Below are positions 1 through 64,000 of a stretch of 64,000 nt of DNA, one piece after another. The stretch covers positions 372,001 through 436,000 of the forward strand of contig NZ_CP013650.1 of NCBI RefSeq assembly GCF_001466725.1, given 5' to 3'. The notes below the pieces were generated by a model. The model was not told where the DNA came from, ran no database searches, and saw only the letters and a program-made list of their open reading frames with translations. Each line of letters begins with the position of its first letter. Position 1 is the first letter of the stretch. The DNA is from Lacimicrobium alkaliphilum (GTDB taxonomy: Bacteria > Pseudomonadota > Gammaproteobacteria > Enterobacterales > Alteromonadaceae). The position numbers and the translations under genes are program-made.

Positions 1-506
1 GTGAGGTGCCACAGCGTATGGGCACCGCGCATCCGAATATCGTGCCTTATCAGTCACTTAAGGTAAAAGATGGTTTTGTTCTGCTGGCGGTGGGGAATGA
101 TCAGCAGTTTCAGCGCTGTTGCGCTGTATTAGGCGATCCTGAACTGGCCTTTGATGACAGATTCAGCACCAATGCCAGACGAGTCAAACATCGTCTTGAG
201 CTAATTCCAAAACTTGAAACACTATTATGTGCCAAGCCTCTGGATCACTGGCTGCAGGCGCTGGCGAAGGCCAATGTTCCCTGTGGCCCGATCAATACAC
301 TGGACAGAGTCTTCGCAGAGCCTCAGGTACGTCACCGGCAGATGCAGTTTGAGCTGCCCCACCCCAGCGCCGGTAAGGTGCCAATGGTGGCCAATCCGGT
401 GAAGTTCTCCCGCACCAAAGTGGAGTATAATCAGGCGCCGCCCACCTTGGGTCAGCATACTGATGAGGTATTGCGTGGTGTTAAGGGCAATTCAGTTAAA
501 TCATAA
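1..506 (+). CDS. CaiB/BaiF type III CoA-transferase, 3' part
   Basis: This is the C-terminal part of a family III CoA-transferase, which moves CoA between acyl-CoA donors and carboxylic acids. The frame is open from the first bases of the window, so the true start lies upstream. Visible family blocks are RMGTAHPNIVPYQ near the left end, DGFVLLAVGNDQQF just after it, and the NVPCGPINTLDRVFAEPQV segment typical of the C-terminal lobe. The gene ends at a TAA and converges with the LysR-type gene next to it. With the acyl-CoA dehydrogenase operon beyond, it suggests catabolism of a CoA-activated acid. The substrate cannot be read from the sequence. Family assignment is firm; function is general only. 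Confidence 0.85.
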   Translation, partial: EVPQRMGTAHPNIVPYQSLKVKDGFVLLAVGNDQQFQRCCAVLGDPELAFDDRFSTNARRVKHRLELIPKLETLLCAKPLDHWLQALAKANVPCGPINTLDRVFAEPQVRHRQMQFELPHPSAGKVPMVANPVKFSRTKVEYNQAPPTLGQHTDEVLRGVKGNSVKS

Positions 507-515
507 ACAAGTGCG

Positions 516-1450
516 TCAGAGTGCACTGGCAACGTTTTGTAATAACTGCCTTAGCCAGCTCAGCGCCGGGTGAACATCGGTATTTTTGTGCCAGTACAGG
601 TGAATGGCGATATCGGGAATGGATACCGGTACATCACAGATGACTACGCCATCCTGATTCAGGGCTCCGGCAAGTTTGACGGGCATGGTCAACAGCAACT
701 CAGACTGGCGTACCACGTTGATGGCGCTGCCATAACTCTGACAATGCAGGGCAATCTGGCGGTTCACTCCTTGCTGGCGCAGGGCGATATCCTCGATTGC
801 CGGCCCGCTGGCGCGATGGGAAACGCTGATATGGCGGGCTTGTGCATAGGTCTTTCTATCGGGTCTGGCGTGCAAAGGGTGTTTCTGTGCCATCACCACA
901 CAGAAGCTGTCTGTAAGCAGAGGCCGGTGCATGATCGGTTCACTCATCGGCAAAGACACGTCAATGGCCATATCTACAGCACCACCGGCCAGTTGCCTTA
1001 CCATCTGCGAGCGTTCCAGACCATAGCTGGCAAGGGATGTGCCCGGTGCCTGTGCCGCCAGGGCGGTAGCCAATGGCGGTAATATAAGTTTCTCCAGCGC
1101 CTCATGAATCCCAGGCGAAAGTAATTGACGGCCGTCTCTGGTGAGAACTGTTCGGAAAGCTGCAGGATTTGACGGAGTTGATCCAGATTATTAATCAGCG
1201 CCGGTGCCAGGCTTTCACACAATGCTGTGGGCTGCATCATATTGCCCTGGCGGCTGAACAATGGGTCAGCCAGTTGGTTGCGCAGTCGTTTGATGGCGTG
1301 GCTCACAGCCGATGGTGTCAGATGCAGCCGCTGAGCCGCTCTGGACATATTGCGTTCCTGATACAGGGCTTCAAAGATCTTGAGCAGATTCAGATCCAGT
1401 TGCTGAAAAGGCGAACTGCTGTGAGTGGGCCTGTTGTGAATATTGTTCAT
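516..1450 (-). pseudogene. LysR-family regulator broken by a 1-nt frameshift
   Basis: The first reading frame (from 1450) carries a clear LysR winged-helix N-terminus: LDLNLLKIFEALYQERNMSR followed by AAQRLHLTPSAVSHAIKRL. It then runs into unrelated sequence. The effector-binding domain continues in another frame (SPGIHEALEKLILPPLATAL onward) to the stop at 516. Adding one G to the run at 1110-1112 (CCC on the plus strand) joins both parts as FRLGIHEALEKL and gives a normal 311-residue LysR protein. The gene is divergent from the acyl-CoA dehydrogenase operon and would be its expected regulator. Either the gene is inactive or the assembly lost one base in a homopolymer. Confidence 0.85.
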
Positions 1451-1477
1451 AGTATCTCTGGAATATATTTCATTTTA

Positions 1478-1489
1478 TTCATTAGTGAA
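1478..1489. promoter_or_regulatory. Short palindrome in the LysR/acyl-CoA dehydrogenase divergent region
   Basis: The 12-bp sequence TTCATTAGTGAA has 4-bp arms and lies in the 87-bp gap between the divergent LysR-type gene and the acyl-CoA dehydrogenase gene. LysR regulators commonly bind dyads in such gaps. This is only a candidate site because the arms are short. Confidence 0.25.
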
Positions 1490-1537
1490 AGGGCGCTAGG
1501 CTTCTTAAAGTTTTAATAATGAATTCCGGAGCCACCT

Positions 1538-2770
1538 ATGGATTTCCAGACATCGGAAAGAAGTCAGCAGTTTTTACAGCAACTGACAGAGTTTATGCAG
1601 CAACATGTTCTGCCGATTGAAGCTGAGGTCATGGCCTTTCATCATCAGCATAATAACCATGGACAGTGGCAAAGCTGGCGGCTCCATCCCGGTATTGAAG
1701 CCCTTAAACAACAGGCTAAAGCGCAAGGGCTGTGGAATTTGTTTTTGCCCGATGCTGAACTGGGACAGGGCCTGAGTACCCTTGAATATGCGCCACTGGC
1801 CGAGCAGATGGGGCGCTCGCCCATTGCCAGCGAGGTTTTCAACTGCAATGCACCGGATACCGGCAATATGGAAGTGCTGTATCACTTTGGCAGCGCACAG
1901 CAGCAGGAAAAGTGGCTGATGCCATTGCTGGAAGGCCAGATTCGCAGCGTGTTTTGTATGACCGAGCCAGAAGTGGCATCCAGCGACGCCACCAATATGC
2001 AGGCCAGCATACGTGAAGAGGGAAATGAGCTGGTGCTCAATGGCCGCAAATGGTGGAGTACCGGATTAGGCCACCCTGATGCTAAAGTGGCTGTTTTTAT
2101 GGGGCTGTCGAATCCTGATGCCGACAAACATGCCCGCCATGCAATGGTACTGGTGGAGCTTGACCGCCCGGGCGTACAAATACAGCGCATGCTCAGTGCT
2201 TATGGTGAATATGATGCGCCTTATGGTCATGGTGAAGTGGTATTTGACGAGGTGCGGGTGCCTGAACAGAACCTCATCCTGGGCATGGGGAAGGGCTTTG
2301 CTATAGCCCAGGGCAGGCTTGGTCCCGGCCGTATCCATCATTGTATGCGCGCCATTGGTGCTGCTGAGCGGGCGCTGGAACTGGGCATAAAGCGTGCCTC
2401 TGTGCGCCAGGCTTTTGGTCAGCCACTGGTTAACTTAGGGGCCAATAAGGCCCGTATTGCCGAGGTACGTATGGCCATCGATCAGGCTCGCCTGCTGACC
2501 TTAATTGCGGCCTGGAAAATTGATACTGTGGGTGTGAAACAGGCGATGACAGAGATCTCAGCAATAAAAGTCATCGCGCCACGGGTGATGGAACAAAGCG
2601 TGGATCTGGCAATTCAGTTACACGGCGGCGCAGGTATGAGTGGCGATACGCCACTGGCAGCAATGATGGCCATGGCCAGAGCCCTGCGCCTTGCCGATGG
2701 CCCCGATGAAGTTCACCAGGCGATGGTGGCCAGATTAGAGCTGGCAAAATATAAAGAGGTGGCAAGATGA
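1538..2770 (+). CDS. Acyl-CoA dehydrogenase, ACAD10/11-like
   Basis: This 410-residue flavoprotein belongs to the acyl-CoA dehydrogenase superfamily. It has the mid-domain flavin motif FCMTEPEVASSDATNMQ (about residues 133-149), the GRKWWSTGLGHPDAK strand, and the C-terminal LHGGAGMSGDTPL helix near residue 362. Close to the C-terminus it reads ADGPDEVH (around residue 387) where classical acyl-CoA dehydrogenases have an EGT-type motif carrying the catalytic Glu. DGPDEVH is, from memory, typical of the ACAD10/11-like branch. The ATG follows a GGAG. The stop overlaps the next gene by ATGA, so kinase and dehydrogenase are translationally coupled. Probable role is processing of hydroxyacyl-CoA or long-chain acyl-CoA; the substrate is inferred. 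Confidence 0.88.
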   Translation: MDFQTSERSQQFLQQLTEFMQQHVLPIEAEVMAFHHQHNNHGQWQSWRLHPGIEALKQQAKAQGLWNLFLPDAELGQGLSTLEYAPLAEQMGRSPIASEVFNCNAPDTGNMEVLYHFGSAQQQEKWLMPLLEGQIRSVFCMTEPEVASSDATNMQASIREEGNELVLNGRKWWSTGLGHPDAKVAVFMGLSNPDADKHARHAMVLVELDRPGVQIQRMLSAYGEYDAPYGHGEVVFDEVRVPEQNLILGMGKGFAIAQGRLGPGRIHHCMRAIGAAERALELGIKRASVRQAFGQPLVNLGANKARIAEVRMAIDQARLLTLIAAWKIDTVGVKQAMTEISAIKVIAPRVMEQSVDLAIQLHGGAGMSGDTPLAAMMAMARALRLADGPDEVHQAMVARLELAKYKEVAR

Positions 2771-3843
2771 CAGCACCAGGGGTCACCGATCAGCCCGGTC
2801 AGGTGCGTGAAGGCGAAGCGCTGAATCTGGACAATTTGTTGCCCTGGATCAGCGAGCAGTTACCCCATCTGACCGCTACACCGCAAGTGCGCCAGTACAG
2901 TGGTGGGGCGTCAAACTGGACCTATTGTTTATCCTTTGCTGAGCAGGATGTGATTCTGCGCCGGGCACCGGCCGGCACTAAGGCCAAAGGCGCTCATGAT
3001 ATGGGCCGGGAGTACCGTCTGCAAAAGGCACTCAGGCCGGTTTACCCTTATGTGCCGGATATGCTCGGATTCTGCTCTGACCCACAGCTAATCGGCAGTG
3101 AATTTTACCTGATGCAGCGCTGTGAAGGTATTATCCCCCGGCGCAATCTGCCAAGGGGCGTTAAGCTTAATTCTGCGCAAACCCGCGAACTTTGCCTGAA
3201 TATGCTGGATGCCATGATAGCGCTGCACGAGGTGGATTATAACGCTGCCGGGCTGGATCAACTGGCCAAAGGTGAAGGCTATATTCAGCGCCAGATCAGC
3301 GGCTGGAATCAGCGCTATCTGAATGCCAAAACCTGGAATGTGCCCGGGGCGGGTTATGTGCGCCGCTGGCTGGAGGATAATATGCCGGACAGGGAGCATA
3401 TCTGTCTGACCCACAATGATTTTCGTTTTGATAATGTAGTGCTTGCCCCCGATGAGCCTACCCGGGTTACGGCTATTCTCGACTGGGAGCTGGCCACTCT
3501 GGGCGACCCGTTGATGGATCTGGGTAACACCCTGGCTTACTGGGTGGAAGCCGGTGATGATTTTCTGGCCCAGCAGACCCGCCGTCAGCCCACCCATCTG
3601 CCTGGTATGTTAAATCGCCAGGAAGTGGTGGAGTACTATCTGGATAAACGCTCGCTCTCTGTTAATGATTTTACCTTCTATGAGGTCTACGGACTGTTCC
3701 GGCTGGCGGCCATTGCCCAACAAATTTACTATCGCTATCACCATAAGCAAACCCGTAACCCGGCCTTTAAACACTTCTGGGTATTTGTACATTATCTTGT
3801 CTGGCGTTGCCGGCGCACCATTGGTCAGGGCAGGCCGGTCTGA
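2767..3843 (+). CDS. APH-family phosphotransferase of an acyl-CoA operon
   Basis: This 358-residue protein has the aminoglycoside phosphotransferase / choline kinase fold. The N-lobe holds YSGGASNWTYCL and DVILRRAPAG. The catalytic Brenner-like motif is LTHNDFRFDNVVL near residue 215, and the metal-binding AILDWELATLGDP follows near residue 236. In animals this domain is fused to an acyl-CoA dehydrogenase in ACAD10/11, and in Pseudomonas levulinate catabolism the homologous kinase LvaA phosphorylates 4-hydroxyacyl-CoA. The 4-bp overlap with the dehydrogenase gene upstream supports the same pairing here. It is therefore more likely a metabolic kinase than a resistance gene; the phosphorylated substrate is inferred from context. 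Confidence 0.85.
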   Translation: MTAPGVTDQPGQVREGEALNLDNLLPWISEQLPHLTATPQVRQYSGGASNWTYCLSFAEQDVILRRAPAGTKAKGAHDMGREYRLQKALRPVYPYVPDMLGFCSDPQLIGSEFYLMQRCEGIIPRRNLPRGVKLNSAQTRELCLNMLDAMIALHEVDYNAAGLDQLAKGEGYIQRQISGWNQRYLNAKTWNVPGAGYVRRWLEDNMPDREHICLTHNDFRFDNVVLAPDEPTRVTAILDWELATLGDPLMDLGNTLAYWVEAGDDFLAQQTRRQPTHLPGMLNRQEVVEYYLDKRSLSVNDFTFYEVYGLFRLAAIAQQIYYRYHHKQTRNPAFKHFWVFVHYLVWRCRRTIGQGRPV

Positions 3844-4562
3844 TGCAGAAAATTTATCTGTTGCGTCATGGCCAGGCCGGCTTTGGCGAGGCAAACTATG
3901 ACGCCCTCTCAGAAACCGGTTATCGGCAAGCCTGGCGGCTGGGACGTTTTCTTACCAATAACGGCATCGGCTTTACGCCGCAGCAGGTTATCACCGGTAC
4001 CATGGCGCGCCACCACCAGACCCTGAATGCCCTGTTGCAGGGGCTTAATCAGCAACCACTTAACCATGCAGCGGGTACCATCAGTGAGGATATTGAACAA
4101 AGCGCTGACTGGAATGAATATGATCATCACAATATCCTGGCGGCATTGAACCCGGATTTCGAGACCCCTGAAGGGTTCAGGGCCTACCTGCTTAAACAAT
4201 CTGACGCCAGAGTGGCCTTTGCAGAAACCTTCAGTCAGGCCGTCGAAAAGTGGATCGGCGCCGGGCAGAATAAGGCCTATAGTGAAAGCTGGGCAGATTT
4301 TTGCGCCAGAGTAAAACAGGGGTTAAAGGCCGTTACTCAGAAACAGCAGCACAAGCTGCTGGTGATCACCTCTGGCGGGCCAATATCCCTGTTGGCACAG
4401 CATCTTTTAGGCGTTGAAGAACGACAATTCCTGAATCTAAACTGGGTACTGGCTAATTGTGGCATCAGCCGTGTGCTGAACGGTCGTAATGGTTTGAGAC
4501 TATCCAGTCTGAATGACTACACCGCCTTTGAAGCCACACCAGAACTTATTACCTACAAATAA
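3843..4562 (+). CDS. Histidine phosphatase superfamily protein
   Basis: The best start is the ATG at 3843, which overlaps the previous stop as TGATG and puts the phosphatase strand MQKIYLLRHGQAGFG at the N-terminus; the open frame upstream adds 12 unlikely residues. The RHG motif (residues 8-10) carries the phospho-accepting His, and TMARHHQTLNAL is the usual second block. Where most members have a second catalytic His in an SHGG-type motif, this protein reads VITSGGPISLL, so that His is Ser. At 239 residues it is longer than small SixA-like enzymes. The operon suggests a phosphatase or non-catalytic phosphate-binding partner of the kinase/dehydrogenase pair. Confidence 0.8.
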   Translation: MQKIYLLRHGQAGFGEANYDALSETGYRQAWRLGRFLTNNGIGFTPQQVITGTMARHHQTLNALLQGLNQQPLNHAAGTISEDIEQSADWNEYDHHNILAALNPDFETPEGFRAYLLKQSDARVAFAETFSQAVEKWIGAGQNKAYSESWADFCARVKQGLKAVTQKQQHKLLVITSGGPISLLAQHLLGVEERQFLNLNWVLANCGISRVLNGRNGLRLSSLNDYTAFEATPELITYK

Positions 4563-4578
4563 CGGGACGCATCGTAAA

Positions 4579-5328
4579 ATGTTGAGAAAGAATATTCTTA
4601 TAACAGGGGCCAGCTCAGGGCTGGGCTGGGGCATGGCGCTGGAGTTTGCCAGAAAGGGCCGTAACCTGGCGCTTTGTGCCCGGCGTACCGACAGGCTGGA
4701 AAGTCTCAAACAGGAAATCGCTGCTATCGATCCAAACGTCAGAGTCAGTCTTAAGGCGCTGGATGTCAATGATGATAAGCAGGTGTTTGAGGTGTTTAAG
4801 GCCTTTAAACAAGAATTTGGCACCCTCGACAGAATTATTATCAACGCGGGTATGGGTAAAGGTGCCTCTGTCGGCACCGGTTACTTTCATGCCAATAAAC
4901 AAACGGCCATGACCAATTTTGTGGCGGCTATCGCCCAGGCCGAAGCCGCTATGGAGATTTTTCGTGAGCAGAATCATGGCCACCTGGTGGGCATGTCCTC
5001 CTTCAGTGCCATCCGGGGCTTCCGTCGTGCACTGACTGTCTATGCTGCTACCAAAGCCGGATTAACCACACTAATGGAAGGTATTCGGGTTGATATGATG
5101 AATAAGCCCATTGTAGTGTCGACTATTCACCCTGGCTTTATCCGCAGTGAAATTAACGAAAAGGTGGAAAAAGTGCCCTTTATCGTGGACCGGGATACGG
5201 GCTGCCGGGCACTGGTTAAAGCCATCGAAAAAGAAAAGGCCAGTTGCTTTGTACCCAACTGGCCCTGGTCATTTATGGCGCCGCTGATAAAAATCGCGCC
5301 CTTGAGCGTTATCCGTAAGTTCAGCTAG
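4579..5328 (+). CDS. Short-chain dehydrogenase/reductase
   Basis: This 249-residue SDR starts best at the ATG at 4579, since the Rossmann motif NILITGASSGLGWGMAL then begins at residue 5 as is usual. The frame is open further upstream but overlaps the phosphatase gene. The protein has INAGMG in place of NNAG, the serine strand HLVGMSSFSA, and the catalytic YAATK (YxxxK). It likely oxidises or reduces an alcohol/ketone with NAD(P)H. It follows the histidine phosphatase gene by 16 bp and precedes a second SDR gene, so all five genes from 1538 probably form one operon. The substrate is unknown. Confidence 0.85.
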   Translation: MLRKNILITGASSGLGWGMALEFARKGRNLALCARRTDRLESLKQEIAAIDPNVRVSLKALDVNDDKQVFEVFKAFKQEFGTLDRIIINAGMGKGASVGTGYFHANKQTAMTNFVAAIAQAEAAMEIFREQNHGHLVGMSSFSAIRGFRRALTVYAATKAGLTTLMEGIRVDMMNKPIVVSTIHPGFIRSEINEKVEKVPFIVDRDTGCRALVKAIEKEKASCFVPNWPWSFMAPLIKIAPLSVIRKFS

Positions 5329-5340
5329 GGGATGAATTCG

Positions 5341-6144
5341 ATGCAGGATAAAAAACGCCTGGTAATCACCGGCGGTGGCTCAGGTCTGGGTCGGGCTCTG
5401 GCACTGAGATGGGCCCGTCAGGGTGCGGCGGTCTGTATTACCGACAGAGATGGTGAAGCCGCTGACAAGGTGGCCGAAGAGGTTAATCTGGCTGGCGGCG
5501 AGAGTATTTCCGTGCAGGCTGATGTGACCTCCGAAGCCGACTGGCTGACGGTGCTTGAACAGGTGCAGCAGCACTGGGGCACATTGGATATACTGATTAA
5601 TAATGCCGGCGTGGCCACTGCCGGTGATTTTGAAACCGAAAGCATTGAGCAGTGGCAATGGATCCTGGATATTAATCTGCTCGGTATTGTACGTGGTTGT
5701 CAGACCTTCGCGCCGCTGTTCAAACAGCAGGGCCATGGTCAGATGATTAATGTCTCCTCTCAGGCCGGTATTACCCATTTACCCTCAATGGGCAGTTATA
5801 ATGCCGTAAAAGCCGCGGTTATCGCTTTTTCTGAAACCCTGCGTCTGGAACTGGCCCCGGACAATATTCAGGTGTCTGTGGTGTGCCCGTCATTTTTTAA
5901 GACCAATCTGGATAAATCCATGCGCACGGCGCAGCCCCACTTTAAAGCCAAAGTGGGTCGTTATTTTGACCGCGCAACCCTCAGTGCAGAACAGGTGTCA
6001 GATTATGTCTACCAGTCGGCGCAAACCGATGCCTTTATGGTGCTGCCCCACAAAGAAGGCCGTAAAGCCTGGTATATGAAGCGCTTTTTACCCAACCTGC
6101 GTTATATCAATATGATGCTGAAAATGACCCGACCGAAAAAATAG
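5341..6144 (+). CDS. Second short-chain dehydrogenase/reductase of the acyl-CoA operon
   Basis: The protein has the SDR motifs ITGGGSGLGRALALRWARQG, LINNAGVA and SMGSYNAVKAAV (catalytic YxxxK), and ends in a basic tail. Two in-frame ATGs exist, at 5332 and 5341; the AGGGG ribosome site is 8 nt from the second and only 1 nt from the first, so 5341 is preferred. It is the last gene of the run beginning at 1538, only 12 bp after the preceding SDR. In a hydroxyacyl-CoA pathway, two SDRs would fit interconversion of hydroxy and keto intermediates, but this is inference. Confidence 0.85.
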   Translation: MQDKKRLVITGGGSGLGRALALRWARQGAAVCITDRDGEAADKVAEEVNLAGGESISVQADVTSEADWLTVLEQVQQHWGTLDILINNAGVATAGDFETESIEQWQWILDINLLGIVRGCQTFAPLFKQQGHGQMINVSSQAGITHLPSMGSYNAVKAAVIAFSETLRLELAPDNIQVSVVCPSFFKTNLDKSMRTAQPHFKAKVGRYFDRATLSAEQVSDYVYQSAQTDAFMVLPHKEGRKAWYMKRFLPNLRYINMMLKMTRPKK

Positions 6145-6296
6145 CCGGTACTATATAGCGGCAAAGCTTTGGTGCACTGGTGTATGAGCCAAGCCGGTGA
6201 GATTTGCCACATCGTTGCTGGATAGGGCTGGAATCTCTGCGTTGCACAAATCAGGCGTCCGCTTCTTATCCTGAGGGATGTCCGGCAGGGTCTGCA

Positions 6297-7352
6297 TTAT
6301 TTGGCTTGTCGATAACAGCGGCGTTTCAGGTAATAAGCGATGCCGGTTACCGGCAGTACAATCAGCGCCAGGCCGGCCAGGGTACTGATGGTCAGATAAA
6401 ATGCCCCGCCCACTGCGGCAACATGCAACGGATAGATGGTATGGGAAAGCTGATTTCCCTTTGCCGTCTGCCGCACACTTTCCAGCTCAATAAGCTCACC
6501 GCTTTTTGGTGCAAACCCAAGGTAACTTCTGCCATTGGGGTGCCATTCATCGTCAAACTTAAGCCGCATCCTGTCTCTGGAGAGGTAAATAAGACGTGGT
6601 GAAGCACCCTCAAATAATGCCTCAGCTACCTCAAACCGGCTCTGCCAGTCTGCAGCTTGTGGTGCAGGTAAAGGAATAGCCGGTTGTGTGCCGCTTGCTG
6701 GCAGCAGACTGATCAGCGCTGTCCTGACCGGCTGAGAGTACATGATGGCGGTACCGGTAGCGAGAATGACTACAATGGGGATCGCCATTAGCGCAGCACT
6801 CACTTTATGCAGTTCGCTAAGGGTTTGCAGGCCTTTGCGGGTTTTCAGACTAAACCAGTGAATACTGAAGTGGCGACGGGAGAAACCGTGACGGGGCCAC
6901 CAGCGAATAAGTCCGGTCACTATCAGCAATAGGCTGGCAAGACCAAATAGTCCCAACAGATCTTTGCCGGTATCCCCTAGCATCAAATCATGATGCAGTG
7001 AGACGAAGATATCGATCAGGTCACCATGCAGCTCCCGCTTTAACAACAGCCCTGACTCGCCAAAGTACCAGCGAGTTTTATCCTCATCGACCACTTCCAG
7101 CCAGGGGGCACTGTCTGTTGGCATATAGGCATAGCCCCCGGTCAGTGGTGATGTGAGATTATCCAGCTGACGGGCGGTCTGAGCACGGTTAAGGGGTGCT
7201 GCCAGATCGAGCACAGGGTAAGTGAGCTTCAGTAACGCCGGTTTGTAATACAGCACCGTACCGGTCACTGCCATCAACAACACCCACAGGCTCAGCAGGA
7301 GGCCGAGCCAGGTGTGGGCGAGCTGGTTTAAGCGCTTTAAAGTTTGGCGCAA
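6297..7352 (-). CDS. PepSY-associated TM protein of an iron-uptake operon
   Basis: This 351-residue membrane protein has four evident transmembrane segments: an N-terminal one around WLGLLLSLWVLLMAVTGTVL, one near LLGLFGLASLLLIVTGLIRW, one near LMAIPIVVILATGTAIM and a C-terminal one near LTISTLAGLALIVLPVTG. Periplasmic PepSY-type segments lie between them, with conserved His residues in the membrane (AHTWLG, HKVSAA, HDLML). Such proteins often accompany TonB-dependent siderophore receptors and are proposed ferric-siderophore reductases. Here the ATG lies 4 bp after the receptor stop, so the two are co-transcribed under the Fur site at 9485-9503. Confidence 0.8.
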   Translation of the reverse strand: MRQTLKRLNQLAHTWLGLLLSLWVLLMAVTGTVLYYKPALLKLTYPVLDLAAPLNRAQTARQLDNLTSPLTGGYAYMPTDSAPWLEVVDEDKTRWYFGESGLLLKRELHGDLIDIFVSLHHDLMLGDTGKDLLGLFGLASLLLIVTGLIRWWPRHGFSRRHFSIHWFSLKTRKGLQTLSELHKVSAALMAIPIVVILATGTAIMYSQPVRTALISLLPASGTQPAIPLPAPQAADWQSRFEVAEALFEGASPRLIYLSRDRMRLKFDDEWHPNGRSYLGFAPKSGELIELESVRQTAKGNQLSHTIYPLHVAAVGGAFYLTISTLAGLALIVLPVTGIAYYLKRRCYRQAK

Positions 7353-7356
7353 TGGA

Positions 7357-9450
7357 TTACCATCCGTACTGCCAGCTTAGGGTAACAGTGCGGCCGCGCC
7401 CGGTGAAGTTGCGATTATCGCCGCCAACACTTTGTGCATAGTAGGTAAAGTAATACTCATCCAGCAGATTTTCCACGCCCAGAGTAAAGGTTCCTGATGA
7501 CAGCGTATCCAGTGTCGCGGTGGCGTTAATGGTGTGGTAGCCGTCAAAGTCATTAATGCTGTTACCCTCACCGGCATCGCGGTCAAATAATTGGCTCCAC
7601 TGCACCCGTGTCAGCAACATATCTGTCCAGCTTTGCTGCCAGGTGAGATTCAGACGACGGGGGGCGATATTGCGGCCGGATAAGTCCTGATCGACCCGTT
7701 GGTCGCCATCGCTGTCAAATTCGCCGTTGGTATCGGCGTAGCTGGCAGATAAGCGGGTATCGGCTGACAGCATGTAACTGGCGTTAAGTTCAATGCCGTC
7801 AATCTCGGTACGTTCACGCTTTACGCTGTAGATACCATCGGCATCTGCCTGAAGACGGGCACCTAAATCTGAATCAGAGGTGAAATAGCTGGCGCTGAAA
7901 GACAACGCATCGCCGCTGTATTCCAGCCCGGCTTCCTGGTTGTCGGCAATTACCGGCTGCAGATCCAGGAAGCTGGAAACACTCAGATCCGGCTCGCTGA
8001 TACCACGTAAAACCCTACCCACATCAGGCATGCTGAAGCCTTCTGAATAGCTTGCATATACCCGCCAGTTCTCGGTCAGTTGATAGACCGCACCGAGGTT
8101 ATGCAGTAACTCATTAAAAGAGGGCTCGCCGCCGTTTACGAAGGTACTGTTGTACGATGCCAGAGTGGTGAAATCGTCTACCCTGAGCTTGCCATATTCA
8201 TAGCGTACACCGGCGCTCAGGTTGATGTTACCTAACTGATAGCGGGCCTGAACATAGGGCGCCCAGTTAACAAACTCGGTATCAGGGACCCACTTACGGC
8301 CGGTTTGTGCCAGTTCCTGGAAGGTGGTGTCATTTAAATAGTCGAGACCGGCGGTGATGCCCAGCGGACTTTCTGCCACATCCTGCCAGTTCATAGTGAT
8401 CCGTGAACCATACTTGCGAGAGTCGTTGCGTGACTGGTCAAACAGGTTGTCACCGAAGTCCGGATCCTGAAAGGTGCCGTAGCGACCACCACCGTAGAGC
8501 GCGGAAAAATCCTGAAAAAACAGCTGCCAGTCCAGCCTGCCGGAAAACAGCGCAGTGTGATGATAGGTCAGACTGGAAGTGGTGACGGTATTTTCAGGAC
8601 TGTCGCCTTCAACGATCCCTTCAACTGAAATCGCCGGAATACCGGCTGCGCGATCGCCATCAAGGGTGCCATAGTTACCGTTACCGGCCATATCGAAGCG
8701 GTTGATCATAAACTCTAATGACTGCTCATCATCAATGGTATAACCAAACTTGGCGAACAGGTCATAGCTGGTGGAATCCATGGTGTCGCCCTGTACTCCA
8801 TCCAGACCAATGAGCTGGCCTTCGCCATCAACATACATGCCGGTTTCTTTAACCTGAACACCGAGCACGGTTTGCCATTTTCCGTCACTTTGTCTGAACA
8901 GATAACCGGCCTGATAGGTCATGCTGTCTGACAGTTCATCAGGTGATGCCGTGATACCCGCATTCACTTCGTGGGTCGGCCCGTCTTCTGCTGACTTGGT
9001 GACAATATTGATAATACCACCACTGGCACCCATTCCCTGTATGGCACTGGCACCATGAATCACTTCTACGCGCTCAATCATAGAGGGGTCAATAGTATAA
9101 GCGGCACGAGAACCATTACGCAGCGGATTTGACTGCGGGATACCGTCAATCAGGTACAGAGGGTCGCGGCCCCGCAAGGTTTCACCGGAGCTGGTGAGTT
9201 TCTGACGCGAAGGAGAAAACGCCGGGATCATATTTCCCAGAATATCAGAAAGCGACTGGGCGACGTTGAGTTGCGCACGGATTTCTTCGCCGGTGATCAC
9301 AGATACAGTCGCAGGAATAGCACTTTGTGGTACAGAAGTGCGGGTCGCAGTGACCTCAATCACATCATCAACCCCTGAACTGGCCATGGCTGGCAAAGAA
9401 AGAGCTGAAAGTGCAGATAGTAAGGCAATAGAGACAGGTGTTTTTTCCAT
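7357..9450 (-). CDS. TonB-dependent siderophore-type receptor
   Basis: This 697-residue outer-membrane receptor has a signal peptide ending near LPAMA, then a TonB box (DDVIEVTATRT, about residues 28-38), a plug domain with DPLYLIDGIPQSNPLRNGSR and IERVEVIHGASAIQGMGASGG, and a long beta-barrel ending in the aromatic TLSWQYGW. GVENLLDEYYFTYY near the end is the usual receptor C-terminal signature. Upstream is a good Fur box, so expression should rise in iron limitation. The ligand is probably a ferric siderophore, but the sequence does not tell which. It is transcribed with the PepSY gene downstream. Confidence 0.92.
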   Translation of the reverse strand: MEKTPVSIALLSALSALSLPAMASSGVDDVIEVTATRTSVPQSAIPATVSVITGEEIRAQLNVAQSLSDILGNMIPAFSPSRQKLTSSGETLRGRDPLYLIDGIPQSNPLRNGSRAAYTIDPSMIERVEVIHGASAIQGMGASGGIINIVTKSAEDGPTHEVNAGITASPDELSDSMTYQAGYLFRQSDGKWQTVLGVQVKETGMYVDGEGQLIGLDGVQGDTMDSTSYDLFAKFGYTIDDEQSLEFMINRFDMAGNGNYGTLDGDRAAGIPAISVEGIVEGDSPENTVTTSSLTYHHTALFSGRLDWQLFFQDFSALYGGGRYGTFQDPDFGDNLFDQSRNDSRKYGSRITMNWQDVAESPLGITAGLDYLNDTTFQELAQTGRKWVPDTEFVNWAPYVQARYQLGNINLSAGVRYEYGKLRVDDFTTLASYNSTFVNGGEPSFNELLHNLGAVYQLTENWRVYASYSEGFSMPDVGRVLRGISEPDLSVSSFLDLQPVIADNQEAGLEYSGDALSFSASYFTSDSDLGARLQADADGIYSVKRERTEIDGIELNASYMLSADTRLSASYADTNGEFDSDGDQRVDQDLSGRNIAPRRLNLTWQQSWTDMLLTRVQWSQLFDRDAGEGNSINDFDGYHTINATATLDTLSSGTFTLGVENLLDEYYFTYYAQSVGGDNRNFTGRGRTVTLSWQYGW

Positions 9451-9484
9451 GATGACTTCGTGTTGCTGTAAAAATTTAGTTGGG

Positions 9485-9503
9485 AATGATAATTGTTATC
9501 AAT
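9485..9503 (-). promoter_or_regulatory. Fur box upstream of the TonB receptor
   Basis: The 19-bp sequence AATGATAATTGTTATCAAT contains GATAATTGTTATC, which matches 11 of 13 positions of the central Fur consensus GATAATCATTATC and is a dyad. It lies about 35-53 bp upstream of the receptor start, where it would cover the promoter. Iron-dependent repression of the receptor/PepSY operon is expected. Confidence 0.8.
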
Positions 9504-9640
9504 ATTAAATTCAACAAGGGAAGTACAAGACAAACCGGCAAGTTTTCACTGGCTATTCGTGGGCAGATAACAGCAACAAAGCGGCGTACATCATCAGGCT
9601 GGGCGCCAGGAGAGGGTGTCGGATGCGGTCTGAGAGAGAT

Positions 9641-9665
9641 AAAAAAGGGCCCCGAGGGGCCCTTT
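9641..9665 (-). terminator. Intrinsic terminator of the RND efflux operon
   Basis: Read on the minus strand, a 9-bp perfect stem AAAGGGCCC / GGGCCCTTT with a CTCG tetraloop is followed by a run of six T. It begins 21 nt after the stop of the RND pump gene. It also separates that operon from the Fur-controlled receptor promoter. Confidence 0.85.
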
Positions 9666-9685
9666 GAGGTGTTAAGCGTTACTGA

Positions 9686-12600
9686 TCAGCTATCGGTCTG
9701 TGGCTCGCTGCCAATGGCCGGCTGGCTCTTGTTGCCGGTGATTTTGCGCCTGGCCCAGCTAAAGGGTCTGCGCAGATCACCGAGGATCAGGTACAGACAA
9801 GGTACCAGAATCAGTGTCACCACTGTGGCGTAAAGTACTGCAAAGCCCAGTGCCACCGCCATAGGAATAACAAATCTGGCCTGCAGGCTGGTCTCAAACA
9901 TAATTGGCAGTACGCCCACAAAGGTTGTGATGGAGGTCAGGGTAATAGCACGGAATCGGGCACAGCCGGCTTCCACCACCGCATCTTTGATGCGAATTCC
10001 CTCTTCCCGGCGCTGATTGATAAAGTCTGTCATCACCAGACTGTCATTGATGACCACCCCGGCCGCTGCGATCAGACCGAAGGTCGACATCATGCTCATA
10101 TCCAGGCCAAAGAAGAAATGTCCCCAGATGGCGCCGGTCATGGCAAAAGGGATCACCGACATTATGATAATCGGCTGCCCATAGCTTTTCAGCGGCACCG
10201 CCAGCAGGATATACACGATGATCATACCGGCAATAAAGAACATCATCTGCTCGTTCTGCTGTGCCTGCTGCTCGGCAATATCGCCGCCCAGCTCGGTCAT
10301 CACTGAGGGGAACTCAGATTTGAGATCCGGCAACAGTTTCTCTTTGATGTTCTTGACAGCGGCACCGGGTTCGACACTGTCCTGATCGATGGCACCCCAT
10401 ACATACACGCTGCGATAACCTCCTTCACGGCGGATATAACTGATGCCGGGCTGTTCGCTTAAGGTCACCACATCACCAAGCATCACTTCCTGGCCATCAG
10501 GGGTCGTAATGACGGTATGCTTAAGTTCGGCGAATCGTTCGCGGGTCAGTCGCGGATAACGCACCATTACCCGCACTTCTTCTGTGCCACGGATAACCCG
10601 CTGAGCTTCGGTACCGAAGAAGCTGGCACCTACCTGGTTGGCAATGGTGCTAAGATTCAGACCGAGATCATAGGCCACCGGCAGCAATTGAATTTGCACT
10701 TCCTTACTGGCCGGATCGATGGTTGAACTGACATCAAACAGACCTTCCTGCTCCTGTAGCATGGCGATAAAACGCCGGCCTGCTTCATTCAGGGTTTTGA
10801 GGTCGGAGCCAAACAACAGGTAACCAAAATCGCCGTCATTGCCGCCGCCATTCACATCGTCCTGTATGGAGAATGATTTCATACCGGGGATTTCAGGAAT
10901 TTTCTCCCTCCAGCGCCGTGACAACTCAAAGGTATTGTAGGGACGATCTTCCTCCTCAATCAGGGGCACCACGATTCTGGCTTCGGTGCGGCCCTGATTA
11001 AAGGCCAGCATATCCCGTACCATGCCAATACCATATTCGGCCTCGGTCTCTTTATCCACATCCAGAATCGCCTGCTCGATGGTCATCAGGGCATCGATGG
11101 TAGCCTGATCCGATACCGTTTCATTCATCTCGATGCGAATGCTGGGGAAATCATGAGGCACTTTTGGGGTTGGTACGGTACGCACATGACCTGCGCTGAT
11201 CAGCCCTACGCTGATGAGCAGAATGGCGACAAAGGTACACAACACCAGCCAGCGCAATTCGGTACAGCGGCTGACAAAGTTCTTATAGGGGCCGTTAACA
11301 AAACCGAAAAAGCGCCTGTTGAAGCGTGAGCGCCAACTGGTTTCTTTTACCGGTTTGAAATTGGTATGGGCAATATGCGCCGGCAGGATCAGCTTGGATT
11401 CAATCAGACTGAAGACCAGACAAAAGATAACCACCATGGCGATAATATAGAAGAAGGTGCCCTCAGGCCCCGAGCTGAAGGTAAAGGGGGCAAATACAGC
11501 AATAGTGGTCAGTACCCCGAAGGTGGCCGGGGTGGCCACCCTTTTGGCGCCGCGCACCGCGCTTTCTACCCCGCCGCCATATTTTTCTATCTCAGTGTAG
11601 GAACTCTCGCCAATAACAATGGCGTCATCCACCACTATCCCCAGCACCATAATAAATGCGAACAGTGAGAGGATATTAATGCTGATGCCAAACACAGGCA
11701 TCATCATGACCGCGCCCAGGAAACACACTGGCAGGCCGACCATCACCCAGAACGCGAGGCGGAAGCGCAGGAAAAGAGTCAGCATCAGCGCTACCAGAAT
11801 CGAACCCTGGAACAGATTTTTAAGCATCATATCCAGGCGGGCATTGAGGTAGTAGGTCATATCCACCAGCACTTTCATTTCTACACCCGGAGGCAGCGTT
11901 TTGTTGCGGTGCTCAATAAAACTTTTCACCGAATCGGCCACCGGAATCATATTCTGGTCTTTGGTTGCCTGTACGGCCATAAAAATCGCGTTAATACCTG
12001 AGTATTTGAAGTAGCGTTCGCCCTCGGTAAAACCGTCCTCTATTGTGGCCACATCCTGCAACAATACACGGGCACCGCTTGGGCCGATCTTAATCGGGAT
12101 CTGGCGGAATTCTTCACCGTTGTAATACTGGTTCTCTACCCTTACGGAGATAATGCCGGAGTCTGTGCGCAACTGCCCGGCCGACATATTCGCTGAATAG
12201 CGGCGTATGGCCTGCGACACATCACTTAGGGTCAGATTATATTTGCGCAGCATCTCCGGTTTGATTTCAATGGCAATTTCGTCATCCGGCGCATCCAGAT
12301 TTACCAGTGAGATATTGCCAAGCTGCAATAGCTCCCGTTCCATCTGCCGGGCCAGAACCTTGAGATCGGTCAGCGGCAGATCGCCCACCACTGCCATTTC
12401 AATCACGCTTTGCCTGAACTCGGCCTGGGCGATCGTCACCGGCTCCATATCCGCCGGAAAGGTGGCGATACTGTCGACCCGGGATTTCACCTTGTCCATC
12501 ACCTCCGCCAGTTCGGCATCGGTTTTGATCTCCAGCGATACCCTGCCCGAATTCCTGAACGCTCTGGAGACGGTTTTCTTGATTTCGGTGACATCTTTGA

Positions 12601-12835
12601 GGGCTTCTTCGATCTTTATCAGAATGCCTTCTTCGATTTCCTGAGGTGATGCGCCGCGGTAGGTGGCATTGATATTGATATAGTTAATCTCAATATTCGG
12701 GAACATCTGCCGCTGGATCGTGAAATAGCTGACAATCCCCATCACAATGATGAAAATCATCAGCAGGTTGGCGGCAACCGGGTTATTGGCGAAAAACGCG
12801 ATCAGGCCGGTTTGTTTTGGTTCCTGAGCAGTCAT
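9686..12835 (-). CDS. RND efflux transporter, inner-membrane pump subunit
   Basis: This 1049-residue protein has the full AcrB/HAE-type resistance-nodulation-division layout: a first TM near residues 22-43 (AANLLMIFIIVMGIVSYFTI), a periplasmic porter domain, TM segments with GIVVDDAIVIGESSYTEIEK (TM4 with the paired proton-relay Asp residues), and a second half ending in GVVINDSLVMTDFIN and the last TMs. It expels hydrophobic compounds using the proton gradient. An AAGGAG ribosome site precedes its ATG. It is encoded 9 bp after the adaptor gene; no outer-membrane channel is in the operon, so a TolC-like protein from elsewhere is presumably used. Confidence 0.92.
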   Translation of the reverse strand: MTAQEPKQTGLIAFFANNPVAANLLMIFIIVMGIVSYFTIQRQMFPNIEINYININATYRGASPQEIEEGILIKIEEALKDVTEIKKTVSRAFRNSGRVSLEIKTDAELAEVMDKVKSRVDSIATFPADMEPVTIAQAEFRQSVIEMAVVGDLPLTDLKVLARQMERELLQLGNISLVNLDAPDDEIAIEIKPEMLRKYNLTLSDVSQAIRRYSANMSAGQLRTDSGIISVRVENQYYNGEEFRQIPIKIGPSGARVLLQDVATIEDGFTEGERYFKYSGINAIFMAVQATKDQNMIPVADSVKSFIEHRNKTLPPGVEMKVLVDMTYYLNARLDMMLKNLFQGSILVALMLTLFLRFRLAFWVMVGLPVCFLGAVMMMPVFGISINILSLFAFIMVLGIVVDDAIVIGESSYTEIEKYGGGVESAVRGAKRVATPATFGVLTTIAVFAPFTFSSGPEGTFFYIIAMVVIFCLVFSLIESKLILPAHIAHTNFKPVKETSWRSRFNRRFFGFVNGPYKNFVSRCTELRWLVLCTFVAILLISVGLISAGHVRTVPTPKVPHDFPSIRIEMNETVSDQATIDALMTIEQAILDVDKETEAEYGIGMVRDMLAFNQGRTEARIVVPLIEEEDRPYNTFELSRRWREKIPEIPGMKSFSIQDDVNGGGNDGDFGYLLFGSDLKTLNEAGRRFIAMLQEQEGLFDVSSTIDPASKEVQIQLLPVAYDLGLNLSTIANQVGASFFGTEAQRVIRGTEEVRVMVRYPRLTRERFAELKHTVITTPDGQEVMLGDVVTLSEQPGISYIRREGGYRSVYVWGAIDQDSVEPGAAVKNIKEKLLPDLKSEFPSVMTELGGDIAEQQAQQNEQMMFFIAGMIIVYILLAVPLKSYGQPIIIMSVIPFAMTGAIWGHFFFGLDMSMMSTFGLIAAAGVVINDSLVMTDFINQRREEGIRIKDAVVEAGCARFRAITLTSITTFVGVLPIMFETSLQARFVIPMAVALGFAVLYATVVTLILVPCLYLILGDLRRPFSWARRKITGNKSQPAIGSEPQTDS

Positions 12836-12844
12836 GAATACTCC

Positions 12845-14026
12845 TTATTCGGCTTCAGCGCGCTGGGCGACCAGCTTTGGGTCATCTTCACCTTTGGCCA
12901 GCTTGACCTTCATGCCTTTCTGCGGATATTCCGGTACGGTGGTCAGTACTCTGTCACCTTCGCTAAGACCATCGTTGATAAGGAAGTATTTACCTTCTTC
13001 GCGCAGCACATCCACTTTCACAGGTTGCAGTTGCATGTCCTTATCTACCAGCCACACGGTGCGGTTGGTAACCAGATCCTGCGGCAGGCGATAAACCTGC
13101 TCCAGGGTTTGTCCGGCCAGACTCACTTCCACGTAGCTGCCGAATTTAAATACCGGGCCCTGGCTGTGCAGGCTGTAAGGATCCTGAATACGGGCAACCA
13201 GCTGGCTCATCCTGGTACTTTTCTCCACTATGCCAAGATCCCGGTCAATTGTGCCCTGACGGGAATAACTGTTGATGCCGCGGCTGGTTACTGTCACTTC
13301 GGTGCCAGCAAGGGGGGTGGGAAGAAAAGCACTGTCAAAACCAGCGATGGGCAGGGTGACTTCGGCGGTTTCAATATTATACAACTCCGCTACCTGGGTT
13401 CCCTGACTGACATACTGACCGAGGCCAATATTCCGGTTGATAACCAGTGCGTCATAAGGCGCTTTTACCTGACAGTAGGCCAGATCCCGTTTGGCTAGCT
13501 TCAGTTTGGCTTCTGCTGATTTCACTGCCGCCTGGGCGCTCATCAACTGAGGTTTGCGTAAGTACAGATCCGTAACCTGGCTGTCGGCCATAGATTTGGC
13601 TTCCTGTGCCGCTACTCTGGCCCGGGCCTGCTCTTCAATAAGTTGGGACTGGGCCTGATTCAGTTCGGCTTCTGCCTGCAACATGTTGGCTTCATAGCGC
13701 TGTTTGTCGATGCTGAACAAGGTGGTACCACGGGGCACGACGCCACCGGCAACAAAATCCTCATGCCAGTCCACCACTTCGCCGGACACCTGGGCCGAAA
13801 GCTGTGTCATCTCCAGAGGGCGCACTTCACCGAAGCTGGTGATCATCACCTGATAATCTTCTGCGCTGATCTCATCGATACTCACCGTAGGGCGGGTATC
13901 CACTTCTTCTTTATCTTCTTTTTGCTGGGCGGTGGCATTGATCAACGACATCCCTGCCACGCCAAGGGCGAGCACCACAATTGGCAGTGCTATCTTTATC
14001 CATAATTTGTTCATAATCGCATGCAT
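12845..14026 (-). CDS. RND periplasmic adaptor (membrane fusion protein)
   Basis: This 393-residue protein is an AcrA/HlyD-type adaptor. It has an N-terminal membrane anchor or uncleaved signal (IKIALPIVVLALGVAGMSLI), a barrel-sandwich half ASGEVVDWHEDFVAGG-like (here SGEVVDWHEDFVAGGVVPRG), a coiled-coil hairpin rich in Q/A/E (about residues 115-160), and the second half AKRDLAYCQVKAPYDALV. The start could be at 14026 or at the ATG 12 bp downstream; neither has a clear ribosome site. It is the first gene of the operon with the RND pump. Confidence 0.9.
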   Translation of the reverse strand: MHAIMNKLWIKIALPIVVLALGVAGMSLINATAQQKEDKEEVDTRPTVSIDEISAEDYQVMITSFGEVRPLEMTQLSAQVSGEVVDWHEDFVAGGVVPRGTTLFSIDKQRYEANMLQAEAELNQAQSQLIEEQARARVAAQEAKSMADSQVTDLYLRKPQLMSAQAAVKSAEAKLKLAKRDLAYCQVKAPYDALVINRNIGLGQYVSQGTQVAELYNIETAEVTLPIAGFDSAFLPTPLAGTEVTVTSRGINSYSRQGTIDRDLGIVEKSTRMSQLVARIQDPYSLHSQGPVFKFGSYVEVSLAGQTLEQVYRLPQDLVTNRTVWLVDKDMQLQPVKVDVLREEGKYFLINDGLSEGDRVLTTVPEYPQKGMKVKLAKGEDDPKLVAQRAEAE

Positions 14027-14562
14027 CTAAGTTTTAAAATTGCAGAGCCTTATCATACCGAAGCTGAGCGGATAAAGCGTTACAGATTTGTAAATATATG
14101 TGAGCGGGTAAATATGTAGTTTAGTCGCAAATGGTTAATAATCCGCAGGCCGGAATTTATTCCGACCAACGCATTCTTGTCATCCCGACGAATGTCAGGA
14201 TCTTTTACCGCCAACGGTACTGATTAAGATAATCTCTTCAGCAGTGTAGCCCGGATGCAGCGAAGCGGAATCCGGGTAAGGCATACTTCTCCCGCAATCC
14301 AGCAACCTTTGAATTTATCACTGTCGCATTTCCTCATCGAGAGGAGCCAAAGGTGCTGGACATGTCCGCTTCTCTCCTCGCAGGCTACTCCTGCGGTTTA
14401 CTTAACAGAATGCCTCTAGATAGATGACAACTGCAATAGGCCATGACGGTCGCAGTTGTCATTCTGAACCATACCCTTGTCTGACAGAGAGCCTGACCTG
14501 GATCAGGGTGAAGGGATATGCTCTGCCGAGCTGGATTCAGTCCTGGCCTGTTTCAGAATATT
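14027..14562. other. Gene-free spacer with short palindromes and one REP
   Basis: I see no coding region here. It holds a partial palindrome GCCGGAATTTATTCCGACC at 14149-14167, a GTCAT-headed element at 14179-14204, one REP-a copy at 14246-14276, and an 11-bp inverted repeat ATGACAACTGC / GCAGTTGTCAT (14424-14434 and 14452-14462) with a 17-nt loop located about 100 bp after the carboxylesterase stop. The two neighbouring minus-strand operons therefore look independent. Confidence 0.7.
14246..14276 (+). repeat. REP element, subtype a
   Basis: This 31-bp element begins GTAGCCCGGATGCAGCG and closes with AATCCGGG, forming a hairpin CCCGGAT / ATCCGGG behind the GTAG head. It matches the consensus of the subtype-a copies around the RAYT gene exactly. 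Confidence 0.85.
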
Positions 14563-15231
14563 TCAGCTCAGGCGTTTTTGCAGCCATTGTGAGACTTCCT
14601 GAATTTCTTCCATACAGACATTGTGTTGCATCGGGTAGTCCCGCCACTGAACCGGGTACTCCAGTGCCTGCAGACGTTCAAAGGCCGCTTTACCCAAGGC
14701 ACAGGGGATCACTTCATCATACAGGCCGTGGGCAATCAGAATATCGGTATGCTGATTAGCCGGATGACGCTCCTGTTCCAGTAGCTCGGGCTGACTGAGA
14801 TAGGTGGACAAGGCCAGAATCCCGCCAAGCTTTTGTTCAAAGCGTAAACCCAGTTGGTACGCGATCACACCGCCCTGGGAAAAGCCGGCCAGGATGATAC
14901 GTTCAGGAGACATGCCCTTTTCGATTTCTTCCTCGATCAACGCCTTAACCATTGCCGCCGAGTCCTTTACCCCTTCGCTGTCGGCACGATTCTCAAAATC
15001 CAGCGACTTGATGTCATACCAGGCACGCATCTGCATGCCGTTATTGATGGTTACCGGCCGCACCGGTGCATGGGGAAACACAAAACGTACCGACAGGCTG
15101 GAGGGTAGCTTCAACTCAGGCACGATGGGGGCAAAGCCGTTGCCCGAGTCACCGAGCCCATGCAGCCAGACTACCAGTGCGTCGGGCTTATTACCGTGAA
15201 GTACTTCCACAAAGGGTAATGCTGAATTCAT
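14563..15231 (-). CDS. Carboxylesterase/phospholipase-family alpha/beta hydrolase
   Basis: This 222-residue serine hydrolase has the oxyanion motif VVWLHGLGDSGNGF near residue 20, the nucleophile elbow ILAGFSQGGVIA around residues 114-125, the acid in HGLYDEVIP and the His in PMQHNVC near the end. This is the family of bacterial esterase EstB and eukaryotic acyl-protein thioesterase, usually about 220 residues, so it is full length. It should hydrolyse short- to medium-chain esters in the cytoplasm. It is monocistronic and divergent from gmk. Confidence 0.88.
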   Translation of the reverse strand: MNSALPFVEVLHGNKPDALVVWLHGLGDSGNGFAPIVPELKLPSSLSVRFVFPHAPVRPVTINNGMQMRAWYDIKSLDFENRADSEGVKDSAAMVKALIEEEIEKGMSPERIILAGFSQGGVIAYQLGLRFEQKLGGILALSTYLSQPELLEQERHPANQHTDILIAHGLYDEVIPCALGKAAFERLQALEYPVQWRDYPMQHNVCMEEIQEVSQWLQKRLS

Positions 15232-15382
15232 TAATGATCCTTGTTATTTCAAAATCGCCGATCCCAGGTATCGGATATCGCTATAGGTCTACTGTAAAGA
15301 CTTCTGAGTGACTGTCCAAGTGCCGGGCGCAAAGTTCTTGTGCTAAGATTGCGTTTTTGCAGTCTGACGAGTTTTTTGCGCT

Positions 15383-16003
15383 ATGGCCACCGGCAATCTG
15401 TTTATTCTCGCTGCCCCATCTGGTGCAGGTAAATCCAGTCTTATCAAAGCCTTGCTGGAGCGTAACCAGGACGGCTCCATGCAGGTCTCTGTGTCTCATA
15501 CTACCCGTAGTCCCAGGCCAGGTGAACAGCAAGCTGTACATTATCATTTTGTGGATGAGTCTGCGTTTAAGCAGATGATTGCCGATGATGCCTTTTTTGA
15601 ATGGGCTGAAGTATTTGGTAAGTACTACGGTACCTCAAAGCAGGCCATTGCCGATACGCTGGAGCAGGGTAAAGACGTATTCCTGGATATTGACTGGCAG
15701 GGGGCGCGGCAGGTCAAGGCACAGATGCCGGATACCGCCACCATTTTTATTGCGCCGCCGTCACGGGACGAACTGTTACGCCGCTTAAAGCACCGCAATA
15801 CAGATTCGGACGAGGTGATTAGCGAGCGTATGGCCAAAGCCAGGGATGAAATCTCCCATTATCAGGAATTTGATTATGTGGTGGTGAATGACGACTTCGA
15901 GCAGGCCCTGAAAGAAATCGAAGCGATAGTATTGTGCCAGCGTCTGGCTCAAACCAAACAGGCCCGCCGCCATCAGAAGCTCTTCGCCGAGCTGTTGAAG
16001 TAG
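15383..16003 (+). CDS. gmk: Guanylate kinase
   Basis: This 206-residue enzyme phosphorylates GMP to GDP with ATP. The P-loop [16 protein letters not shown] begins at residue 8, the GMP-binding block [13 protein letters not shown] follows, and the [11 protein letters not shown] strand lies near residue 95. Length and motif order are those of bacterial Gmk. It heads the gmk-rpoZ-spoT block known from gammaproteobacteria, although here a 380-bp REP-containing spacer separates it from rpoZ. Confidence 0.96.
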
Positions 16004-16133
16004 CACCTTAGTTTTTCAGTTTTAAAAAGCTATTCACCGCAGAGACGCAAAGATCGCTGAAATCTAAAGGGGCAACGCCCAAACATCGCCGCGTTCTTTG
16101 CGGCTCTACGTGATGAGAATATCTACCTCTTTA

Positions 16134-16271
16134 CCCGGATTCCGCTTCGCTGCATCCGGGCTACACTCACAACTGACAGTGGCGTAGCCTGCAAGGAGCG
16201 CAGCGGATTGCGGGGAAATAATAAATGCTGCGTGTTAAACCCGGATTTCGCTTTGCTGCATCGCGGGCTAC
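16134..16271. repeat. Three REP elements between gmk and rpoZ
   Basis: Subtype-a copies on the minus strand lie at 16134-16164 (perfect) and 16240-16271 (degenerate, with one extra base), and a subtype-b copy on the plus strand lies at 16184-16214. The a-/b+ head-to-head order is the same as in the array next to the RAYT gene. The rest of the 16004-16385 spacer contains a CGCAGAGACGCAAAG-type intergenic repeat near 16040 and no gene. Confidence 0.85.
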
Positions 16272-16385
16272 TCTGAAAACTGATGGCTGACAACTGAAAG
16301 CTTGCCCCTGCAAAAGCATATTTCTTTTACCGTGGAAAAACTGTACACTATGCGGCCTTTTTCCATATTGCTCACGGAGTTTAAG

Positions 16386-16661
16386 ATGGCCCGCGTAACA
16401 GTTGAAGATGCAGTAGATAAGATTGGTAACCGTTTTGATCTGGTACTGGTTGCCGCACGCCGTGCCCGCCAGCTCGCAATCGAAGGGCGTGATGCCAAGG
16501 TTGAATGGGAAAATGACAAAGCCACAGTGGTTGCCCTGCGTGAAATTGAACGCGGTCTGGTAACGGCTCAGACCATGGATGCCGATGAAATGCGCACCCA
16601 GCAGGAGCAGGAACAGGAAGAGTTTTCTTCTGTAGCCAGTATTCTCTCCGGTCAGGAATAA
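16386..16661 (+). CDS. rpoZ: RNA polymerase omega subunit
   Basis: The ATG at 16386 gives a 91-residue protein starting [20 protein letters not shown], which is the standard omega N-terminus; an upstream in-frame extension lies in the leader and is not conserved-looking. The core block [14 protein letters not shown] matches the family. Omega binds beta-prime, helps assemble RNA polymerase and forms part of the ppGpp site. It sits upstream of spoT as in E. coli, with a 116-bp gap. Confidence 0.96.
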
Positions 16662-16777
16662 GTTGTCTGACCCCGGGCCGGTGCCCAACCGGCCTGAAAA
16701 CCTTTGTCTGGCTATTTCTATTCAGGCCAATTCTTCGTATTCTAAGCCCCTGATGTATTAATTCTGCTGAAGCCCAC

Positions 16778-18901
16778 GTGTATCTGTTTGAAGGCCTGAA
16801 ACAAAAAGTCAGTGAATATCTGCCCGCAAAGCAGGTTGAAGATATTCAGCGTGCCTTTGTGCTGGCCCGTGACGCCCACGACGGGCAGATGCGCTCAAGC
16901 GGTGATCCTTATATTACCCATCCGGTGGCAGTGGCTGGCATCCTCGCCGATATGCATCTGGATTATGAAACCCTGATGTCGGCGCTGCTACATGACACCA
17001 TCGAAGACACGCCGGTTTCCAAAGAACAGCTTATCGAAGAATTCGGCCAGTCGGTGGCGGACCTGGTGGAAGGGGTCAGCAAGTTGGATAAGATCCAGTT
17101 TCGCAGCAAAAGAGAGGCCCAGGCCGAAAATTTCCGCAAGATGATGATGGCCATGACCCAGGATATCCGCGTGATCCTGGTGAAGCTGGCTGACCGCACC
17201 CACAATATGCGTACCCTCGGGGCGCTGCGGCCTGACAAGCGCCGCCGCATCGCCCGTGAAACCCTGGAAATCTATGCCCCTATTGCCCACCGGCTGGGTA
17301 TTCATGACATCAAAAATGAACTGGAAGATCTCGGCTTTCAGGCCATGTACCCGATGCGTTACCGGGCCCTTGGCAGCGCCGTGCGTCAGGCGCGGGGTAA
17401 CCGCAAAGAAATCATCGAAAATACCCGTCAGGAAATCGAAATTCGTCTTAAAGAGAGCACCATTGACGCCCAGGTGCTGGGTCGCGAGAAACACCTTTAC
17501 TCCATCTATCGCAAGATGAAGAACAAGGAATTGTTATTTAACGAGGTGATGGATATTTACGCCTTTCGCCTGATCGTGGAGGGGGTAGACAGCTGCTATC
17601 GAGCGCTCGGGGCTATGCATGGGTTGTATAAACCCATTGAAGGGCGGTTTAAGGATTATATTGCCATCCCCCGTACTAACGGTTATCAGTCGCTGCACAC
17701 TTCTCTGGTCGGCCCCCATGGTATTCCGGTGGAGATCCAGATCCGCACCATGGAAATGGAACAAATGGCCGACAAAGGCGTGGCGGCTCACTGGATGTAT
17801 AAAGAACCGGGCGAAACCCGCGGCACCACAGCGCAGGTCAGGGCCCGTAAATGGATGCAGTCACTGCTCGAACTGCAGCACAGCGCCAGTTCTTCGGTGG
17901 AATTTATTGAAAACGTGAAAACCGATCTGTTCCCGGAAGAGATCTATGTGTTTACTCCGGATGGGCGCATTATCGAGCTGCCCATGGGCGCCACGGCCGT
18001 GGATTTTGCCTATGCGGTGCATTCAGATATCGGTAATTCCTGTGTCGGGGTCAGGGTCGACCGGCGCAATTATTCACTTAACCGGCCGCTGCAAAATGGC
18101 CAGTCGGTGGAGATCATCACCTCGCCCAGAGCCAAACCCAATGCCAGCTGGCTGAACTTTGTGGTCAGCGCCAAGGCCCGTTCTTATATCCGTCAGTATC
18201 TGAAGAAACAGCGCTCCGAAGAAGCCATCAATATGGGCAACAGGTTGCTGCGCCATGCCCTGGGTACCACTAAACTGGAAGAGATTGCCGAGGCCGATAT
18301 CGACAGGGTGGTGCAGGAAACCAAGCACGAGAACTTCTATGCCCTGCTGGCGGATATCGGCCTGGGTAATGAACTCAGCGCCATAGTCGCACGGCGGTTA
18401 CTGGGTAATCAGGAACCGAAAATCATTGATGATGGCCAGGCCCGGGTCGCCATAAAGGGCACGGAAGGGTTACTGGTCAGCTATGGCCGCTGTTGCCATC
18501 CTATCCCCGGAGATACTATTATCGCCATTCTCAGTCCGGGCAAGGGCATGGTGATCCACCAGAACGGTTGCCGTAATATCCGCAAGCTGGCTAAAGAAGA
18601 GCCGCACCGGGTGCTGCCGATGAACTGGGAAAGCAAAGTGCAGGGTGAGTTTAAGGCATCGGTGAGGGTTGAACTGATTAACCATCAGGGCACGCTGGCC
18701 AAGCTCACCAGTGCCATTGCCACGGCAGATTCTGATATCATCAGTCTGCAGACTGAGGAAAAAGAGAGCAATATTTACTATATAGATTTGGAACTTACGA
18801 CTACCAATCGCGTACATCTGGCAAACGTTATGCGCAAGATCCGTGCAATGCCGGAGGTACAGAAAGTTTCTCGTCACAGTCAATCGAAACAAAATTCCTG
18901 A
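16778..18901 (+). CDS. spoT: Bifunctional (p)ppGpp synthetase/hydrolase SpoT
   Basis: The 707-residue protein begins with a GTG codon; MYLFEGLK at the N-terminus aligns with E. coli SpoT MYLFESLN, which decides the start. It has the HD hydrolase domain ([13 protein letters not shown] and [13 protein letters not shown]), the RelA/SpoT synthetase domain with [14 protein letters not shown] and [20 protein letters not shown], then TGS ([20 protein letters not shown]), a Cys-containing conserved region ([12 protein letters not shown]) and a C-terminal ACT domain ([12 protein letters not shown]). It controls the stringent response, mainly by degrading ppGpp. RidA and TrmH genes follow closely. Confidence 0.97.
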
Positions 18902-18911
18902 GGAAAGTGTT

Positions 18912-19298
18912 ATGTCTAAGTCCGTTATTCATACTGACAGGGCTCCTGCCGCTATTGGCCCTTACAGCCAGGCCGTAAAATCCGGCACCACAGTGTATTT
19001 GTCCGGCCAGATCCCGCTGGTCCCCGAGAGCATGGAAATGGTCTCAGAGGATTTTACCGAGCAGGCCAGGCAGGTATTTGAAAATGTTAAAGCCGTGTGT
19101 GAAGCCGCCGGTGGCAGCCCTAATGATCTGACCAAGGTTAATATCTTCTTAACCGATCTGAGCAACTTTGCTGCGGTCAATGAGATGATGAAGCAGTACT
19201 TTAAGCAGCCTTACCCGGCCCGTGCCGCTATCGGTGTCAGAGAACTGCCCAAAGGCGCGCAGATAGAGATCGACGGCATTATGGAGCTGCCTGAATAA
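18912..19298 (+). CDS. ridA: RidA enamine/imine deaminase
   Basis: The ATG at 18912 lies 10 bp after the spoT stop and gives a 128-residue protein, the usual RidA length; the open frame upstream overlaps spoT and is discarded. Motifs are [20 protein letters not shown] near the N-terminus, the catalytic Arg in [20 protein letters not shown] and the final IDGIMEL. RidA clears reactive 2-aminoacrylate-type enamines in the cytoplasm. Its position between spoT and trmH is different from E. coli, where it is elsewhere. Confidence 0.95.
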
Positions 19299-19307
19299 GT
19301 CCCGGCC

Positions 19308-20018
19308 ATGACGCCCGAGCGTTACCGTCGTATCCGCCAGATGCTGGCTCTGCGCCAGCCGGATCTGGCAGTATGCCTGGAAAAAGTGCATAAACCGCAC
19401 AATCTTGCAGCGATTATGCGTAACTGTGACGCCGTAGGTGCACACAATCTGCATGTGATCTGGAATACCAAGCATCAGATCCGCAGCGGCACCTCGGTAG
19501 GCAGTCAGAACTGGCTGAAGCTGCATACCCATGCCGATACCTCCGGGGCTATCGACAGCTTCAACAGCCAGAAGATGCAGATTCTGGTGACTCACCTGTC
19601 GGATAAATCGGTGGATTTTCGCGATATCGATTACTGCCGCCCCACCGTCATTCTGTTCGGCCAGGAAAAATACGGTGCCACCGAGCAGGCGCTGGCTGCG
19701 GCTCATCAGCATATCGTGATCCCGATGCAGGGCATGGTGCAATCGCTGAATGTATCGGTGGCCGGTGCCCTGGTCTTGTATGAAGCCCAGCGTCAACGCC
19801 AGCAGGCCGGTTTATATGATCGGCCGAGACTGGATGAAAAAGAGTGCCAGCGCATTCTGTTTGAAGGGGGCTACCCCAGGCTGAAGACCTTATGTCGCAT
19901 CAAAGGGCTGGAATACCCGCAGATCGACGAAGAGGGTCAAATCAGTGCCCCACAGAGCTGGTGGCAGCGAATGCGCGAATATCAGGGCGATAAAAGCGAA
20001 AAGGTGAAAGTTATCTGA
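19308..20018 (+). CDS. trmH: tRNA (guanosine-18-2'-O)-methyltransferase
   Basis: This 236-residue SPOUT methyltransferase aligns along its length with E. coli TrmH. Shared blocks are MLALRQPDLAVCLEKVHKPH, the NxxAIxRxxDAVG motif (here NLAAIMRNCDAVG), QEKYGATEQAL and the knot motif MVQSLNVSVAGALVLYEAQR. It methylates the ribose of G18 in the tRNA D-loop using SAM. It is 9 bp after ridA, so probably part of the spoT transcript. Confidence 0.95.
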   Translation: MTPERYRRIRQMLALRQPDLAVCLEKVHKPHNLAAIMRNCDAVGAHNLHVIWNTKHQIRSGTSVGSQNWLKLHTHADTSGAIDSFNSQKMQILVTHLSDKSVDFRDIDYCRPTVILFGQEKYGATEQALAAAHQHIVIPMQGMVQSLNVSVAGALVLYEAQRQRQQAGLYDRPRLDEKECQRILFEGGYPRLKTLCRIKGLEYPQIDEEGQISAPQSWWQRMREYQGDKSEKVKVI

Positions 20019-20069
20019 GTCTGTGCGGGTCAATAGAGGGCGAACCTACTTTCCCATCATGGAGCTATT

Positions 20070-20711
20070 ATGTTTATACGTTCTGCTTTATTTGCCTTTA
20101 TTCTTGCCAGTACTCTGATCAGTCAGCCCTTGTTGGCCCTCGATCGTACCGAAGTGGCCAGCAGCGCCGAACAGGTCACGCCGCTGATGAACGGCCAGAT
20201 CATCCCCGATGTCAGCGTGAAGCGGCCTGACGGCAGCGACGTCAATCTGCGCGAGCTGGTCAAAGATAAGCCCGCTGTGATCCTGTTCTACCGGGGCGGC
20301 TGGTGCCCCTACTGTAATGCGCAGTTAGCAGATTTTCGTGCAGTGGAGCAGAAAATCAGCGAACTTGGCTACCAGATCCTGACTATTTCAACGGACTCTG
20401 TCGCGCGCTTACAGTCGCAGAAATTCGATACTGACTATAAGGCTCAGGTGCTCTCAGACCATGATCTCAACGCCACCCGTGGTTTTGGGATCGGTTTTTT
20501 CCTGGATGTAGACACCGCCAAAAAATATCGCGGCGCCATGGGGGATGTATTTGCCAGCCTGCCCGGCGACGATCGCATCGTATTACCGGCACCGGCAGTG
20601 TATATCGCCGATCAGAGCGGCCTGATCCATTTCCAGTATGTGAACCCGGATTACAAGGTACGTGTTGATCCCGAGTTGGTGTATCATGCTGCCAGGCTGG
20701 CAGTGAAATAG
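20070..20711 (+). CDS. Periplasmic AhpC/TSA-type peroxiredoxin
   Basis: This 213-residue protein begins with a signal peptide (about 23 residues, ending LLA) and has the thioredoxin-like peroxiredoxin fold with ILFYRGGWCPYCNAQLADFR near residue 78, i.e. a CPYC pair, followed by ISTDS and the long LSDHDLNATRGFG block. It is likely an exported thiol peroxidase or reductase. It lies between trmH and a divergent MocR/thioredoxin pair. The last 46 bp before GCCA are repeated exactly at 23312-23357 just before recG, which bears on how this locus was rearranged. Confidence 0.85.
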   Translation: MFIRSALFAFILASTLISQPLLALDRTEVASSAEQVTPLMNGQIIPDVSVKRPDGSDVNLRELVKDKPAVILFYRGGWCPYCNAQLADFRAVEQKISELGYQILTISTDSVARLQSQKFDTDYKAQVLSDHDLNATRGFGIGFFLDVDTAKKYRGAMGDVFASLPGDDRIVLPAPAVYIADQSGLIHFQYVNPDYKVRVDPELVYHAARLAVK

Positions 20712-20746
20712 AGCAGGGGCAGAACTGAAACGACTCAGGGACGGGA

Positions 20747-22207
20747 TTAATCAGCCATGCACTCGGCCAGTAGCCGGATGCCCGGCTCGATATCCTGTTT
20801 TTCGATGCATCCGTAGCCCAGTACAATAGCGTTAAAACCACTGCTCTGGGGGCTAAGTTCATTCAGGGTAAAAAAGTTCAGGCCACGGGCCAGCGCTCTT
20901 TGTTTTAGCTTCTGTACATCAACGTGCTGGTCGAACAATACGGTCAGATGCAGGCCAGCATAAGTTTCAGGTACAGTAATTCGAGCAGGAAAAAAATGAC
21001 TCAGTGCCTGGCGCAATATTCTGTCACGCTCTGCATACCGCTTACGCATACGGGTAACGTGTCGGAATAAACACCCCTGTTCGATAAAGTCCGCCAGTGC
21101 CTCCTGCACCATCACCGGGCTGTGCCAGTCCGAAGCATTTCTGGCTGCTACCAGCGACGTTCTGGCCCACTCAGGGCAGAGTACATAACCGATACGCACG
21201 TCGGGAAACATGTTTTTAGAAAACGTGCCCAGATAAAAAACTCTTTGTGATAGATCTTGTGTCTTCAGAGCATCAATGGGCCGCTCACCCAGTCTGAAAT
21301 CGCAATCGTAATCGTCTTCCAGAATCAGCATATCTTCGGCTTCGGCACGACGAAGTAGTGCTTTTCTGCGCGCCCGGCTCAACGCCACACCCAATGGAAA
21401 CTGATGGGATGGAGTGACGCAGACTAAGTCTACATCTGCCGGAATAGCGTCCACCTGCATGCCATTTTCATCTACTTCCACTTCCACCACAATCGCCCCG
21501 GCGGCTTCGAACGCCTGACGGGTTTTAAAGTAGCCAGGATGTTCAATGGCCACGCGGGTTTGTCCCGGACGAACGAACAGCCGTATCAGCAGTTCAACGG
21601 CCTGAGCAACACCATTGGTCACGACAAGATCCTCTGCCTCACAAGCCAGTGCACGGCTAAACGAGAGGTGACGGCTAATACTCTGGCGCAAAGACGCCTG
21701 ACCCTGCGGATCCGGAATCGACTCTGTCAGTACCCGCTGCATTTTATGCACCGCACGGTGCAGGTGACGGCGCCATTCGGCGAAAGGGAAGTCACTGATA
21801 TCGGCTTTTCCCACGGAAAAATCAAACTCTGTGCGAGCTTGTTGAGCATGGCCGGGAAAGGGCTGACGCTCCCGCCAGTATGGATGAAGGTGTTTCTTCA
21901 GAGACAGTCTGTTGGTTGCCTCAGTCTTCAGCTCTACGGGCCTGGCAGCAACAAATGTGCCGCTACCACGTCTGGAATCGAGGTAGCCAAGACTGCGCAG
22001 CGCTTCATAGGCGGCCAGTACAGTATTGCGTGATACACCGATTCGCGTTGCCAGAGTGCGGGTCGGTGGCAATCTGAACTCGGGTTGCAAACGTCCCTGG
22101 TCAATGGCCTGTTTAAGTTGTTCGGATAGGGTTTCAACCAGGGAGCCCGCATCGCTTCCCCGAAGGTTAAGGTCAACTTCAAAAATTGGATCCGTCAATT
22201 TAGTCAT
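20747..22207 (-). CDS. MocR-family PLP-dependent transcriptional regulator
   Basis: The protein couples an N-terminal GntR winged helix (LPPTRTLATRIGVSRNTVLA at about residues 45-64 and RRGSGTFVA) to a C-terminal fold-type-I aminotransferase domain with the PLP region ILEDDYDCDFRLGERPIDAL and the lysine motif YLGTFSKNMFPDVRIGYVL. I take the ATG at 22207 (486 residues); a GTG at 22240 would add 11 residues. It is divergent from the thioredoxin-like gene with a 68-bp gap and probably regulates it or itself. MocR regulators often control PLP, GABA or taurine genes; the effector here is unknown. Confidence 0.88.
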   Translation of the reverse strand: MTKLTDPIFEVDLNLRGSDAGSLVETLSEQLKQAIDQGRLQPEFRLPPTRTLATRIGVSRNTVLAAYEALRSLGYLDSRRGSGTFVAARPVELKTEATNRLSLKKHLHPYWRERQPFPGHAQQARTEFDFSVGKADISDFPFAEWRRHLHRAVHKMQRVLTESIPDPQGQASLRQSISRHLSFSRALACEAEDLVVTNGVAQAVELLIRLFVRPGQTRVAIEHPGYFKTRQAFEAAGAIVVEVEVDENGMQVDAIPADVDLVCVTPSHQFPLGVALSRARRKALLRRAEAEDMLILEDDYDCDFRLGERPIDALKTQDLSQRVFYLGTFSKNMFPDVRIGYVLCPEWARTSLVAARNASDWHSPVMVQEALADFIEQGCLFRHVTRMRKRYAERDRILRQALSHFFPARITVPETYAGLHLTVLFDQHVDVQKLKQRALARGLNFFTLNELSPQSSGFNAIVLGYGCIEKQDIEPGIRLLAECMAD

Positions 22208-22275
22208 GGTTGGTACTACTTCTGTCCCGGTAAAGTGCACATACTCCCGGTCAGGTTAATCTTAAGGAAAACAAC

Positions 22276-23208
22276 ATGAAAGCTAAACTCTGGTTATTAC
22301 TGCTGTGTGGTCTGGTATTCGTTGGTATTGCACTGTATCCCAGGTGTGCCGAAGCAAACTCAGACCATTTGCAACAAGTGGTTCATGATCTCAACGGTAA
22401 GGCATTGGTGCTGTCAGCGCTGACGGACAACAAGCCTGTGTATCTTAAGCTTTGGGCGACCTGGTGCAAACCCTGTATGCAACAAATGCCTCATTTTCAG
22501 AATGTTCAGCAGAAGTTCGGCGACGATATAGACGTAATCGCCGTCAATATCGACCTGAACGACAGTGATGAAAAGATTCAGCAGGTGCGAGAGCAATTTG
22601 ACCTGACTATGCCGGTTGTAAAGGACTCACTGGGCGAGGTGGCCAGAGATTTTCAGATGCGTGGTACACCGTATCATCTGATTTTCGACCGTGCCGGTAA
22701 GCTGGTACATCAGGGCCATGAAGCGAATGAATCACTGGATAATAAACTGTCTTTACTGGCAGATGGTGAGCTGGATCTGAATGCCCTCTCACTGCCAACG
22801 CAGCCGCTTAGCGAACCAAAGCAACCACCAAGGCCACTGGAATTACTGTATTTTACTGCCACCTGGTGTGACTGGTATCTCGAAGAACGACGCCCCGATA
22901 TGTCGCAGAATTGTATCGAACAGCAAAAACAAGCCAATGCACTCAGTCAGTTATATCCGGATCTGGCCATCACTGGTGTTTTATCTCATCTCTGGACCAA
23001 TGAAGAGGCACTGGATAAATATAAGCGTCGTCATCAGGTTACCTTTAAACTGACTATAGATGAGGCCGGAAGCCATTTTTTCCGACATAAAATAAAGCGT
23101 TTTCCCACGTATCTGATGTTAGTTGATGGTAAGCCTGCGCTGCGCAGCCAGAACGCCGAAGATATAAGACGCTTTATGCAGCAACAACAAAGCAGTGCCG
23201 GACACTAA
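22276..23208 (+). CDS. Secreted two-domain thioredoxin-like protein
   Basis: This 310-residue protein has an N-terminal signal or anchor (LWLLLLCGLVFVGIALYP) and a TlpA/ResA-like thioredoxin domain with LKLWATWCKPCMQQMPHF (CKPC active site near residue 66) and a cis-Pro segment MRGTPYHLIFD. A second domain from about residue 190 repeats the fold (LLYFTATWCDWYLEERRPDM) but has only one Cys in the active-site position, so it is probably non-redox. It would act in periplasmic thiol chemistry. It is followed by an intrinsic terminator and is divergent from the MocR gene. Confidence 0.82.
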   Translation: MKAKLWLLLLCGLVFVGIALYPRCAEANSDHLQQVVHDLNGKALVLSALTDNKPVYLKLWATWCKPCMQQMPHFQNVQQKFGDDIDVIAVNIDLNDSDEKIQQVREQFDLTMPVVKDSLGEVARDFQMRGTPYHLIFDRAGKLVHQGHEANESLDNKLSLLADGELDLNALSLPTQPLSEPKQPPRPLELLYFTATWCDWYLEERRPDMSQNCIEQQKQANALSQLYPDLAITGVLSHLWTNEEALDKYKRRHQVTFKLTIDEAGSHFFRHKIKRFPTYLMLVDGKPALRSQNAEDIRRFMQQQQSSAGH

Positions 23209-23240
23209 CACGCCGGCTAAGGTTTGATTGGCTAGACGCT

Positions 23241-23267
23241 GCGGACAGTACCTGGTCCGCTTTTTTT
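23241..23267 (+). terminator. Terminator after the thioredoxin-like gene
   Basis: A stem GCGGAC / GTCCGC with an 8-nt loop is followed by seven T residues, 33 bp after the stop of the thioredoxin-like gene. Confidence 0.8.
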
Positions 23268-23311
23268 GCTGTCACATACCATGCTGTTGTATGCCGGCAA
23301 GATGCTCCCAT

Positions 23312-23374
23312 GATTACAAGGTACGTGTTGATCCCGAGTTGGTGTATCATGCTGCCAAACTGGCTTTAAAATAA
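23312..23374 (+). pseudogene. Relic of a second peroxiredoxin gene 3' end
   Basis: The segment encodes DYKVRVDPELVYHAAKLALK followed by TAA, against DYKVRVDPELVYHAARLAVK at the end of the peroxiredoxin gene at 20070-20711. The first 46 bp are identical to 20649-20694; after that the DNA differs but the protein changes are conservative (R to K, V to L). This suggests the tail of a once complete coding copy. Nothing upstream of it continues the gene. It ends 6 bp before the recG start and may supply part of the recG leader. Confidence 0.8.
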
Positions 23375-23380
23375 TCATGG

Positions 23381-25456
23381 ATGCAGTCACTCTCTTATCT
23401 GAAGCTGACGGAACTTAAAGGTGTAGGCAGCAAAGTTGCCGAAAAGCTGCAAAAACTGGGGCTGGTGACGGTGCAGGATCTGCTCTTTCATCTGCCCCTG
23501 CGCTATGAAGATCGCACCCGTATCTATCCTATTGCCGATCTGGTGCCGCACATTCACGCCAGTATTCAGGGCGAAGTGATGTCATCGGACATTCAGTTTG
23601 GTCGTAAACGCATGTTGATCGTGCGGGTGTCTGATGGCACCGGCAGCATCAGCCTGCGTTTTTTTCATTTCAGTGCCGCCCAGAAAAATGCCCTGCAGGC
23701 GGGGCTGAGTATCCGCTGTTTCGGTGAAGTGCGCCGTGGCAAATATGGTCTGGAAATGATGCATCCGGAATACCGCCTGCAACAGGCAGATGCCCCCGCG
23801 CCCACCGAAGAAGCCTATACGCCGGTTTACCCCACCACTGAAGGCTTAAAGCAGATCAGTCTGCGCAATCTCACTGAACAGGCCCTGAAGCTGCTGGATA
23901 AAGGTGGGCTGGCAGAATTACTACCCGAAGGACTGTACGACAGCCAAATCAGCCTTAAACAGGCGCTGAAGACGGTACATCGTCCGCAGGCCACAGAGAG
24001 CCTGGCGATACTCGAAAACGGCGAACATCCGGCACAGCAGCGTTTAATCCTCGAAGAATTGCTGGCCCATCATTTAAGCGTACTTAAGGTGCGTAAAAAC
24101 AGTGACAGTCAGCACAGCATGGCGCTGACGCCGGATCCGGCGCTGATAAAACGTTTTCTGGACTCTTTACCCTTTGCACCCACCGGCGCGCAGCAGCGGG
24201 TCAGTGATGACATTGCCCGGGATCTGGCTAAAGCGAGGCCGATGATGCGCCTGGTACAGGGAGATGTGGGTTCTGGTAAAACACTGGTTGCGGCCCTGGC
24301 CGCCCTGACAGCCATCGGTGCCGGTTATCAGGTGGCCATGATGGCACCCACTGAACTTTTAGCCGAGCAACACGCGAATAATTTCAGGCAGTGGCTGGAG
24401 CCGCTGAATATCGAACTGGGCTGGCTGGCCGGTAAACTTAAAGGTAAAGCCAGAGAGGCCTTGTTGGAACGTCTGGCCGCCGGCGACATTCAGATGCTGG
24501 TGGGTACTCATGCAATTTTCCAGCAAAGTGTGAATTTTCAGCATCTGGCGCTGGTGATCATCGACGAGCAACATCGCTTTGGTGTGCATCAGCGCCTTGC
24601 CCTGCGGGAAAAAGGCCAGCAGCAGGGGCTGTTTCCCCATCAGCTGATTATGACCGCTACGCCTATTCCCCGCACCCTGGCGATGACCGCCTACGCGGAT
24701 CTGGACACCTCAGTGATTGACGAACTGCCACCGGGGCGCACACCGGTAAAAACCGTTGCCATCCCCGATAATCGCCGCGATGAGGTGGTGGCCCGGGTGC
24801 ATGAGGCCTGCAAACAGCAGGGGCGGCAGGTGTACTGGGTATGTACCTTAATAGAGGAGTCCGAGGTGCTGGAATGTCAGGCCGCCGAGGATACCGCCCA
24901 GGCGCTGGCCATGGCGCTGCCTGATCTGCGGGTGGGGCTGGTACACGGGCGCTTAAAAGCAGCCGAAAAACAGCAGGTGATGCAGGCCTTCAGTGAAGGC
25001 AATCTGGATCTGCTGGTGGCCACCACGGTGATTGAAGTGGGCGTGGATGTGCCCAATGCGAGCCTGATGATCATTGAAAACCCGGAACGCCTGGGTCTGG
25101 CACAACTGCATCAGTTACGGGGCAGGGTCGGGCGAGGCTCGGTGGAAAGCCACTGTGTACTGATGTATCAGTCGCCATTATCGAAAACCGCCACCCAGCG
25201 CTTGTCGGTGTTAAGACAGAGTAATGACGGCTTTTTAATCGCCCAGCGGGATCTGGAGATCCGCGGCCCCGGCGAATTACTCGGTACCCGGCAAACCGGA
25301 CTGGCCGAACTCAAAATTGCCGATCTGGTGCGTGATGCCCACCTTATCCCTCAGGTACAACAGCTTGCTGAACGGCTCTGGCGTGAACATCCTGATAAAG
25401 CCCAGGCGCTGATCAATCGCTGGCTGGCCCACCGCGAAAATTATGGTCACGCCTGA
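23381..25456 (+). CDS. recG: ATP-dependent DNA helicase RecG
   Basis: This 691-residue enzyme has an N-terminal helix-hairpin and wedge/OB region (ELKGVGSKVAEKLQKLGL, FHLPLRYEDRT), the Walker A RLVQGDVGSGKTLVAALAAL, the DEQH box VIIDEQHRFGVHQR, motif III MTATPIPRTLAMT and motif VI GRVGRG. RecG regresses stalled forks and branch-migrates Holliday junctions. Its length matches E. coli RecG (693). It follows the peroxiredoxin relic and overlaps the rsmJ start by one base (TGATG). Confidence 0.97.
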   Translation: MQSLSYLKLTELKGVGSKVAEKLQKLGLVTVQDLLFHLPLRYEDRTRIYPIADLVPHIHASIQGEVMSSDIQFGRKRMLIVRVSDGTGSISLRFFHFSAAQKNALQAGLSIRCFGEVRRGKYGLEMMHPEYRLQQADAPAPTEEAYTPVYPTTEGLKQISLRNLTEQALKLLDKGGLAELLPEGLYDSQISLKQALKTVHRPQATESLAILENGEHPAQQRLILEELLAHHLSVLKVRKNSDSQHSMALTPDPALIKRFLDSLPFAPTGAQQRVSDDIARDLAKARPMMRLVQGDVGSGKTLVAALAALTAIGAGYQVAMMAPTELLAEQHANNFRQWLEPLNIELGWLAGKLKGKAREALLERLAAGDIQMLVGTHAIFQQSVNFQHLALVIIDEQHRFGVHQRLALREKGQQQGLFPHQLIMTATPIPRTLAMTAYADLDTSVIDELPPGRTPVKTVAIPDNRRDEVVARVHEACKQQGRQVYWVCTLIEESEVLECQAAEDTAQALAMALPDLRVGLVHGRLKAAEKQQVMQAFSEGNLDLLVATTVIEVGVDVPNASLMIIENPERLGLAQLHQLRGRVGRGSVESHCVLMYQSPLSKTATQRLSVLRQSNDGFLIAQRDLEIRGPGELLGTRQTGLAELKIADLVRDAHLIPQVQQLAERLWREHPDKAQALINRWLAHRENYGHA

Positions 25457-26229
25457 TGACAGTGATCCCGGTCATGGCCGCCAGCGGCGAATTTCAGACT
25501 CAGGCGCAGGATGTCGCGCAAAAGTGGCGTTTACCGCTGGCCCGGGCTGATCTTAATAGCGGTCTGGTGCTGTGGCTGGATGACAAGGGACTGGCGCTGA
25601 AAACGCTGGATGATGCCAAAATGGGGGCCGTACAGGTGGATTTTGCTGCAAGCTCCATAAGCTGGCGTCGTCAGCACGGCGGCGGTAAAAATGAAGCCAT
25701 CGCCAAAGCGGTGGGCATCAAGGGCAGTTACCGGCCCGCGGTGCTGGATGCCACTGCCGGCCTTGGCCGGGACGCCTTTATTCTTGCCAGTCTCGGTTGC
25801 CATCTGACCCTGCTCGAGCGCTCCAATGTGGTCTCTGCACTGCTTGAAGACGGTTTGCAACGGGCAACAAAAGATCAGGAACTTGGCCGCTGGCTGCCAC
25901 AGAATATGCAACTGTTAAGCGAGGGTGCGGTATCTGTGATGACACACTGGCAGGGAGAAAAGCCCGATGTGGTCTATCTGGATCCGATGTTTCCCCACAG
26001 AAAAAAATCGGCACTGGTAAAAAAAGAAATGCGCCTTTTTCAGCAGTTGCTTGGCCCCGATGAAGACGCCGACAGCCTGCTGCCGCCCGCTTTACAGCTG
26101 GCGCAAAAGCGCGTGGTGGTAAAACGGCCTGCCGGGGCCCCTTGGCTTGATGAGAAAAAGCCCCATATAGAAATGACGGGCCGGGCCAACCGTTTTGATG
26201 TTTATCTTATTCATGGCTCAAAAACCTAA
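25456..26229 (+). CDS. rsmJ: 16S rRNA (guanine-1516-N2)-methyltransferase
   Basis: This 257-residue SAM-dependent methyltransferase shows the RsmJ signatures: VLDATAGLGRDAFILASLG (SAM motif I), LTLLERSNVVSALLEDGL, VVYLDPMFPHRKKSALVKKE (catalytic DPMFP block) and the terminal NRFDVYLI. It modifies G1516 of 16S rRNA. Coupled to recG by a TGATG overlap. The Prx5-like gene follows 13 bp later. Confidence 0.93.
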   Translation: MTVIPVMAASGEFQTQAQDVAQKWRLPLARADLNSGLVLWLDDKGLALKTLDDAKMGAVQVDFAASSISWRRQHGGGKNEAIAKAVGIKGSYRPAVLDATAGLGRDAFILASLGCHLTLLERSNVVSALLEDGLQRATKDQELGRWLPQNMQLLSEGAVSVMTHWQGEKPDVVYLDPMFPHRKKSALVKKEMRLFQQLLGPDEDADSLLPPALQLAQKRVVVKRPAGAPWLDEKKPHIEMTGRANRFDVYLIHGSKT

Positions 26230-26242
26230 AAAGGAGTCTTCA

Positions 26243-26719
26243 ATGATTCAGCCAGGACAATCTCTCCCCGATATGAAGTTTTCCCTGCGTGAAAATGGCG
26301 AGGGCAAAGAAGTAAGCACCGCAGATCTGTTCGCCGGTAAGAAAGTGGTACTTTTTGCGGTTCCGGGCCCTTTTACGCCGACCTGTTCCGAGGCCCATGT
26401 GCCGGGTTATGTGGCACTGGCCGACAAGCTCAAAGAGAAAGGTGCCGACAGCATTATCTGTACCGCTGTCAGTGATGCTTTTGTGATGGAAGCCTGGAGT
26501 AAAGACCAGAATGCCAGTGAGCTTTTAATGCTGGCCGATGGCGATGCCAGTTTTGCCAAAGCACTGGGCATGGATATGGATACCGGTACCTTCGGTGGCA
26601 TCCGTTCCAAGCGTTATTCGATGTTGGTAGTGGATGGCAAAGTGGAAAAGGTTAACCTCGAAGAACCCGGCAAGTTTGAGGTGAGTGACGCCCAGACCAT
26701 GCTGGAACAGCTTTCTTAA
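26243..26719 (+). CDS. Prx5-type peroxiredoxin
   Basis: The ATG at 26243 is preceded by AAGGAG and gives a 158-residue protein, the typical Prx5 length. The peroxidatic site is VPGPFTPTCSEAHVPGY, with Cys near residue 48, and the RSKRYSMLVVDGKVEKVNLE strand is characteristic. Members usually reduce H2O2 or organic peroxides with glutathione or thioredoxin. It may be read through from rsmJ. No glutaredoxin domain is fused at the C-terminus. Confidence 0.92.
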   Translation: MIQPGQSLPDMKFSLRENGEGKEVSTADLFAGKKVVLFAVPGPFTPTCSEAHVPGYVALADKLKEKGADSIICTAVSDAFVMEAWSKDQNASELLMLADGDASFAKALGMDMDTGTFGGIRSKRYSMLVVDGKVEKVNLEEPGKFEVSDAQTMLEQLS

Positions 26720-27060
26720 ATATTAAAGCAAGCGTTCTATCCTGCCTTTCTCAAAGGTCGCTGGATGCCCTATAACAGCACTCGGGCATGACCGAACGTC
26801 GTTCCCGCGTGTTGTTGGCGGGAACCCAGTGCCCTTTTGTTTACCACGAAAAACACTAAATGCTCGAAAAGAGAATTTATCGCTGAGTCGCGAAAGGCAG
26901 AGGGCACGGAAGGAGAAGTAAAGGGCATTAACCCCTTAATATCTCTGTGTCCTCTGTCTATGGGCCGGCAAATTCCCTGCGTCTTGGCGCCTCTGCGTGA
27001 TCATTAGCTTTTTTTTTGATCTCGCAGAGACGCGGAGGACGCAGAGAAGAGCAATCTTAT

Positions 27061-27117
27061 GTAGGGCCCAATTTATTGGGCTGGCAGAAGGTATTTGTCG
27101 AATAAATTCGACCCTAC
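27061..27117. repeat. Inverted pair of second-family GTAG palindromes
   Basis: The left copy is GTAGGGCCCAATTTATTGGG plus C (27061-27081) and the right copy is GTCGAATAAATTCGACCCTA plus C (27097-27117), so both GTAG heads face outward. The stems differ (GCCCAA/TTGGGC against GTCGAA/TTCGAC), yet each pairs perfectly around TTTA or TAAA. Confidence 0.75.
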
Positions 27118-27127
27118 TCTCAGTGGT

Positions 27128-27210
27128 GTAGCCTGCAAGGAGCGCAGCGGATTGCGGGATTGCCATAATGCCCGGCTTACCCGGATTCCGCTTCGCTGCA
27201 TCCAGGCTAC
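27128..27210. repeat. REP b+/a- pair
   Basis: A subtype-b copy on the plus strand (27128-27158) is followed by a subtype-a copy on the minus strand (27180-27210, one mismatch in the outer stem). The heads point outward, unlike the a-/b+ head-to-head arrangement near the RAYT gene. Confidence 0.85.
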
Positions 27211-27336
27211 GACTTGTTTGACTTTGTGTTCTATCTGGTGAAATACCTCTCCTGGAACTCGCAACCCGGTTAAAACTTTAGCCCTGGAATCTGACGATCC
27301 GGTATAATCGCCGTTTTTGTTTGCGGAGATGCGGTA

Positions 27337-28518
27337 TTGGCAAGCTATGATGTGATCGTTATCGGCGCGGGAGCTGCGGGCCTTTTTTGTGCGGCGCAGG
27401 CGGCAAAGCGCGGGCGTTCTGTGTTGCTGCTGGATCACGCCAAACGTATTGGCGGCAAGATCCTGATGTCAGGTGGTGGTCGCTGCAACTTTACCAATAT
27501 GTATGCCGCCCCCGAAAACTATCTGAGCAATAATTCCCATTTCTGCAAGTCAGCCCTGAGTCGCTATACCCAGTGGGATTTTATCGCCCTGGTGGCCGAA
27601 TATGGCATTGATTACCATGAGAAAACCTTAGGTCAGCTGTTTTGCGATGACTCGGCTAAAGCCATCTTAAAAATGCTGCTCAGCGAATGCGACAAGGCCG
27701 GGGTGCAGCTACGCCATCCCGTCGAGGTGCAGCAGATTGAAAAAAACGATGCAGGATTCACCCTTGCCAGCAGCCATGGCGAATTTTGCTGTCAGTCACT
27801 GGTTATCGCTACCGGGGGCCTGTCGATTCCCAAACTCGGTGCCAGCCCCTTTGGTTATAAGGTGGCGGAGCAGTTCGGTCTGAAGGTGCTGCCCACCCGC
27901 GCCGGTCTGGTGCCCTTTACCCTGCATGAGCAGGATAAAAGCGTGCTGGCAGAGCTCAGTGGCGTGTCCTTAGATGCCACCGCAGAGTGTCATCACACCC
28001 GCTTTCATGAAAATATTTTATTTACTCACAGAGGCTTAAGCGGCCCGGCCGTATTGCAGATCTCATCCTACTGGCAGCCGGGTGATGCCGTACTGTTTAA
28101 CTTAAGCCCCACCCAAGATTTACTGCCCTTGCTGGAACAGCAACAACAGCAACACCCGGACGCACTGCTTTCCACCGCGCTGGCAAAACACTACCCCAAA
28201 CGTTTTGTGCAGGTGGCCATCGACTATTTCGGGCTTAACAACAAACCGCTCAAACAATTTCAGGGCAAACAGTTGCAACAGGTAGCCCAGGCATTTGAAC
28301 AATGGGCCTTAAAGCCCAATGGCACCGAAGGCTACCGCACTGCCGAAGTGACCCTGGGCGGTGTCGACACCGACGAACTGTCATCCAAGACCATGGAATC
28401 GAAACAGGTACCAGGGCTGTATTTTATCGGCGAAGTGATGGACGTCACCGGCTGGCTTGGTGGCTACAACTTCCAGTGGGCCTGGAGCAGCGGCTGGGTC
28501 GCCGGTCAGGTGGTTTAA
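27337..28518 (+). CDS. BaiN/YhiN-type flavoprotein
   Basis: This 393-residue protein starts with TTG, placed 9 bp after GGAG. The N-terminal FAD-binding motif VIVIGAGAAGLFCAAQAAKR is followed by ILMSGGGRCNFTNM, the family signature, and the C-terminal GLYFIGEVMDVTGWLGGYNF block closes the FAD site. Members (HI0933 family, BaiN, E. coli YhiN) are NAD(P)/FAD-dependent reductases of poorly known substrate. A TATAAT box upstream suggests its own promoter. It converges with the catalase-family gene. Confidence 0.88.
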   Translation: MASYDVIVIGAGAAGLFCAAQAAKRGRSVLLLDHAKRIGGKILMSGGGRCNFTNMYAAPENYLSNNSHFCKSALSRYTQWDFIALVAEYGIDYHEKTLGQLFCDDSAKAILKMLLSECDKAGVQLRHPVEVQQIEKNDAGFTLASSHGEFCCQSLVIATGGLSIPKLGASPFGYKVAEQFGLKVLPTRAGLVPFTLHEQDKSVLAELSGVSLDATAECHHTRFHENILFTHRGLSGPAVLQISSYWQPGDAVLFNLSPTQDLLPLLEQQQQQHPDALLSTALAKHYPKRFVQVAIDYFGLNNKPLKQFQGKQLQQVAQAFEQWALKPNGTEGYRTAEVTLGGVDTDELSSKTMESKQVPGLYFIGEVMDVTGWLGGYNFQWAWSSGWVAGQVV

Positions 28519-28555
28519 AAAGGCATACCGGCTTACCATCACTGCCACTTTGTTG

Positions 28556-29548
28556 TTACTGGCCGCTGAGCCTTTTGCCGAAGGAGATGGCATAAGCAGC
28601 GGAGCGCATTTTTAACACCGGATCGTCACTTGGAGAGAATCCGGCAGAGAGTACATTGGGGTCAAAGTTGACTGGTGTGCAATGCTCGCCACCTGAGGAG
28701 CTCAGGCGAACCGTGCCGAGTTTCACCTGCTCTCTGTTATCGGGCCACTGTACCGACGGGTCAATATTGGTATCTTCGGGTTTGCCAATGGTGGCCATCA
28801 GACTGTAACTGACCTCACCGGCATCCAGTTGTTGTTTCATGGTATCGGCCAGAAAATCAGCCTCCATGGCCTGAGCTTCGTCCTCTGACAAGGTCTTTAC
28901 ACCCAAATCGGGCAGCAGATGCCAGCGGAATTTTGTCTGTTCAGCATCGTCTTTATTGTAGAAAAAGGTATGTAAGCCGAAGAACTCGGTATTGGCATAA
29001 GAGGCGGCAGTGCCGGCGCTCTGTTGCCAGGCCAGATTGGCTTTGACACTGGGATTTTGCTCGGCGTATTGGATGGTTTTTTGCGGGTCGCGCTGGCCCT
29101 GCTCATCCGGAACAAAGGTCTGCAGCAGGCCGAAGAAGGTCTGAGGGTCTTTTCCGGCAAATACCGGAAAGTTGTTCCCGGTAAATATATGTCTGCTGCC
29201 TTCAGGTAAAGTGATTTGCATCCCCATACCCCTTGCACCAGGTGCCCGTTCGTCGGCCTCAGGGTTGCCGCCGCCCACAGAAAAACGCATTACCACCGGC
29301 AACTCACCGCCGGATAATAAGGCGGCCCCGGGAAAATGCGCATTTTGCTCAGGAGTAAAGGTGCCGGTGGCACACAGCCCGCGGGCATGGGCCTTGCGAA
29401 TGCCGGGTTGCTTGCCGGAGAGTTTTTCAAACAGGTTAATAAAATCAACGGCCTGAACCGGGTTAGTGGCAGCCAGCACCGGCGCCGTCAAAGTGGACAA
29501 CAGGGCGGCTGTAACGCCAGCACTTACAGAATACATCAGTTTCATCAT
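28556..29548 (-). CDS. SrpA-like catalase-family peroxidase
   Basis: This 330-residue haem protein is a small catalase relative with an N-terminal signal peptide (ending VLAAT), so it acts in the periplasm. The distal region KAHARGLCATGTFTPE holds the catalytic His, VVMRFSVGGGNPEADE follows, and the proximal Tyr ligand is in MRSAAYAISFGKR near the C-terminus. SrpA-like proteins of about 330-350 residues act as peroxidases more than true catalases. It is monocistronic here. Confidence 0.88.
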   Translation of the reverse strand: MMKLMYSVSAGVTAALLSTLTAPVLAATNPVQAVDFINLFEKLSGKQPGIRKAHARGLCATGTFTPEQNAHFPGAALLSGGELPVVMRFSVGGGNPEADERAPGARGMGMQITLPEGSRHIFTGNNFPVFAGKDPQTFFGLLQTFVPDEQGQRDPQKTIQYAEQNPSVKANLAWQQSAGTAASYANTEFFGLHTFFYNKDDAEQTKFRWHLLPDLGVKTLSEDEAQAMEADFLADTMKQQLDAGEVSYSLMATIGKPEDTNIDPSVQWPDNREQVKLGTVRLSSSGGEHCTPVNFDPNVLSAGFSPSDDPVLKMRSAAYAISFGKRLSGQ

Positions 29549-29930
29549 CGCTTTCCTTTAAGCTTAATTGGTACCTTATCCGGTTGAAGCAGACCGCTTA
29601 TCCAAAGGTTTTCTTGCACAGCGTTTCAGGCCTGCTGAATATCACTGACAAATCATAGCGATATCTGCCGCTGGTATCCTTAGTAGCACGTATCAGTGCA
29701 ACAGGATCACCAGCCGCTTTCGGGACAATCAACAATAAAGTCAGGTGCATGGCGGCCAGCCCTGAGTTTTCGTAAGGAATGCATGGTGAAAGTCCGGCCT
29801 GCCGTTGTTGTAATTTTGCTTACTGTTAATGAATATTTGCTCAGTGACGGTGGTCTAATTGACGCTCGCTACGTATTTATTCAGGCGTTTTACCGTGATA
29901 GACACTTGTAGTCAGTCAGGGGGCATAATA
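29549..29930. other. Gene-free spacer
   Basis: The 382 bp between the divergent catalase-family and PsiE genes hold no convincing gene, REP or palindrome. Promoters for both flanking genes must lie here, but I cannot point to them. Confidence 0.5.
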
Positions 29931-30461
29931 ATGGAGAAGACTGTGGCAGAACAAAAATCAGGACAAAGCTCAGCCAGGATAACCAGCACAGAGCCAAAGA
30001 ATGAATTGCATCAGGAATTGCCGGTTGATTTTCCTGATCCGTTTTTTCGTGGCTTACATCATGTGATCCGTTTTGCCATACGGGTGCTGGCGGTATTGAT
30101 GGTTGCCGTGATCCTCTGGGGCGTCGGGGATGTGGTGTACATTATTTATGAGCGGCTGATTACGCCACCGATTTTGCTGCTCGATATCAACGACATTTTC
30201 TATACCTTCGGCGGCTTTATGGCGGTGCTGATTGCGGTGGAGATCTTTATCAATATCAGGCTGTATCTGGGCACCAATATCTTCCCGGTACAGCTGGTTG
30301 TCGCCACGGCACTGATGGCCATTGCCCGAAAAGTCATAGTGCTGGACTTTGATCAGATTACTCCCATGTACCTCATCGGTATTGCCGCCACCACCCTGGC
30401 TTTGGGGATCACTTACTGGCTGTTGAGAAAAAGCAGTGATCAGGAATACCCCGAGCACTGA
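29931..30461 (+). CDS. PsiE-family membrane protein
   Basis: The ATG at 29931 follows AGGGGG and gives 176 residues. After a polar N-terminus of about 45 residues come four hydrophobic segments, for example VLAVLMVAVILWGVGDVVYI and FMAVLIAVEIFINIRLYLG, and the ARKVIVLDF motif typical of the phosphate-starvation-inducible PsiE family. E. coli PsiE is 136 residues, so this member has an N-terminal extension. The function of the family is unknown beyond membrane location and regulation by phosphate in E. coli. Confidence 0.8.
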   Translation: MEKTVAEQKSGQSSARITSTEPKNELHQELPVDFPDPFFRGLHHVIRFAIRVLAVLMVAVILWGVGDVVYIIYERLITPPILLLDINDIFYTFGGFMAVLIAVEIFINIRLYLGTNIFPVQLVVATALMAIARKVIVLDFDQITPMYLIGIAATTLALGITYWLLRKSSDQEYPEH

Positions 30462-30665
30462 TAACAACACAGGGCAGAGCGGTGGTGGGAATGACATTGG
30501 TGACCTTTCCATCTTCCAGACCAGTAGTAACGCCGATATCAGTGGCTTATGCATGTCAAGCCTACGACTAATGTCTAGGTTCTCTTCGGCCTTTTAGGCT
30601 GGGCACCAATCCTGTTTGAGCCAATAATGGGGTATCGTACTGGATAGCTGAAGCGGGGCTTTATC

Positions 30666-32228
30666 ATGGCTCAAAGTCTGTTCCGAACCGGACTGGTAGC
30701 GCTGGGCACACTTATCTGCACTGGCCTGGTTCTGTGGCTGATTACAGGCCAGATTCTGCAGTTTGTGGCACTGGCGGTAATTATACTTGCGGCTCAGGCC
30801 CTGATCTACGCCAGGCAACAGGCAGTGCCGGAAACGGAACAAGCCCAGTCAGCACAAAGCAAATCCGATCAGACCCTCCATCAACTGGCCCGTAACTCAG
30901 GGGCTAACGCTATTTCCACTGCAGAGCTCAGCTTTGCCATCACCAATCTGCATCAGGTATTAGCCAGCACCGTAGAGCGCCTGCAACAGGTGGCGAAAAG
31001 TTCCGATGTGATCAACCGGCGGGCGCAGGACATTCATCATATTACCGGCGAAGTGGCTGAGGCAGGAGAACAGACCCGATTGATCAGCATTCAGGGGCAG
31101 CAGCAGGTGGAGTCGCTCTCCCGCGATATCACTGAAATCGTCAGTGCCAGTCGTCAGGCGGAGCAGACCATCGCCGGGTTGCGTGATAAAGCGGAGAAAA
31201 TCCGCAGCGTGACCAATGTGATTCAGAGTATTGCCGACCAGACCAACCTGCTGGCATTGAATGCAGCCATTGAATCGGCGCGGGCCGGTGAACATGGTCG
31301 TGGCTTTGCAGTGGTGGCCGATGAAGTTCGCACCCTGGCCCTGCGTACCTCAAAGGCGACGGTGGAAGTTGGCGAGCTGGTGGAAGGGATTCACCACGAA
31401 ACCCAACAGGCAGCAGATATCATTAACAGACTGGCCGAGCAGGTGGATCGTCAATCCGCGACGACTCATCAGGTGGCCGATCAACTTGGCCAGATAGCCC
31501 GGCATGCCGAAGAGGTGGATCAACAACTCAAAAGCATTGCCGGCAGCCTGGGAGAGAACCAGCAGGATCTGTCCGAAAACACCCTGTTACTGGATTCTCT
31601 GACCGGAGATCTGAGTTCACAGCAACAGCAGATGAAACAACTCACGGAGCAGGCCGAGCGGCTGGAAAGTCAGGCCGAACAGCTGCTGGCGTTATTGGTT
31701 ACCTCTGACGACAGCTCTGCCCATCGCAGAATATTCAGCATCGCTGAGCAAACCGCCCGACGTATCGGCCAGCGACTGGAACAGGCCCTGGCAAAAGGAG
31801 AACTGTCTGAAGCGCAGCTTTTCAGCCGCGATTACACTCAGGTTAAGGGGATCGCACTGACCAAGTTTGATACGCCTTATTCCGCGTTTTTTGATCGGAT
31901 ACTGCCCGAATATCAGGAACAGGCGCTTAACAGTGAAGACCATATTGTCTATGCTATTGTCACCGACCCCAACGGATATGTCGCCAGGCACAACAATGGC
32001 TTTAACCAGCCGCTGACCGGTGACAGCAAAAAAGATTTGCTCGGCAACCGCTCGCGACGCATGTTTGACGACAAGACTGGCAGCCGCTGCGGGGCGCATA
32101 CTCAGCAGCTGTTATTGCAAACCTACAAACGCGATACCGGCGAAGTCATGCATGATCTGTCGGTGCCCTTATATGTTAATAACAAGCATTGGGGCGGATT
32201 CCGCATCGGCTACAGGCCGCTGGAATAA
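30666..32228 (+). CDS. Methyl-accepting chemotaxis protein with C-terminal sensor-like domain
   Basis: This 520-residue chemoreceptor has two adjacent N-terminal TM segments (about residues 10-30 and 33-50) with almost no periplasmic loop. The signalling hairpin tip [20 protein letters not shown] and [15 protein letters not shown] lie near residues 188-225. Unusually, another domain follows the coiled coil, with [20 protein letters not shown] and the final [12 protein letters not shown], which resembles a cache/PAS-like sensor seen at the C-terminus of some soluble-sensing receptors. It therefore probably senses a cytoplasmic signal. No other chemotaxis genes are nearby. Confidence 0.88.
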
Positions 32229-32266
32229 CCCCACCGTCTACCAGGAATACAGAGAACAATAAAAAG

Positions 32267-32316
32267 TGCGACTTGTGTCGCAGAAAAGCTGATGTTATTG
32301 TGTGACACATGTCGCA
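32267..32316 (+). promoter_or_regulatory. Two BlaI-type operator palindromes
   Basis: TGCGACTTGTGTCGCA (32267-32282) and TGTGACACATGTCGCA (32301-32316) are near-identical dyads with centres 34 bp apart, immediately upstream of the blaI-like gene. BlaI/MecI repressors bind paired dyads containing ACA-TGT cores in their own promoters. Autoregulation of the three-gene operon is therefore likely. Confidence 0.75.
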
Positions 32317-32346
32317 CAAGCGTGATTGTTATTGGCAGGAATAACC

Positions 32347-32745
32347 ATGGCGAAACATCAGCCTACCGCCCCTGAACTCGAAGTACTGAAGTTACTCTGG
32401 AATACCCAGCCCCGTACCGGCAAAGAAATCCACCAGGTGCTTACCGCGCTTTATGGCTGGACCTACTCATCAACCCGTAAAACCCTGGAGCGCATGAGCG
32501 ACAAAAACTTTGTTCGTACCAGCACCCGGGGCAATAAAAATCTCTACTACGCAGAGCTTCAGAAGGTACCGACTTTAGCCGCATTTGCCAGCGACTTTGC
32601 CCGGCGGGTGCTGGAAATTGATACCCCGCTACCAGTGAACTTTTTCTCTGACAGCCATCTGATTAATGAAGATGAGCTGGCTGAGCTGGAAGGGTTGCTG
32701 CAACAAGTGCCAACAACGAAATCAAAACAGGGTGGTGCAGCATGA
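32347..32745 (+). CDS. BlaI/MecI-family transcriptional repressor
   Basis: The ATG at 32347 gives 132 residues starting MAKHQPTAPELEVLKLLW, the normal winged-helix start of BlaI/MecI; a TTG or ATG 21 bp upstream would add an unconserved leader. Further family blocks are KEIHQVLTALYGWTYSSTRK and a C-terminal dimerisation helix region ending in EDELAELEGLL. It should repress its own operon through the two dyads upstream and be inactivated by proteolysis when the membrane sensor fires. Its stop overlaps the next start by ATGA. Confidence 0.9.
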   Translation: MAKHQPTAPELEVLKLLWNTQPRTGKEIHQVLTALYGWTYSSTRKTLERMSDKNFVRTSTRGNKNLYYAELQKVPTLAAFASDFARRVLEIDTPLPVNFFSDSHLINEDELAELEGLLQQVPTTKSKQGGAA

Positions 32746-34136
32746 GTAGCAATATTCTACTTTCTCTGGCGCTGTGGGTGTTGTTAACTGGCCTGTTCAC
32801 GCTGACGGCGGGTTATATTGCCCGCAAGCGGCGACTTACCCCCGGCTTCTGGTTATGGACCCTCATCGCGCCTTCGGTGGTAATGCTGCCCGTACCCGAT
32901 GTCCTGTTGCGGCACACCAAATACACCGGTGCTGCTGATTTCAGTGTATTTGAGCCCGTGGTCTGGATGGCAGACAACATTACAACACCCTTGCAACAGC
33001 CCTGGGTGGTGTCCTGGAGTCTGCTGGTATTGACCCTGATCGTGCTGGTGAGTCTGGCAAAACTGGCCCGGCTGGCATGGCATTATCACGCGGTTTTGCA
33101 GTTAGCACAGCAGAGCACTCATTGCCCTGAAGCGCTGAACGGCCATATCATCAACAGCAATATTGATTGTGTATTGCTGCCGGCACAAGCGCCACCAACC
33201 AGTGCTTTTGTGATTGGATTACGCCGGCCCCGTATTGTGTTGCCGCAGCACTTTTTACAGTTGTCGCCACAACAGCGGCAGATGATCTTAGCTCATGAGG
33301 TTAACCACATCCGTTTTTATGACCACTGGTGGCTGGTGGCCTGGCATATTATCTCAGCCGTTGCCTGGTTTAATCCGTTCCTGGTAAGGCTCAGCGCGCA
33401 TTTTACTCAGGCAGTTGAGATGCGCTGTGATGCCGCGACTGTTGCGCAGGGCCGGTTCTGTCCCGATGCCTATGCCCGGGCTCTGATCGCCAGTATCAAA
33501 CAGTCGGTTAATACCACGGCTCAGCCACACTCTGCGGCTATGCAACTGAGTTTTACCGGCCATGGCATGGGCCTGGCAGCCTATAAACAACGTATACGCG
33601 CGATAATCGGAAGCGGGCCTGCACCCTTAAACTGGCAACGCCAGATGCCGGTTTTTCTGGTGGCGATGCTATTAGTCTTGTTCACCCGATCTGCCTACAC
33701 CCGGGCGTTAGCCAGCGGGCCGGATCAGTGGATAATGCCGGTCGATAAACCGGCCATCAGTTCGTCATTTGGCCATGTGGCGGCCATCCGTCAGAATCAG
33801 GTGCATCAGGGTGTTGATTTCAAAGGGCCCGTTGGCACAGCAATCTATGCCAGCGCTGCGGGCCGGATTATGATTGCCGATGCCACCACGCTTAGCGACA
33901 ACTACGGCAAGGTAGTGGTGGTGCAACACGGTGATGGCTGGCAGACACTCTATGCTCACCTCGACAGTATTGACACGCAAAAGGGGGATCGGGTTAAACA
34001 GGGCGAGATCATTGGTACCATGGGCGCCACCGGCAAGGTTACAGGTTCGCACCTTCATTTTGAGTTGGTTCAGAACGGTCAGAGGCAGGATCCAATGGTC
34101 TATTTAGGCCATACACGCAAAAGTGGGAGTGAGTAA
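32742..34136 (+). CDS. BlaR1-like M56 metalloprotease fused to an M23 (LytM) domain
   Basis: This 464-residue protein has the multi-pass N-terminal region of BlaR1/MecR1-type signal transducers and the M56 zinc site ILAHEVNHIRFYDHWW (HEVNH at residues 185-189), with the downstream EMRCDA block giving the third ligand. After a last TM near residues 304-322 the extracytoplasmic part is not the penicillin-sensor domain of BlaR1 but an M23 endopeptidase: VHQGVDFKGPVG (H355, D359), QTLYAHLDS and GSHLHFELV (H437, H439), so all zinc and catalytic positions are present. It presumably senses or cuts peptidoglycan and releases BlaI repression through its M56 domain. Translation is coupled to blaI. Confidence 0.85.
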   Translation: MSSNILLSLALWVLLTGLFTLTAGYIARKRRLTPGFWLWTLIAPSVVMLPVPDVLLRHTKYTGAADFSVFEPVVWMADNITTPLQQPWVVSWSLLVLTLIVLVSLAKLARLAWHYHAVLQLAQQSTHCPEALNGHIINSNIDCVLLPAQAPPTSAFVIGLRRPRIVLPQHFLQLSPQQRQMILAHEVNHIRFYDHWWLVAWHIISAVAWFNPFLVRLSAHFTQAVEMRCDAATVAQGRFCPDAYARALIASIKQSVNTTAQPHSAAMQLSFTGHGMGLAAYKQRIRAIIGSGPAPLNWQRQMPVFLVAMLLVLFTRSAYTRALASGPDQWIMPVDKPAISSSFGHVAAIRQNQVHQGVDFKGPVGTAIYASAAGRIMIADATTLSDNYGKVVVVQHGDGWQTLYAHLDSIDTQKGDRVKQGEIIGTMGATGKVTGSHLHFELVQNGQRQDPMVYLGHTRKSGSE

Positions 34137-34137
34137 T

Positions 34138-35439
34138 ATGACAGCACTTTCCCAACGGCATGTTTTTGCGCTGGTTTTTGTTATTGCTGCGTTACTGACC
34201 TTTATTATCAGCTCCGGCAAAGATAATAACCCCGTTACAGCTACAACGGCGGCGTCCCCCGTGCCTTTTGACAGCAGTTTATCGGGCGATTCGCTACAGT
34301 CTTATGCTCAGCAACGGCGTATTGGAGCGGGAGTAACAGAGGTACAAGCCCAACCACCAGGCCAGTTGGTTACCCTTGAACCCGGGCAAAACCTTACCAG
34401 ATTGTTAGGTAAACAGGGTATTTCGGCGCACCGGGTCGCATTGCTGGCCATAGCCGCGAAGCCCTTGCTCAACCTGGGCAGATTACAAACCGGTATCAAT
34501 ATTGAAGTTGCACACCCGACATCCACCAGCCACCGCGTGCGCCTGGCTCGTGAGTATGGCGAGATTATCGAAGCCACCTATGCCGATAACGCCTGGTCAG
34601 TGGAATTAAAGCAGGTGCCCACAGTGTATGAAACGCACGAGCAGGGTCTGGATATCCGTAACAGCCTGTATCAGGACGCAGCGCAAAACAGCATTCCTGT
34701 TGATGTGATCAACAGTGCCATCATGGCGTTGTCACATTTTGTGGATTTTCAGCGGCAGGTACAGCAGGGGGACGTACTTGAGGTGCGCTATCAACGCACG
34801 CAGGTGAGCCAGGATCCTGCCTTGTTTGCACATTTACAAAATCCGCTGCTACTGACGTACTTACGTTTTACTAATGCCGGAGAGGATCATCGTCTGATCC
34901 GTTTCAATGACGCCTTCTACTTTCCCGATGGCCGTCTGGCGCAAAGTTTTCTGATGAAAACCCCGCTCAATGGTGCACGTTTGTCTTCCCATTTCGGCAG
35001 CCGACATCACCCTGTGCTTGGTTACAATCGCCAGCACAAAGGCATTGATTTCAGCGCCCCTGTTGGCACCCCGATTATGGCAGCAGGTGGCGGTGTGGTG
35101 AAACGTGCCAGCCGTTTCGGCAGTTTCGGTAATACGGTGATTATCCAACATAGTAATGGCTATGAGACCCTGTATGCGCATTTAAAAGGTTTTGCCGGCA
35201 AACTGCGGGTGGGTGAGCGGGTTAAACAAGGCGATATTATCGGCTACCTGGGTAATACCGGGCTTTCCGCCGGGCGTCATTTACATTATGAAGTGCATCG
35301 GCATGGCCGGGCGATTAACCCGTTGAAGCTCAAAGCTTCCGCCGATATCCGCTTGCACGGAGAAGAATTAAGCCGCTTCAGGCAGCAATTAGCAAGGCTG
35401 GACCGGGCCAATAGCCAACTGTCCAGCCTGGCACCCTGA
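34138..35439 (+). CDS. M23 (MepM-like) peptidoglycan endopeptidase
   Basis: The ATG at 34138 is one base after the previous stop and preceded by GGGAG; the protein has 433 residues. It has an N-terminal TM (VFALVFVIAALLTFIISSG), an OapA/LysM-like domain (VTLEPGQNLTRLLGKQGIS, about residues 78-96), a middle domain, and a C-terminal M23 domain with HKGIDFSAPVGTPI (H300, D304), YETLYAHL and AGRHLHYEVHRHG (H381, H383). This is the architecture of E. coli MepM, which cleaves D,D-crosslinks during wall growth. Its place in the BlaI operon suggests production on demand during wall stress. Confidence 0.88.
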   Translation: MTALSQRHVFALVFVIAALLTFIISSGKDNNPVTATTAASPVPFDSSLSGDSLQSYAQQRRIGAGVTEVQAQPPGQLVTLEPGQNLTRLLGKQGISAHRVALLAIAAKPLLNLGRLQTGINIEVAHPTSTSHRVRLAREYGEIIEATYADNAWSVELKQVPTVYETHEQGLDIRNSLYQDAAQNSIPVDVINSAIMALSHFVDFQRQVQQGDVLEVRYQRTQVSQDPALFAHLQNPLLLTYLRFTNAGEDHRLIRFNDAFYFPDGRLAQSFLMKTPLNGARLSSHFGSRHHPVLGYNRQHKGIDFSAPVGTPIMAAGGGVVKRASRFGSFGNTVIIQHSNGYETLYAHLKGFAGKLRVGERVKQGDIIGYLGNTGLSAGRHLHYEVHRHGRAINPLKLKASADIRLHGEELSRFRQQLARLDRANSQLSSLAP

Positions 35440-35463
35440 TAAGGATCTGTTTATAAGAAGGCC

Positions 35464-35494
35464 GTAGCCCGGATGCAGCGAAACGGAATCCGGG
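35464..35494 (+). repeat. REP element, subtype a
   Basis: A subtype-a REP with one loop mismatch (GCGAAACGG instead of GCGAAGCGG) lies 24 bp after the M23 gene stop. No intrinsic terminator is visible there, so the hairpin may protect the 3' end of the operon transcript. Confidence 0.85.
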
Positions 35495-35600
35495 TATACC
35501 TGCGGCATGCGCGAATGACCGGGAGTTGTCTTGCTGAATGGTGCAACCGGCCATCTCCTTTTCCTGTTGTCATCTGGATGAAAGCGGAGATCCAGTGCCT

Positions 35601-36122
35601 TTATGCCTGTATCGTCGGGTTGTCACGCTGATACAAATGCAAAAGCTCATCGTCCGGTGTCTGGCGGTACTCACTTTTAAAAACAAAACCGATACGTTTC
35701 AGAAGCTTAATTGAACCCTGGTTATCCGGCAGGCAGAACGCCAGTAGGGTGGGCCGGCCGTCTTTATCAGCCTGTTCGACTACAGCTGCGGCGGCTTCAG
35801 TTGCGAGGCCCGCGCCTCTTCCTGCAGGTAAAAAGGCAAAACCCAGATCCGGATGCGGCAGGTTATCGCGCTGCAATAAACCGCACAGGCCGATGGCCTG
35901 ATCCTTGTCTTTCAATCCTACCCGCAGCATGCAAAATCCATGTTTTTGCTTCATCGCCAATGGCCCCTGTTGAATAAAGTTGCGGGCATCATCGAGGTTA
36001 TTAACCCCTCGATTACCGATATATTTCAGCCAGTCCGGGTCATTCAGCAATTCCAGAATAAAGGCAGCATCGTTGTCATCTAACAGACGCAGATTAAGGC
36101 GAGGGGTGGTTATTGGCGACAT
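35601..36122 (-). CDS. GNAT-family acetyltransferase
   Basis: This 173-residue protein begins TTPRLNLRLLDDNDAAFILE, the typical N-terminus of RimJ/RimL-like GNAT enzymes, and has the acetyl-CoA site GLATEAAAAVVEQ (RGAGLATEA in the R-x-x-G-x-G/A position) and the closing DNQGSIKLLKRIGF. It probably acetylates an amino group of a protein or small molecule; the substrate cannot be inferred. A terminator of the upstream lipoprotein gene separates the two. Confidence 0.85.
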   Translation of the reverse strand: MSPITTPRLNLRLLDDNDAAFILELLNDPDWLKYIGNRGVNNLDDARNFIQQGPLAMKQKHGFCMLRVGLKDKDQAIGLCGLLQRDNLPHPDLGFAFLPAGRGAGLATEAAAAVVEQADKDGRPTLLAFCLPDNQGSIKLLKRIGFVFKSEYRQTPDDELLHLYQRDNPTIQA

Positions 36123-36139
36123 ATCACTTTCCGTTTACT

Positions 36140-36167
36140 AAAAAAGACCGGCCTTAGCGGGCCGGTC
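36140..36167 (-). terminator. Terminator between lipoprotein and GNAT genes
   Basis: On the minus strand, the stem GACCGGCC / GGCCGGTC (8 bp, 6-nt loop) is followed by a run of six T. It lies about 60 bp after the lipoprotein stop and just upstream of the GNAT start. Confidence 0.7.
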
Positions 36168-36226
36168 AAAAGGTCTCAGAGAGTTATATTAAGTGAATCT
36201 TACTGCTTGCATAGCCCTATGGGCTG

Positions 36227-36898
36227 TTATTCATCTGTGTAGCGACGAACCACTTTGCTGCTCAGGGCGCTGTTTTCCAGTTTCAAATCTACAGGGCGTT
36301 CAAGAATAATCTCGCCGTCGATCTGTACGTTGGCACCAATGGTCAGGCTGGGTTCACTGTCTGAGTTCCACTTAAACCAGCTCTTATCACGGTTACGTCT
36401 GATTGCCACATCACCCTCGATATGGGTATTGCCAAGCAGCTCAACATCGCCGTTAAAGGTTTCTACATCACCGCCAATACGGGCATCAATCAGGCGCAAA
36501 TCGCCGTTGATATTGGATACGTCTTTGCCGACTTCAGCCCCTTCCTCGAGCAGAATTTCACCATTAACAGTTTCCAGGCTTTTTTCAACACGCAGGTTTC
36601 TGCCCGCTTCAATGCTGCCGTTGACAGTTTCTGCATTGCGGATAGACACATTATCTGCCAGTTCGATGCTGCCGTTCACAGTGCTCAGATCCCTTGCACT
36701 GCTGTCGTTTTCCATTTCAATACTGCCGTTGACCATAGACAGGTCTTTAGCGCTGCGACCGGATTGAATATCAATGCCACCAAATACGCCATCGACATTA
36801 CCACCGCTTTCACCGGCACCGACATGCACAATACAACCGGTAAGCAATACGGATATCAGAGCCGTGGCAGAGATAATAGAAAATACGCTGTGTTTCAT
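36227..36898 (-). CDS. Lipoprotein with bactofilin-like beta-solenoid repeats
   Basis: The ATG at 36898 gives a lipoprotein signal MKHSVFSIISATALISVLL with lipobox LLTGC (Cys at residue 22); a start 15 bp upstream is less likely. The body consists of at least five repeats of roughly 18-20 residues built on VNGSIE / VNGEI / INGDL / FNGDVEL, i.e. regular short strands and turns as in right-handed beta-helices of bactofilins and DUF4097-like proteins. The residue after the lipidated Cys is Ile, so outer-membrane sorting is likely. Function is unknown; a scaffold or adhesive role is possible. It has its own terminator. Confidence 0.78.
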   Translation of the reverse strand: MKHSVFSIISATALISVLLTGCIVHVGAGESGGNVDGVFGGIDIQSGRSAKDLSMVNGSIEMENDSSARDLSTVNGSIELADNVSIRNAETVNGSIEAGRNLRVEKSLETVNGEILLEEGAEVGKDVSNINGDLRLIDARIGGDVETFNGDVELLGNTHIEGDVAIRRNRDKSWFKWNSDSEPSLTIGANVQIDGEIILERPVDLKLENSALSSKVVRRYTDE

Positions 36899-37075
36899 GA
36901 GTGTTCCTTTCAAATGTTGTTTTTACGATTTCTCACACTACTGAGCAATTCCTTTGCCAATAGTTTAAGATGTTGATTTATATGAATATTGTTGTTTTGT
37001 GGTGGAAGGAGGGGTTGCCAATACCACCAACAGTTGGCGAAAAACACCAATGTGGATAACGTTTTGGCAGGTTTA

Positions 37076-37146
37076 CCCGGATTTCGCTTCGCTGCATCCG
37101 GGCTACGGGGTTGGTGTAGCCTGCAAGGAGCGTAGCGGATTGCGGG
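37076..37146. repeat. REP a-/b+ pair upstream of the RAYT gene
   Basis: A subtype-a copy on the minus strand (37076-37106) and a subtype-b copy on the plus strand (37116-37146) face each other head to head, with GTAG heads inward. This is the same unit that is repeated four times after the gene. Confidence 0.9.
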
Positions 37147-37190
37147 TTGAGTGGTCTATATTTAATGTTTTTCAAATGGAGTTGAAAACC

Positions 37191-37721
37191 ATGGTTAGAT
37201 ACAGACGGGTCTGGGTGGATGGCGGTACCTACTTTTTTACATTAACGCTGATTGATCGTCATGCGAGTTACTTAACTCAATATGTAGATGAACTCAGACA
37301 AGCATTCAGAGAATCTCGCAAAAACCATCCTTTTAAAATTGAAGCAATTGTTGTGTTACCAGAACACTTGCATATGATTCTGACCTTGCCGGAAGGAGTC
37401 AGCGATTACGCCAGGCGCATACAAAGCATTAAGGCTATTTTCTCACGTAAGGTCGCAAATCTGATCCCGGGCTGTTGTCCGAACAATCGTGGTGAGTACA
37501 ACCTTTGGCAAAGGCGGTATTGGGAACATTTAATCAGAGATGAAGAGGATTTCAATTCGCACGTGGATTACATTCACTACAATCCGGTCAAGCACAAGCT
37601 CGTTGATGAAGTGAAGGCCTGGCCCTATTCCAGTTTTCATCATTATGTAAGAGAAAGAATTTTACCCCAGGATTGGGCGGGTTATGCCTTTACATCAAAT
37701 AGTAACTTTGGCGAACGGTGA
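37191..37721 (+). mobile_element. REP-associated tyrosine transposase (RAYT)
   Basis: This 176-residue Y1-type HUH transposase has the RAYT start MVRYRRVWVDGGTYFFTLTL, the His-hydrophobic-His motif in VVLPEHLHMILTLP (His near residues 59 and 61) and the DYIHYNPVKHKLVDEVKAWP block that carries the candidate catalytic Tyr. A GGAG 10 bp upstream supports the ATG at 37191; an ATG at 37176 is possible. RAYTs cleave single-stranded REP DNA next to a GTAG/GGAG head and are thought to spread REP/BIME elements. It is enclosed by five REP pairs carrying GTAG heads, so its substrate is most likely those elements. Confidence 0.9.
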
Positions 37722-37725
37722 TTTT

Positions 37726-38075
37726 CCCGGATTCCGCTTCGCTGCATCCGGGCTACGCGGTGGTGTAGCCTGCAAGGAGCGCAGCGGGTTGCGGGTTGCA
37801 GGAGCGTCGCAGGTTTACCCGGATTTCGCTTCGCTGCATCCAGGCTACGGGGTTGGTGTAGCCTGCAAGGAGTGCAGCGGATTGCGGGATTGTGAGCACG
37901 CCGCAGGTTGACCCGGATTCTGCTTCGCTGCATCTGGGCTACGGGGTTGGTGTAGCCTGCAAGGAGCGCAGCGGATTGCGGGTTGTAGGAGCGTCGCAGG
38001 TTTAGCCGGATTCCGCTTCGCTGCATCCGGGCTGCGGGGTTGGTGTAGCCTGCAAGGAGCGCAGCGGATTGCGGG
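37726..38075. repeat. BIME array: four REP a-/b+ units with a 93-bp period
   Basis: REP-a copies on the minus strand begin at 37726, 37818, 37912 and 38005; REP-b copies on the plus strand begin at 37765, 37858, 37952 and 38045; each is 31 bp. The units repeat every 92-94 bp and share a linker of the type GGAGCGTCGCAGGTTTA between b and the next a. No gene is encoded here: apparent minus-strand reading frames are translated repeats. The array fills the spacer between the RAYT gene and the phosphoribosyltransferase gene. Confidence 0.92.
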
Positions 38076-38105
38076 TTGTAAGAGCGTTGCAGGCTTACAG
38101 TGGAA

Positions 38106-38666
38106 TCAGAACAATAAATCCATCACATCAGCCAGGTCGGTCTTGCCTGCACGGATTTCCTCTTCGCTGAGATCGGCTATCTCATGGGGGAATACCAGCC
38201 ACTCGTCACTGGTTTGTACATAATAATCCGGTTCGATATCCACTTTGGAGTTCTGTGGTTTGTACCAGGGGCAGGCTATGCGGATATCATGGGGTGTGTT
38301 CAGCCGCGAGAGCTTCTGAATTTGCTTGATCAGCGCATCCACGCTTCGGCCTGAATCGAATACATCATCTACGATCAGCAGTTTATCGTCGGCGTTGGCA
38401 TTCTCGATCAGGTAGTGCAGGCCATGTACTTTGATTTCTTTGGATTGCTGATTGATGCCGTAATAGGACGAGGTGCGTACGGAAATATGATCTGTAGTCA
38501 CCTTTTTAAAATCAAAAAATTCCTGCACAGAAATACCCACAGGGGCACCACCGCGCCAGATCCCTACGATGTAATCAGGGCGAAAACCGTCGTTATACAC
38601 ATCGGCGGCCAGGCGGAAAGAATCCCTGAGCAGTTCTGCAGAACTGATAAAACGCTTCTCGGACAT
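38106..38666 (-). CDS. Phosphoribosyltransferase (purine type)
   Basis: This 186-residue protein has the PRPP-binding motif DKLLIVDDVFDSGRSVDAL near residues 93-111 and the IVGIWRGGAPVG loop near residue 33, both typical of type I PRTases of the hypoxanthine/xanthine branch. It likely salvages a purine base with PRPP; which base is uncertain, and some such proteins are annotated only as PRTase domain proteins. It stands alone, divergent from the creatininase-like gene. Confidence 0.82.
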   Translation of the reverse strand: MSEKRFISSAELLRDSFRLAADVYNDGFRPDYIVGIWRGGAPVGISVQEFFDFKKVTTDHISVRTSSYYGINQQSKEIKVHGLHYLIENANADDKLLIVDDVFDSGRSVDALIKQIQKLSRLNTPHDIRIACPWYKPQNSKVDIEPDYYVQTSDEWLVFPHEIADLSEEEIRAGKTDLADVMDLLF

Positions 38667-38748
38667 GGATTTGATATCTCAGTAGTGGCATAAAGATGTA
38701 GTATATCAACAGCAATCTGTGTTTGGAAAACGAGTCCCGGAGAAAACC

Positions 38749-39492
38749 ATGTTATTAGCGCAATCAAGCTGGATGGAAGTGGAAGAATACCTTAAACGCT
38801 CAAAAAGTATTCTGGTTCCTGTTGGCTCAATCGAACAGCACGGCCCTAACGGCTTGCTCGGCACCGACGCCATCTGCCCTGAGGTGATCGCCAAAAGGGC
38901 CGAACAACTCACCGATATGCTGGTGGCACCGACCTTTTCGGTAGGCTGTGCGCAACATCACCTGGCCTTTGCCGGCACCATTACGCTGCGCCCCTCTACC
39001 ATGATAGCCAGCATACTCGACTGGACAGCCTCATTGCAGCGCCACGGGTTTGAACGTATTTACTGGCTCAATGGCCACGGTGGCAATGTGGCGACCGTGA
39101 ATGCCGCTTTTGCCGAGATCTACGCACAGCGCAGCTTTTCATCTGCAGTGCAGGAACAGGATATATTGCTAAAACTACAAAACTGGTGGCAGTTTGAATC
39201 GGTAGCGGCGCTGTGCAAACAACTCTATCCGGTTGGTGATGGCCAGCATGCCACGGCCTCTGAGGTGGCGGTGACTTATGCTGCCTACCCGGATGCGCAA
39301 AAGCAGGTACAGATGCAGCCAAAAATTGCCCCCACCGGCACTATCACCCATGCGCAGGATTATCGCCGCCAGTTTCCTGATGGGCGCATTGGCTCCGATC
39401 CTTCACAGGCGTCAGTTGAGGACGGCAAACAGATTATTCAGGCCGCCGCTGAAGCCGTGGCCGCAGAATTTGAGCGCTTCGCCAAAAGCTGA
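38749..39492 (+). CDS. Creatininase-family amidohydrolase
   Basis: The ATG at 38749 follows GGAG and gives 247 residues. Metal-binding motifs of the family are visible: VPVGSIEQHGPNGLLGTDA (Glu, His and Asp ligands, around residues 24-42), LNGHGGNVATVN, and DGQHATASEVAV with the later Glu. Members open cyclic amides (creatinine) or act on formamide groups in riboflavin/F420 or mycofactocin pathways. No such pathway genes are adjacent, so the substrate stays open. Confidence 0.85.
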   Translation: MLLAQSSWMEVEEYLKRSKSILVPVGSIEQHGPNGLLGTDAICPEVIAKRAEQLTDMLVAPTFSVGCAQHHLAFAGTITLRPSTMIASILDWTASLQRHGFERIYWLNGHGGNVATVNAAFAEIYAQRSFSSAVQEQDILLKLQNWWQFESVAALCKQLYPVGDGQHATASEVAVTYAAYPDAQKQVQMQPKIAPTGTITHAQDYRRQFPDGRIGSDPSQASVEDGKQIIQAAAEAVAAEFERFAKS

Positions 39493-39533
39493 ACTATAGT
39501 GCTCTAATCCTTTGTTAATTCAGGAAAACCTTG

Positions 39534-40049
39534 ATGCATAACAACGCCGATAAATGCTTCTATTTTGCCTATGGTTCGAATATGTCATTCCAGCGGATTG
39601 GCGCCCGTATCTCACCCATTCAACGGGTGGGCGTGGCGCAGTTGCTTGGTTTTGCGCTGAAGTTCCATAAAGTAGGCCGGGATGGTTCGGCAAAGGGTAA
39701 TGCCTGGTGTACCGGGGAAGAAGCCGATTCCCTGTGGGGCGTATTGTATCAGCTTGAGCACAGCCAGCTTGAAGAGCTGGATAAGATTGAAGGCAAAGGC
39801 CAGGGCTATGACAGGCGCACCGTGGCGGTATATCAGGGGCCAGAGCGGGTGGAAACGCAGATTTATGTGGCCACTCATATCGATGACAGCCTGCGGCCTT
39901 TCGACTGGTATCTGCACCATGTTTTATCCGGTGCAAGGCAGAATAATCTGCCGGTGGAACATCAGAATCTGATTGTGCAGACAACCAGTATCGAAGACCC
40001 GGACCGGGACCGTTATCACCGCGAGGTGTCGATTTACGACAACCTGTGA
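39534..40049 (+). CDS. Gamma-glutamylcyclotransferase-like protein
   Basis: This 171-residue protein has the family's YFAYGSNMSFQRIGARI motif at the N-terminus and EELDKIEGKGQGYDR, in which the catalytic Glu is expected. The fold (GGCT/BtrG-like) releases 5-oxoproline from gamma-glutamyl peptides. The ATG at 39534 is preceded by AGGA; a TTG three bases earlier is possible. It converges with the CorA-type gene. A ChaC-type relative is encoded 3 kb downstream. Confidence 0.82.
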   Translation: MHNNADKCFYFAYGSNMSFQRIGARISPIQRVGVAQLLGFALKFHKVGRDGSAKGNAWCTGEEADSLWGVLYQLEHSQLEELDKIEGKGQGYDRRTVAVYQGPERVETQIYVATHIDDSLRPFDWYLHHVLSGARQNNLPVEHQNLIVQTTSIEDPDRDRYHREVSIYDNL

Positions 40050-40070
40050 AATACCGCTAACGGACTGGCG

Positions 40071-41039
40071 TTACAGCCAGCCGTTACGTTTAAATAGCCA
40101 CACCAGCGCCGTGGCCATTACGCCCATTACCCCTAACAGCACATAGTAGGCATACTCAAACGCCAGTTCCGGCATATGCTCAAAGTTCATGCCGTAAATA
40201 CCCGCCAGAAAGGTCAGCGGCACAAAAATCGCCGTGATCACCGTCAGGATCCGCATGGTGTTATTCAGCTGGTGGGATGAGAGCGAGATATAACCCTCAA
40301 CCAGGTCACCGCTGATGTCATAATACATCTGCGCCAGGCTGTGCAGGCGCTCGAAGCGCTCGTAGAGATCATTAATGGCGTGCAGTATTTCCGGATTTTC
40401 CCTGGGCAGCAGGCGATAATCATAGCCGCTCAGCTCATGGGTGATCGACAGGTGATAATTAAACACCCGGCGCAGTTTCACCAGTTGCGATTTATATACC
40501 GTCAGGGTCTTCATCTGGGTGTCGGTGGGGCGGGTCAGCAGCTCATCTTCCAGATCGCTGAGCTGATTCTCAAACGCCAGCAGGCTCTCCAGATAGAAAC
40601 CCGATGACGTATGCATGGTTTTCAGCGCCCATTCGCCGATGGTTTTCTGATGCAGATAGGTGGTTTGCTGGCTCCACATCTGGTCAATACTCTTGGCACT
40701 GCCGGCATGCAGGCTTACCAGCATGCGCTCAAACAGAAAAAACACAATCTGCCGGGGCTCATAATTCAGATGCTCATCCAGGCTGGCCATGCCGCGATAG
40801 ATAATCAGCGTGTGTTGCTCGAACTCCTCCACCTTGGGCGGGTGGCGTTCACGCAGGGCATCATTAATAGCCAGCGGGTGGCATTGCAACTGCTCCAGAA
40901 AGGCCCGCTGCTGTTCAACCGATTCGCCCTGTAAGTCAATCCAGATACGGCTGTGGCGATCCTTTTTCCAGCCATCCATTAATTCGGCACCGCCCTCTTC
41001 CAGCTTGCCGCCCTGTTTAAACAAGCGTGCTCTGATCAT
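40071..41039 (-). CDS. CorA/ZntB-family divalent cation transporter
   Basis: This 322-residue protein has a large cytoplasmic alpha/beta and helical domain followed by two C-terminal TM segments (LTVITAIFVPLTFLAGIYG and YYVLLGVMGVMATALVWLF). The signature YGMNFEHMPE sits in the loop, i.e. the GMN motif that defines the family. It forms pentameric channels for Mg2+ or, in the ZntB branch, Zn2+. The acidic start (DGWKKDRHSRIWIDLQGES) and length of about 320 favour ZntB, but specificity is uncertain. Confidence 0.88.
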   Translation of the reverse strand: MIRARLFKQGGKLEEGGAELMDGWKKDRHSRIWIDLQGESVEQQRAFLEQLQCHPLAINDALRERHPPKVEEFEQHTLIIYRGMASLDEHLNYEPRQIVFFLFERMLVSLHAGSAKSIDQMWSQQTTYLHQKTIGEWALKTMHTSSGFYLESLLAFENQLSDLEDELLTRPTDTQMKTLTVYKSQLVKLRRVFNYHLSITHELSGYDYRLLPRENPEILHAINDLYERFERLHSLAQMYYDISGDLVEGYISLSSHQLNNTMRILTVITAIFVPLTFLAGIYGMNFEHMPELAFEYAYYVLLGVMGVMATALVWLFKRNGWL

Positions 41040-41168
41040 ATCCCGCTCCGTTTTTGGTATTTACCGACAGCTTATCGGTAAAGCAAAAACGCCGCCAGTG
41101 GATTAGCAGAGAGTAAAAGACAGGTCTTGTCCAAAGTTGTTATCGGGCATCCAGAACCTTTTCTTTTT

Positions 41169-41237
41169 GTAGGTTGGACTTCAGTCCAACAAAACAACCA
41201 GAAACCACCAGCCATGTCGGACTGAAGTCCGACCTAC
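41169..41237. repeat. Inverted pair of GTAG palindromes
   Basis: The left copy (41169-41190) is GTAGGTTGGACTTCAGTCCA plus AC and the right copy (41216-41237) is its near reverse complement with stem GTCGGACT / AGTCCGAC and the head at the far right. Both heads face outward. The pair lies between the ends and starts of two minus-strand genes. Confidence 0.75.
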
Positions 41238-41302
41238 AGAATCCCCGCTCTCCTGCAGGGTTCACACAGGTGCGTAATCGGTAAAAATTAATGACGCACA
41301 AC

Positions 41303-42673
41303 CTACACTTTCCCGGATTCTGCCGGGTTATCAACGGGCGCGGCGTTGCCTTCTTCTTTATTGGTAAAGTACTGCACAGTGGTGCATGACACCACATCAC
41401 CCAGCACATTTACCGAAGTACGGCACATGTCCAGGATCCGGTCTACGCCCAGAATCAGCGCGATACCGGCCGCCGGGATCCCAACGCCCTCCAGCACCAT
41501 ACTTAAAATAATAATACCAGCGCCCGGTGTGGCAGGTGAGCCTATGGAGGCGGCCACCGCCATGGTCACGATAAACAGGTAACTGCTCAGGCTCAGATCG
41601 ACGCCAAAGACCTGGGCCAGAAACACCGTGGCTACCCCCTGATATAAGGCCGTGCCGGTCATATTGATGGTGGCACCCAACGGGATCAGAAAGCGGGCGA
41701 TGTCGGCGTTAATGCCCAATTTATTCTCGGTTACGTCAAGAGTAATTGGCATTACTGCCGCCGAGCTGCTGGTGGAGAACGCCAACAACAAAAGCTCCCT
41801 GATATGTGAGATAAATTGTTTAATGGGCCCATGCCAGGTGAATTTCGCTACCAGCAGGTACAACATCGCTAACAGCAGTATTCCCAGCACCACGGTAAGT
41901 ACGTAAACCAGCATCCCGCCCAGCACTTCAATACCCAGATTGGCCACCAGTTTGGTAATCAGACCGAATACTGCAAACGGCGCCAGCACCATGGCCCATG
42001 ACACAATGCGCAGGCTCACTTCCTGTAATGCGCCAAGCAGCTCAAACAGAGGTTTAGACTGCTGTGCAGGAATAGATAACAGTGCCGCCCCTAACACTGC
42101 AGCAAAGAGGATCACCTGTAGCATTTCACCCGAGGCCATCGACGCCAGCGGGTTTTTCGGGATCAGTGCGGAAACCTTGTCGGGTAAGTCCGCCAGTTCC
42201 GGAAAGCCTTTTCCCACAGCGCTGGTCAGCGGTGCGGCCTGACTATCAATTAAAATTCCGGCATCGATATAGGCACCGGGCTGAATATTCAGCGCCAGGG
42301 TGATGCCCAGTGCCGCCGCGATCGCCGTAGAGCCTATGATAAACAACAGCGCAATCACGCCATTTTGCTTCAGCGCCGCAGGGTTATTATTGGCAGCCAG
42401 CCCGCGAACCACCGAGGCCAGCACCAGCGGCACCACAATCATCTGAATTATGGCCAGAAATAACTGGCCAGGCAGGGCCAGCCAGGCAGTAATAGTGACA
42501 ACGGCGTCTGCCGATACCAGGTGAAGATCAGGGCCGAGCAGAATACCGCACAACACACCCAGGAACAGGGCAATCAGCACCTTAAGCCAGAGTCGCCCCT
42601 GAATAAATTTGTCGAACTGGGCAGTTAAATTCACCACGGGTTGCAGAAAAAGCGGCAGACTTCGCATTGCCAT
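41303..42673 (-). CDS. DAACS-family dicarboxylate/amino acid:cation symporter
   Basis: This 456-residue membrane protein has the glutamate-transporter-homologue layout with eight TMs and two re-entrant hairpins: the serine-rich hairpin 1 AFSTSSSAAVMPITLDV, the TM7 motif ATINMTGTALYQG, hairpin 2 IGSPATPGAGIIILSMVL and the TM8 substrate region ILGVDRILDMCRTSVNVLGD. TM7 usually reads NMDGT; here the Asp is Thr, which may alter Na+ binding. It probably imports C4-dicarboxylates or acidic amino acids. The gene is monocistronic. Confidence 0.88.
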   Translation of the reverse strand: MAMRSLPLFLQPVVNLTAQFDKFIQGRLWLKVLIALFLGVLCGILLGPDLHLVSADAVVTITAWLALPGQLFLAIIQMIVVPLVLASVVRGLAANNNPAALKQNGVIALLFIIGSTAIAAALGITLALNIQPGAYIDAGILIDSQAAPLTSAVGKGFPELADLPDKVSALIPKNPLASMASGEMLQVILFAAVLGAALLSIPAQQSKPLFELLGALQEVSLRIVSWAMVLAPFAVFGLITKLVANLGIEVLGGMLVYVLTVVLGILLLAMLYLLVAKFTWHGPIKQFISHIRELLLLAFSTSSSAAVMPITLDVTENKLGINADIARFLIPLGATINMTGTALYQGVATVFLAQVFGVDLSLSSYLFIVTMAVAASIGSPATPGAGIIILSMVLEGVGIPAAGIALILGVDRILDMCRTSVNVLGDVVSCTTVQYFTNKEEGNAAPVDNPAESGKV

Positions 42674-43250
42674 CCTCCGAAAGTTGATGGTTTGCCAATG
42701 AGTCTACAACATGCGCAGGCGGCTTACCCCCGTACACTGGTCATCTTTTGATCCAGCGCAGGGTTAGTCATGTCCGAATGCGGTTATCGGGCATCTGCGC
42801 CTCTAAACACGTAGCCTGGATGTAGCGAAGCGGAATCCGGGAAATTCAGTTTGCCATTTCTGCTTAACCTGAAGGACGCTGGATTCCCGCCAACAACCCG
42901 CGGGAATGACCCGCAGAGGCAATTAGTTTCGACCAGCAATAGCAGGCCCACAAGCCCAATAAACTGGACCCGACACAGGCCAAGGATAAAAAACCACGTC
43001 ATCCTGATGAAAATCAGGATCTTTTTCCGTCCGGCTGTATTGGTCAGATTTCATTCCTCTGCCACCTGATAAAGATTCCGGCTAACAGCGTGCCGGAATG
43101 ACGGGAAGTGCTGCCAGGTGTAGCCTGCAAGTAGCGCAGCGGATTGCTGGAGTGTGAGAACGCCGCAGGTTTATGGTAATCATGCATCAGACGATGGTAC
43201 CGTTAGGGTAATAAAGACCCTGAACAACGGCTGACCTCGCCCTGGAGAAT
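42674..43250. other. Spacer with REPs and GTCAT elements
   Basis: No gene is visible. The spacer contains REP-a on the plus strand at 42811-42841 (two substitutions), a GTCAT element at 42998-43022 with the stem ATCCTGAT / ATCAGGAT, partial elements ending in CCGGAATGAC, and REP-b on the plus strand at 43120-43150. The promoters of the divergent symporter and ChaC-like genes lie at its ends. Confidence 0.65.
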
Positions 43251-43835
43251 ATGTCGCACAACACTATCGCCCTGAACAAACAACGCCAGCCGCTGGATCA
43301 CCTCGAGTCCGTATGGCTGTTCGGTTATGGTTCGCTCATCTACAAAGCAGATTTTGAGTATCTGCAGCGCCGGCCAGCCTTTATCTGGGGCTGGCAACGG
43401 CGTTTCTGGCAGGGGTCACACGATCATCGCGGTACGCCGGAGGCACCGGGGCGGGTAGCAACCTTAATAGAAAAGCCGGGAGCGCGCTGTGCCGGCATGG
43501 CCTATAAAGTGACGCCGGATACCTTTGAACACCTCGATCACCGTGAAAAAAACGGCTATTTACGCGTATTTACCGCGCTGCACTGGTTAGATGAGCCCGG
43601 CGAAGCTGAAGGTTTGGTGTATCTGGCCAGTGCCGATAATGAAGCCTGGCTGGGCCCGGCGACGGAAGCCGAAATTGCCGCCCATATCGCCCGCAGTGAA
43701 GGGCCGAGCGGTCCGAATAGTGAATACTTACTTAAACTGGCCGAAGCGCTGCGCGAGCTGGACGAGCACGATGAGCATGTGTTTGCGATCGAGCAGGAGC
43801 TGATAAAGATTCCGGCTGACAACCTGCCGGAATGA
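43251..43835 (+). CDS. ChaC-like gamma-glutamylcyclotransferase
   Basis: This 194-residue protein has the ChaC signatures VWLFGYGSLIYKADFEY (substrate loop, around residue 23), IWGWQRRFWQGSHDHRGTPE and the catalytic Glu region LDHREKNGYLR. ChaC enzymes degrade glutathione to 5-oxoproline and Cys-Gly. The ATG follows GGAG. Together with the GGCT-like gene at 39534 the window holds two enzymes of this activity class. Confidence 0.9.
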   Translation: MSHNTIALNKQRQPLDHLESVWLFGYGSLIYKADFEYLQRRPAFIWGWQRRFWQGSHDHRGTPEAPGRVATLIEKPGARCAGMAYKVTPDTFEHLDHREKNGYLRVFTALHWLDEPGEAEGLVYLASADNEAWLGPATEAEIAAHIARSEGPSGPNSEYLLKLAEALRELDEHDEHVFAIEQELIKIPADNLPE

Positions 43836-43941
43836 CAGACGACAATGGTCATGCCCGAATGTCGTTGTCGGGCATCCAGCGCCTTTAAACGCTTAAGCTG
43901 AAGGTTACTGGGTTTCCGCCAACAACCCGCGGTAACGACGA

Positions 43942-44391
43942 TTAATCGCGCTTCTTGCGCCTGAAATACAGGGTGCGGCTGACATGAGCCACCACGTCAC
44001 CGGCCTCATCGGTGATATCCACCGTTAGTGGTTTTATAAACTTCTCACCCCCGACGGTCTGCTGTCTGATTTCATCCAGCAGTTCCTGGCTGATTTCAAA
44101 TACGGCTTTGACCCGGCCACGGCCCGGCTTGCGATATTCGATGCTGCCAGCCTGATCCCAGACAATATAGTCCGGGCCCAGGTTATTAATCAGCATCAGC
44201 ATATAAAAGGGATCGGCCATGCTGGACAGGCTGCCGCCAAAATGTGTTCCCACATAATTGCGGTTATACCAGCGCAGCGGCATTTCCACCTGTAAAAAAC
44301 GGTAATCAGGGGTGACTTTGCTAACACGAATGCCGGTGCCCAGATAGGGCGGATAGCAATTGATCATCAGTTTGAACCATCTGACTTTCAT
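43942..44391 (-). CDS. DUF4442 hotdog-fold protein
   Basis: This 149-residue protein has the DUF4442 layout: NCYPPYLGTGIRVSKVTPDY, then YVGTHFGGSLSSMADPFYML, the central hotdog helix. The family is related to acyl-CoA thioesterases of the PaaI/YiiD type, so thioester hydrolysis is plausible but not shown. It is divergent from the AlkB-like gene with a 145-bp gap. Confidence 0.8.
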   Translation of the reverse strand: MKVRWFKLMINCYPPYLGTGIRVSKVTPDYRFLQVEMPLRWYNRNYVGTHFGGSLSSMADPFYMLMLINNLGPDYIVWDQAGSIEYRKPGRGRVKAVFEISQELLDEIRQQTVGGEKFIKPLTVDITDEAGDVVAHVSRTLYFRRKKRD

Positions 44392-44535
44392 ACCAACAGC
44401 CCTTGCTGTAAATAAGCTAAGTTTGCCATCTGTGGTCTGACCTGTCTAACACCGATCAAAAATACTGCTGTTCAGATATTGACCAAAGTCGCAAAGCGAA
44501 CAAATATTAATCAGTTCAAGCTGTCGGTACCTCTT

Positions 44536-45630
44536 ATGCCTCTGCTCACCCGCACTCTTAGCGCATCGCTGGCTTATGTTCCCGCGCTGCTGCTGTTGGC
44601 CGCCGTTGGTTTGAGCCAGTACAGCGCGAATCTGTACCTTGGTGCCCTGTTGCCCCTGGTGTTTCTATATGCTCTGTTGCCGCTGCTCGACTATCTGATT
44701 GGCCTGGATACCCGCAACCCTGACCGGGCCGAAGAGCAGCAGCTCAGACACAGCCGCCTGTTAAGGCTGTTGCCTGTGCTGGCACTGCCGGTTCAGCTTG
44801 TGCTGCTGTTTGGCACACTGATTTGGCTGCAGGGCAGGGACGATCTGAGCATTCAGGCACTGCTGCTGTGGGCTATCAGCCTGGGCGTAGTGAGTGGCAT
44901 TAATGCCATTAATACCGCCCATGAACTGATCCACCGGCCAGGCAGAACTGAGCGCATTACTGGCGGTATATTACTGAGCCTGGTGTGTTATGGCGGCTTT
45001 AAGATAGAGCATATCCGCGGTCATCATGTGAATGTGGCCACACCGCTGGATAACTCCAGTGCCCGGCTGAATCAAAGCGTATACAACTTTGTGTTCAGGG
45101 CACTGCGGCACAACCTTTATCAGGCCTGGTTACTGGAAAAACAGCGCCTGGCACACCAGCATTTGCCCGCCTGGCACTGGCGCAATGAAGTGCTGGACTG
45201 GTACGCCCTGAGCCTGCTGGTTGCCTGTAGCTGTTATGTGCTGGCCGGATGGACAGGGGTGCTGTTCTTTTTGCTGCAAAGCCTGATTGCGGTGATTGAA
45301 CTGGAAGTGATTAATTACATCGAGCATTATGGTTTACAGCGGGCCAGACAGGCTAACGGCCGCTACCAGCGCCCCACGGAGATGCATTCCTGGAACAGCA
45401 GTTACAGGCTCAGTAACCTGTTGTTGCTGCAGTTACAGCGCCACGCCGATCATCATGCTAACCCGAACCGCCCCTACCCATTACTACGCCATCTTGATCA
45501 CAGCCCGCAATTGCCTGGCGGCTACGCTAGTATGATGTTACTGGCCCTGATCCCTCCGTTATGGCGCAGGGTGATCCACCCCCGCCTGCCGCAGCAACCT
45601 GACCGCAGAGGTAATGTTATACCGGGCTGA
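44536..45630 (+). CDS. AlkB-type alkane 1-monooxygenase
   Basis: The ATG at 44536 gives 364 residues; a TTG at 44479 would add 19 polar residues of no clear conservation. The integral-membrane di-iron hydroxylase motifs are all present: HELIHRP near residue 130, EHIRGHHVNVATP near 158, NYIEHYGLQR near 259 and LQRHADHHANPNRPY near 300, with multiple TMs between. These His boxes coordinate the two irons. AlkB enzymes hydroxylate terminal carbons of n-alkanes with rubredoxin as electron donor; no rubredoxin gene is adjacent. Alkane or related hydrocarbon oxidation is likely. Confidence 0.9.
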   Translation: MPLLTRTLSASLAYVPALLLLAAVGLSQYSANLYLGALLPLVFLYALLPLLDYLIGLDTRNPDRAEEQQLRHSRLLRLLPVLALPVQLVLLFGTLIWLQGRDDLSIQALLLWAISLGVVSGINAINTAHELIHRPGRTERITGGILLSLVCYGGFKIEHIRGHHVNVATPLDNSSARLNQSVYNFVFRALRHNLYQAWLLEKQRLAHQHLPAWHWRNEVLDWYALSLLVACSCYVLAGWTGVLFFLLQSLIAVIELEVINYIEHYGLQRARQANGRYQRPTEMHSWNSSYRLSNLLLLQLQRHADHHANPNRPYPLLRHLDHSPQLPGGYASMMLLALIPPLWRRVIHPRLPQQPDRRGNVIPG

Positions 45631-45644
45631 AGCTGCGACCTGCA

Positions 45645-45935
45645 CTAGCCCTGACTTTCGCTGACAACGGCTATCTCAGTAAAATACGGGTTGGCCGTCA
45701 GCGCACGGATATGGCTGATTTGCATCATCTCAACCCGGTTTGCCGGGTTCTCCAGGCACAAAAACTCACCCCGGCCCTTCTGGGTTTCGGTGGTGCGCGC
45801 TACTCCGGTAATCCGCTCGCCACTGACCAGCGCCAGCTCCAGCCGGTAACCATACAGGCAGGCGGTTTCAATATAATCATGTATTGCACAGGCAATAATG
45901 GGTTTGTTCACGGTAAGGCTTCCTTCAGACGACAT
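45645..45935 (-). CDS. rof: Rho-binding antiterminator Rof
   Basis: This 96-residue protein matches the Rof/YaeO family: CAIHDYIETACLYGYRLELA corresponds to the E. coli CDDYDNLELACQ segment, and the end AVVSESQG corresponds to VVVSES. Rof binds Rho and blocks RNA entry to reduce termination. It converges with the AlkB-like gene and stands just downstream of a toxin-antitoxin pair, but the link is probably positional only. Confidence 0.83.
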   Translation of the reverse strand: MSSEGSLTVNKPIIACAIHDYIETACLYGYRLELALVSGERITGVARTTETQKGRGEFLCLENPANRVEMMQISHIRALTANPYFTEIAVVSESQG

Positions 45936-45947
45936 GAGTTTTTGTAT

Positions 45948-46421
45948 CTATTCAGATGCGCGAACCAAACTGTTCCAGTCATCCGGCGGATTGCCCGAAT
46001 TCAGCATCTTTTCGAACACCTTGCAGGCATCGGTTTTACTGTCGTAAGCACGTTTAGTTTTTTCATCATTAACCCAGGCATACACAATGGTTTTTGACGG
46101 CTCGTGGTAACGAAAGAACAGCCGGTACTGTTGAAAAAACGTAGCCCGAAACCAGTGTTTGTATGCATCTCCCAGCGTAGTTCCTTGTCGATACTCGGGC
46201 CTGGTGGGATCCTGAGGGATGACGTCATAGATTAGTTTCTGAATCGCCGCCAGGCGTTTGCTTGCGTTTTTGTGAATATAGTCCTGAGGGTGTTTTTGTT
46301 TTAACGCTTCGACCTGCCCGACAAGCTCATTGTATTGAGTGTTAAAACACGGATGGCCATATAATGACCATCCGTTTACCTGAGTGGGTAACCGCCGGGA
46401 AGGGTCACTCATCCTCATCAC
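45948..46421 (-). CDS. yhaV: YhaV-family ribonuclease toxin
   Basis: This 157-residue RelE-superfamily toxin aligns with E. coli YhaV over its length: VNGWSLYGHPCFNTQYNELV, QQYRLFFRYHEPSKTIVYAW and TDACKVFEKMLNSGNPPDDW. YhaV cleaves mRNA and is neutralised by PrlF. The start codon among three nearby ATGs is uncertain; from the first it overlaps the prlF stop by 17 bp, typical of antitoxin-first TA operons. Confidence 0.9.
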   Translation of the reverse strand: MMRMSDPSRRLPTQVNGWSLYGHPCFNTQYNELVGQVEALKQKHPQDYIHKNASKRLAAIQKLIYDVIPQDPTRPEYRQGTTLGDAYKHWFRATFFQQYRLFFRYHEPSKTIVYAWVNDEKTKRAYDSKTDACKVFEKMLNSGNPPDDWNSLVRASE

Positions 46422-46734
46422 TGAGCGGGGTGTTTAAGTCAACCTCAACACCATCAATCAACCCATCGACATGAGCTTTACGTTCAGCTGAGAGCGGCTG
46501 AATATGCTGAGGATTGGCAGTCATATCCTGCTCAAGAAATGACAGAAACTGACCAACTACAGGATCAGTACCAAGCTCATCAGCGCGGCTCACCAGAACC
46601 TTGCCATCATCCATCACCGTAAAATTCAGTTTGTCACGTTTGTTCAGGTGCAAGGCTTTACGTACCGTTGCGGGTACCGTGGTTTGAAAGCGATCGGTCA
46701 GCGTTGACTGTGTCACTACTGCGGCTTTTGCCAT
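46405..46734 (-). CDS. prlF: PrlF-type antitoxin
   Basis: The ATG at 46734 is preceded by GGAGG and gives 109 residues; an upstream in-frame extension crosses the operator palindrome and is rejected. The N-terminus is an AbrB/SpoVT swapped-hairpin DNA-binding domain (TQSTLTDRFQTTVPATVRKA) and the C-terminus is acidic (SDEDE), as in E. coli PrlF/SohA. It should bind YhaV and autoregulate through the dyad at 46768-46785. Confidence 0.9.
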   Translation of the reverse strand: MAKAAVVTQSTLTDRFQTTVPATVRKALHLNKRDKLNFTVMDDGKVLVSRADELGTDPVVGQFLSFLEQDMTANPQHIQPLSAERKAHVDGLIDGVEVDLNTPLSDEDE

Positions 46735-46767
46735 AACAACCTCCATCGGTTGAATAATGCACAAAGT

Positions 46768-46785
46768 GTAATGCATTTGCATTAC
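46768..46785 (-). promoter_or_regulatory. Palindromic operator upstream of prlF-yhaV
   Basis: GTAATGCATTTGCATTAC has perfect 8-bp arms around TT and begins 34 bp upstream of the prlF start. A further half-site AATAATGCAC lies at 46753-46762. This is where an AbrB-type antitoxin would be expected to autoregulate. Confidence 0.6.
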
Positions 46786-46878
46786 CCCGGCAATTGGAAG
46801 GGCAAATTTATTCGCCCTGTCGCAGGTCGTGGCTTTAGCCCGAAAAAATCCCCCAACACGCCCGAAGGCGGTGCTAAG

Positions 46879-47319
46879 TTAAACTGCAATTTGCCAACGG
46901 TTTTGCACTTCCTGCAGACGAATTTCCTGCGCAGCTTCCTGGGCTTCAGTATCAGCCAACAAATCAAGGAAATAGCTGACAGGATTGTTCTTCTCCTGGC
47001 TTTCCATATACAGAGATCTCAGAGCAGCGTCTGTTGTGCGGGGAATTTTGGTAGTCCCCTTTTCATAGCGGGCGATAGTTTGTTCATCGATGCCAAAACG
47101 CCTGGCAAGCATCTTCTGAGAAACATTTAATTCAATACGTAAAAATCTGAACGCTTCGTTTGTCAGTGGCTTATTGCTGTCAACAATGGTCTGGGCAATG
47201 GCTCTGTGCAGGCCGTTCAAATCATCAATGCTGGTATATTCCTCGCCATCAATTTCATCAACGGTAACGCCATTTTCTAAAAATACATTCGATAAACCGC
47301 ACTCAGTGTAATGGTACAT
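46879..47319 (-). CDS. HTH (XRE-like) antitoxin candidate of a DUF4258 pair
   Basis: This 146-residue protein has an N-terminal region without known domains and a C-terminal HTH, FLRIELNVSQKMLARRFGID followed by EQTIARYEKG, similar to the HTH of MqsA/HigA-type antitoxins. The N-terminus lacks the Cys pairs of the zinc domain of MqsA. It starts 8 bp after the stop of the DUF4258 gene, giving a toxin-first TA order as in mqsRA. Antitoxin function is inferred from this order. Confidence 0.75.
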   Translation of the reverse strand: MYHYTECGLSNVFLENGVTVDEIDGEEYTSIDDLNGLHRAIAQTIVDSNKPLTNEAFRFLRIELNVSQKMLARRFGIDEQTIARYEKGTTKIPRTTDAALRSLYMESQEKNNPVSYFLDLLADTEAQEAAQEIRLQEVQNRWQIAV

Positions 47320-47327
47320 ACTCCCCC

Positions 47328-47669
47328 CTAGTCAATCCACACGGTAATCAGCACCGAACTGGGGCTGCAATGATGATTCTTAAGTGCAACAGCAAGTTCA
47401 ATAACATTACCGGCTGCCATACCCTTCAGGTTGAACTTCCAATCCCCATTGGCTTCAGGGTACGGGCCTTCCCTGAAGATAGAGTGCTTACTCTTAAGTA
47501 AGGTCAGTATCTGACCTGAAGTAATTCTCCGCTCTTTCATTCGCTCTTTAACATGCCGACTCCATCGGATCCGATGAGTATGATTTTCAGCCAGATCATT
47601 GATGATCTTCCTGGCGGTTCCCTCTGTCAGAGGGAACTCGTCGACACCTTGAGGATGATTCGTATCCAT
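47328..47669 (-). CDS. DUF4258 protein, probable RelE-like toxin
   Basis: This 113-residue protein contains IRWSRHVKERMKERRITSGQ and a following LKGMAAGNVIELAVAL strand, which is the DUF4258 pattern, a small fold related to RelE/MqsR-type RNases. Candidate catalytic residues are the His and Arg in SRHVKERM. It is the first gene of a pair with the HTH gene. No operator was identified in the upstream spacer. Confidence 0.72.
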   Translation of the reverse strand: MDTNHPQGVDEFPLTEGTARKIINDLAENHTHRIRWSRHVKERMKERRITSGQILTLLKSKHSIFREGPYPEANGDWKFNLKGMAAGNVIELAVALKNHHCSPSSVLITVWID

Positions 47670-47943
47670 ACGCCACCTATCAATCTGATACCTATCATTT
47701 TGATGGGCATTAACGGCATTGTCAACAAAACAAACTGCTGTGTGTTAATTCATTCGTCTAATTGCACGTGGCCTGGGGTCTTGTAGGGGCGAATTTATTC
47801 GCCTTGTTTATATCCATGAACGGTATGTCGGAGTTGCTGGGATGCACTTCGTCGACAATCCGGACAATGCCCGTACCTTAGTACATGACAGCACCCACAC
47901 AATTCAATAAGCTGGATGCAGATTCCCCAACCGGCAGAGCAAC
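47670..47943. other. Spacer with one GTAG palindrome
   Basis: The second-family palindrome GTAGGGGCGAATTTATTCGC plus C lies at 47783-47803. Nothing else is recognised. Confidence 0.55.
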
Positions 47944-48243
47944 ATGGAAAAAGACGCCTATATACAGCATTGCCAACAGCAGATACTCGAGGTGTACCAG
48001 CGCACCAAAGCAGGCAAACCCGATGATGCCTTTAAACACCGCACCGAAGGCTGTATTCATGCTGCGCAATTGCTGGGGTTTATCAGCCAGCAGCAAGCCA
48101 AAGATATGATCGAATCGGCCCATCAACAGGTATTTGGTGAAACCGTGCAGCACCGCCAGGAGCGTAAAGAAAAACTCAATGCCATCAAAAAACAGTCACC
48201 GGAAAAGTATTACGAAATCCCCGCCGTAGAGCGCAAACCCTGA
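47944..48243 (+). CDS. Small uncharacterised protein
   Basis: I do not recognise this 99-residue protein. It is hydrophilic, mostly helical in appearance and rich in Gln, Lys and Glu, with no Cys pair, TM or signal peptide; it ends in a Lys-rich tail. Codon pattern and length suggest a real gene, and it is followed after 23 bp by another unknown gene on the same strand, so the two may be co-expressed. A longer overlapping frame starting at 47885 is not favoured. Confidence 0.55.
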   Translation: MEKDAYIQHCQQQILEVYQRTKAGKPDDAFKHRTEGCIHAAQLLGFISQQQAKDMIESAHQQVFGETVQHRQERKEKLNAIKKQSPEKYYEIPAVERKP

Positions 48244-48266
48244 ATATTAAACCTGGCCTGTAACCG

Positions 48267-48782
48267 ATGAAGCATAAACAGAGTAGCGAATCCGAAAAAA
48301 TCGTCCTTGAGCACCAGGCCGCGAAGCTCTTTATGCGCTGGTATGAACGCAATACCGGTGAAATAATTCGCCATATCTGGCACAACCGGCCCCATAAACC
48401 GGATGTTTCCTGCTTTTTAAACGGTGAACGGCTGGACCTGGAAATTGCCCATGTGTACGGCTCAGAAAAAGAAGCGATGCAGATCCTCGGCCGTGAACTG
48501 GATGACAAAACCCGCCATGAATTACAGCAACTCGACCAGTATACCGACGCCCATCAGCGTCTGCTAAAAGCACTCAACCGGATTCTGGCCAACAAGTCTG
48601 TTAAACATTATAAAACCCGGCGTGTATGGCTGGTGCTGCGCAATGCGCACCCGGCCTGGACAGCAGAAGAGATCCAGTCACTGCAGCACCATATTGATGT
48701 GCCGGATCAGCACCCTTTTGAGCAAATCTGGATTGTGGGCGATATGCAGGGCGAAAGCGGCATAGTACAGCTATTTCCCTAG
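48267..48782 (+). CDS. Uncharacterised protein with a decayed duplicate downstream
   Basis: This 171-residue soluble protein is not one I can name. A segment KPDVSCFLNGERLDLEIAHV is faintly like the PD-(D/E)xK nuclease core, but the Lys is missing, so I do not assign it. A relic of a second copy lies at 51810-51908, where LTGILINKPLKQHETHSVWL matches LNRILANKSVKHYKTRRVWL in this gene. The relic shows that the family was present twice here. It follows the 99-residue unknown gene. Confidence 0.6.
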   Translation: MKHKQSSESEKIVLEHQAAKLFMRWYERNTGEIIRHIWHNRPHKPDVSCFLNGERLDLEIAHVYGSEKEAMQILGRELDDKTRHELQQLDQYTDAHQRLLKALNRILANKSVKHYKTRRVWLVLRNAHPAWTAEEIQSLQHHIDVPDQHPFEQIWIVGDMQGESGIVQLFP

Positions 48783-49426
48783 CAGCCCGGTAGGTCACTT
48801 CAGTCCGACAACGCACCCCACCATAACGGTGCAGGGGTAGCCCGGTACCCTCTGGTGTTGTAGGTCGCGGCTTTAGCCCGACAATTGGGTACCCAGAGGT
48901 GCTGGATATACCTGGATGTAGCGAAGCGGACTTGTCCAGCACCTGTGAGTTACCTTAAAAAGGGGGGACTCAGGTGGGTAGTGAAAGGCTGCTGGGATCC
49001 GGGAAAGCCTGCCATATTTCCTGGTCAGCATTCCGCTGCGCCACTCTCTGTCATCTCCGCTTCTCTCTGTCATCTCCGCTTCTCTCTGTCATCTCCGCGA
49101 AGGCGGAGATCCAGTGCCTTTTCACATCATAGCAATCAGGGCACTGGATTCCGGCTAACAACATGCCGGAATGACTGTGTGGATGGCGTCGGAATAAGGG
49201 TAGGGTTTCCCGAATGCCGTTATCGGTTTTGTAGGGGGTGAATGTATTCGCCGTGCTGTAGGTCGGAATTTATTCCGACAAACTCATCACTAATCCCTCA
49301 TCACTCATAACTGCTCTTTGAGCCGCGCAAAAGGCCGCATCGCCTCAGTCACCGCAAAATTTTCGTAATCCGGGCTGGTGACCTCAGATTCACAGGGTGT
49401 TGGTATCCTGCCTGGCCAGTTCCATC
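48783..49426. other. Repeat-rich spacer with a gene relic
   Basis: The spacer holds a GTAG palindrome at 48860-48882, a truncated REP-a at 48910-48930, a 19-bp tandem repeat CTCTCTGTCATCTCCGCTT (2.8 copies from 49044 to about 49098) running into the hairpin ATCTCCGCGAAGGCGGAGAT (49091-49110), second-family palindromes at 49231-49252 and 49258-49279, and the coding relic at 49305-49382. No intact gene is seen. Confidence 0.65.
49305..49382 (-). pseudogene. Relic of the small gene found intact at 52181-52366
   Basis: Read on the minus strand this gives VTSPDYENFAVTEAMRPFAR plus LKEQL and a stop, against ATNPDYKDFAATEAMRPFAR and LRAVLGEEEQL in the copy at 52181-52366. The flanking strings TCATCACTAATCC and TCATCACTCATAACTGCTCT are also shared. 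The N-terminal half is lost. Confidence 0.75.
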
Positions 49427-50799
49427 CTATTGGTACACATAAACAGCCCCGGCATTGATGGCGTTGTCATTGGGGCTTTTCGCTGTGCTGTTGAGATCGC
49501 CGTCTTCCTGGCTTGCCCCGACTACAATAGTATCTTTGTCGATGGTAACGCTGATACCAAACTGGTCATCTTTACCCCTGTTACTGGCCTTTAAGTAGGC
49601 ATGTTGGCGCCATAATCCGCCATCTCGGGTAAAAACATAGGCCGCCCCGGTATTTTCCGCATTGTTATTGCGTTTCGAGGCCGACCTGTCTGCGTTGGCA
49701 ACCTCCTGATCTGCCCCGACCACCAATCTGTCGCCGGACAAGGCTACGCTGATGCCAAACTGGTGATTGCGTAAGGCATTATAGGCTTTCAGGTAGGCCT
49801 GCTGGCGCCATTCCCCCTGGTCGCGCGTAAACACATAGGCCGCCCCGGAATTTGGAGCCTTACGATTCGGACTTGCTGCAGTGCTCTGGGCGTCACCATG
49901 CTCACCTGCCGCCCCGACAACCAGGGTCTCCCCATCAAGGGAAACACTGGAACCAAACTCGTCCTGATGACCGGCATTGCCTGCCTTCAGGTAGGCCCGT
50001 TGCCCCCAGGTATTGCCATCACGGGTAAACACATACACGGCGCCGGCATTGGATAATTTGTCATTTGGGCTGCCTGCCGAACTATTCGCATCACCTCGCT
50101 CCCAGATTGCACCCACCACCGCTGTGTTGCCGTCAAGATCAACACTGGTGCCGAAGCGGTCCCTTGCGCCCGCATTGCTTGCCTTCAGATAAGCTTGCTG
50201 GCTCCAGACCCCGTCGGTACGGGTAAATACGTAAGCCGCGCCTGCACCACCAGCATTTGTGTTGTAGTTCGATGCTGTACTGTTTGCGTCTCCGTTCTCC
50301 AGCGGTGCCCCTACTATCAGAGCATTACCATCAATTGCGACACTGGCGCCAAACATCTCACCCATCTTCGCATTAGCCGCGCTCAGGAAAGCCTGTTGAC
50401 TCCACACATCGTCAGTACGGGAAAAGACATAGACCCCCCGGAACCCAGGAAAGCCGAACCGCCACCGATGTGCCGTGGTGCCCCTACAACCAGAGTGTCA
50501 CCATCGAGTGCGATACTGTAGCCGAACTGCTCTTTGTGCCCCGCGTCGCCGGGCACCACTGAGGCATGTTGACTCCAGATTCCGTCACTGATGGAAAAAA
50601 CGTAAGCGGCTCCAACACCAGGTGAGCCGATAGCCAGGGTGTTACCGTTGAGGTCGACACTATGACCAAACTGTTCTCTGGGCCCGGGGGAATCGGCTTT
50701 CAGATAGGCTTGCTGCACAACAGGCTGAACCTCAGCGCCGGACGTGGCGGTAAATGCGAGAGGGACCCATAACAACAGAAGTAATTTTAGCGATTTCAT
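49427..50799 (-). pseudogene. Secreted FG-GAP beta-propeller protein split by a G-run frameshift
   Basis: The 5' part (from 50799) has a signal peptide (about 22 residues) and two FG-GAP repeats; the 3' part continues in another frame with five more. The switch lies in a six-base run (CCCCCC at 50434-50439 on the plus strand). A seventh base restores GSGGVYVFSRTDDVWSQQAF and one 457-residue product. Each repeat of about 65 residues follows the pattern QAYLKAxNAGxxDxFGxSVx, then LDGxTLVVGA, then AGAVYVFTR. Seven repeats make a complete integrin-alpha-like seven-bladed propeller, probably secreted and Ca2+ binding. It is either phase-variable, inactive or mis-sequenced. Confidence 0.82.
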
Positions 50800-51545
50800 G
50801 TGTAGAACACTTTAAGCTGTATTGTAAAGCAGCGCCGCAATATCCGTTCCAGATATATAACGTAATGAAAAACAAGGTTATTTCAATTCGGGCAATGACC
50901 AATTGCAAAGAACACTGACAGTCCTGACGGAATAACAACCCACACGTCATCCTGAAGCACGCCAGGATCTCTTTCAGCCAACTGTGCCGGAACTACCTAC
51001 AGGTCATCCTGATGAAAATCAGGATCTCTTCTGCTCAACTCGACGCTACACCCGTCATGCCCGAATACCCTTATCGGTTGTAGGGGCGAATTCATTCGCC
51101 TGATTGCACGTTGCCCTGGACTCTGTAGGGGCGAATTTATTCGCCATGCTGTAAGTCGGAAAGCGAATACAAGGATGGTTTGTCTCGCGAACCGAAGGGT
51201 GGAATTTATCCGACCAGCGATACCTGAGACGTGTTGGTATAAAATACGCCGCCCCGATAGCCCTGTTGAAGAAAATACAACGTACCCTGCCCCAAATCAC
51301 AACCGGCATCCAGAATATGCGCAATGACAGCCTCATTTTTAAACGGCTTTTTTATACCTCTGATATTAACGTTCATTATGCGATATATTGGCCGCCTGAA
51401 TGAATGCTCAGGGCACAATGCCCGCGCTGGCTGAAACGTCTGGTGGCTTATTTTATCCATTAGCCTGGATTTGCAGAGTAAAGGTCAGGCAGTACGTAAC
51501 TATGCCAGTGTTATAAATGAGCAATAATTACTAATCGGAATTTAT
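50800..51545. other. Repeat-rich spacer, no convincing gene
   Basis: GTCAT elements lie at 50946-50970 and 51003-51028, second-family GTAG palindromes at 51080-51100 and 51125-51145, and a partial one near 51190-51207. A minus-strand frame at 51206-51460 ends in a stretch slightly like the C-terminus of EAL domains but is not convincing. The leader of the RRM gene lies at the right end. Confidence 0.55.
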
Positions 51546-51794
51546 ATGAAATTGATAGTACGCAACTTAGATCGGGCAACGACTGAAGAAGAGCTGAAAA
51601 GCATTTTTCAGGAGTTTGGAGCCGTTCAGTCATGCAATCTGGTCATCGATGGGGCTACCGGTTTATCTAAGGGTTTTGGGTTCGTAGAGATGCCTAAAGT
51701 GGGTGAAGCAAAAGCGGCAATAAAAAACTTAAACGATAAGTCTGTTGGCAACAGTAAAATACGCGTTAAAAAGGCCGAGGAAAAAAAGGCATAA
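51546..51794 (+). CDS. Small RRM RNA-binding protein
   Basis: This 82-residue protein is a single RNA recognition motif. RNP2 is KLIVRNL at residues 2-8 and RNP1 is KGFGFVEM near residue 40, with aromatic residues in the RNA-contacting positions; a basic and acidic tail (KKAEEKKA) follows. Single-RRM proteins of this size occur in cyanobacteria and in marine gammaproteobacteria and bind RNA, often in cold response. The gene has its own spacer of about 80 AT-rich bp upstream. Target RNAs are unknown. Confidence 0.92.
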   Translation: MKLIVRNLDRATTEEELKSIFQEFGAVQSCNLVIDGATGLSKGFGFVEMPKVGEAKAAIKNLNDKSVGNSKIRVKKAEEKKA

Positions 51795-51809
51795 TTACAA
51801 GGTTGTGTC

Positions 51810-51908
51810 GCCCTCACCGGGATCCTCATCAATAAGCCATTAAAACAACATGAAACCCACAGTGTATGGCTGATTATTCGTAGCGCTCACCCGGCCAGGG
51901 CCTCAGAA
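51810..51908 (+). pseudogene. Relic of a paralogue of the gene at 48267-48782
   Basis: The frame reads LTGILINKPLKQHETHSVWL and then IIRSAHPARASE, matching LNRILANKSVKHYKTRRVWL and VLRNAHPAWTAE of the intact gene. Only about 33 codons remain and neither the start nor the end is preserved. Confidence 0.75.
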
Positions 51909-52023
51909 CCGTTATGCCGGAACGCCGTTGTCGGAGATCCAGCACTTGTGCCGTCATGCCCGAACGCCGCTAGTGGTTTTGTAGGGGGTGAATGTATTCG
52001 CCGTGCTGTAGGTCGGAAAGCGC

Positions 52024-52054
52024 GTAGCCCGGATGCAGCGAAGCGGAATCCGGG
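52024..52054 (+). repeat. REP element, subtype a
   Basis: A perfect 31-bp subtype-a REP on the plus strand lies between the paralogue relic and the small minus-strand gene. A second-family palindrome (51981-52002) precedes it. Confidence 0.88.
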
Positions 52055-52180
52055 AAGCCTGCGAAGTTGAATGTGTCATGCCCGAATGCCGTTGTCGGGC
52101 ATCCAGCGACTTTAACAATATTCCCGTCGTGCCGGTACCTCTATGGATTTTACCCCAACTCATCACTAATCCTTCATCAC

Positions 52181-52366
52181 TCATAACTGCTCTTCCTCCC
52201 CCAACACCGCCCTCAACCGCGCAAAAGGCCGCATCGCCTCAGTAGCCGCAAAATCCTTATAATCCGGGTTAGTGGCATGCAACCAATACTCACCCTCAGC
52301 GGTCTTACGAATCACCCGCAGCACATACTGGTTATCACAGGTCTCATCCTGGCGCTCAATGGCCAT
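52181..52366 (-). CDS. Small uncharacterised protein, perhaps N-terminally truncated
   Basis: This 61-residue protein, with VIRKTAEGEYWLHATNPDYK and the acidic end LGEEEQL, is not one I recognise. A relic of its C-terminal half is at 49305-49382. An ATG at 52431 in another frame begins MDMQPLYQRFMPLLPADTH and runs into this gene if one base is added or removed, so the real gene may have been about 83 residues and be frameshifted. Confidence that it is expressed is limited. Confidence 0.45.
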   Translation of the reverse strand: MAIERQDETCDNQYVLRVIRKTAEGEYWLHATNPDYKDFAATEAMRPFARLRAVLGEEEQL

Positions 52367-52979
52367 GGCAGAATATGTGTATCAGCAGGCAACAAGGGCA
52401 TAAAGCGCTGATACAGCGGCTGCATATCCATCGCTATTGTACCTTCGAAAAAAGCCTACGCGTGCTGCTGGTAATAGTCCAAAGACATCAATAAGTTTGG
52501 AAAAGTGATGTTAAGTCAGTACATTAGCAGAATTGGTGTGGGGATACAGTAGTGCTCAGCACTGCAATGAAAGAATAATGTTGTTAACAGTGCTTTGAGT
52601 GTAGTAGATACATTGGGTGATAATTTTGGTAGCTTACTTCAGAGTTGAGTACTGTTTTAGAGGACTAATTTTGACACATCCTCTACTATACAACGTGGTA
52701 TCACGGAAAATACGGAGCGGATAGAAAATTCAAGCCTTTGGGTGGTGGCGAAGCCGAGACAACAAGGTGGACGTTATCTTAATATCTGCCGATTTTTACA
52801 CAAAAAAATCTATTTGCTTTACAGCTAAAGCCTACTACGCCCCAAAAAGATATAGTTTACGGTTTGGCTTTTCTACTTATAGGTTAAATATTGGTGTTCT
52901 CGTCTTAGTCATAGATATGAATTACAATATAGACAGCGATATTTTTAAATAAGTCTTTAAAATTCTTGGCAATCTAAAT
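52367..52979. other. AT-rich left edge of the restriction island
   Basis: Base use becomes clearly AT-richer here and stays so to about 55.6 kb. Short reading frames exist but none has a supporting motif or ribosome site. I see no tRNA gene, attachment-site repeat or integrase. It may hold the promoter of the HAD-phosphatase gene. Confidence 0.5.
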
Positions 52980-53699
52980 ATGAATAACAAATTTCCTGCT
53001 ATTTGGTTTTTCGACATGGAAGGAACTCTTTTGAAGAAAGAGTATTCCCTTGATAATGGAAAAGTTGCACCGAGTGCTTGGACCGTTTTAGCAAGAAAAC
53101 TGGGAGAGCAATGCTACTTAGAAGAGGAGAAAACAAAAGATAGATGGTTGAATGGTGAGTACAGAGGCTATTTGGATTGGATGGCTGATACTGTAGAGAT
53201 CCATAAGAAATATGGATTGAGAAAAGAGCTGGTTGACCAAGTTGTCGAAGACGCAAAGCTTTATAACGGTGCTGAAGAACTCTTCAAATGGTTAAGAGAG
53301 AATAAAGCAATAACTGTTTTGATTACTGGAGGATTTAAAGCGCTAGCAGATAAAGTGCAACGAAAATTAAAGATCAATCATGCATTTAGTGGGTGTGAAT
53401 ACTTTTATGATGAAAATAACTTGGTTGAGTTTGCAAATTTACTCCCTTCAGATAATCAAGGGAAAGCAAGTTTTATGAGACAAGTTATCGAAGAGCATGG
53501 TGTAAGTTCTAAGGATTGTATTTTTATTGGTGATGGAATGAACGATATTTACTTGGCAAAAGAAGTTGGATTTTCAATAGCGTTTAATGCGCAGAATGAA
53601 TTGTCAGATATAGCGTCAGCGTCCATTAATCAAGGTCAGAACAAAGAAAACCTTTTGGAAATAAAAGAACTAATCTCTAGCTATTTTATTATTACTTGA
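52980..53699 (+). CDS. HAD-IB (SerB-like) phosphatase
   Basis: This 239-residue enzyme has HAD motif I IWFFDMEGTLLKK (nucleophile Asp12; the second Asp is Glu as in ThrH-like members), motif II LITGGFKAL near residue 113, a Lys before ASFMRQV, and motif IV FIGDGMNDIYLAKEVGFSIA near residue 181. The cap inserted after motif I places it in class IB, close to phosphoserine phosphatases. The substrate is unknown. It is AT-rich compared with the core genes and converges with the dCTP-deaminase-fold gene with an 7-bp gap. Confidence 0.85.
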   Translation: MNNKFPAIWFFDMEGTLLKKEYSLDNGKVAPSAWTVLARKLGEQCYLEEEKTKDRWLNGEYRGYLDWMADTVEIHKKYGLRKELVDQVVEDAKLYNGAEELFKWLRENKAITVLITGGFKALADKVQRKLKINHAFSGCEYFYDENNLVEFANLLPSDNQGKASFMRQVIEEHGVSSKDCIFIGDGMNDIYLAKEVGFSIAFNAQNELSDIASASINQGQNKENLLEIKELISSYFIIT

Positions 53700-53706
53700 T
53701 TGCTTT

Positions 53707-54462
53707 TTATTTTTTATTTTTTAGGTTTTCTATCTCAGTCTTTATTTTATTTATTTCGTCTTTATTAACTTGGAATTTGTCGTTTGTTACCTGTATCGCA
53801 ACTGAAACAACTATAGGTAGTATGGTCAGAAATGCTGCGAAAATAAATGATATGATGGCAAATTTTCTGTTGCTTATAAATCCCGCTTTATCAGTGAGAC
53901 TTTTATCTACTTCAGCTTTAATTTTACTCGGATCAAGAAAATGATATGGGAACTTTTTTAGGTCTGAAATTCTATATTCTTTATATTTTCTATATGAGTA
54001 TTTTCTTTTCTCAGAATTCGTTAATTCACCGGAATTTGTCATTTTATGAAATACAACTCTAAAGAATAAATGGTTATCTTGGTTATTGCTTAACTCTATA
54101 GATTCTCTTGATAAATTGGTCATTACTGTTGAAACTGGACCATCGAATCCCGGATCAATTATTCCAGTATTAAAAGAAAATAAACCCATTTGAGATAGTC
54201 TGTTCTTGAGAAAAACATATGCCACATGATTTTCAGGGACAACAACCCTCTCTCTAGATATTACACAAACTGTTTCTTGTGGCCTGATAATGTATTTTTC
54301 ACGACATTCTATAAAGTTGCTTTCCTCACTATCTTTCAAAAGTATTTCTTTTATTCCAAGATCAACACTTGCTTTTCCTCTATAGTCAAAAGGATTTAAC
54401 TTTTCGCCATTAAAATCAACTATGAAACCATCATTAACAGCATCGAAAGCTGACAATTGCAT
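53707..54462 (-). CDS. Membrane-anchored dCTP deaminase/dUTPase-fold protein
   Basis: Residues 1-145 of this 251-residue protein look like the trimeric dUTPase/Dcd fold: VPENHVAYVFLKNRLSQMGL then TGIIDPGFDGPVSTVMTNLS (residues 99-118). Compared with E. coli Dcd from memory, the SSLAR motif is NRLSQ and the catalytic Glu of VLEFYN is replaced, so deaminase activity is doubtful. Residues 201-225 form a TM helix (IISFIFAAFLTILPIVVSVA) and 226-251 a charged coiled-coil tail. It is the last gene after the EcoRII-like gene, with 8 bp between them, and may be part of that operon. A nucleotide-sensing defence role is possible. Confidence 0.75.
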   Translation of the reverse strand: MQLSAFDAVNDGFIVDFNGEKLNPFDYRGKASVDLGIKEILLKDSEESNFIECREKYIIRPQETVCVISRERVVVPENHVAYVFLKNRLSQMGLFSFNTGIIDPGFDGPVSTVMTNLSRESIELSNNQDNHLFFRVVFHKMTNSGELTNSEKRKYSYRKYKEYRISDLKKFPYHFLDPSKIKAEVDKSLTDKAGFISNRKFAIISFIFAAFLTILPIVVSVAIQVTNDKFQVNKDEINKIKTEIENLKNKK

Positions 54463-54470
54463 AAAAACCT

Positions 54471-55700
54471 CTACGAGTTAATTTTATCAATAAAGTTTTT
54501 AAGGCTCCATATATCGACACGTTGTTCTTCAGTATATGTATACTGAATTTTCGTGGGTATAATGAGCTTAACATTTAGAGACTTCATTTGTTCTGTTTGT
54601 TCTTTTGAAATAGAAGGTTCAAGAGTTATTAAGTGTTTCGTACTAATTCTTTGCGCTTCAGTGAGAACTTGTCGCCACCTGTCTTTACACGTCGTTTTTG
54701 CTGCAAGAGAAAATAATTTATCACGGTTAAACGAAGCGTCGAGATATGCATCTTGAGATGGGAATAAAAAATCAGGCTTGTGTTTTCCTTCTGTATAAAC
54801 ACCACATTCAAATTTCATTTTATTTCTTTCTAATATTTCCGTTATATGGTTCTCAAAGGCGTGACCCACTCTTGATTTTCGTCTGTTCTGTACACTCAAT
54901 GAAAATTTAATGAATTCATCAACATCATGTCCTGACTTACCGAAGCCACTTTTTAATCGTTCCGAAACTATATGTCGCTCTTGGATTCGGAAAAGCTTCT
55001 CTTCATAATCCATCCAACTGAGTAAAGCCTCGTCAGGTTCATCAATAGCTGAAATCTTGTCGTTTAAAAACTGCCTGGCAAAATCTGAGAACACTTTAGT
55101 TTTTGGAAATGTAGAACCGAACTTTTCAAGCATTTTATCCAGCAGTTGAGTATCTGATACTGATTTTGCATAGAATTCGACACCAAGCTCAGCCAGCATC
55201 AACCGTATTGGTGCAACTAGAGCCGCTTCTTCAATATAGATTGGTCTAAGCTTGTTATCGGTCGTTGCTGAAATTGAACCAAAGATACTACGAAGTTGGA
55301 GTTCAGCATCACTATCCGGCGGAGTCACGACAATCAACAGGCCGTTGTATCGGGTGAGCGCTATCAGAAAAAAATCGCCTTGACGAAACATATTCGTGAC
55401 ATCATTACTTCGGTAATATAGGCGATACTCAGCGGTTCGATGTGGTTTATTATATCTTGTGTCATACCACGACATTACATCTTCACAAATTAAAGGGTCA
55501 GTTGAATCATCTCCTATGTATACTATAGTGGCCGGGAAAGACCATTTATTTCCATCTTCCGGGTAGCCTAGCAGGTCAGCAATTCCCGCCTTCTTTAGCC
55601 CTCCAATCTCATGTTGGTTCGATTTAACAGGCTCTGCGTCAACAGCTGTAAGGTATTTTTCCGCAGCAGCGACAAAAATATCGCTTAGTTTCTCGAACAT
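54471..55700 (-). CDS. EcoRII-type restriction endonuclease
   Basis: This 409-residue protein has the EcoRII C-terminal catalytic domain: VQNRRKSRVGHAFENHI, TEGKHKPDFLFPSQDAY and KTTCKDRWRQVLTEAQRI (around residues 335-352), which correspond block by block to EcoRII (NRRKSRAGKSLELH, TEGNKKPDFLFPSAGAYHD, KTTCKDRWRQ). The N-terminal 200 residues fit the effector-binding domain in position but are diverged. EcoRII cuts at CCWGG and needs a second site. The partner Dcm-type methylase agrees with that specificity. The ATG at 55700 lies inside vsr, a 62-bp overlap. Confidence 0.88.
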   Translation of the reverse strand: MFEKLSDIFVAAAEKYLTAVDAEPVKSNQHEIGGLKKAGIADLLGYPEDGNKWSFPATIVYIGDDSTDPLICEDVMSWYDTRYNKPHRTAEYRLYYRSNDVTNMFRQGDFFLIALTRYNGLLIVVTPPDSDAELQLRSIFGSISATTDNKLRPIYIEEAALVAPIRLMLAELGVEFYAKSVSDTQLLDKMLEKFGSTFPKTKVFSDFARQFLNDKISAIDEPDEALLSWMDYEEKLFRIQERHIVSERLKSGFGKSGHDVDEFIKFSLSVQNRRKSRVGHAFENHITEILERNKMKFECGVYTEGKHKPDFLFPSQDAYLDASFNRDKLFSLAAKTTCKDRWRQVLTEAQRISTKHLITLEPSISKEQTEQMKSLNVKLIIPTKIQYTYTEEQRVDIWSLKNFIDKINS

Positions 55701-56160
55701 CAGTAAATCCTTCAGTGTCAGCCACTGCTACCTGATCACCAGCAACAAGCCATTCTTGAATATTTGTAAGTAGCTTATCAGGCTGTAATCTATCTTTTCC
55801 TTTTAAAGCACATTCCCATACTATCAATACCCTATAGTTTTTATCCAGTAGAAATTGTAAGTTACGTTTGTCGCGCTCAACATTACCGGAAAGTTTGTCC
55901 TGCCAAAATTTTTTCCGGCTCGATGGTAGTTTAAATAGATAGCAGCCATGTGAATGCCAAAAGCATCCATTCACTAAGACAGCAGCGTTGTATTTGGGTA
56001 AGTAGATATCGGGTTTGGCGGGTAAGTTTGGGGGGGCAATACGATAACGAAAACCAAGTTTGTGGAGACATTTGCGAAGCCAGATTTCAGGCTTAGTATC
56101 ACGCCCCCGGATAGCCCGCATGTTTTTACTGCGGACTGCGGGGGAATGAACATCAGCCAT
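55639..56160 (-). CDS. vsr: Very short patch repair endonuclease Vsr
   Basis: This 173-residue enzyme nicks 5' of T in T:G mismatches that arise by deamination of 5-methylcytosine at CCWGG sites. It shows KNMRAIRGRDTKPEIWLRK, PAKPDIYLPKYNAAVLVNGC (catalytic Asp) and FWHSHGCYLFKLPSSRKKFW (zinc and catalytic His). It starts 3 bp after the dcm stop and its 3' end overlaps the restriction gene, so the three genes form one operon. Confidence 0.95.
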   Translation of the reverse strand: MADVHSPAVRSKNMRAIRGRDTKPEIWLRKCLHKLGFRYRIAPPNLPAKPDIYLPKYNAAVLVNGCFWHSHGCYLFKLPSSRKKFWQDKLSGNVERDKRNLQFLLDKNYRVLIVWECALKGKDRLQPDKLLTNIQEWLVAGDQVAVADTEGFTDVRETKRYFCRCCGKIPYSC

Positions 56161-56163
56161 AGA

Positions 56164-57558
56164 TCAGGCGACCGCCCTTTGATTTTGTCTTGCAATTGCC
56201 TGAAGAATCCTGTCCTTCATTAATTTTGCTACAGACTGAAAAACCGGTACAACAACTGAGTTACCAAATTGTTTGTAAGCCTGCGTATCAGAAACCGGGA
56301 TGCTGAAGGTTTCTTCACTAGGTTTACTAAACCCCATCAGCCGGGCACACTCTGTCGGGGTTAGTCTGCGAGGCCTGCGCTCCATATTGGTCGGATCGTT
56401 AAAGTCCTTATTAAAATCCCAGCCCCGGTCCACCAGAATTTCAGAGCCATCTTTGTAGTAGCGTGCTGACAGGGTTCTGGTAACAGGTGTGTTCTCATTG
56501 ACCAGCCCAAAACCAAAGCCATTGCCTGCTGCTTTATGTTTGGCCGCATACTCATAAAGGTATTGCCACAGCCTTGGAGTGAGAACGTAATTTGCTGGGT
56601 ATTTTTCATCAAGAATATCACCCAGTTTAGGTGTTTTTTCCGGCATCAGTCTGGTGATATCTTTGAGTGTAAAACCGTTATGAACGTCCAGATCTTTGCG
56701 AAAGCCGACCAGTACAATACGCTCCCGGTGCTGAGGCAGCCAGTGTCGGCCATCAATTACCTTCGGATCGCTGGCACCGCTTACGTCGCTGTCGGCTACC
56801 CAGTAACCCAGTTCATCCAGTGTTTCCATTATAACTTTGAAGGTCTTTCCCTTGTCGTGGCTTTTCAGGTTTTTCACGTTTTCCAGTACGAACGCAGCAG
56901 GTTTTTTTGCGGCAATAATACGAGCCACGTCAAAAAACAGGGTTCCCTGTGTTTTGCATTCGAAGCCATGAGCACGACCCAGCGCATTTTTCTTCGACAC
57001 GCCTGCAATAGAAAAGGGCTGGCAGGGAAAACCGGCCAGTAAAACATCATGATCCGGGATTGATTTATCTATGTTCTGATAAGCTTCGTCTTCACTAATG
57101 TCTTCTCTGTCACTCAGTGTTACATCACGGATATCTTCGTTAAACTTATGATAATCGCTGTTACATGCATAGTTGGCTTTATAGGTTCTTACTGCATACT
57201 TGTTCCACTCGCTGGTAAACACACACAGACCGTTCTGGTCTTCGAATCCCTTGCGGATTCCTCCAATGCCAGCGAACAAATCAATAAAGCGGAAGTCCGC
57301 CGTATCCGGTGTTACTTTTTCTTCGGGAAATAGCTTCTGCAGATGTTTAAACTCAGCAACATTCAGTGAAGGATTTGCCTTTCCTTTAAGCCATCGGTTG
57401 ATTGTCTCACGGCACCAGTGGCCCGGTGAAAACTCATTCAGGTATTCACCAATAAATTTCTGATCATAAATCTCAAGCAGTTTTTCTATGAGCTCCCTGC
57501 CGGATCTATCTTCTGTAGATTGTATTTCCAAGGCTAATTGCTCCATGATTACCCCCAT
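56164..57558 (-). CDS. dcm: Dcm-type DNA (cytosine-5) methyltransferase
   Basis: This 464-residue methylase aligns with E. coli Dcm through [18 protein letters not shown] (motif I), [20 protein letters not shown] (motif IV with the catalytic Cys), [18 protein letters not shown] (motif VI), [17 protein letters not shown] (motif VIII), [20 protein letters not shown] and the closing [11 protein letters not shown]. It should methylate the inner C of CCWGG. An N-terminal helical region with [17 protein letters not shown] resembles an HTH, as in methylases that repress their own genes. The first ATG is at 57558; one at 57546 is possible. Confidence 0.95.
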
Positions 57559-57565
57559 TTAAAGG

Positions 57566-57600
57566 GGAAGAATGAGTGACCAATCATCACTCATTCTTCC
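57566..57600 (-). promoter_or_regulatory. Large dyad upstream of the dcm-vsr-R operon
   Basis: GGAAGAATGAGTGA (57566-57579) and TCACTCATTCTTCC (57587-57600) are perfect 14-bp arms around a 7-bp spacer, 8 bp upstream of the first dcm ATG. It is in the position of an operator at which the methylase N-terminal HTH could repress the operon. No separate C protein is encoded. Confidence 0.6.
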
Positions 57601-58068
57601 CTATGTGTCAAACAGTTAATCTGTATATATGTACAGTATTTTTAAGTATGGATGTTTTCCCGTAAGAGGCAAGTCTGAACTGTTGTCTGGGATTGAATTT
57701 GTGTCAGTTTTAGCCAGGAGCAAATCAATGCCATTGCTTATCAGGTGGCTCAACGCGCGGTACAGGGCGAGCGGGATAAGTGAATTTGCCATGTGGGTGG
57801 AATTTTACGTTGTAGTTGCCTGATAGAGATTCCGGCTAAAAACATGCCGGAAAGACGGGGGGGACCGCAATGACGGAGCGTTGATTTGTCGGAATGAATT
57901 CCGACCTACAGCAAGGCGAATGAATTCACCCCTACAAGGTGCTGGGCATGCCCGCCTTCGCGGGAATGACAGGGAGTGGTTTATCGTTGAGTTCCGTTAT
58001 CGTCGTACTGCCCCTTTTATTGCCTGATAGGATATCTGCTTCTAAACAGGGTCTGTCAGGGGAAAATA
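57601..58068. other. Spacer with palindromes at the right edge of the island
   Basis: GTCGGAATGAATTCCGACCT plus AC (57888-57909) and GGCGAATGAATTCACCCCTA plus C (57915-57935) are minus-strand second-family palindromes. Elements ending in CCGGAAAGACGG and CGGGAATGACAGG are also present. No gene is convincing between the dcm promoter and the next gene. Confidence 0.6.
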
Positions 58069-58839
58069 ATGAATCATCAATCTGTAGAGCGCTTTAACGC
58101 ATTGCACCAGGGCGAAAAGCCACTGGTGCTGGTGAATATCTGGGATGCCGCCGGGGCGGCGTTGTTGCAGAAGCAGGGCGCGCAGGCGCTGGCTACCAGC
58201 AGTGCATCACTGGCCTGGTCGCTGGGTTACGCTGATGGCGGTACGTTGCCGGTGGCTGAGTTATTGGCAGCGGTGGGCCGGATTATGCGGGTTTGCCGGG
58301 TGCCGCTGAGTGTGGATATTGAGCAGGGCTACAATGATAACCCGGTTGAAGTGGCGGCGCTGGCTAAGCAGTTGGCTGAACTGGGGGTGGCAGGTATCAA
58401 TCTGGAAGACGGTAGCAGCAGCGCTGAATTGCTGGTGGAGAAAATCGGCGCTATCCGTTCAGCGCTGGGGCCTGGGCTGTTTATCAATGCGCGTACCGAT
58501 GTATACCTGCGCAATCTGGCCCAAGGTGAGGCGGCCGTGGCTGAAACCCGTCGGCGTTTGTTGGCCTATCAGCAGGCCGGCGCCGATGGCGGTTTTATTC
58601 CCGGGCTGGATGACGAGGGCGTGGCGGCGCGACTGGCAGCGGCGGTATCGATGCCGCTGAATCTGATGGTGTCAGCTGAGGCCAAAACAATCAGCGCTTT
58701 GTCGGCCTGCGGTATCTGCCGTTTCAGCATGGGGCCTGCGCCCTTTCTGGTGGCCTACGGGGCAGTGCTAGGATGGGCCGGTTTTGATGAGGCGTTTGCA
58801 GCACTGGATTACGGGCAGGTAAACGCGTTGTTTGATTGA
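58069..58839 (+). CDS. Isocitrate lyase/PEP mutase family protein
   Basis: This 256-residue protein has the family's TIM-barrel motifs: VNIWDAAGAALLQKQGAQAL near the N-terminus, PLSVDIEQGYNDNP near residue 84, GINLEDGSS near residue 112 and FINARTDVYLR near residue 143. Members cleave or form C-C or P-C bonds next to a carboxylate (methylisocitrate lyase, oxaloacetase, PEP mutase). The Cys-containing KKCGH-type loop of true isocitrate lyases is absent, so this is a small unassigned subgroup. No pathway partners are nearby. Confidence 0.85.
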   Translation: MNHQSVERFNALHQGEKPLVLVNIWDAAGAALLQKQGAQALATSSASLAWSLGYADGGTLPVAELLAAVGRIMRVCRVPLSVDIEQGYNDNPVEVAALAKQLAELGVAGINLEDGSSSAELLVEKIGAIRSALGPGLFINARTDVYLRNLAQGEAAVAETRRRLLAYQQAGADGGFIPGLDDEGVAARLAAAVSMPLNLMVSAEAKTISALSACGICRFSMGPAPFLVAYGAVLGWAGFDEAFAALDYGQVNALFD

Positions 58840-58875
58840 TTGGATGAGGTGAGGCGGGGAGGGTAGGCTTTTTTG

Positions 58876-58942
58876 CAGGGTCGAATTTATTCGACCAACA
58901 TTGACCAGACCAATCATCAAGGCCGAATAAATTCGGCCCTAC
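58876..58942. repeat. Inverted pair of second-family palindromes
   Basis: CAGGGTCGAATTTATTCGAC plus C (58876-58896) and GGCCGAATAAATTCGGCCCT plus AC (58921-58942) have different but perfectly paired stems. The left copy lost its GTAG head (GCAG); the right copy keeps it. Confidence 0.65.
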
Positions 58943-58964
58943 ACGCCAGCGAAGGGCGCTGGAT

Positions 58965-59043
58965 TTCCGTCATACCGTCCATCCATGGACATCGGCGAAA
59001 AAACGTTCCCGACATTTCCGCCATACCGTCCATCCATGGACAT
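58965..59043. repeat. Two direct repeats downstream of hipA
   Basis: TTCCGTCATACCGTCCATCC then ATGGACAT occurs at 58965-58992 and again with one mismatch at 59016-59043, a 51-bp period. Each copy contains the palindrome TCCATCCATGGA-like core CCATGG. The second ends 11 bp before the hipA stop. Confidence 0.8.
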
Positions 59044-59054
59044 AAAGCTGTGGC

Positions 59055-60305
59055 CTACATAAAACAAAAGGGGTTAAGGAATTGCCTGCCCCATAATAAC
59101 TTACGGTCTGTTTTGCTAAGCCGGGCTTCATCACAAACGGCATGCCAGTGCGTTTCAATGATCGATTGCTGATGTTCAGATATTTCTTTTGCGTCTTCCT
59201 GGCTTAACAGGAAATTGTGCGCTGTTTCCAGACAGGTTGTTAACTGGCTAAGCCTGTTGTTGCCGCAGATCAGCATCGCCTGAACAGCTTCATTTCCTGT
59301 TCGCCCCTGTGGGCAGATATCATAGGCGGGTGTCAACGTCAGTTGTCTGCCATTCCAGAAAGCAGCATGATTTCTGGCGTGATCATCGTTATTGCCGCAC
59401 AGAATATTAAAGGTTAACCGGGAAAACAGTTCGCGCAGTGTGGTCTTAGGGTCAGTGAACCGATGGCGGATGAGCTCAGCCAGTTTTTCATAGCTGGCAT
59501 ACCTTGCCATCATTTCGTCCAGTTCAAATAACGTCAGCGCGGATACCAGCGATTTGCGCATCCAGCCATGGGCTGTCTGTTGGCGGTCAAACCTCTCAAT
59601 CAACAACACGTCTTTACCGGCCGATTGGGTGAGGCGTACCGGAGCCACATCAAGTCCGGCCAGCTTAGCCAGCCGCATGGCAATGAACTCGGCTTTTACC
59701 ACGCTGTAGAGGTCAGTGCTGGCAGAGAATTTGGCAATGTACTTCACACCCTTTTCTTCGATCAGGGCCTTAGGGCGAGCGCCACCAATGGAGCTGCCAT
59801 GAAAGAGCGCCTGATCAAGCTCAGGCGTTAAGGGTATACCTTTTTCAACACGCTCAGCGGATTCAAGCAGTTCTTCCATGCTGGCGTTTTGGGCAGTTCT
59901 GGGTATGTACTCAGTAGGAGAGCGTTGAAAATCCAGGGCGCCAATTCTGTCAGAGCCCGATTCCAGTAAATAGGTTAACTCATCGAATTGGGCGGTATCT
60001 GCTTTGGCCCCCTGGCGGCCAAGCTTTTGGTTAATGATTACCCTGCGCCCCCACGCATCCGGCGCACTGTCGCGGATACAGCCTGGCATGCTGAGCCCCT
60101 CGGGCAATGGGAGTATGCCCGGCCTTAAAGGCAGCTCCGGCGCGTAGATGGGTATTGCGTTTTCGGTACGCTGAAGATAGCTCTTACCATAGTTGAACAG
60201 CAACTTGTTGCCATCTGCTTCCAGTCTTCCGGCAACAACAGGTTCGGTTTCACCAGGGAGCCATATCCAGACGAAGGCTTCTTTGTACCGGGTATCAGAA
60301 GTCAT
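59055..60305 (-). CDS. hipA: HipA-family Ser/Thr kinase toxin
   Basis: This 416-residue protein has the HipA layout: an N-terminal subdomain, the Gly-rich loop GSSIGGARPKALIEEKG near residue 168, VLLIERFDRQQ, and the catalytic block NILCGNNDDHARNHAAFW with Asp in NDDH, then LTPAYDICP. HipA kinases phosphorylate tRNA synthetases and cause dormancy. The gene overlaps hipB by 11 bp. Length (416) is close to E. coli HipA (440). Kinase residues are intact. Confidence 0.92.
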   Translation of the reverse strand: MTSDTRYKEAFVWIWLPGETEPVVAGRLEADGNKLLFNYGKSYLQRTENAIPIYAPELPLRPGILPLPEGLSMPGCIRDSAPDAWGRRVIINQKLGRQGAKADTAQFDELTYLLESGSDRIGALDFQRSPTEYIPRTAQNASMEELLESAERVEKGIPLTPELDQALFHGSSIGGARPKALIEEKGVKYIAKFSASTDLYSVVKAEFIAMRLAKLAGLDVAPVRLTQSAGKDVLLIERFDRQQTAHGWMRKSLVSALTLFELDEMMARYASYEKLAELIRHRFTDPKTTLRELFSRLTFNILCGNNDDHARNHAAFWNGRQLTLTPAYDICPQGRTGNEAVQAMLICGNNRLSQLTTCLETAHNFLLSQEDAKEISEHQQSIIETHWHAVCDEARLSKTDRKLLWGRQFLNPFCFM

Positions 60306-60633
60306 CCATCACTACCTTATTTGGCTTACGCGCCTTTTGGGGCAGCAAAGTGAGCTTATCTTCAACTTGCTTTATGTGCATTGCCAGCCTGCCTGGCTCT
60401 GCGTTAAAGAGATTTACCCCAACAATATGCGCAACTTCAAAGGTGGCACCTATTTCGCATTTTGGGTCGGCCTTTTCGATGCGCTGAAGCATGCCTCTGG
60501 AAATGCCTGCCCGATCGGCCACCTCCTGTGCACTCATTCTGTTTTCCAGGCGGGATGCACGGATTAACCCCGCGAGCAGTGTCAACGCTTCTGCGGTGAC
60601 GTCAGAGTAGGTTCTTACGACGGACTTAGGCAT
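60295..60633 (-). CDS. hipB: HipB-type antitoxin and repressor
   Basis: This 112-residue protein has an XRE HTH: ENRMSAQEVADRAGISRGML followed by QRIEKADPKCEIGATFEVA. The C-terminus is basic and extends about 25 residues beyond the HTH. It should bind HipA and repress the operon through sites in the upstream spacer. It is encoded first, the usual HipBA order. Confidence 0.88.
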   Translation of the reverse strand: MPKSVVRTYSDVTAEALTLLAGLIRASRLENRMSAQEVADRAGISRGMLQRIEKADPKCEIGATFEVAHIVGVNLFNAEPGRLAMHIKQVEDKLTLLPQKARKPNKVVMDDF

Positions 60634-60953
60634 TTATTTGATTCACATATAATACAAAAGGCAGTCTAATGGGCTATATATAAATCAGTGTGGTTGCGAA
60701 TAGCGAGTTTGTCAAGTTATGACATGGGTTTTATATAAACCATTTAGGTGCTTATTGGGTTATATATGAGTCAATGTGTCGAATAATAGGCTTCCTCAGA
60801 GCCTGCCCCGCACTTGATACGGGGTTCGCGAGGCAATACATCCCTGTATTCGCTTTTTGACCTACAACAAGGCGAATGAATTCACCCCTACAAGGTGCTG
60901 GACATGCCCACCTTCGCGGGAAAGACGGGAGAAGCGTGATGATCTGGAGTGGA
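60634..60953. other. hipBA promoter region with repeated TGGGYTATATA-like sites
   Basis: Three related AT-rich sites start at 60671 (GGGCTATATATAAATCA), 60726 (GGGTTTTATATAAACCA) and 60757 (GGGTTATATATGAGTCA), the middle one a near palindrome. They are candidate HipB operators. A second-family palindrome (60871-60891) and a GTCAT-like element follow, ending near the Fic gene stop. The classic TATCC-N8-GGATA site is not present. Confidence 0.5.
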
Positions 60954-61562
60954 TCAGAAAGAGTGTGTTTTGGATTCGGATATTGCTCTGTCGATGATGT
61001 TTATTAAAGGTGACAGGTTGAGGTTTACCTCGGCGACATTGGCTTCAATCCACTTTTCCTGGGAAATTTCTGGCCAGGTTATTTCATACCCTAATGTGAA
61101 TATCATTTCTTCAAAAAAGAACCTCTGAGCCCGGCCATTACCTTCTCTGAATGGGTGCAGTAAGTTTAACTCACAAAACAGATCCGCAGTCTGACCTATC
61201 AGTTGTTCACGAGATCCAGCCTCAATCAGGACAGGAATGGCTTTGAAAAGCCTTTCGGCTTCAGGCTCAATGCGCTGACAGTTGCAAAACCGAGTGGTAC
61301 CTTTAGAAATGTCTACATCACGCACTTTTCCGGCCCATTCATATAGATCCTGAAAAAGATGATAGTGAAGTGCTTTAAGGTGTTTAAACGTGAAGTCGCT
61401 GATAGACAATTGAGGTGATTGGTAGGTGCGATATCGTTCCGCAGTGAATTCTGCTTCTGCTTCTGCCAATGTGTCAGCGTCGCGAATATTCAATAGGTTG
61501 ATTAAAACATCCGAGTCAGGATAACAATACTTGTCCTGTGTTACGCCATACTTATCGCGCAT
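60954..61562 (-). CDS. fic: Fic-domain AMPylase-type toxin
   Basis: This 202-residue protein has the Fic signature LLHPFREGNGRAQRFFFEEM (H-x-F-x-E-G-N-G-R-x-x-R, around residues 135-154) and the flap KGTTRFCNCQRI. It transfers AMP to hydroxyl groups of target proteins. There is no N-terminal inhibitory helix with the S/T-x-x-x-E-G motif inside the protein, so it is a class I Fic that needs a separate antitoxin, which the overlapping upstream gene supplies. Catalytic residues are complete. Confidence 0.92.
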   Translation of the reverse strand: MRDKYGVTQDKYCYPDSDVLINLLNIRDADTLAEAEAEFTAERYRTYQSPQLSISDFTFKHLKALHYHLFQDLYEWAGKVRDVDISKGTTRFCNCQRIEPEAERLFKAIPVLIEAGSREQLIGQTADLFCELNLLHPFREGNGRAQRFFFEEMIFTLGYEITWPEISQEKWIEANVAEVNLNLSPLINIIDRAISESKTHSF

Positions 61563-61725
61563 ATTTGCGTTTTAGATCCGCAATACTTTGGTTCTCTGGG
61601 TTTTTCTTCAAAGTCAGTCCCTCATACATCAGGCTGGTTCTGAAGTTATCCATTTTCGGAGTGAACCGGGCTTTGGTCTTTGCCGAACCAGCTTTCTGTT
61701 GCTTAGTCTGCACTGAGTCTGTCAT
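61552..61725 (-). CDS. YhfG/VbhA-like antitoxin of Fic
   Basis: This 57-residue gene is easily missed. An AGGAGG precedes its ATG at 61725 and its stop overlaps the fic start by 11 bp. The product, MTDSVQTKQQKAGSAKTKAR then FTPKMDNFRTSLMYEGLTLK, contains FRTSLMYEG, which fits the S/T-x-x-x-E-G inhibitory helix motif (S-L-M-Y-E-G) of Fic antitoxins. E. coli encodes yhfG upstream of fic in the same overlapping way. Assignment is from motif and position. Confidence 0.85.
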   Translation of the reverse strand: MTDSVQTKQQKAGSAKTKARFTPKMDNFRTSLMYEGLTLKKNPENQSIADLKRKYAR

Positions 61726-61835
61726 ATGCCCTCCTGTTTACCCGAAATTATAACTCTAACAGGCCGGTTGTGTCATGCGGATATCCGCTTGCGCGGGAAT
61801 GAGTGCGGGGATGTAGGCTGTTTTATCTTAAACCC

Positions 61836-62414
61836 TTAGCTCCCGGCTACTTCATATACGGTAAGGGTAAAGATTGTGATTTCTTCTGAGGTGTTGGCGT
61901 AGTGATGGGGTACATCGGTCTGCGCCACCATGGCGTCGCCGCTATCAAGGCAGTAGTCTTTCTTATCCACGGTCATGGTCAGGGAGCCCTGCTCCACATG
62001 AAATAATTCAATGGTGCCTCTGGAGTGGGCCTCGGCACTGAATACTTCGCCGGGCTGCATTTCCCAGCGCCACAGCTCGACCATGGTCGGGCCTTTGGTA
62101 CCGGCAAGCAGTCTGGCCTGGCCGCCGTTTTCCCCCCGCCACAATACCGGTATGTCGCGACCTTTTATCACCGCCACTTTTGGCTCAATGGACACATTCA
62201 CAATATCGGCAACCGATACTTTCAGGGCGTTGGCCAGTTTACAGAGTATACCAATGCTGGGATTGGCCCGGCCTTTTTCAATTTGCACCAGCATGCCCTT
62301 GCTGATTTCAGCGCGTTTTGCCAGTTCATCGAGTGACAGGTGATGGGCCTTTCTGTACTGATGTACCCGCCCGGCAATGGCCTGATTAACAATCTCTGAG
62401 TTCGCTTCGGTCAT
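61836..62414 (-). CDS. XRE-cupin transcriptional regulator
   Basis: The ATG at 62414 gives 192 residues; an upstream start overlaps the divergent exporter leader and is rejected. An XRE HTH (LSLDELAKRAEISKGMLVQI, residues 27-46) is followed by a cupin barrel (about residues 115-190) with EAHSRGTIELFHVEQGSL and VAQTDVPHHYANTSEE. Such regulators sense amino acids or polyamines and often control neighbouring exporters. The LysE-like gene is divergent, 89 bp away. Confidence 0.87.
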   Translation of the reverse strand: MTEANSEIVNQAIAGRVHQYRKAHHLSLDELAKRAEISKGMLVQIEKGRANPSIGILCKLANALKVSVADIVNVSIEPKVAVIKGRDIPVLWRGENGGQARLLAGTKGPTMVELWRWEMQPGEVFSAEAHSRGTIELFHVEQGSLTMTVDKKDYCLDSGDAMVAQTDVPHHYANTSEEITIFTLTVYEVAGS

Positions 62415-62503
62415 TATATTGACTTTTTGGTTTATTAAAATAGACTGTGGCGGTGACTTCATTATCCGAGTGGAATCAGGCAGCGTCAATCAATGGGGTG
62501 GGT

Positions 62504-63126
62504 ATGGCGGAATTAATCAGTACATTTTTTATGGGCGCGGTGATATCCGGTGGCCTGATTGTGGCCATCGGCAGCCAGAATGCCTTTTTACTTAAAGTGG
62601 GTCTGAGTAACCGTTACCCGGTGTGGGCGGCATCGGTGTGCTTCAGCGGTGATATTCTGCTGATCGGAGCCGGGGTGTTCGGCGTTGGCGCGATTTTCTC
62701 TGCCGATACGCTGTGGCGGGATCTGCTCAGCCTGGGCGGGGCGGCGTTTTTGTTCTGGTATGGTTTTACGGCGTTAAAATCTGCCATCCGTGGTAATAAC
62801 AGCCTGGCGGTGGAGTCTGGCGATGCCACCCCAAAAAGTTTAAAGGCAACGCTGTTGATGGCCTTTGCCATGACCTTTCTTAACCCCCATGTGTATATTG
62901 ATACTGTGGTGCTGGTGGGGGCGTTACCGCCAGCCTGCCTGCTCAGCAGAAGGTCTGGTTTGCCTCCGGCGCTCTGGTTGCCTCAGCGCTGTGGTTTTAC
63001 AGCCTGGTGTATGTGGCCAGAAAGCTGATCCCGGTGCTGAACAAGCCCAAAACCTGGAGAGTGATTGACGCATCCATTGCGCTGGTGATGTTTGCCATTG
63101 CCATTAGTTTATTGATGGGTGTCTGA
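62504..63126 (+). pseudogene. LysE/ArgO-family exporter with a 1-nt frameshift
   Basis: From the ATG at 62504 the frame gives typical LysE sequence (GGLIVAIGSQNAFLLKVGL, FLFWYGFTALKSAIRG, MTFLNPHVYIDTVVLVGAL) and then breaks. The C-terminus continues in another frame as PAQQKVWFASGALVASALWF and ends SLLMGV with a stop at 63126. One missing base near 62928-62932 (GG reduced to G in GCGTTACCGCCAGCC) restores GALPASLPAQQKVWF and a 207-residue protein, the normal length. It would export basic amino acids, controlled by the divergent XRE-cupin regulator. Confidence 0.85.
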
Positions 63127-63701
63127 GAATGTCGCAGGTTTACCCGGATTGCGCTTCGCTGCATCCGGGCTACGCGGTGGTGTAGCCTGCAAGTAGCGCA
63201 GCGGATTGCGGGGTTGTGAGTATGCCGCAGGTTTACCCGGATTCCGCTTCGCTCCATCCGGGCTACGAAAGCATTGTCATCCTGACGCACGTCAGGATCT
63301 CTTGCGGCCATCTGTGTTGGTTAACTTAACCCCCTCTGCTGTTTGATAAAGATTCCGGGGCAGGCCCGGAATGACGTGTGGTGGTGCCGGAATAAGGACA
63401 TGGTTGGTCATGCCCGAGGTTGTTATCGGGCATCCAGCGCCCTTAGGCACCTAAATTGAAGGTCACTGGATTCCCGCCTGCGCGGGAATGACTGTTTAGG
63501 CTCTCGGAATGACGGAGCCTGGTGTTGCCTGCAAGCCCGTTTCACTACATTCAGGCTACCCAACTACCCTACCTATAGCTAAACTTTCTATTTAGTAGAA
63601 AAATAACGCTGATTTATTGCTATTTTCTTTCTTTTTTGTTGGTCTATTATTCTCTTTAACCAAATAACTGGTGAATTAATCAACAATTCAGGAGAAAGAA
63701 A
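63127..63701. other. Repeat-rich spacer and doxX leader
   Basis: Three REPs (63143-63266), a GTCAT element (63276-63300), paired GTCATGCCCGA and GGGAATGAC type elements (63408-63490) and a degenerate REP (about 63536-63559) are followed by an AT-rich leader with the dyad TTTCTATTTAGTAGAAA at 63585-63601. No gene is seen. Confidence 0.6.
63143..63266. repeat. Three REP elements (a-, b+, a-)
   Basis: Subtype-a on the minus strand at 63143-63173, subtype-b on the plus strand at 63182-63212 and subtype-a on the minus strand at 63236-63266, in the same order and spacing as the array next to the RAYT gene. Confidence 0.88.
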
Positions 63702-64000
63702 ATGATCTTTTCAATTGTATCAGGCAACAAAACATTATCGGATCTGGCAACACTGTTTGCGCGGGTGGGTCTGTCGGCGATTTTTATTCTGGCGGGGCTG
63801 AATAAAATTCAGCAGTACGAGGGCAGTGCCCAGTATCTGGCGTCAGCGGGTTTACCCGAGGGGCTGCTGCCACTGGTGATTTTATTTGAACTGGGCGGCG
63901 GTCTGTTGCTGCTGGCTGGGGGGTTAACCCAACTGATTGCGCTGGCCTTTGTCGGTTTCAGTCTGGTCACGGCACTGATGTTCCACTTCCAGCTGGATGA
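63702..64000 (+). CDS. DoxX-family membrane protein, 5' part
   Basis: The gene starts at an ATG preceded by AGGAGA and runs off the window. The visible 99 residues show TM segments LFARVGLSAIFILAGLNKIQ and VILFELGGGLLLLAGGLTQL, the N-terminal pattern of DoxX/YqjF-type proteins of about 130-150 residues. Members are small quinone-linked or redox-sensing membrane proteins of uncertain role. Its leader is AT-rich. Confidence 0.85.
   Translation, partial: MIFSIVSGNKTLSDLATLFARVGLSAIFILAGLNKIQQYEGSAQYLASAGLPEGLLPLVILFELGGGLLLLAGGLTQLIALAFVGFSLVTALMFHFQLD

Follow-up and report, generated by a model that had tools for sequence, protein, structure and literature searches.

BlaR1 and MecR1 sense beta-lactams through a PBP-like domain and cut BlaI through an M56 protease, and the classical BlaI sites have the form TACAnnTGTA. 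The joining of an M56 domain to an M23 peptidase is itself already known, both by an NCBI name and as a rarity in a review. The name, "M23/M56 family metallopeptidase" (carried by sequence P0004), denotes the same architecture with no function, operator, or output attached. The available part of the M23 review (PMC9662197) counts M56 among catalytic domains found with M23, together making up <1% of hits, and states that M56 has not been demonstrated to take part in cleaving the wall. In the accessible part of PMC12915585, "M56 family metallopeptidase" appears as a table label only. No study of M56-M23 receptor function was found in the literature searched, which lay mostly outside subscription journals.

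Here we describe a three-gene operon from Lacimicrobium alkaliphilum, contained in a stretch of 64,000 nucleotides (NZ_CP013650.1, positions 372,001 to 436,000) that was analyzed as a whole and is referred to below as the window. We put the probability at roughly 60% that the operon is run by a BlaR1-type proteolytic relay, in which an M23 receptor stands in place of the PBP-like sensor and autoregulates its own hydrolase operon. The cue for the M56-M23 receptor is probably the condition of the cell wall and not penicillin, and the idea of a wall sensor is the best single reading of the locus. The BlaR1/BlaI mechanism would then be widened from penicillin sensing to, probably, wall sensing in Gram-negative bacteria.

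Architecture of the operon

The features of the locus are collected in Table 1. The first-pass annotation had described a BlaR1-like protein in which an M56 region is joined to a complete M23 domain, and the domain search bears this out: both domains lie in a single frame, and the Penicillinase_R, Peptidase_M56, and both Peptidase_M23 matches are each above the Pfam cut-off (22.6, 31, and 28.7 bits for the three models). The motifs HEVNH (residues 185 to 189), HxxxD (355 to 359), and HLH (437 to 439) were correctly placed, the reading frames agree with the ATGA overlap of blaI and the fusion gene and with the 1-bp gap before the M23 gene, and the two dyads noted before blaI are the palindromes of Table 1. 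The start of blaI is the ATG at 32350; the open reading frame as listed begins with TTG at 32326. The genome, a single contig of 4.38 Mb, has one M56 match and one BlaI match, both in this operon.

Table 1. Features of the M56-M23 operon, with positions counted in the window
Feature	Position	Strand	Remarks
Putative operator 1, TGCGACTTGTGTCGCA	32267-32282		Exact copy, conserved in relatives
Putative operator 2, TGTGACACATGTCGCA	32301-32316		34 bp downstream of operator 1
blaI	32350-32745	+	BlaI/MecI-family repressor, 131 aa; PF03965 (Penicillinase_R), 72.5 bits
M56-M23 fusion receptor	32742-34136	+	464 aa, one frame
Peptidase_M56 match in fusion	33012-33521	+	Residues 91-260; PF05569, 76.8 bits; BlaR1 8exp profile match
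F271 of fusion	33552-33554	+	Aligned with BlaR1 Phe284 (autocleavage P1')
Peptidase_M23 domain of fusion	33801-34094	+	Residues 354-451; 112 bits
MepM/ShyC-like M23 endopeptidase gene	34138-35439	+	PF01551, 113.2 bits; paralogue elsewhere in genome

The M56 part of the fusion has the active-site residues H185, E186, H189, D194, E226, D230, and Y244; the HExxH...ExxxD pattern and the equivalents of D210, Y261, and R294 that define Peptidase_M56 are all present. In the alignment, the eight BlaR1 active-site residues are kept in 55 to 56 of 56 fusions, a set from which four duplicates had been removed beforehand and a locus with its frame in three pieces (L115) had been left out. The fusion thus has in common with BlaR1 and MecR1 an M56 gluzincin, these eight residues, and the autocleavage Phe, the equivalent of position 271 being F in 52 of 56 fusions; position 270 (P1) is not conserved and is Ser in 10 of 56. 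The predicted structure of the fusion resembles both BlaR1 and M23 structures, residues 5 to 279 being modeled with a fold similar to BlaR1, and the M56 fold and membrane topology of BlaR1 are shared. The autocleavage loop (residues 261 to 274) is modeled at a pLDDT of <50.

What sets the fusion apart is its sensor, which is an M23 domain where BlaR1 and MecR1 have a PBP-like SxxK domain. Since the C-terminal penicillin-binding domain that defines BlaR1/MecR1 is replaced in this way, the fusion is, judged by its sequence, a variant of the BlaR1/BlaI kind and not a BlaR1; the NCBIfam model blaR1_generic gives it 34.6 bits against a cut-off of 400. The loop that plugs the BlaR1 sensor, EL1, corresponds to residues 52 to 89, which are unresolved in the model (pLDDT of <50) and, judged by eye, not conserved overall among fusions. 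A His occurs in this loop in 43 of 56 fusions versus 15 of 48 other M56 proteins, an enrichment that we regard as a lead only, the counts being uncorrected for relatedness and the loop aligning poorly.

The partner repressor likewise follows BlaR1-BlaI, with its gene adjacent to that of the receptor and with a P1' Phe. BlaI F99 aligns with Phe102 of 1sd4, the P1' residue of the Staphylococcus aureus BlaI cut, and is F in 49 of 50 BlaI rows; position 98 (P1) is not conserved, with Met in 41 of 50. Scores against the NCBIfam models CopY_TcrY and BlaI_of_BCL fall below their cut-offs. Searched as a single sequence, BlaI found no match in the PDB at an E value of 0.001; a profile search did. The neighborhood of blaI and fusion, noted at first in this one operon, recurs in 49 of 50 relatives, and in the remaining one (L110) the contig ends there. 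The initial count was 46 of 50, with L066, L075, and L122 added on reinspection.

Putative operators upstream of blaI

The two palindromes before blaI belong to a pattern, TGYGACnnnnGTCRCA, that differs from the classical BlaI sites. It was found exactly in 47 of 50 stretches upstream of blaI and in 48 of 50 at ≤1 mismatch, and it is doubled in 35 of 50, with a spacing of 33 to 34 bp in 33 and of 47 bp in 2. The pattern was defined after the relatives had been inspected, and the 50 stretches include that of the window and three duplicates. Mononucleotide-shuffled stretches contain it at ≤1 mismatch in 0.0003 of cases. In the genome of the window, the exact pattern occurs in two copies, both before blaI; a reversed control pattern likewise has two exact matches, and at ≤1 mismatch there are 18 operator sites versus 45 for the control. 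As many sites were present, with one mismatch allowed, in 12 of 100 shuffled windows, and the pair is not rare within the window alone. A single site is thus close to what chance would give, and the pair before blaI alone is informative: its weight rests on spacing, place, and conservation. From the family and the form of the site, we infer that the palindromes are BlaI operators.

No further exact operator was found in this genome, which suggests a circuit confined to its own operon; a wide BlaI regulon, which we also considered, has left no sign there. Among 37 genomes, the sites of 32 of which were listed at least partly, at least one further operator pair was found, in genome G175, before a PF00756 esterase. 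The sites listed by a promoter scan include no sigma-70-like one at the operators.

A proposed regulatory circuit

A possible course of events can be drawn up on the model of BlaR1. At rest, BlaI would sit on both palindromes and shut the operon. The M23 domain, outside the membrane and behind the last membrane helix, would engage stem peptides or fragments of peptidoglycan; it is only the genomic context that suggests peptidoglycan state as the cue. The membrane helices would pass this engagement on to the M56 gluzincin on the cytoplasmic side of a receptor presumed to work as a dimer. The protease would then cleave its own chain before F271 and that of BlaI before F99; conservation backs these sites, and the cutting is modeled on BlaR1. 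The opened operon would yield more receptor, repressor, and MepM-like endopeptidase until the wall cue ends. With three genes and one operator pair in the genome, such a circuit makes it testable how cells gauge the amount of cross-link cutting needed.

Hydrolases encoded behind the fusion

The operons of relatives also encode wall-type endopeptidases or other hydrolases, an output unlike that of BlaR1/MecR1 systems. In 40 of 50 relatives, the gene next after the fusion encodes a hydrolase. Counted as the first co-directional gene within 250 bp, a MepM-type M23 endopeptidase was found in 19 relatives, a PF00144 serine hydrolase in 14, a PF00756 esterase in 4, and a small alpha/beta-hydrolase-like protein in 3; the other genes in this position are for a TonB-dependent receptor (L075) and a polysaccharide deacetylase (L076), and in 8 relatives this interval holds no co-directional gene. 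Kinds were assigned by phmmer similarity to eight query proteins, with representatives confirmed by Pfam. This tally excludes L115 as well as L103, L104, and L112, which lie on the same contigs as L033, L034, and L038 and are still counted in the 50 operator stretches and 50 BlaI rows; near-identical rows (L036/L107 and L038/L110) are also still counted. Judged by eye from their N termini, the output hydrolases appear to be secreted. Because the output in relatives is often another hydrolase, the module gives the impression of a general switch for envelope hydrolases. A reprolysin-like metalloprotease is encoded by the gene divergent from the operon in L039.

The M23 protein of the window's operon aligns to ShyC, ShyA, and MepM beyond the M23 domain, yet it stays below all NCBIfam equivalog cut-offs (150 of 700 bits for ShyC, 128.2 of 700 for ShyA, and 127.9 of 341 for MepM). 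A paralogous MepM-type gene at 635497 of the same genome encodes a protein 31% identical to the operon copy. In a tree of 15 operon proteins and 12 others from 11 genomes, the 12 window-type operon copies included, out of 17 (the window and 16 loci), grouped together (100/100). A second operon set (L052, L053, and L062; 98/90) grouped with a chromosomal paralogue (100/99) on the opposite side of the tree, which was midpoint rooted, with long branches flagged and two of the other rows partial at 316 to 317 residues. The simplest reading is that the endopeptidase appears to have been recruited to the operon twice.

The M23 domain as sensor or enzyme

The M23 domain of the fusion shows the family fold and the HxxxD and HxH residues that define peptidase family M23. 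All 56 fusions have H355, D359, H437, and H439, and 54 have H406, which is replaced in L058 (N) and P0010 (Q); the division into zinc-binding and catalytic residues, with H406 and H437 as catalytic, is taken over from LytM as our assumption. The full set of residues and the fold are common to MepM, ShyA, ShyC, and DipM, from which the fusion differs in that its M23 domain hangs on an M56 receptor. EnvC and NlpD are degenerate, noncatalytic M23 proteins. A degenerate, noncatalytic sensor of that sort is unsupported here, for the zinc and catalytic residues are kept in 54 to 56 of 56 fusions and their completeness argues against a decayed domain. The complete residues leave cutting unsettled, since the BlaR1 sensor too keeps its acylating serine.

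This completeness would also suit a fusion that is an inducible, membrane-anchored M23 hydrolase, its dose being set by an M56 part that senses membrane state, BlaI level, or a cytoplasmic muropeptide. In six relatives (L039, L056, L064, L118, L122, and L123) blaI and the fusion are followed by no co-directional gene, which makes the fusion the sole enzyme-like product of the operon, and a report available in part (PMC3305447) describes inactivation of BlaI by a peptidoglycan dipeptide in Bacillus licheniformis, so that the BlaI family can respond to wall fragments. Against this account, the M23 domain occupies the receptor position of BlaR1, close after the last membrane helix in most fusion rows as judged by eye, and the separate endopeptidase apparently recruited twice would be needless if the fusion were the enzyme. 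We consider the account improbable, though worth keeping in view.

Sensing and cutting might also be one act. The M23 domain would then be an active endopeptidase for which engagement or turnover of peptidoglycan cross-links is the signal itself, and we hold this only tentatively. In the same joint reading, and with the same reserve, a single protein would both measure and cut the wall substrate and set itself and its partner endopeptidase through M56 and BlaI. By analogy with EL1, which plugs the BlaR1 sensor, the resting receptor may have its M23 zinc plugged by a His or Asn of the loop that precedes the third membrane helix.

Serine hydrolases and esterases in related operons

The first-pass annotation had interpreted the locus as a wall sensor that induces its own hydrolase and "not a resistance circuit." An M56 protease with M23 at the sensor position, a BlaI with its own putative operators, and an endopeptidase gene behind them were all found; the exclusion of resistance is more doubtful, given the genes for PF00144 proteins (the class C beta-lactamase fold) in 14 of 50 relatives and for esterases in others. 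The operon could be a resistance or self-defense switch directed at peptide antibiotics, antibiotics that target the wall, or attacking hydrolases, in which the encoded hydrolases detoxify or repair. The best matches of one PF00144 protein (L041) in the PDB include IS11, Flp, ClbP, and class C beta-lactamases, and PF00756 esterases are also found second in several operons, divergent across the operators (L037, L040, and L196), or, in L195, preceded by another operator pair at a separate site. Such a switch nevertheless seems quite unlikely to us, as the receptor lacks a beta-lactam-binding domain, the window's operon encodes only an endopeptidase, and the two PF00144 proteins tested of the 14 scored 111.6 and 52.3 bits against a class C beta-lactamase cut-off of 415. 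A search for plasmid-borne copies of the window's fusion found none at an E value of 1e-20, which also speaks against resistance.

Spread and origin of the fusion

A full-length profile of the fusion was run on 295 genomes sampled from the family and detected it in 35, always as a single fusion and spread over 13 of 52 genera; each genome in the rows displayed had five candidates scored. The M56 part was matched in 154 of the 295, which means that most of these have only M56 proteins of a different kind. A class-wide sample of 369 genomes yielded full-length matches in at least four, among them the genome of the window (at most four candidates scored per genome). The profile did not find the fusion in a genome of the same genus (G051), which, together with the 35 of 295, indicates an accessory element. 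The sequences used here do not include the fusion of genome G045. The fusion is present at 18 of 53 named loci: 1 from Lacimicrobium, 13 from Pseudoalteromonas (including the broken frame of L115), and those from a Colwellia MAG, Aliikangiella, Pseudomarimonas, and Kordiimonas. The nearest named relative is L. alkaliphilum (P0004; L103).

In a tree of 81 M56 domains (48 from fusions and 33 others), built without 20 loci (near-duplicates and L115) and without weak or short M56 matches, 47 of the fusions group in a single clade (100/98). This clade and the 35 genomes with a full-length fusion rule out an assembly error, which the initial analysis had named as a way in which its claim could fail, and equally a chance join of M56 and M23.

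Other M56 proteins in the family end in a TonB_C or ankyrin tail and are encoded next to a BlaI-like gene, the same signaling module with a different C-terminal part; they are without M23 and fall outside the proteobacterial fusion clade. A plain accessory domain swap of this kind, with M23 merely tethering the receptor to peptidoglycan and no special signal, is very improbable, because a tether would have no need of H406 and H437, yet these are nearly always kept. The suggested trading of C-terminal domains by the M56 module bears on the origin of resistance receptors. The 48th fusion of the tree, P0010, lies on a long branch and groups with M56 proteins of Bacteroidota (100/98), which suggests a second, independent M56-M23 fusion event.

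Candidate functional sites in the fusion

The last membrane helix terminates in ALA-S or similar small-x-Ala motifs in several of the M56-M23 fusions, as read by eye and without a control. Such motifs could be a signal-peptidase site that releases the M23 domain, comparable to the shedding that PMC9834060 describes for BlaR1 at Gly331. A second candidate lies in the loop preceding membrane helix 3, which is a possible zinc plug of the M23 domain. By eye, HP is present within this loop in 19 rows, all from a single clade of the L041-L066 type, and the five Lacimicrobium-type fusion rows have N or H at one position.

M56 proteins without an M23 domain also adjoin BlaI-like genes in three Alteromonadaceae loci (L065, L069, and L071), and there the C terminus bears ankyrin repeats or TonB_C.

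Operon variation among relatives

An alpha/beta-hydrolase-like family of 222 to 231 amino acids, with a YSHG(L/Y)IVEG motif, recurs in operons of the fusion relatives, and locus L117 also has proteins resembling it. Pfam matches to this family were absent or weak. The fusion of Pseudoalteromonas luteoviolacea DSM 6061 has its reading frame split into three pieces, unlike the other listed strains of that species, where the frame is intact. Genome G549 has blaI on one side of the operator pair and, on the opposite side, divergent genes for M1 peptidase and esterase. Because its fusion groups with those of L037 and L040, from Alteromonadaceae, despite G549 belonging to a different family, we regard this as a sign of horizontal transfer.

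A REP-like repeat, GTAGCCCGGATGCAGCGAA, occurs in 13 copies within the window at ≤2 mismatches, versus 0.02 expected. One copy lies directly 3' of the operon, and four successive copies follow a Y1_Tnp transposase-like gene.

Coordinates of features in the window and in related loci
Feature	Fusion residues	Position
Small-x-Ala motif region	318-327	window 33693-33722
Loop preceding membrane helix 3	52-91	window 32895-33014
Alpha/beta-hydrolase-like members		L042:7223-7915; L033:3577-4251; L040:4790-5455
Split fusion, DSM 6061		L115:3102-6196
Divergent arrangement, G549		L196:5944-10014
Y1_Tnp transposase-like gene		window 36999-37721
REP-like copies		window 35464-35482, 37088, 37738-38035, 14246, 16146, 27192, 42811, 52024, 63155-63266
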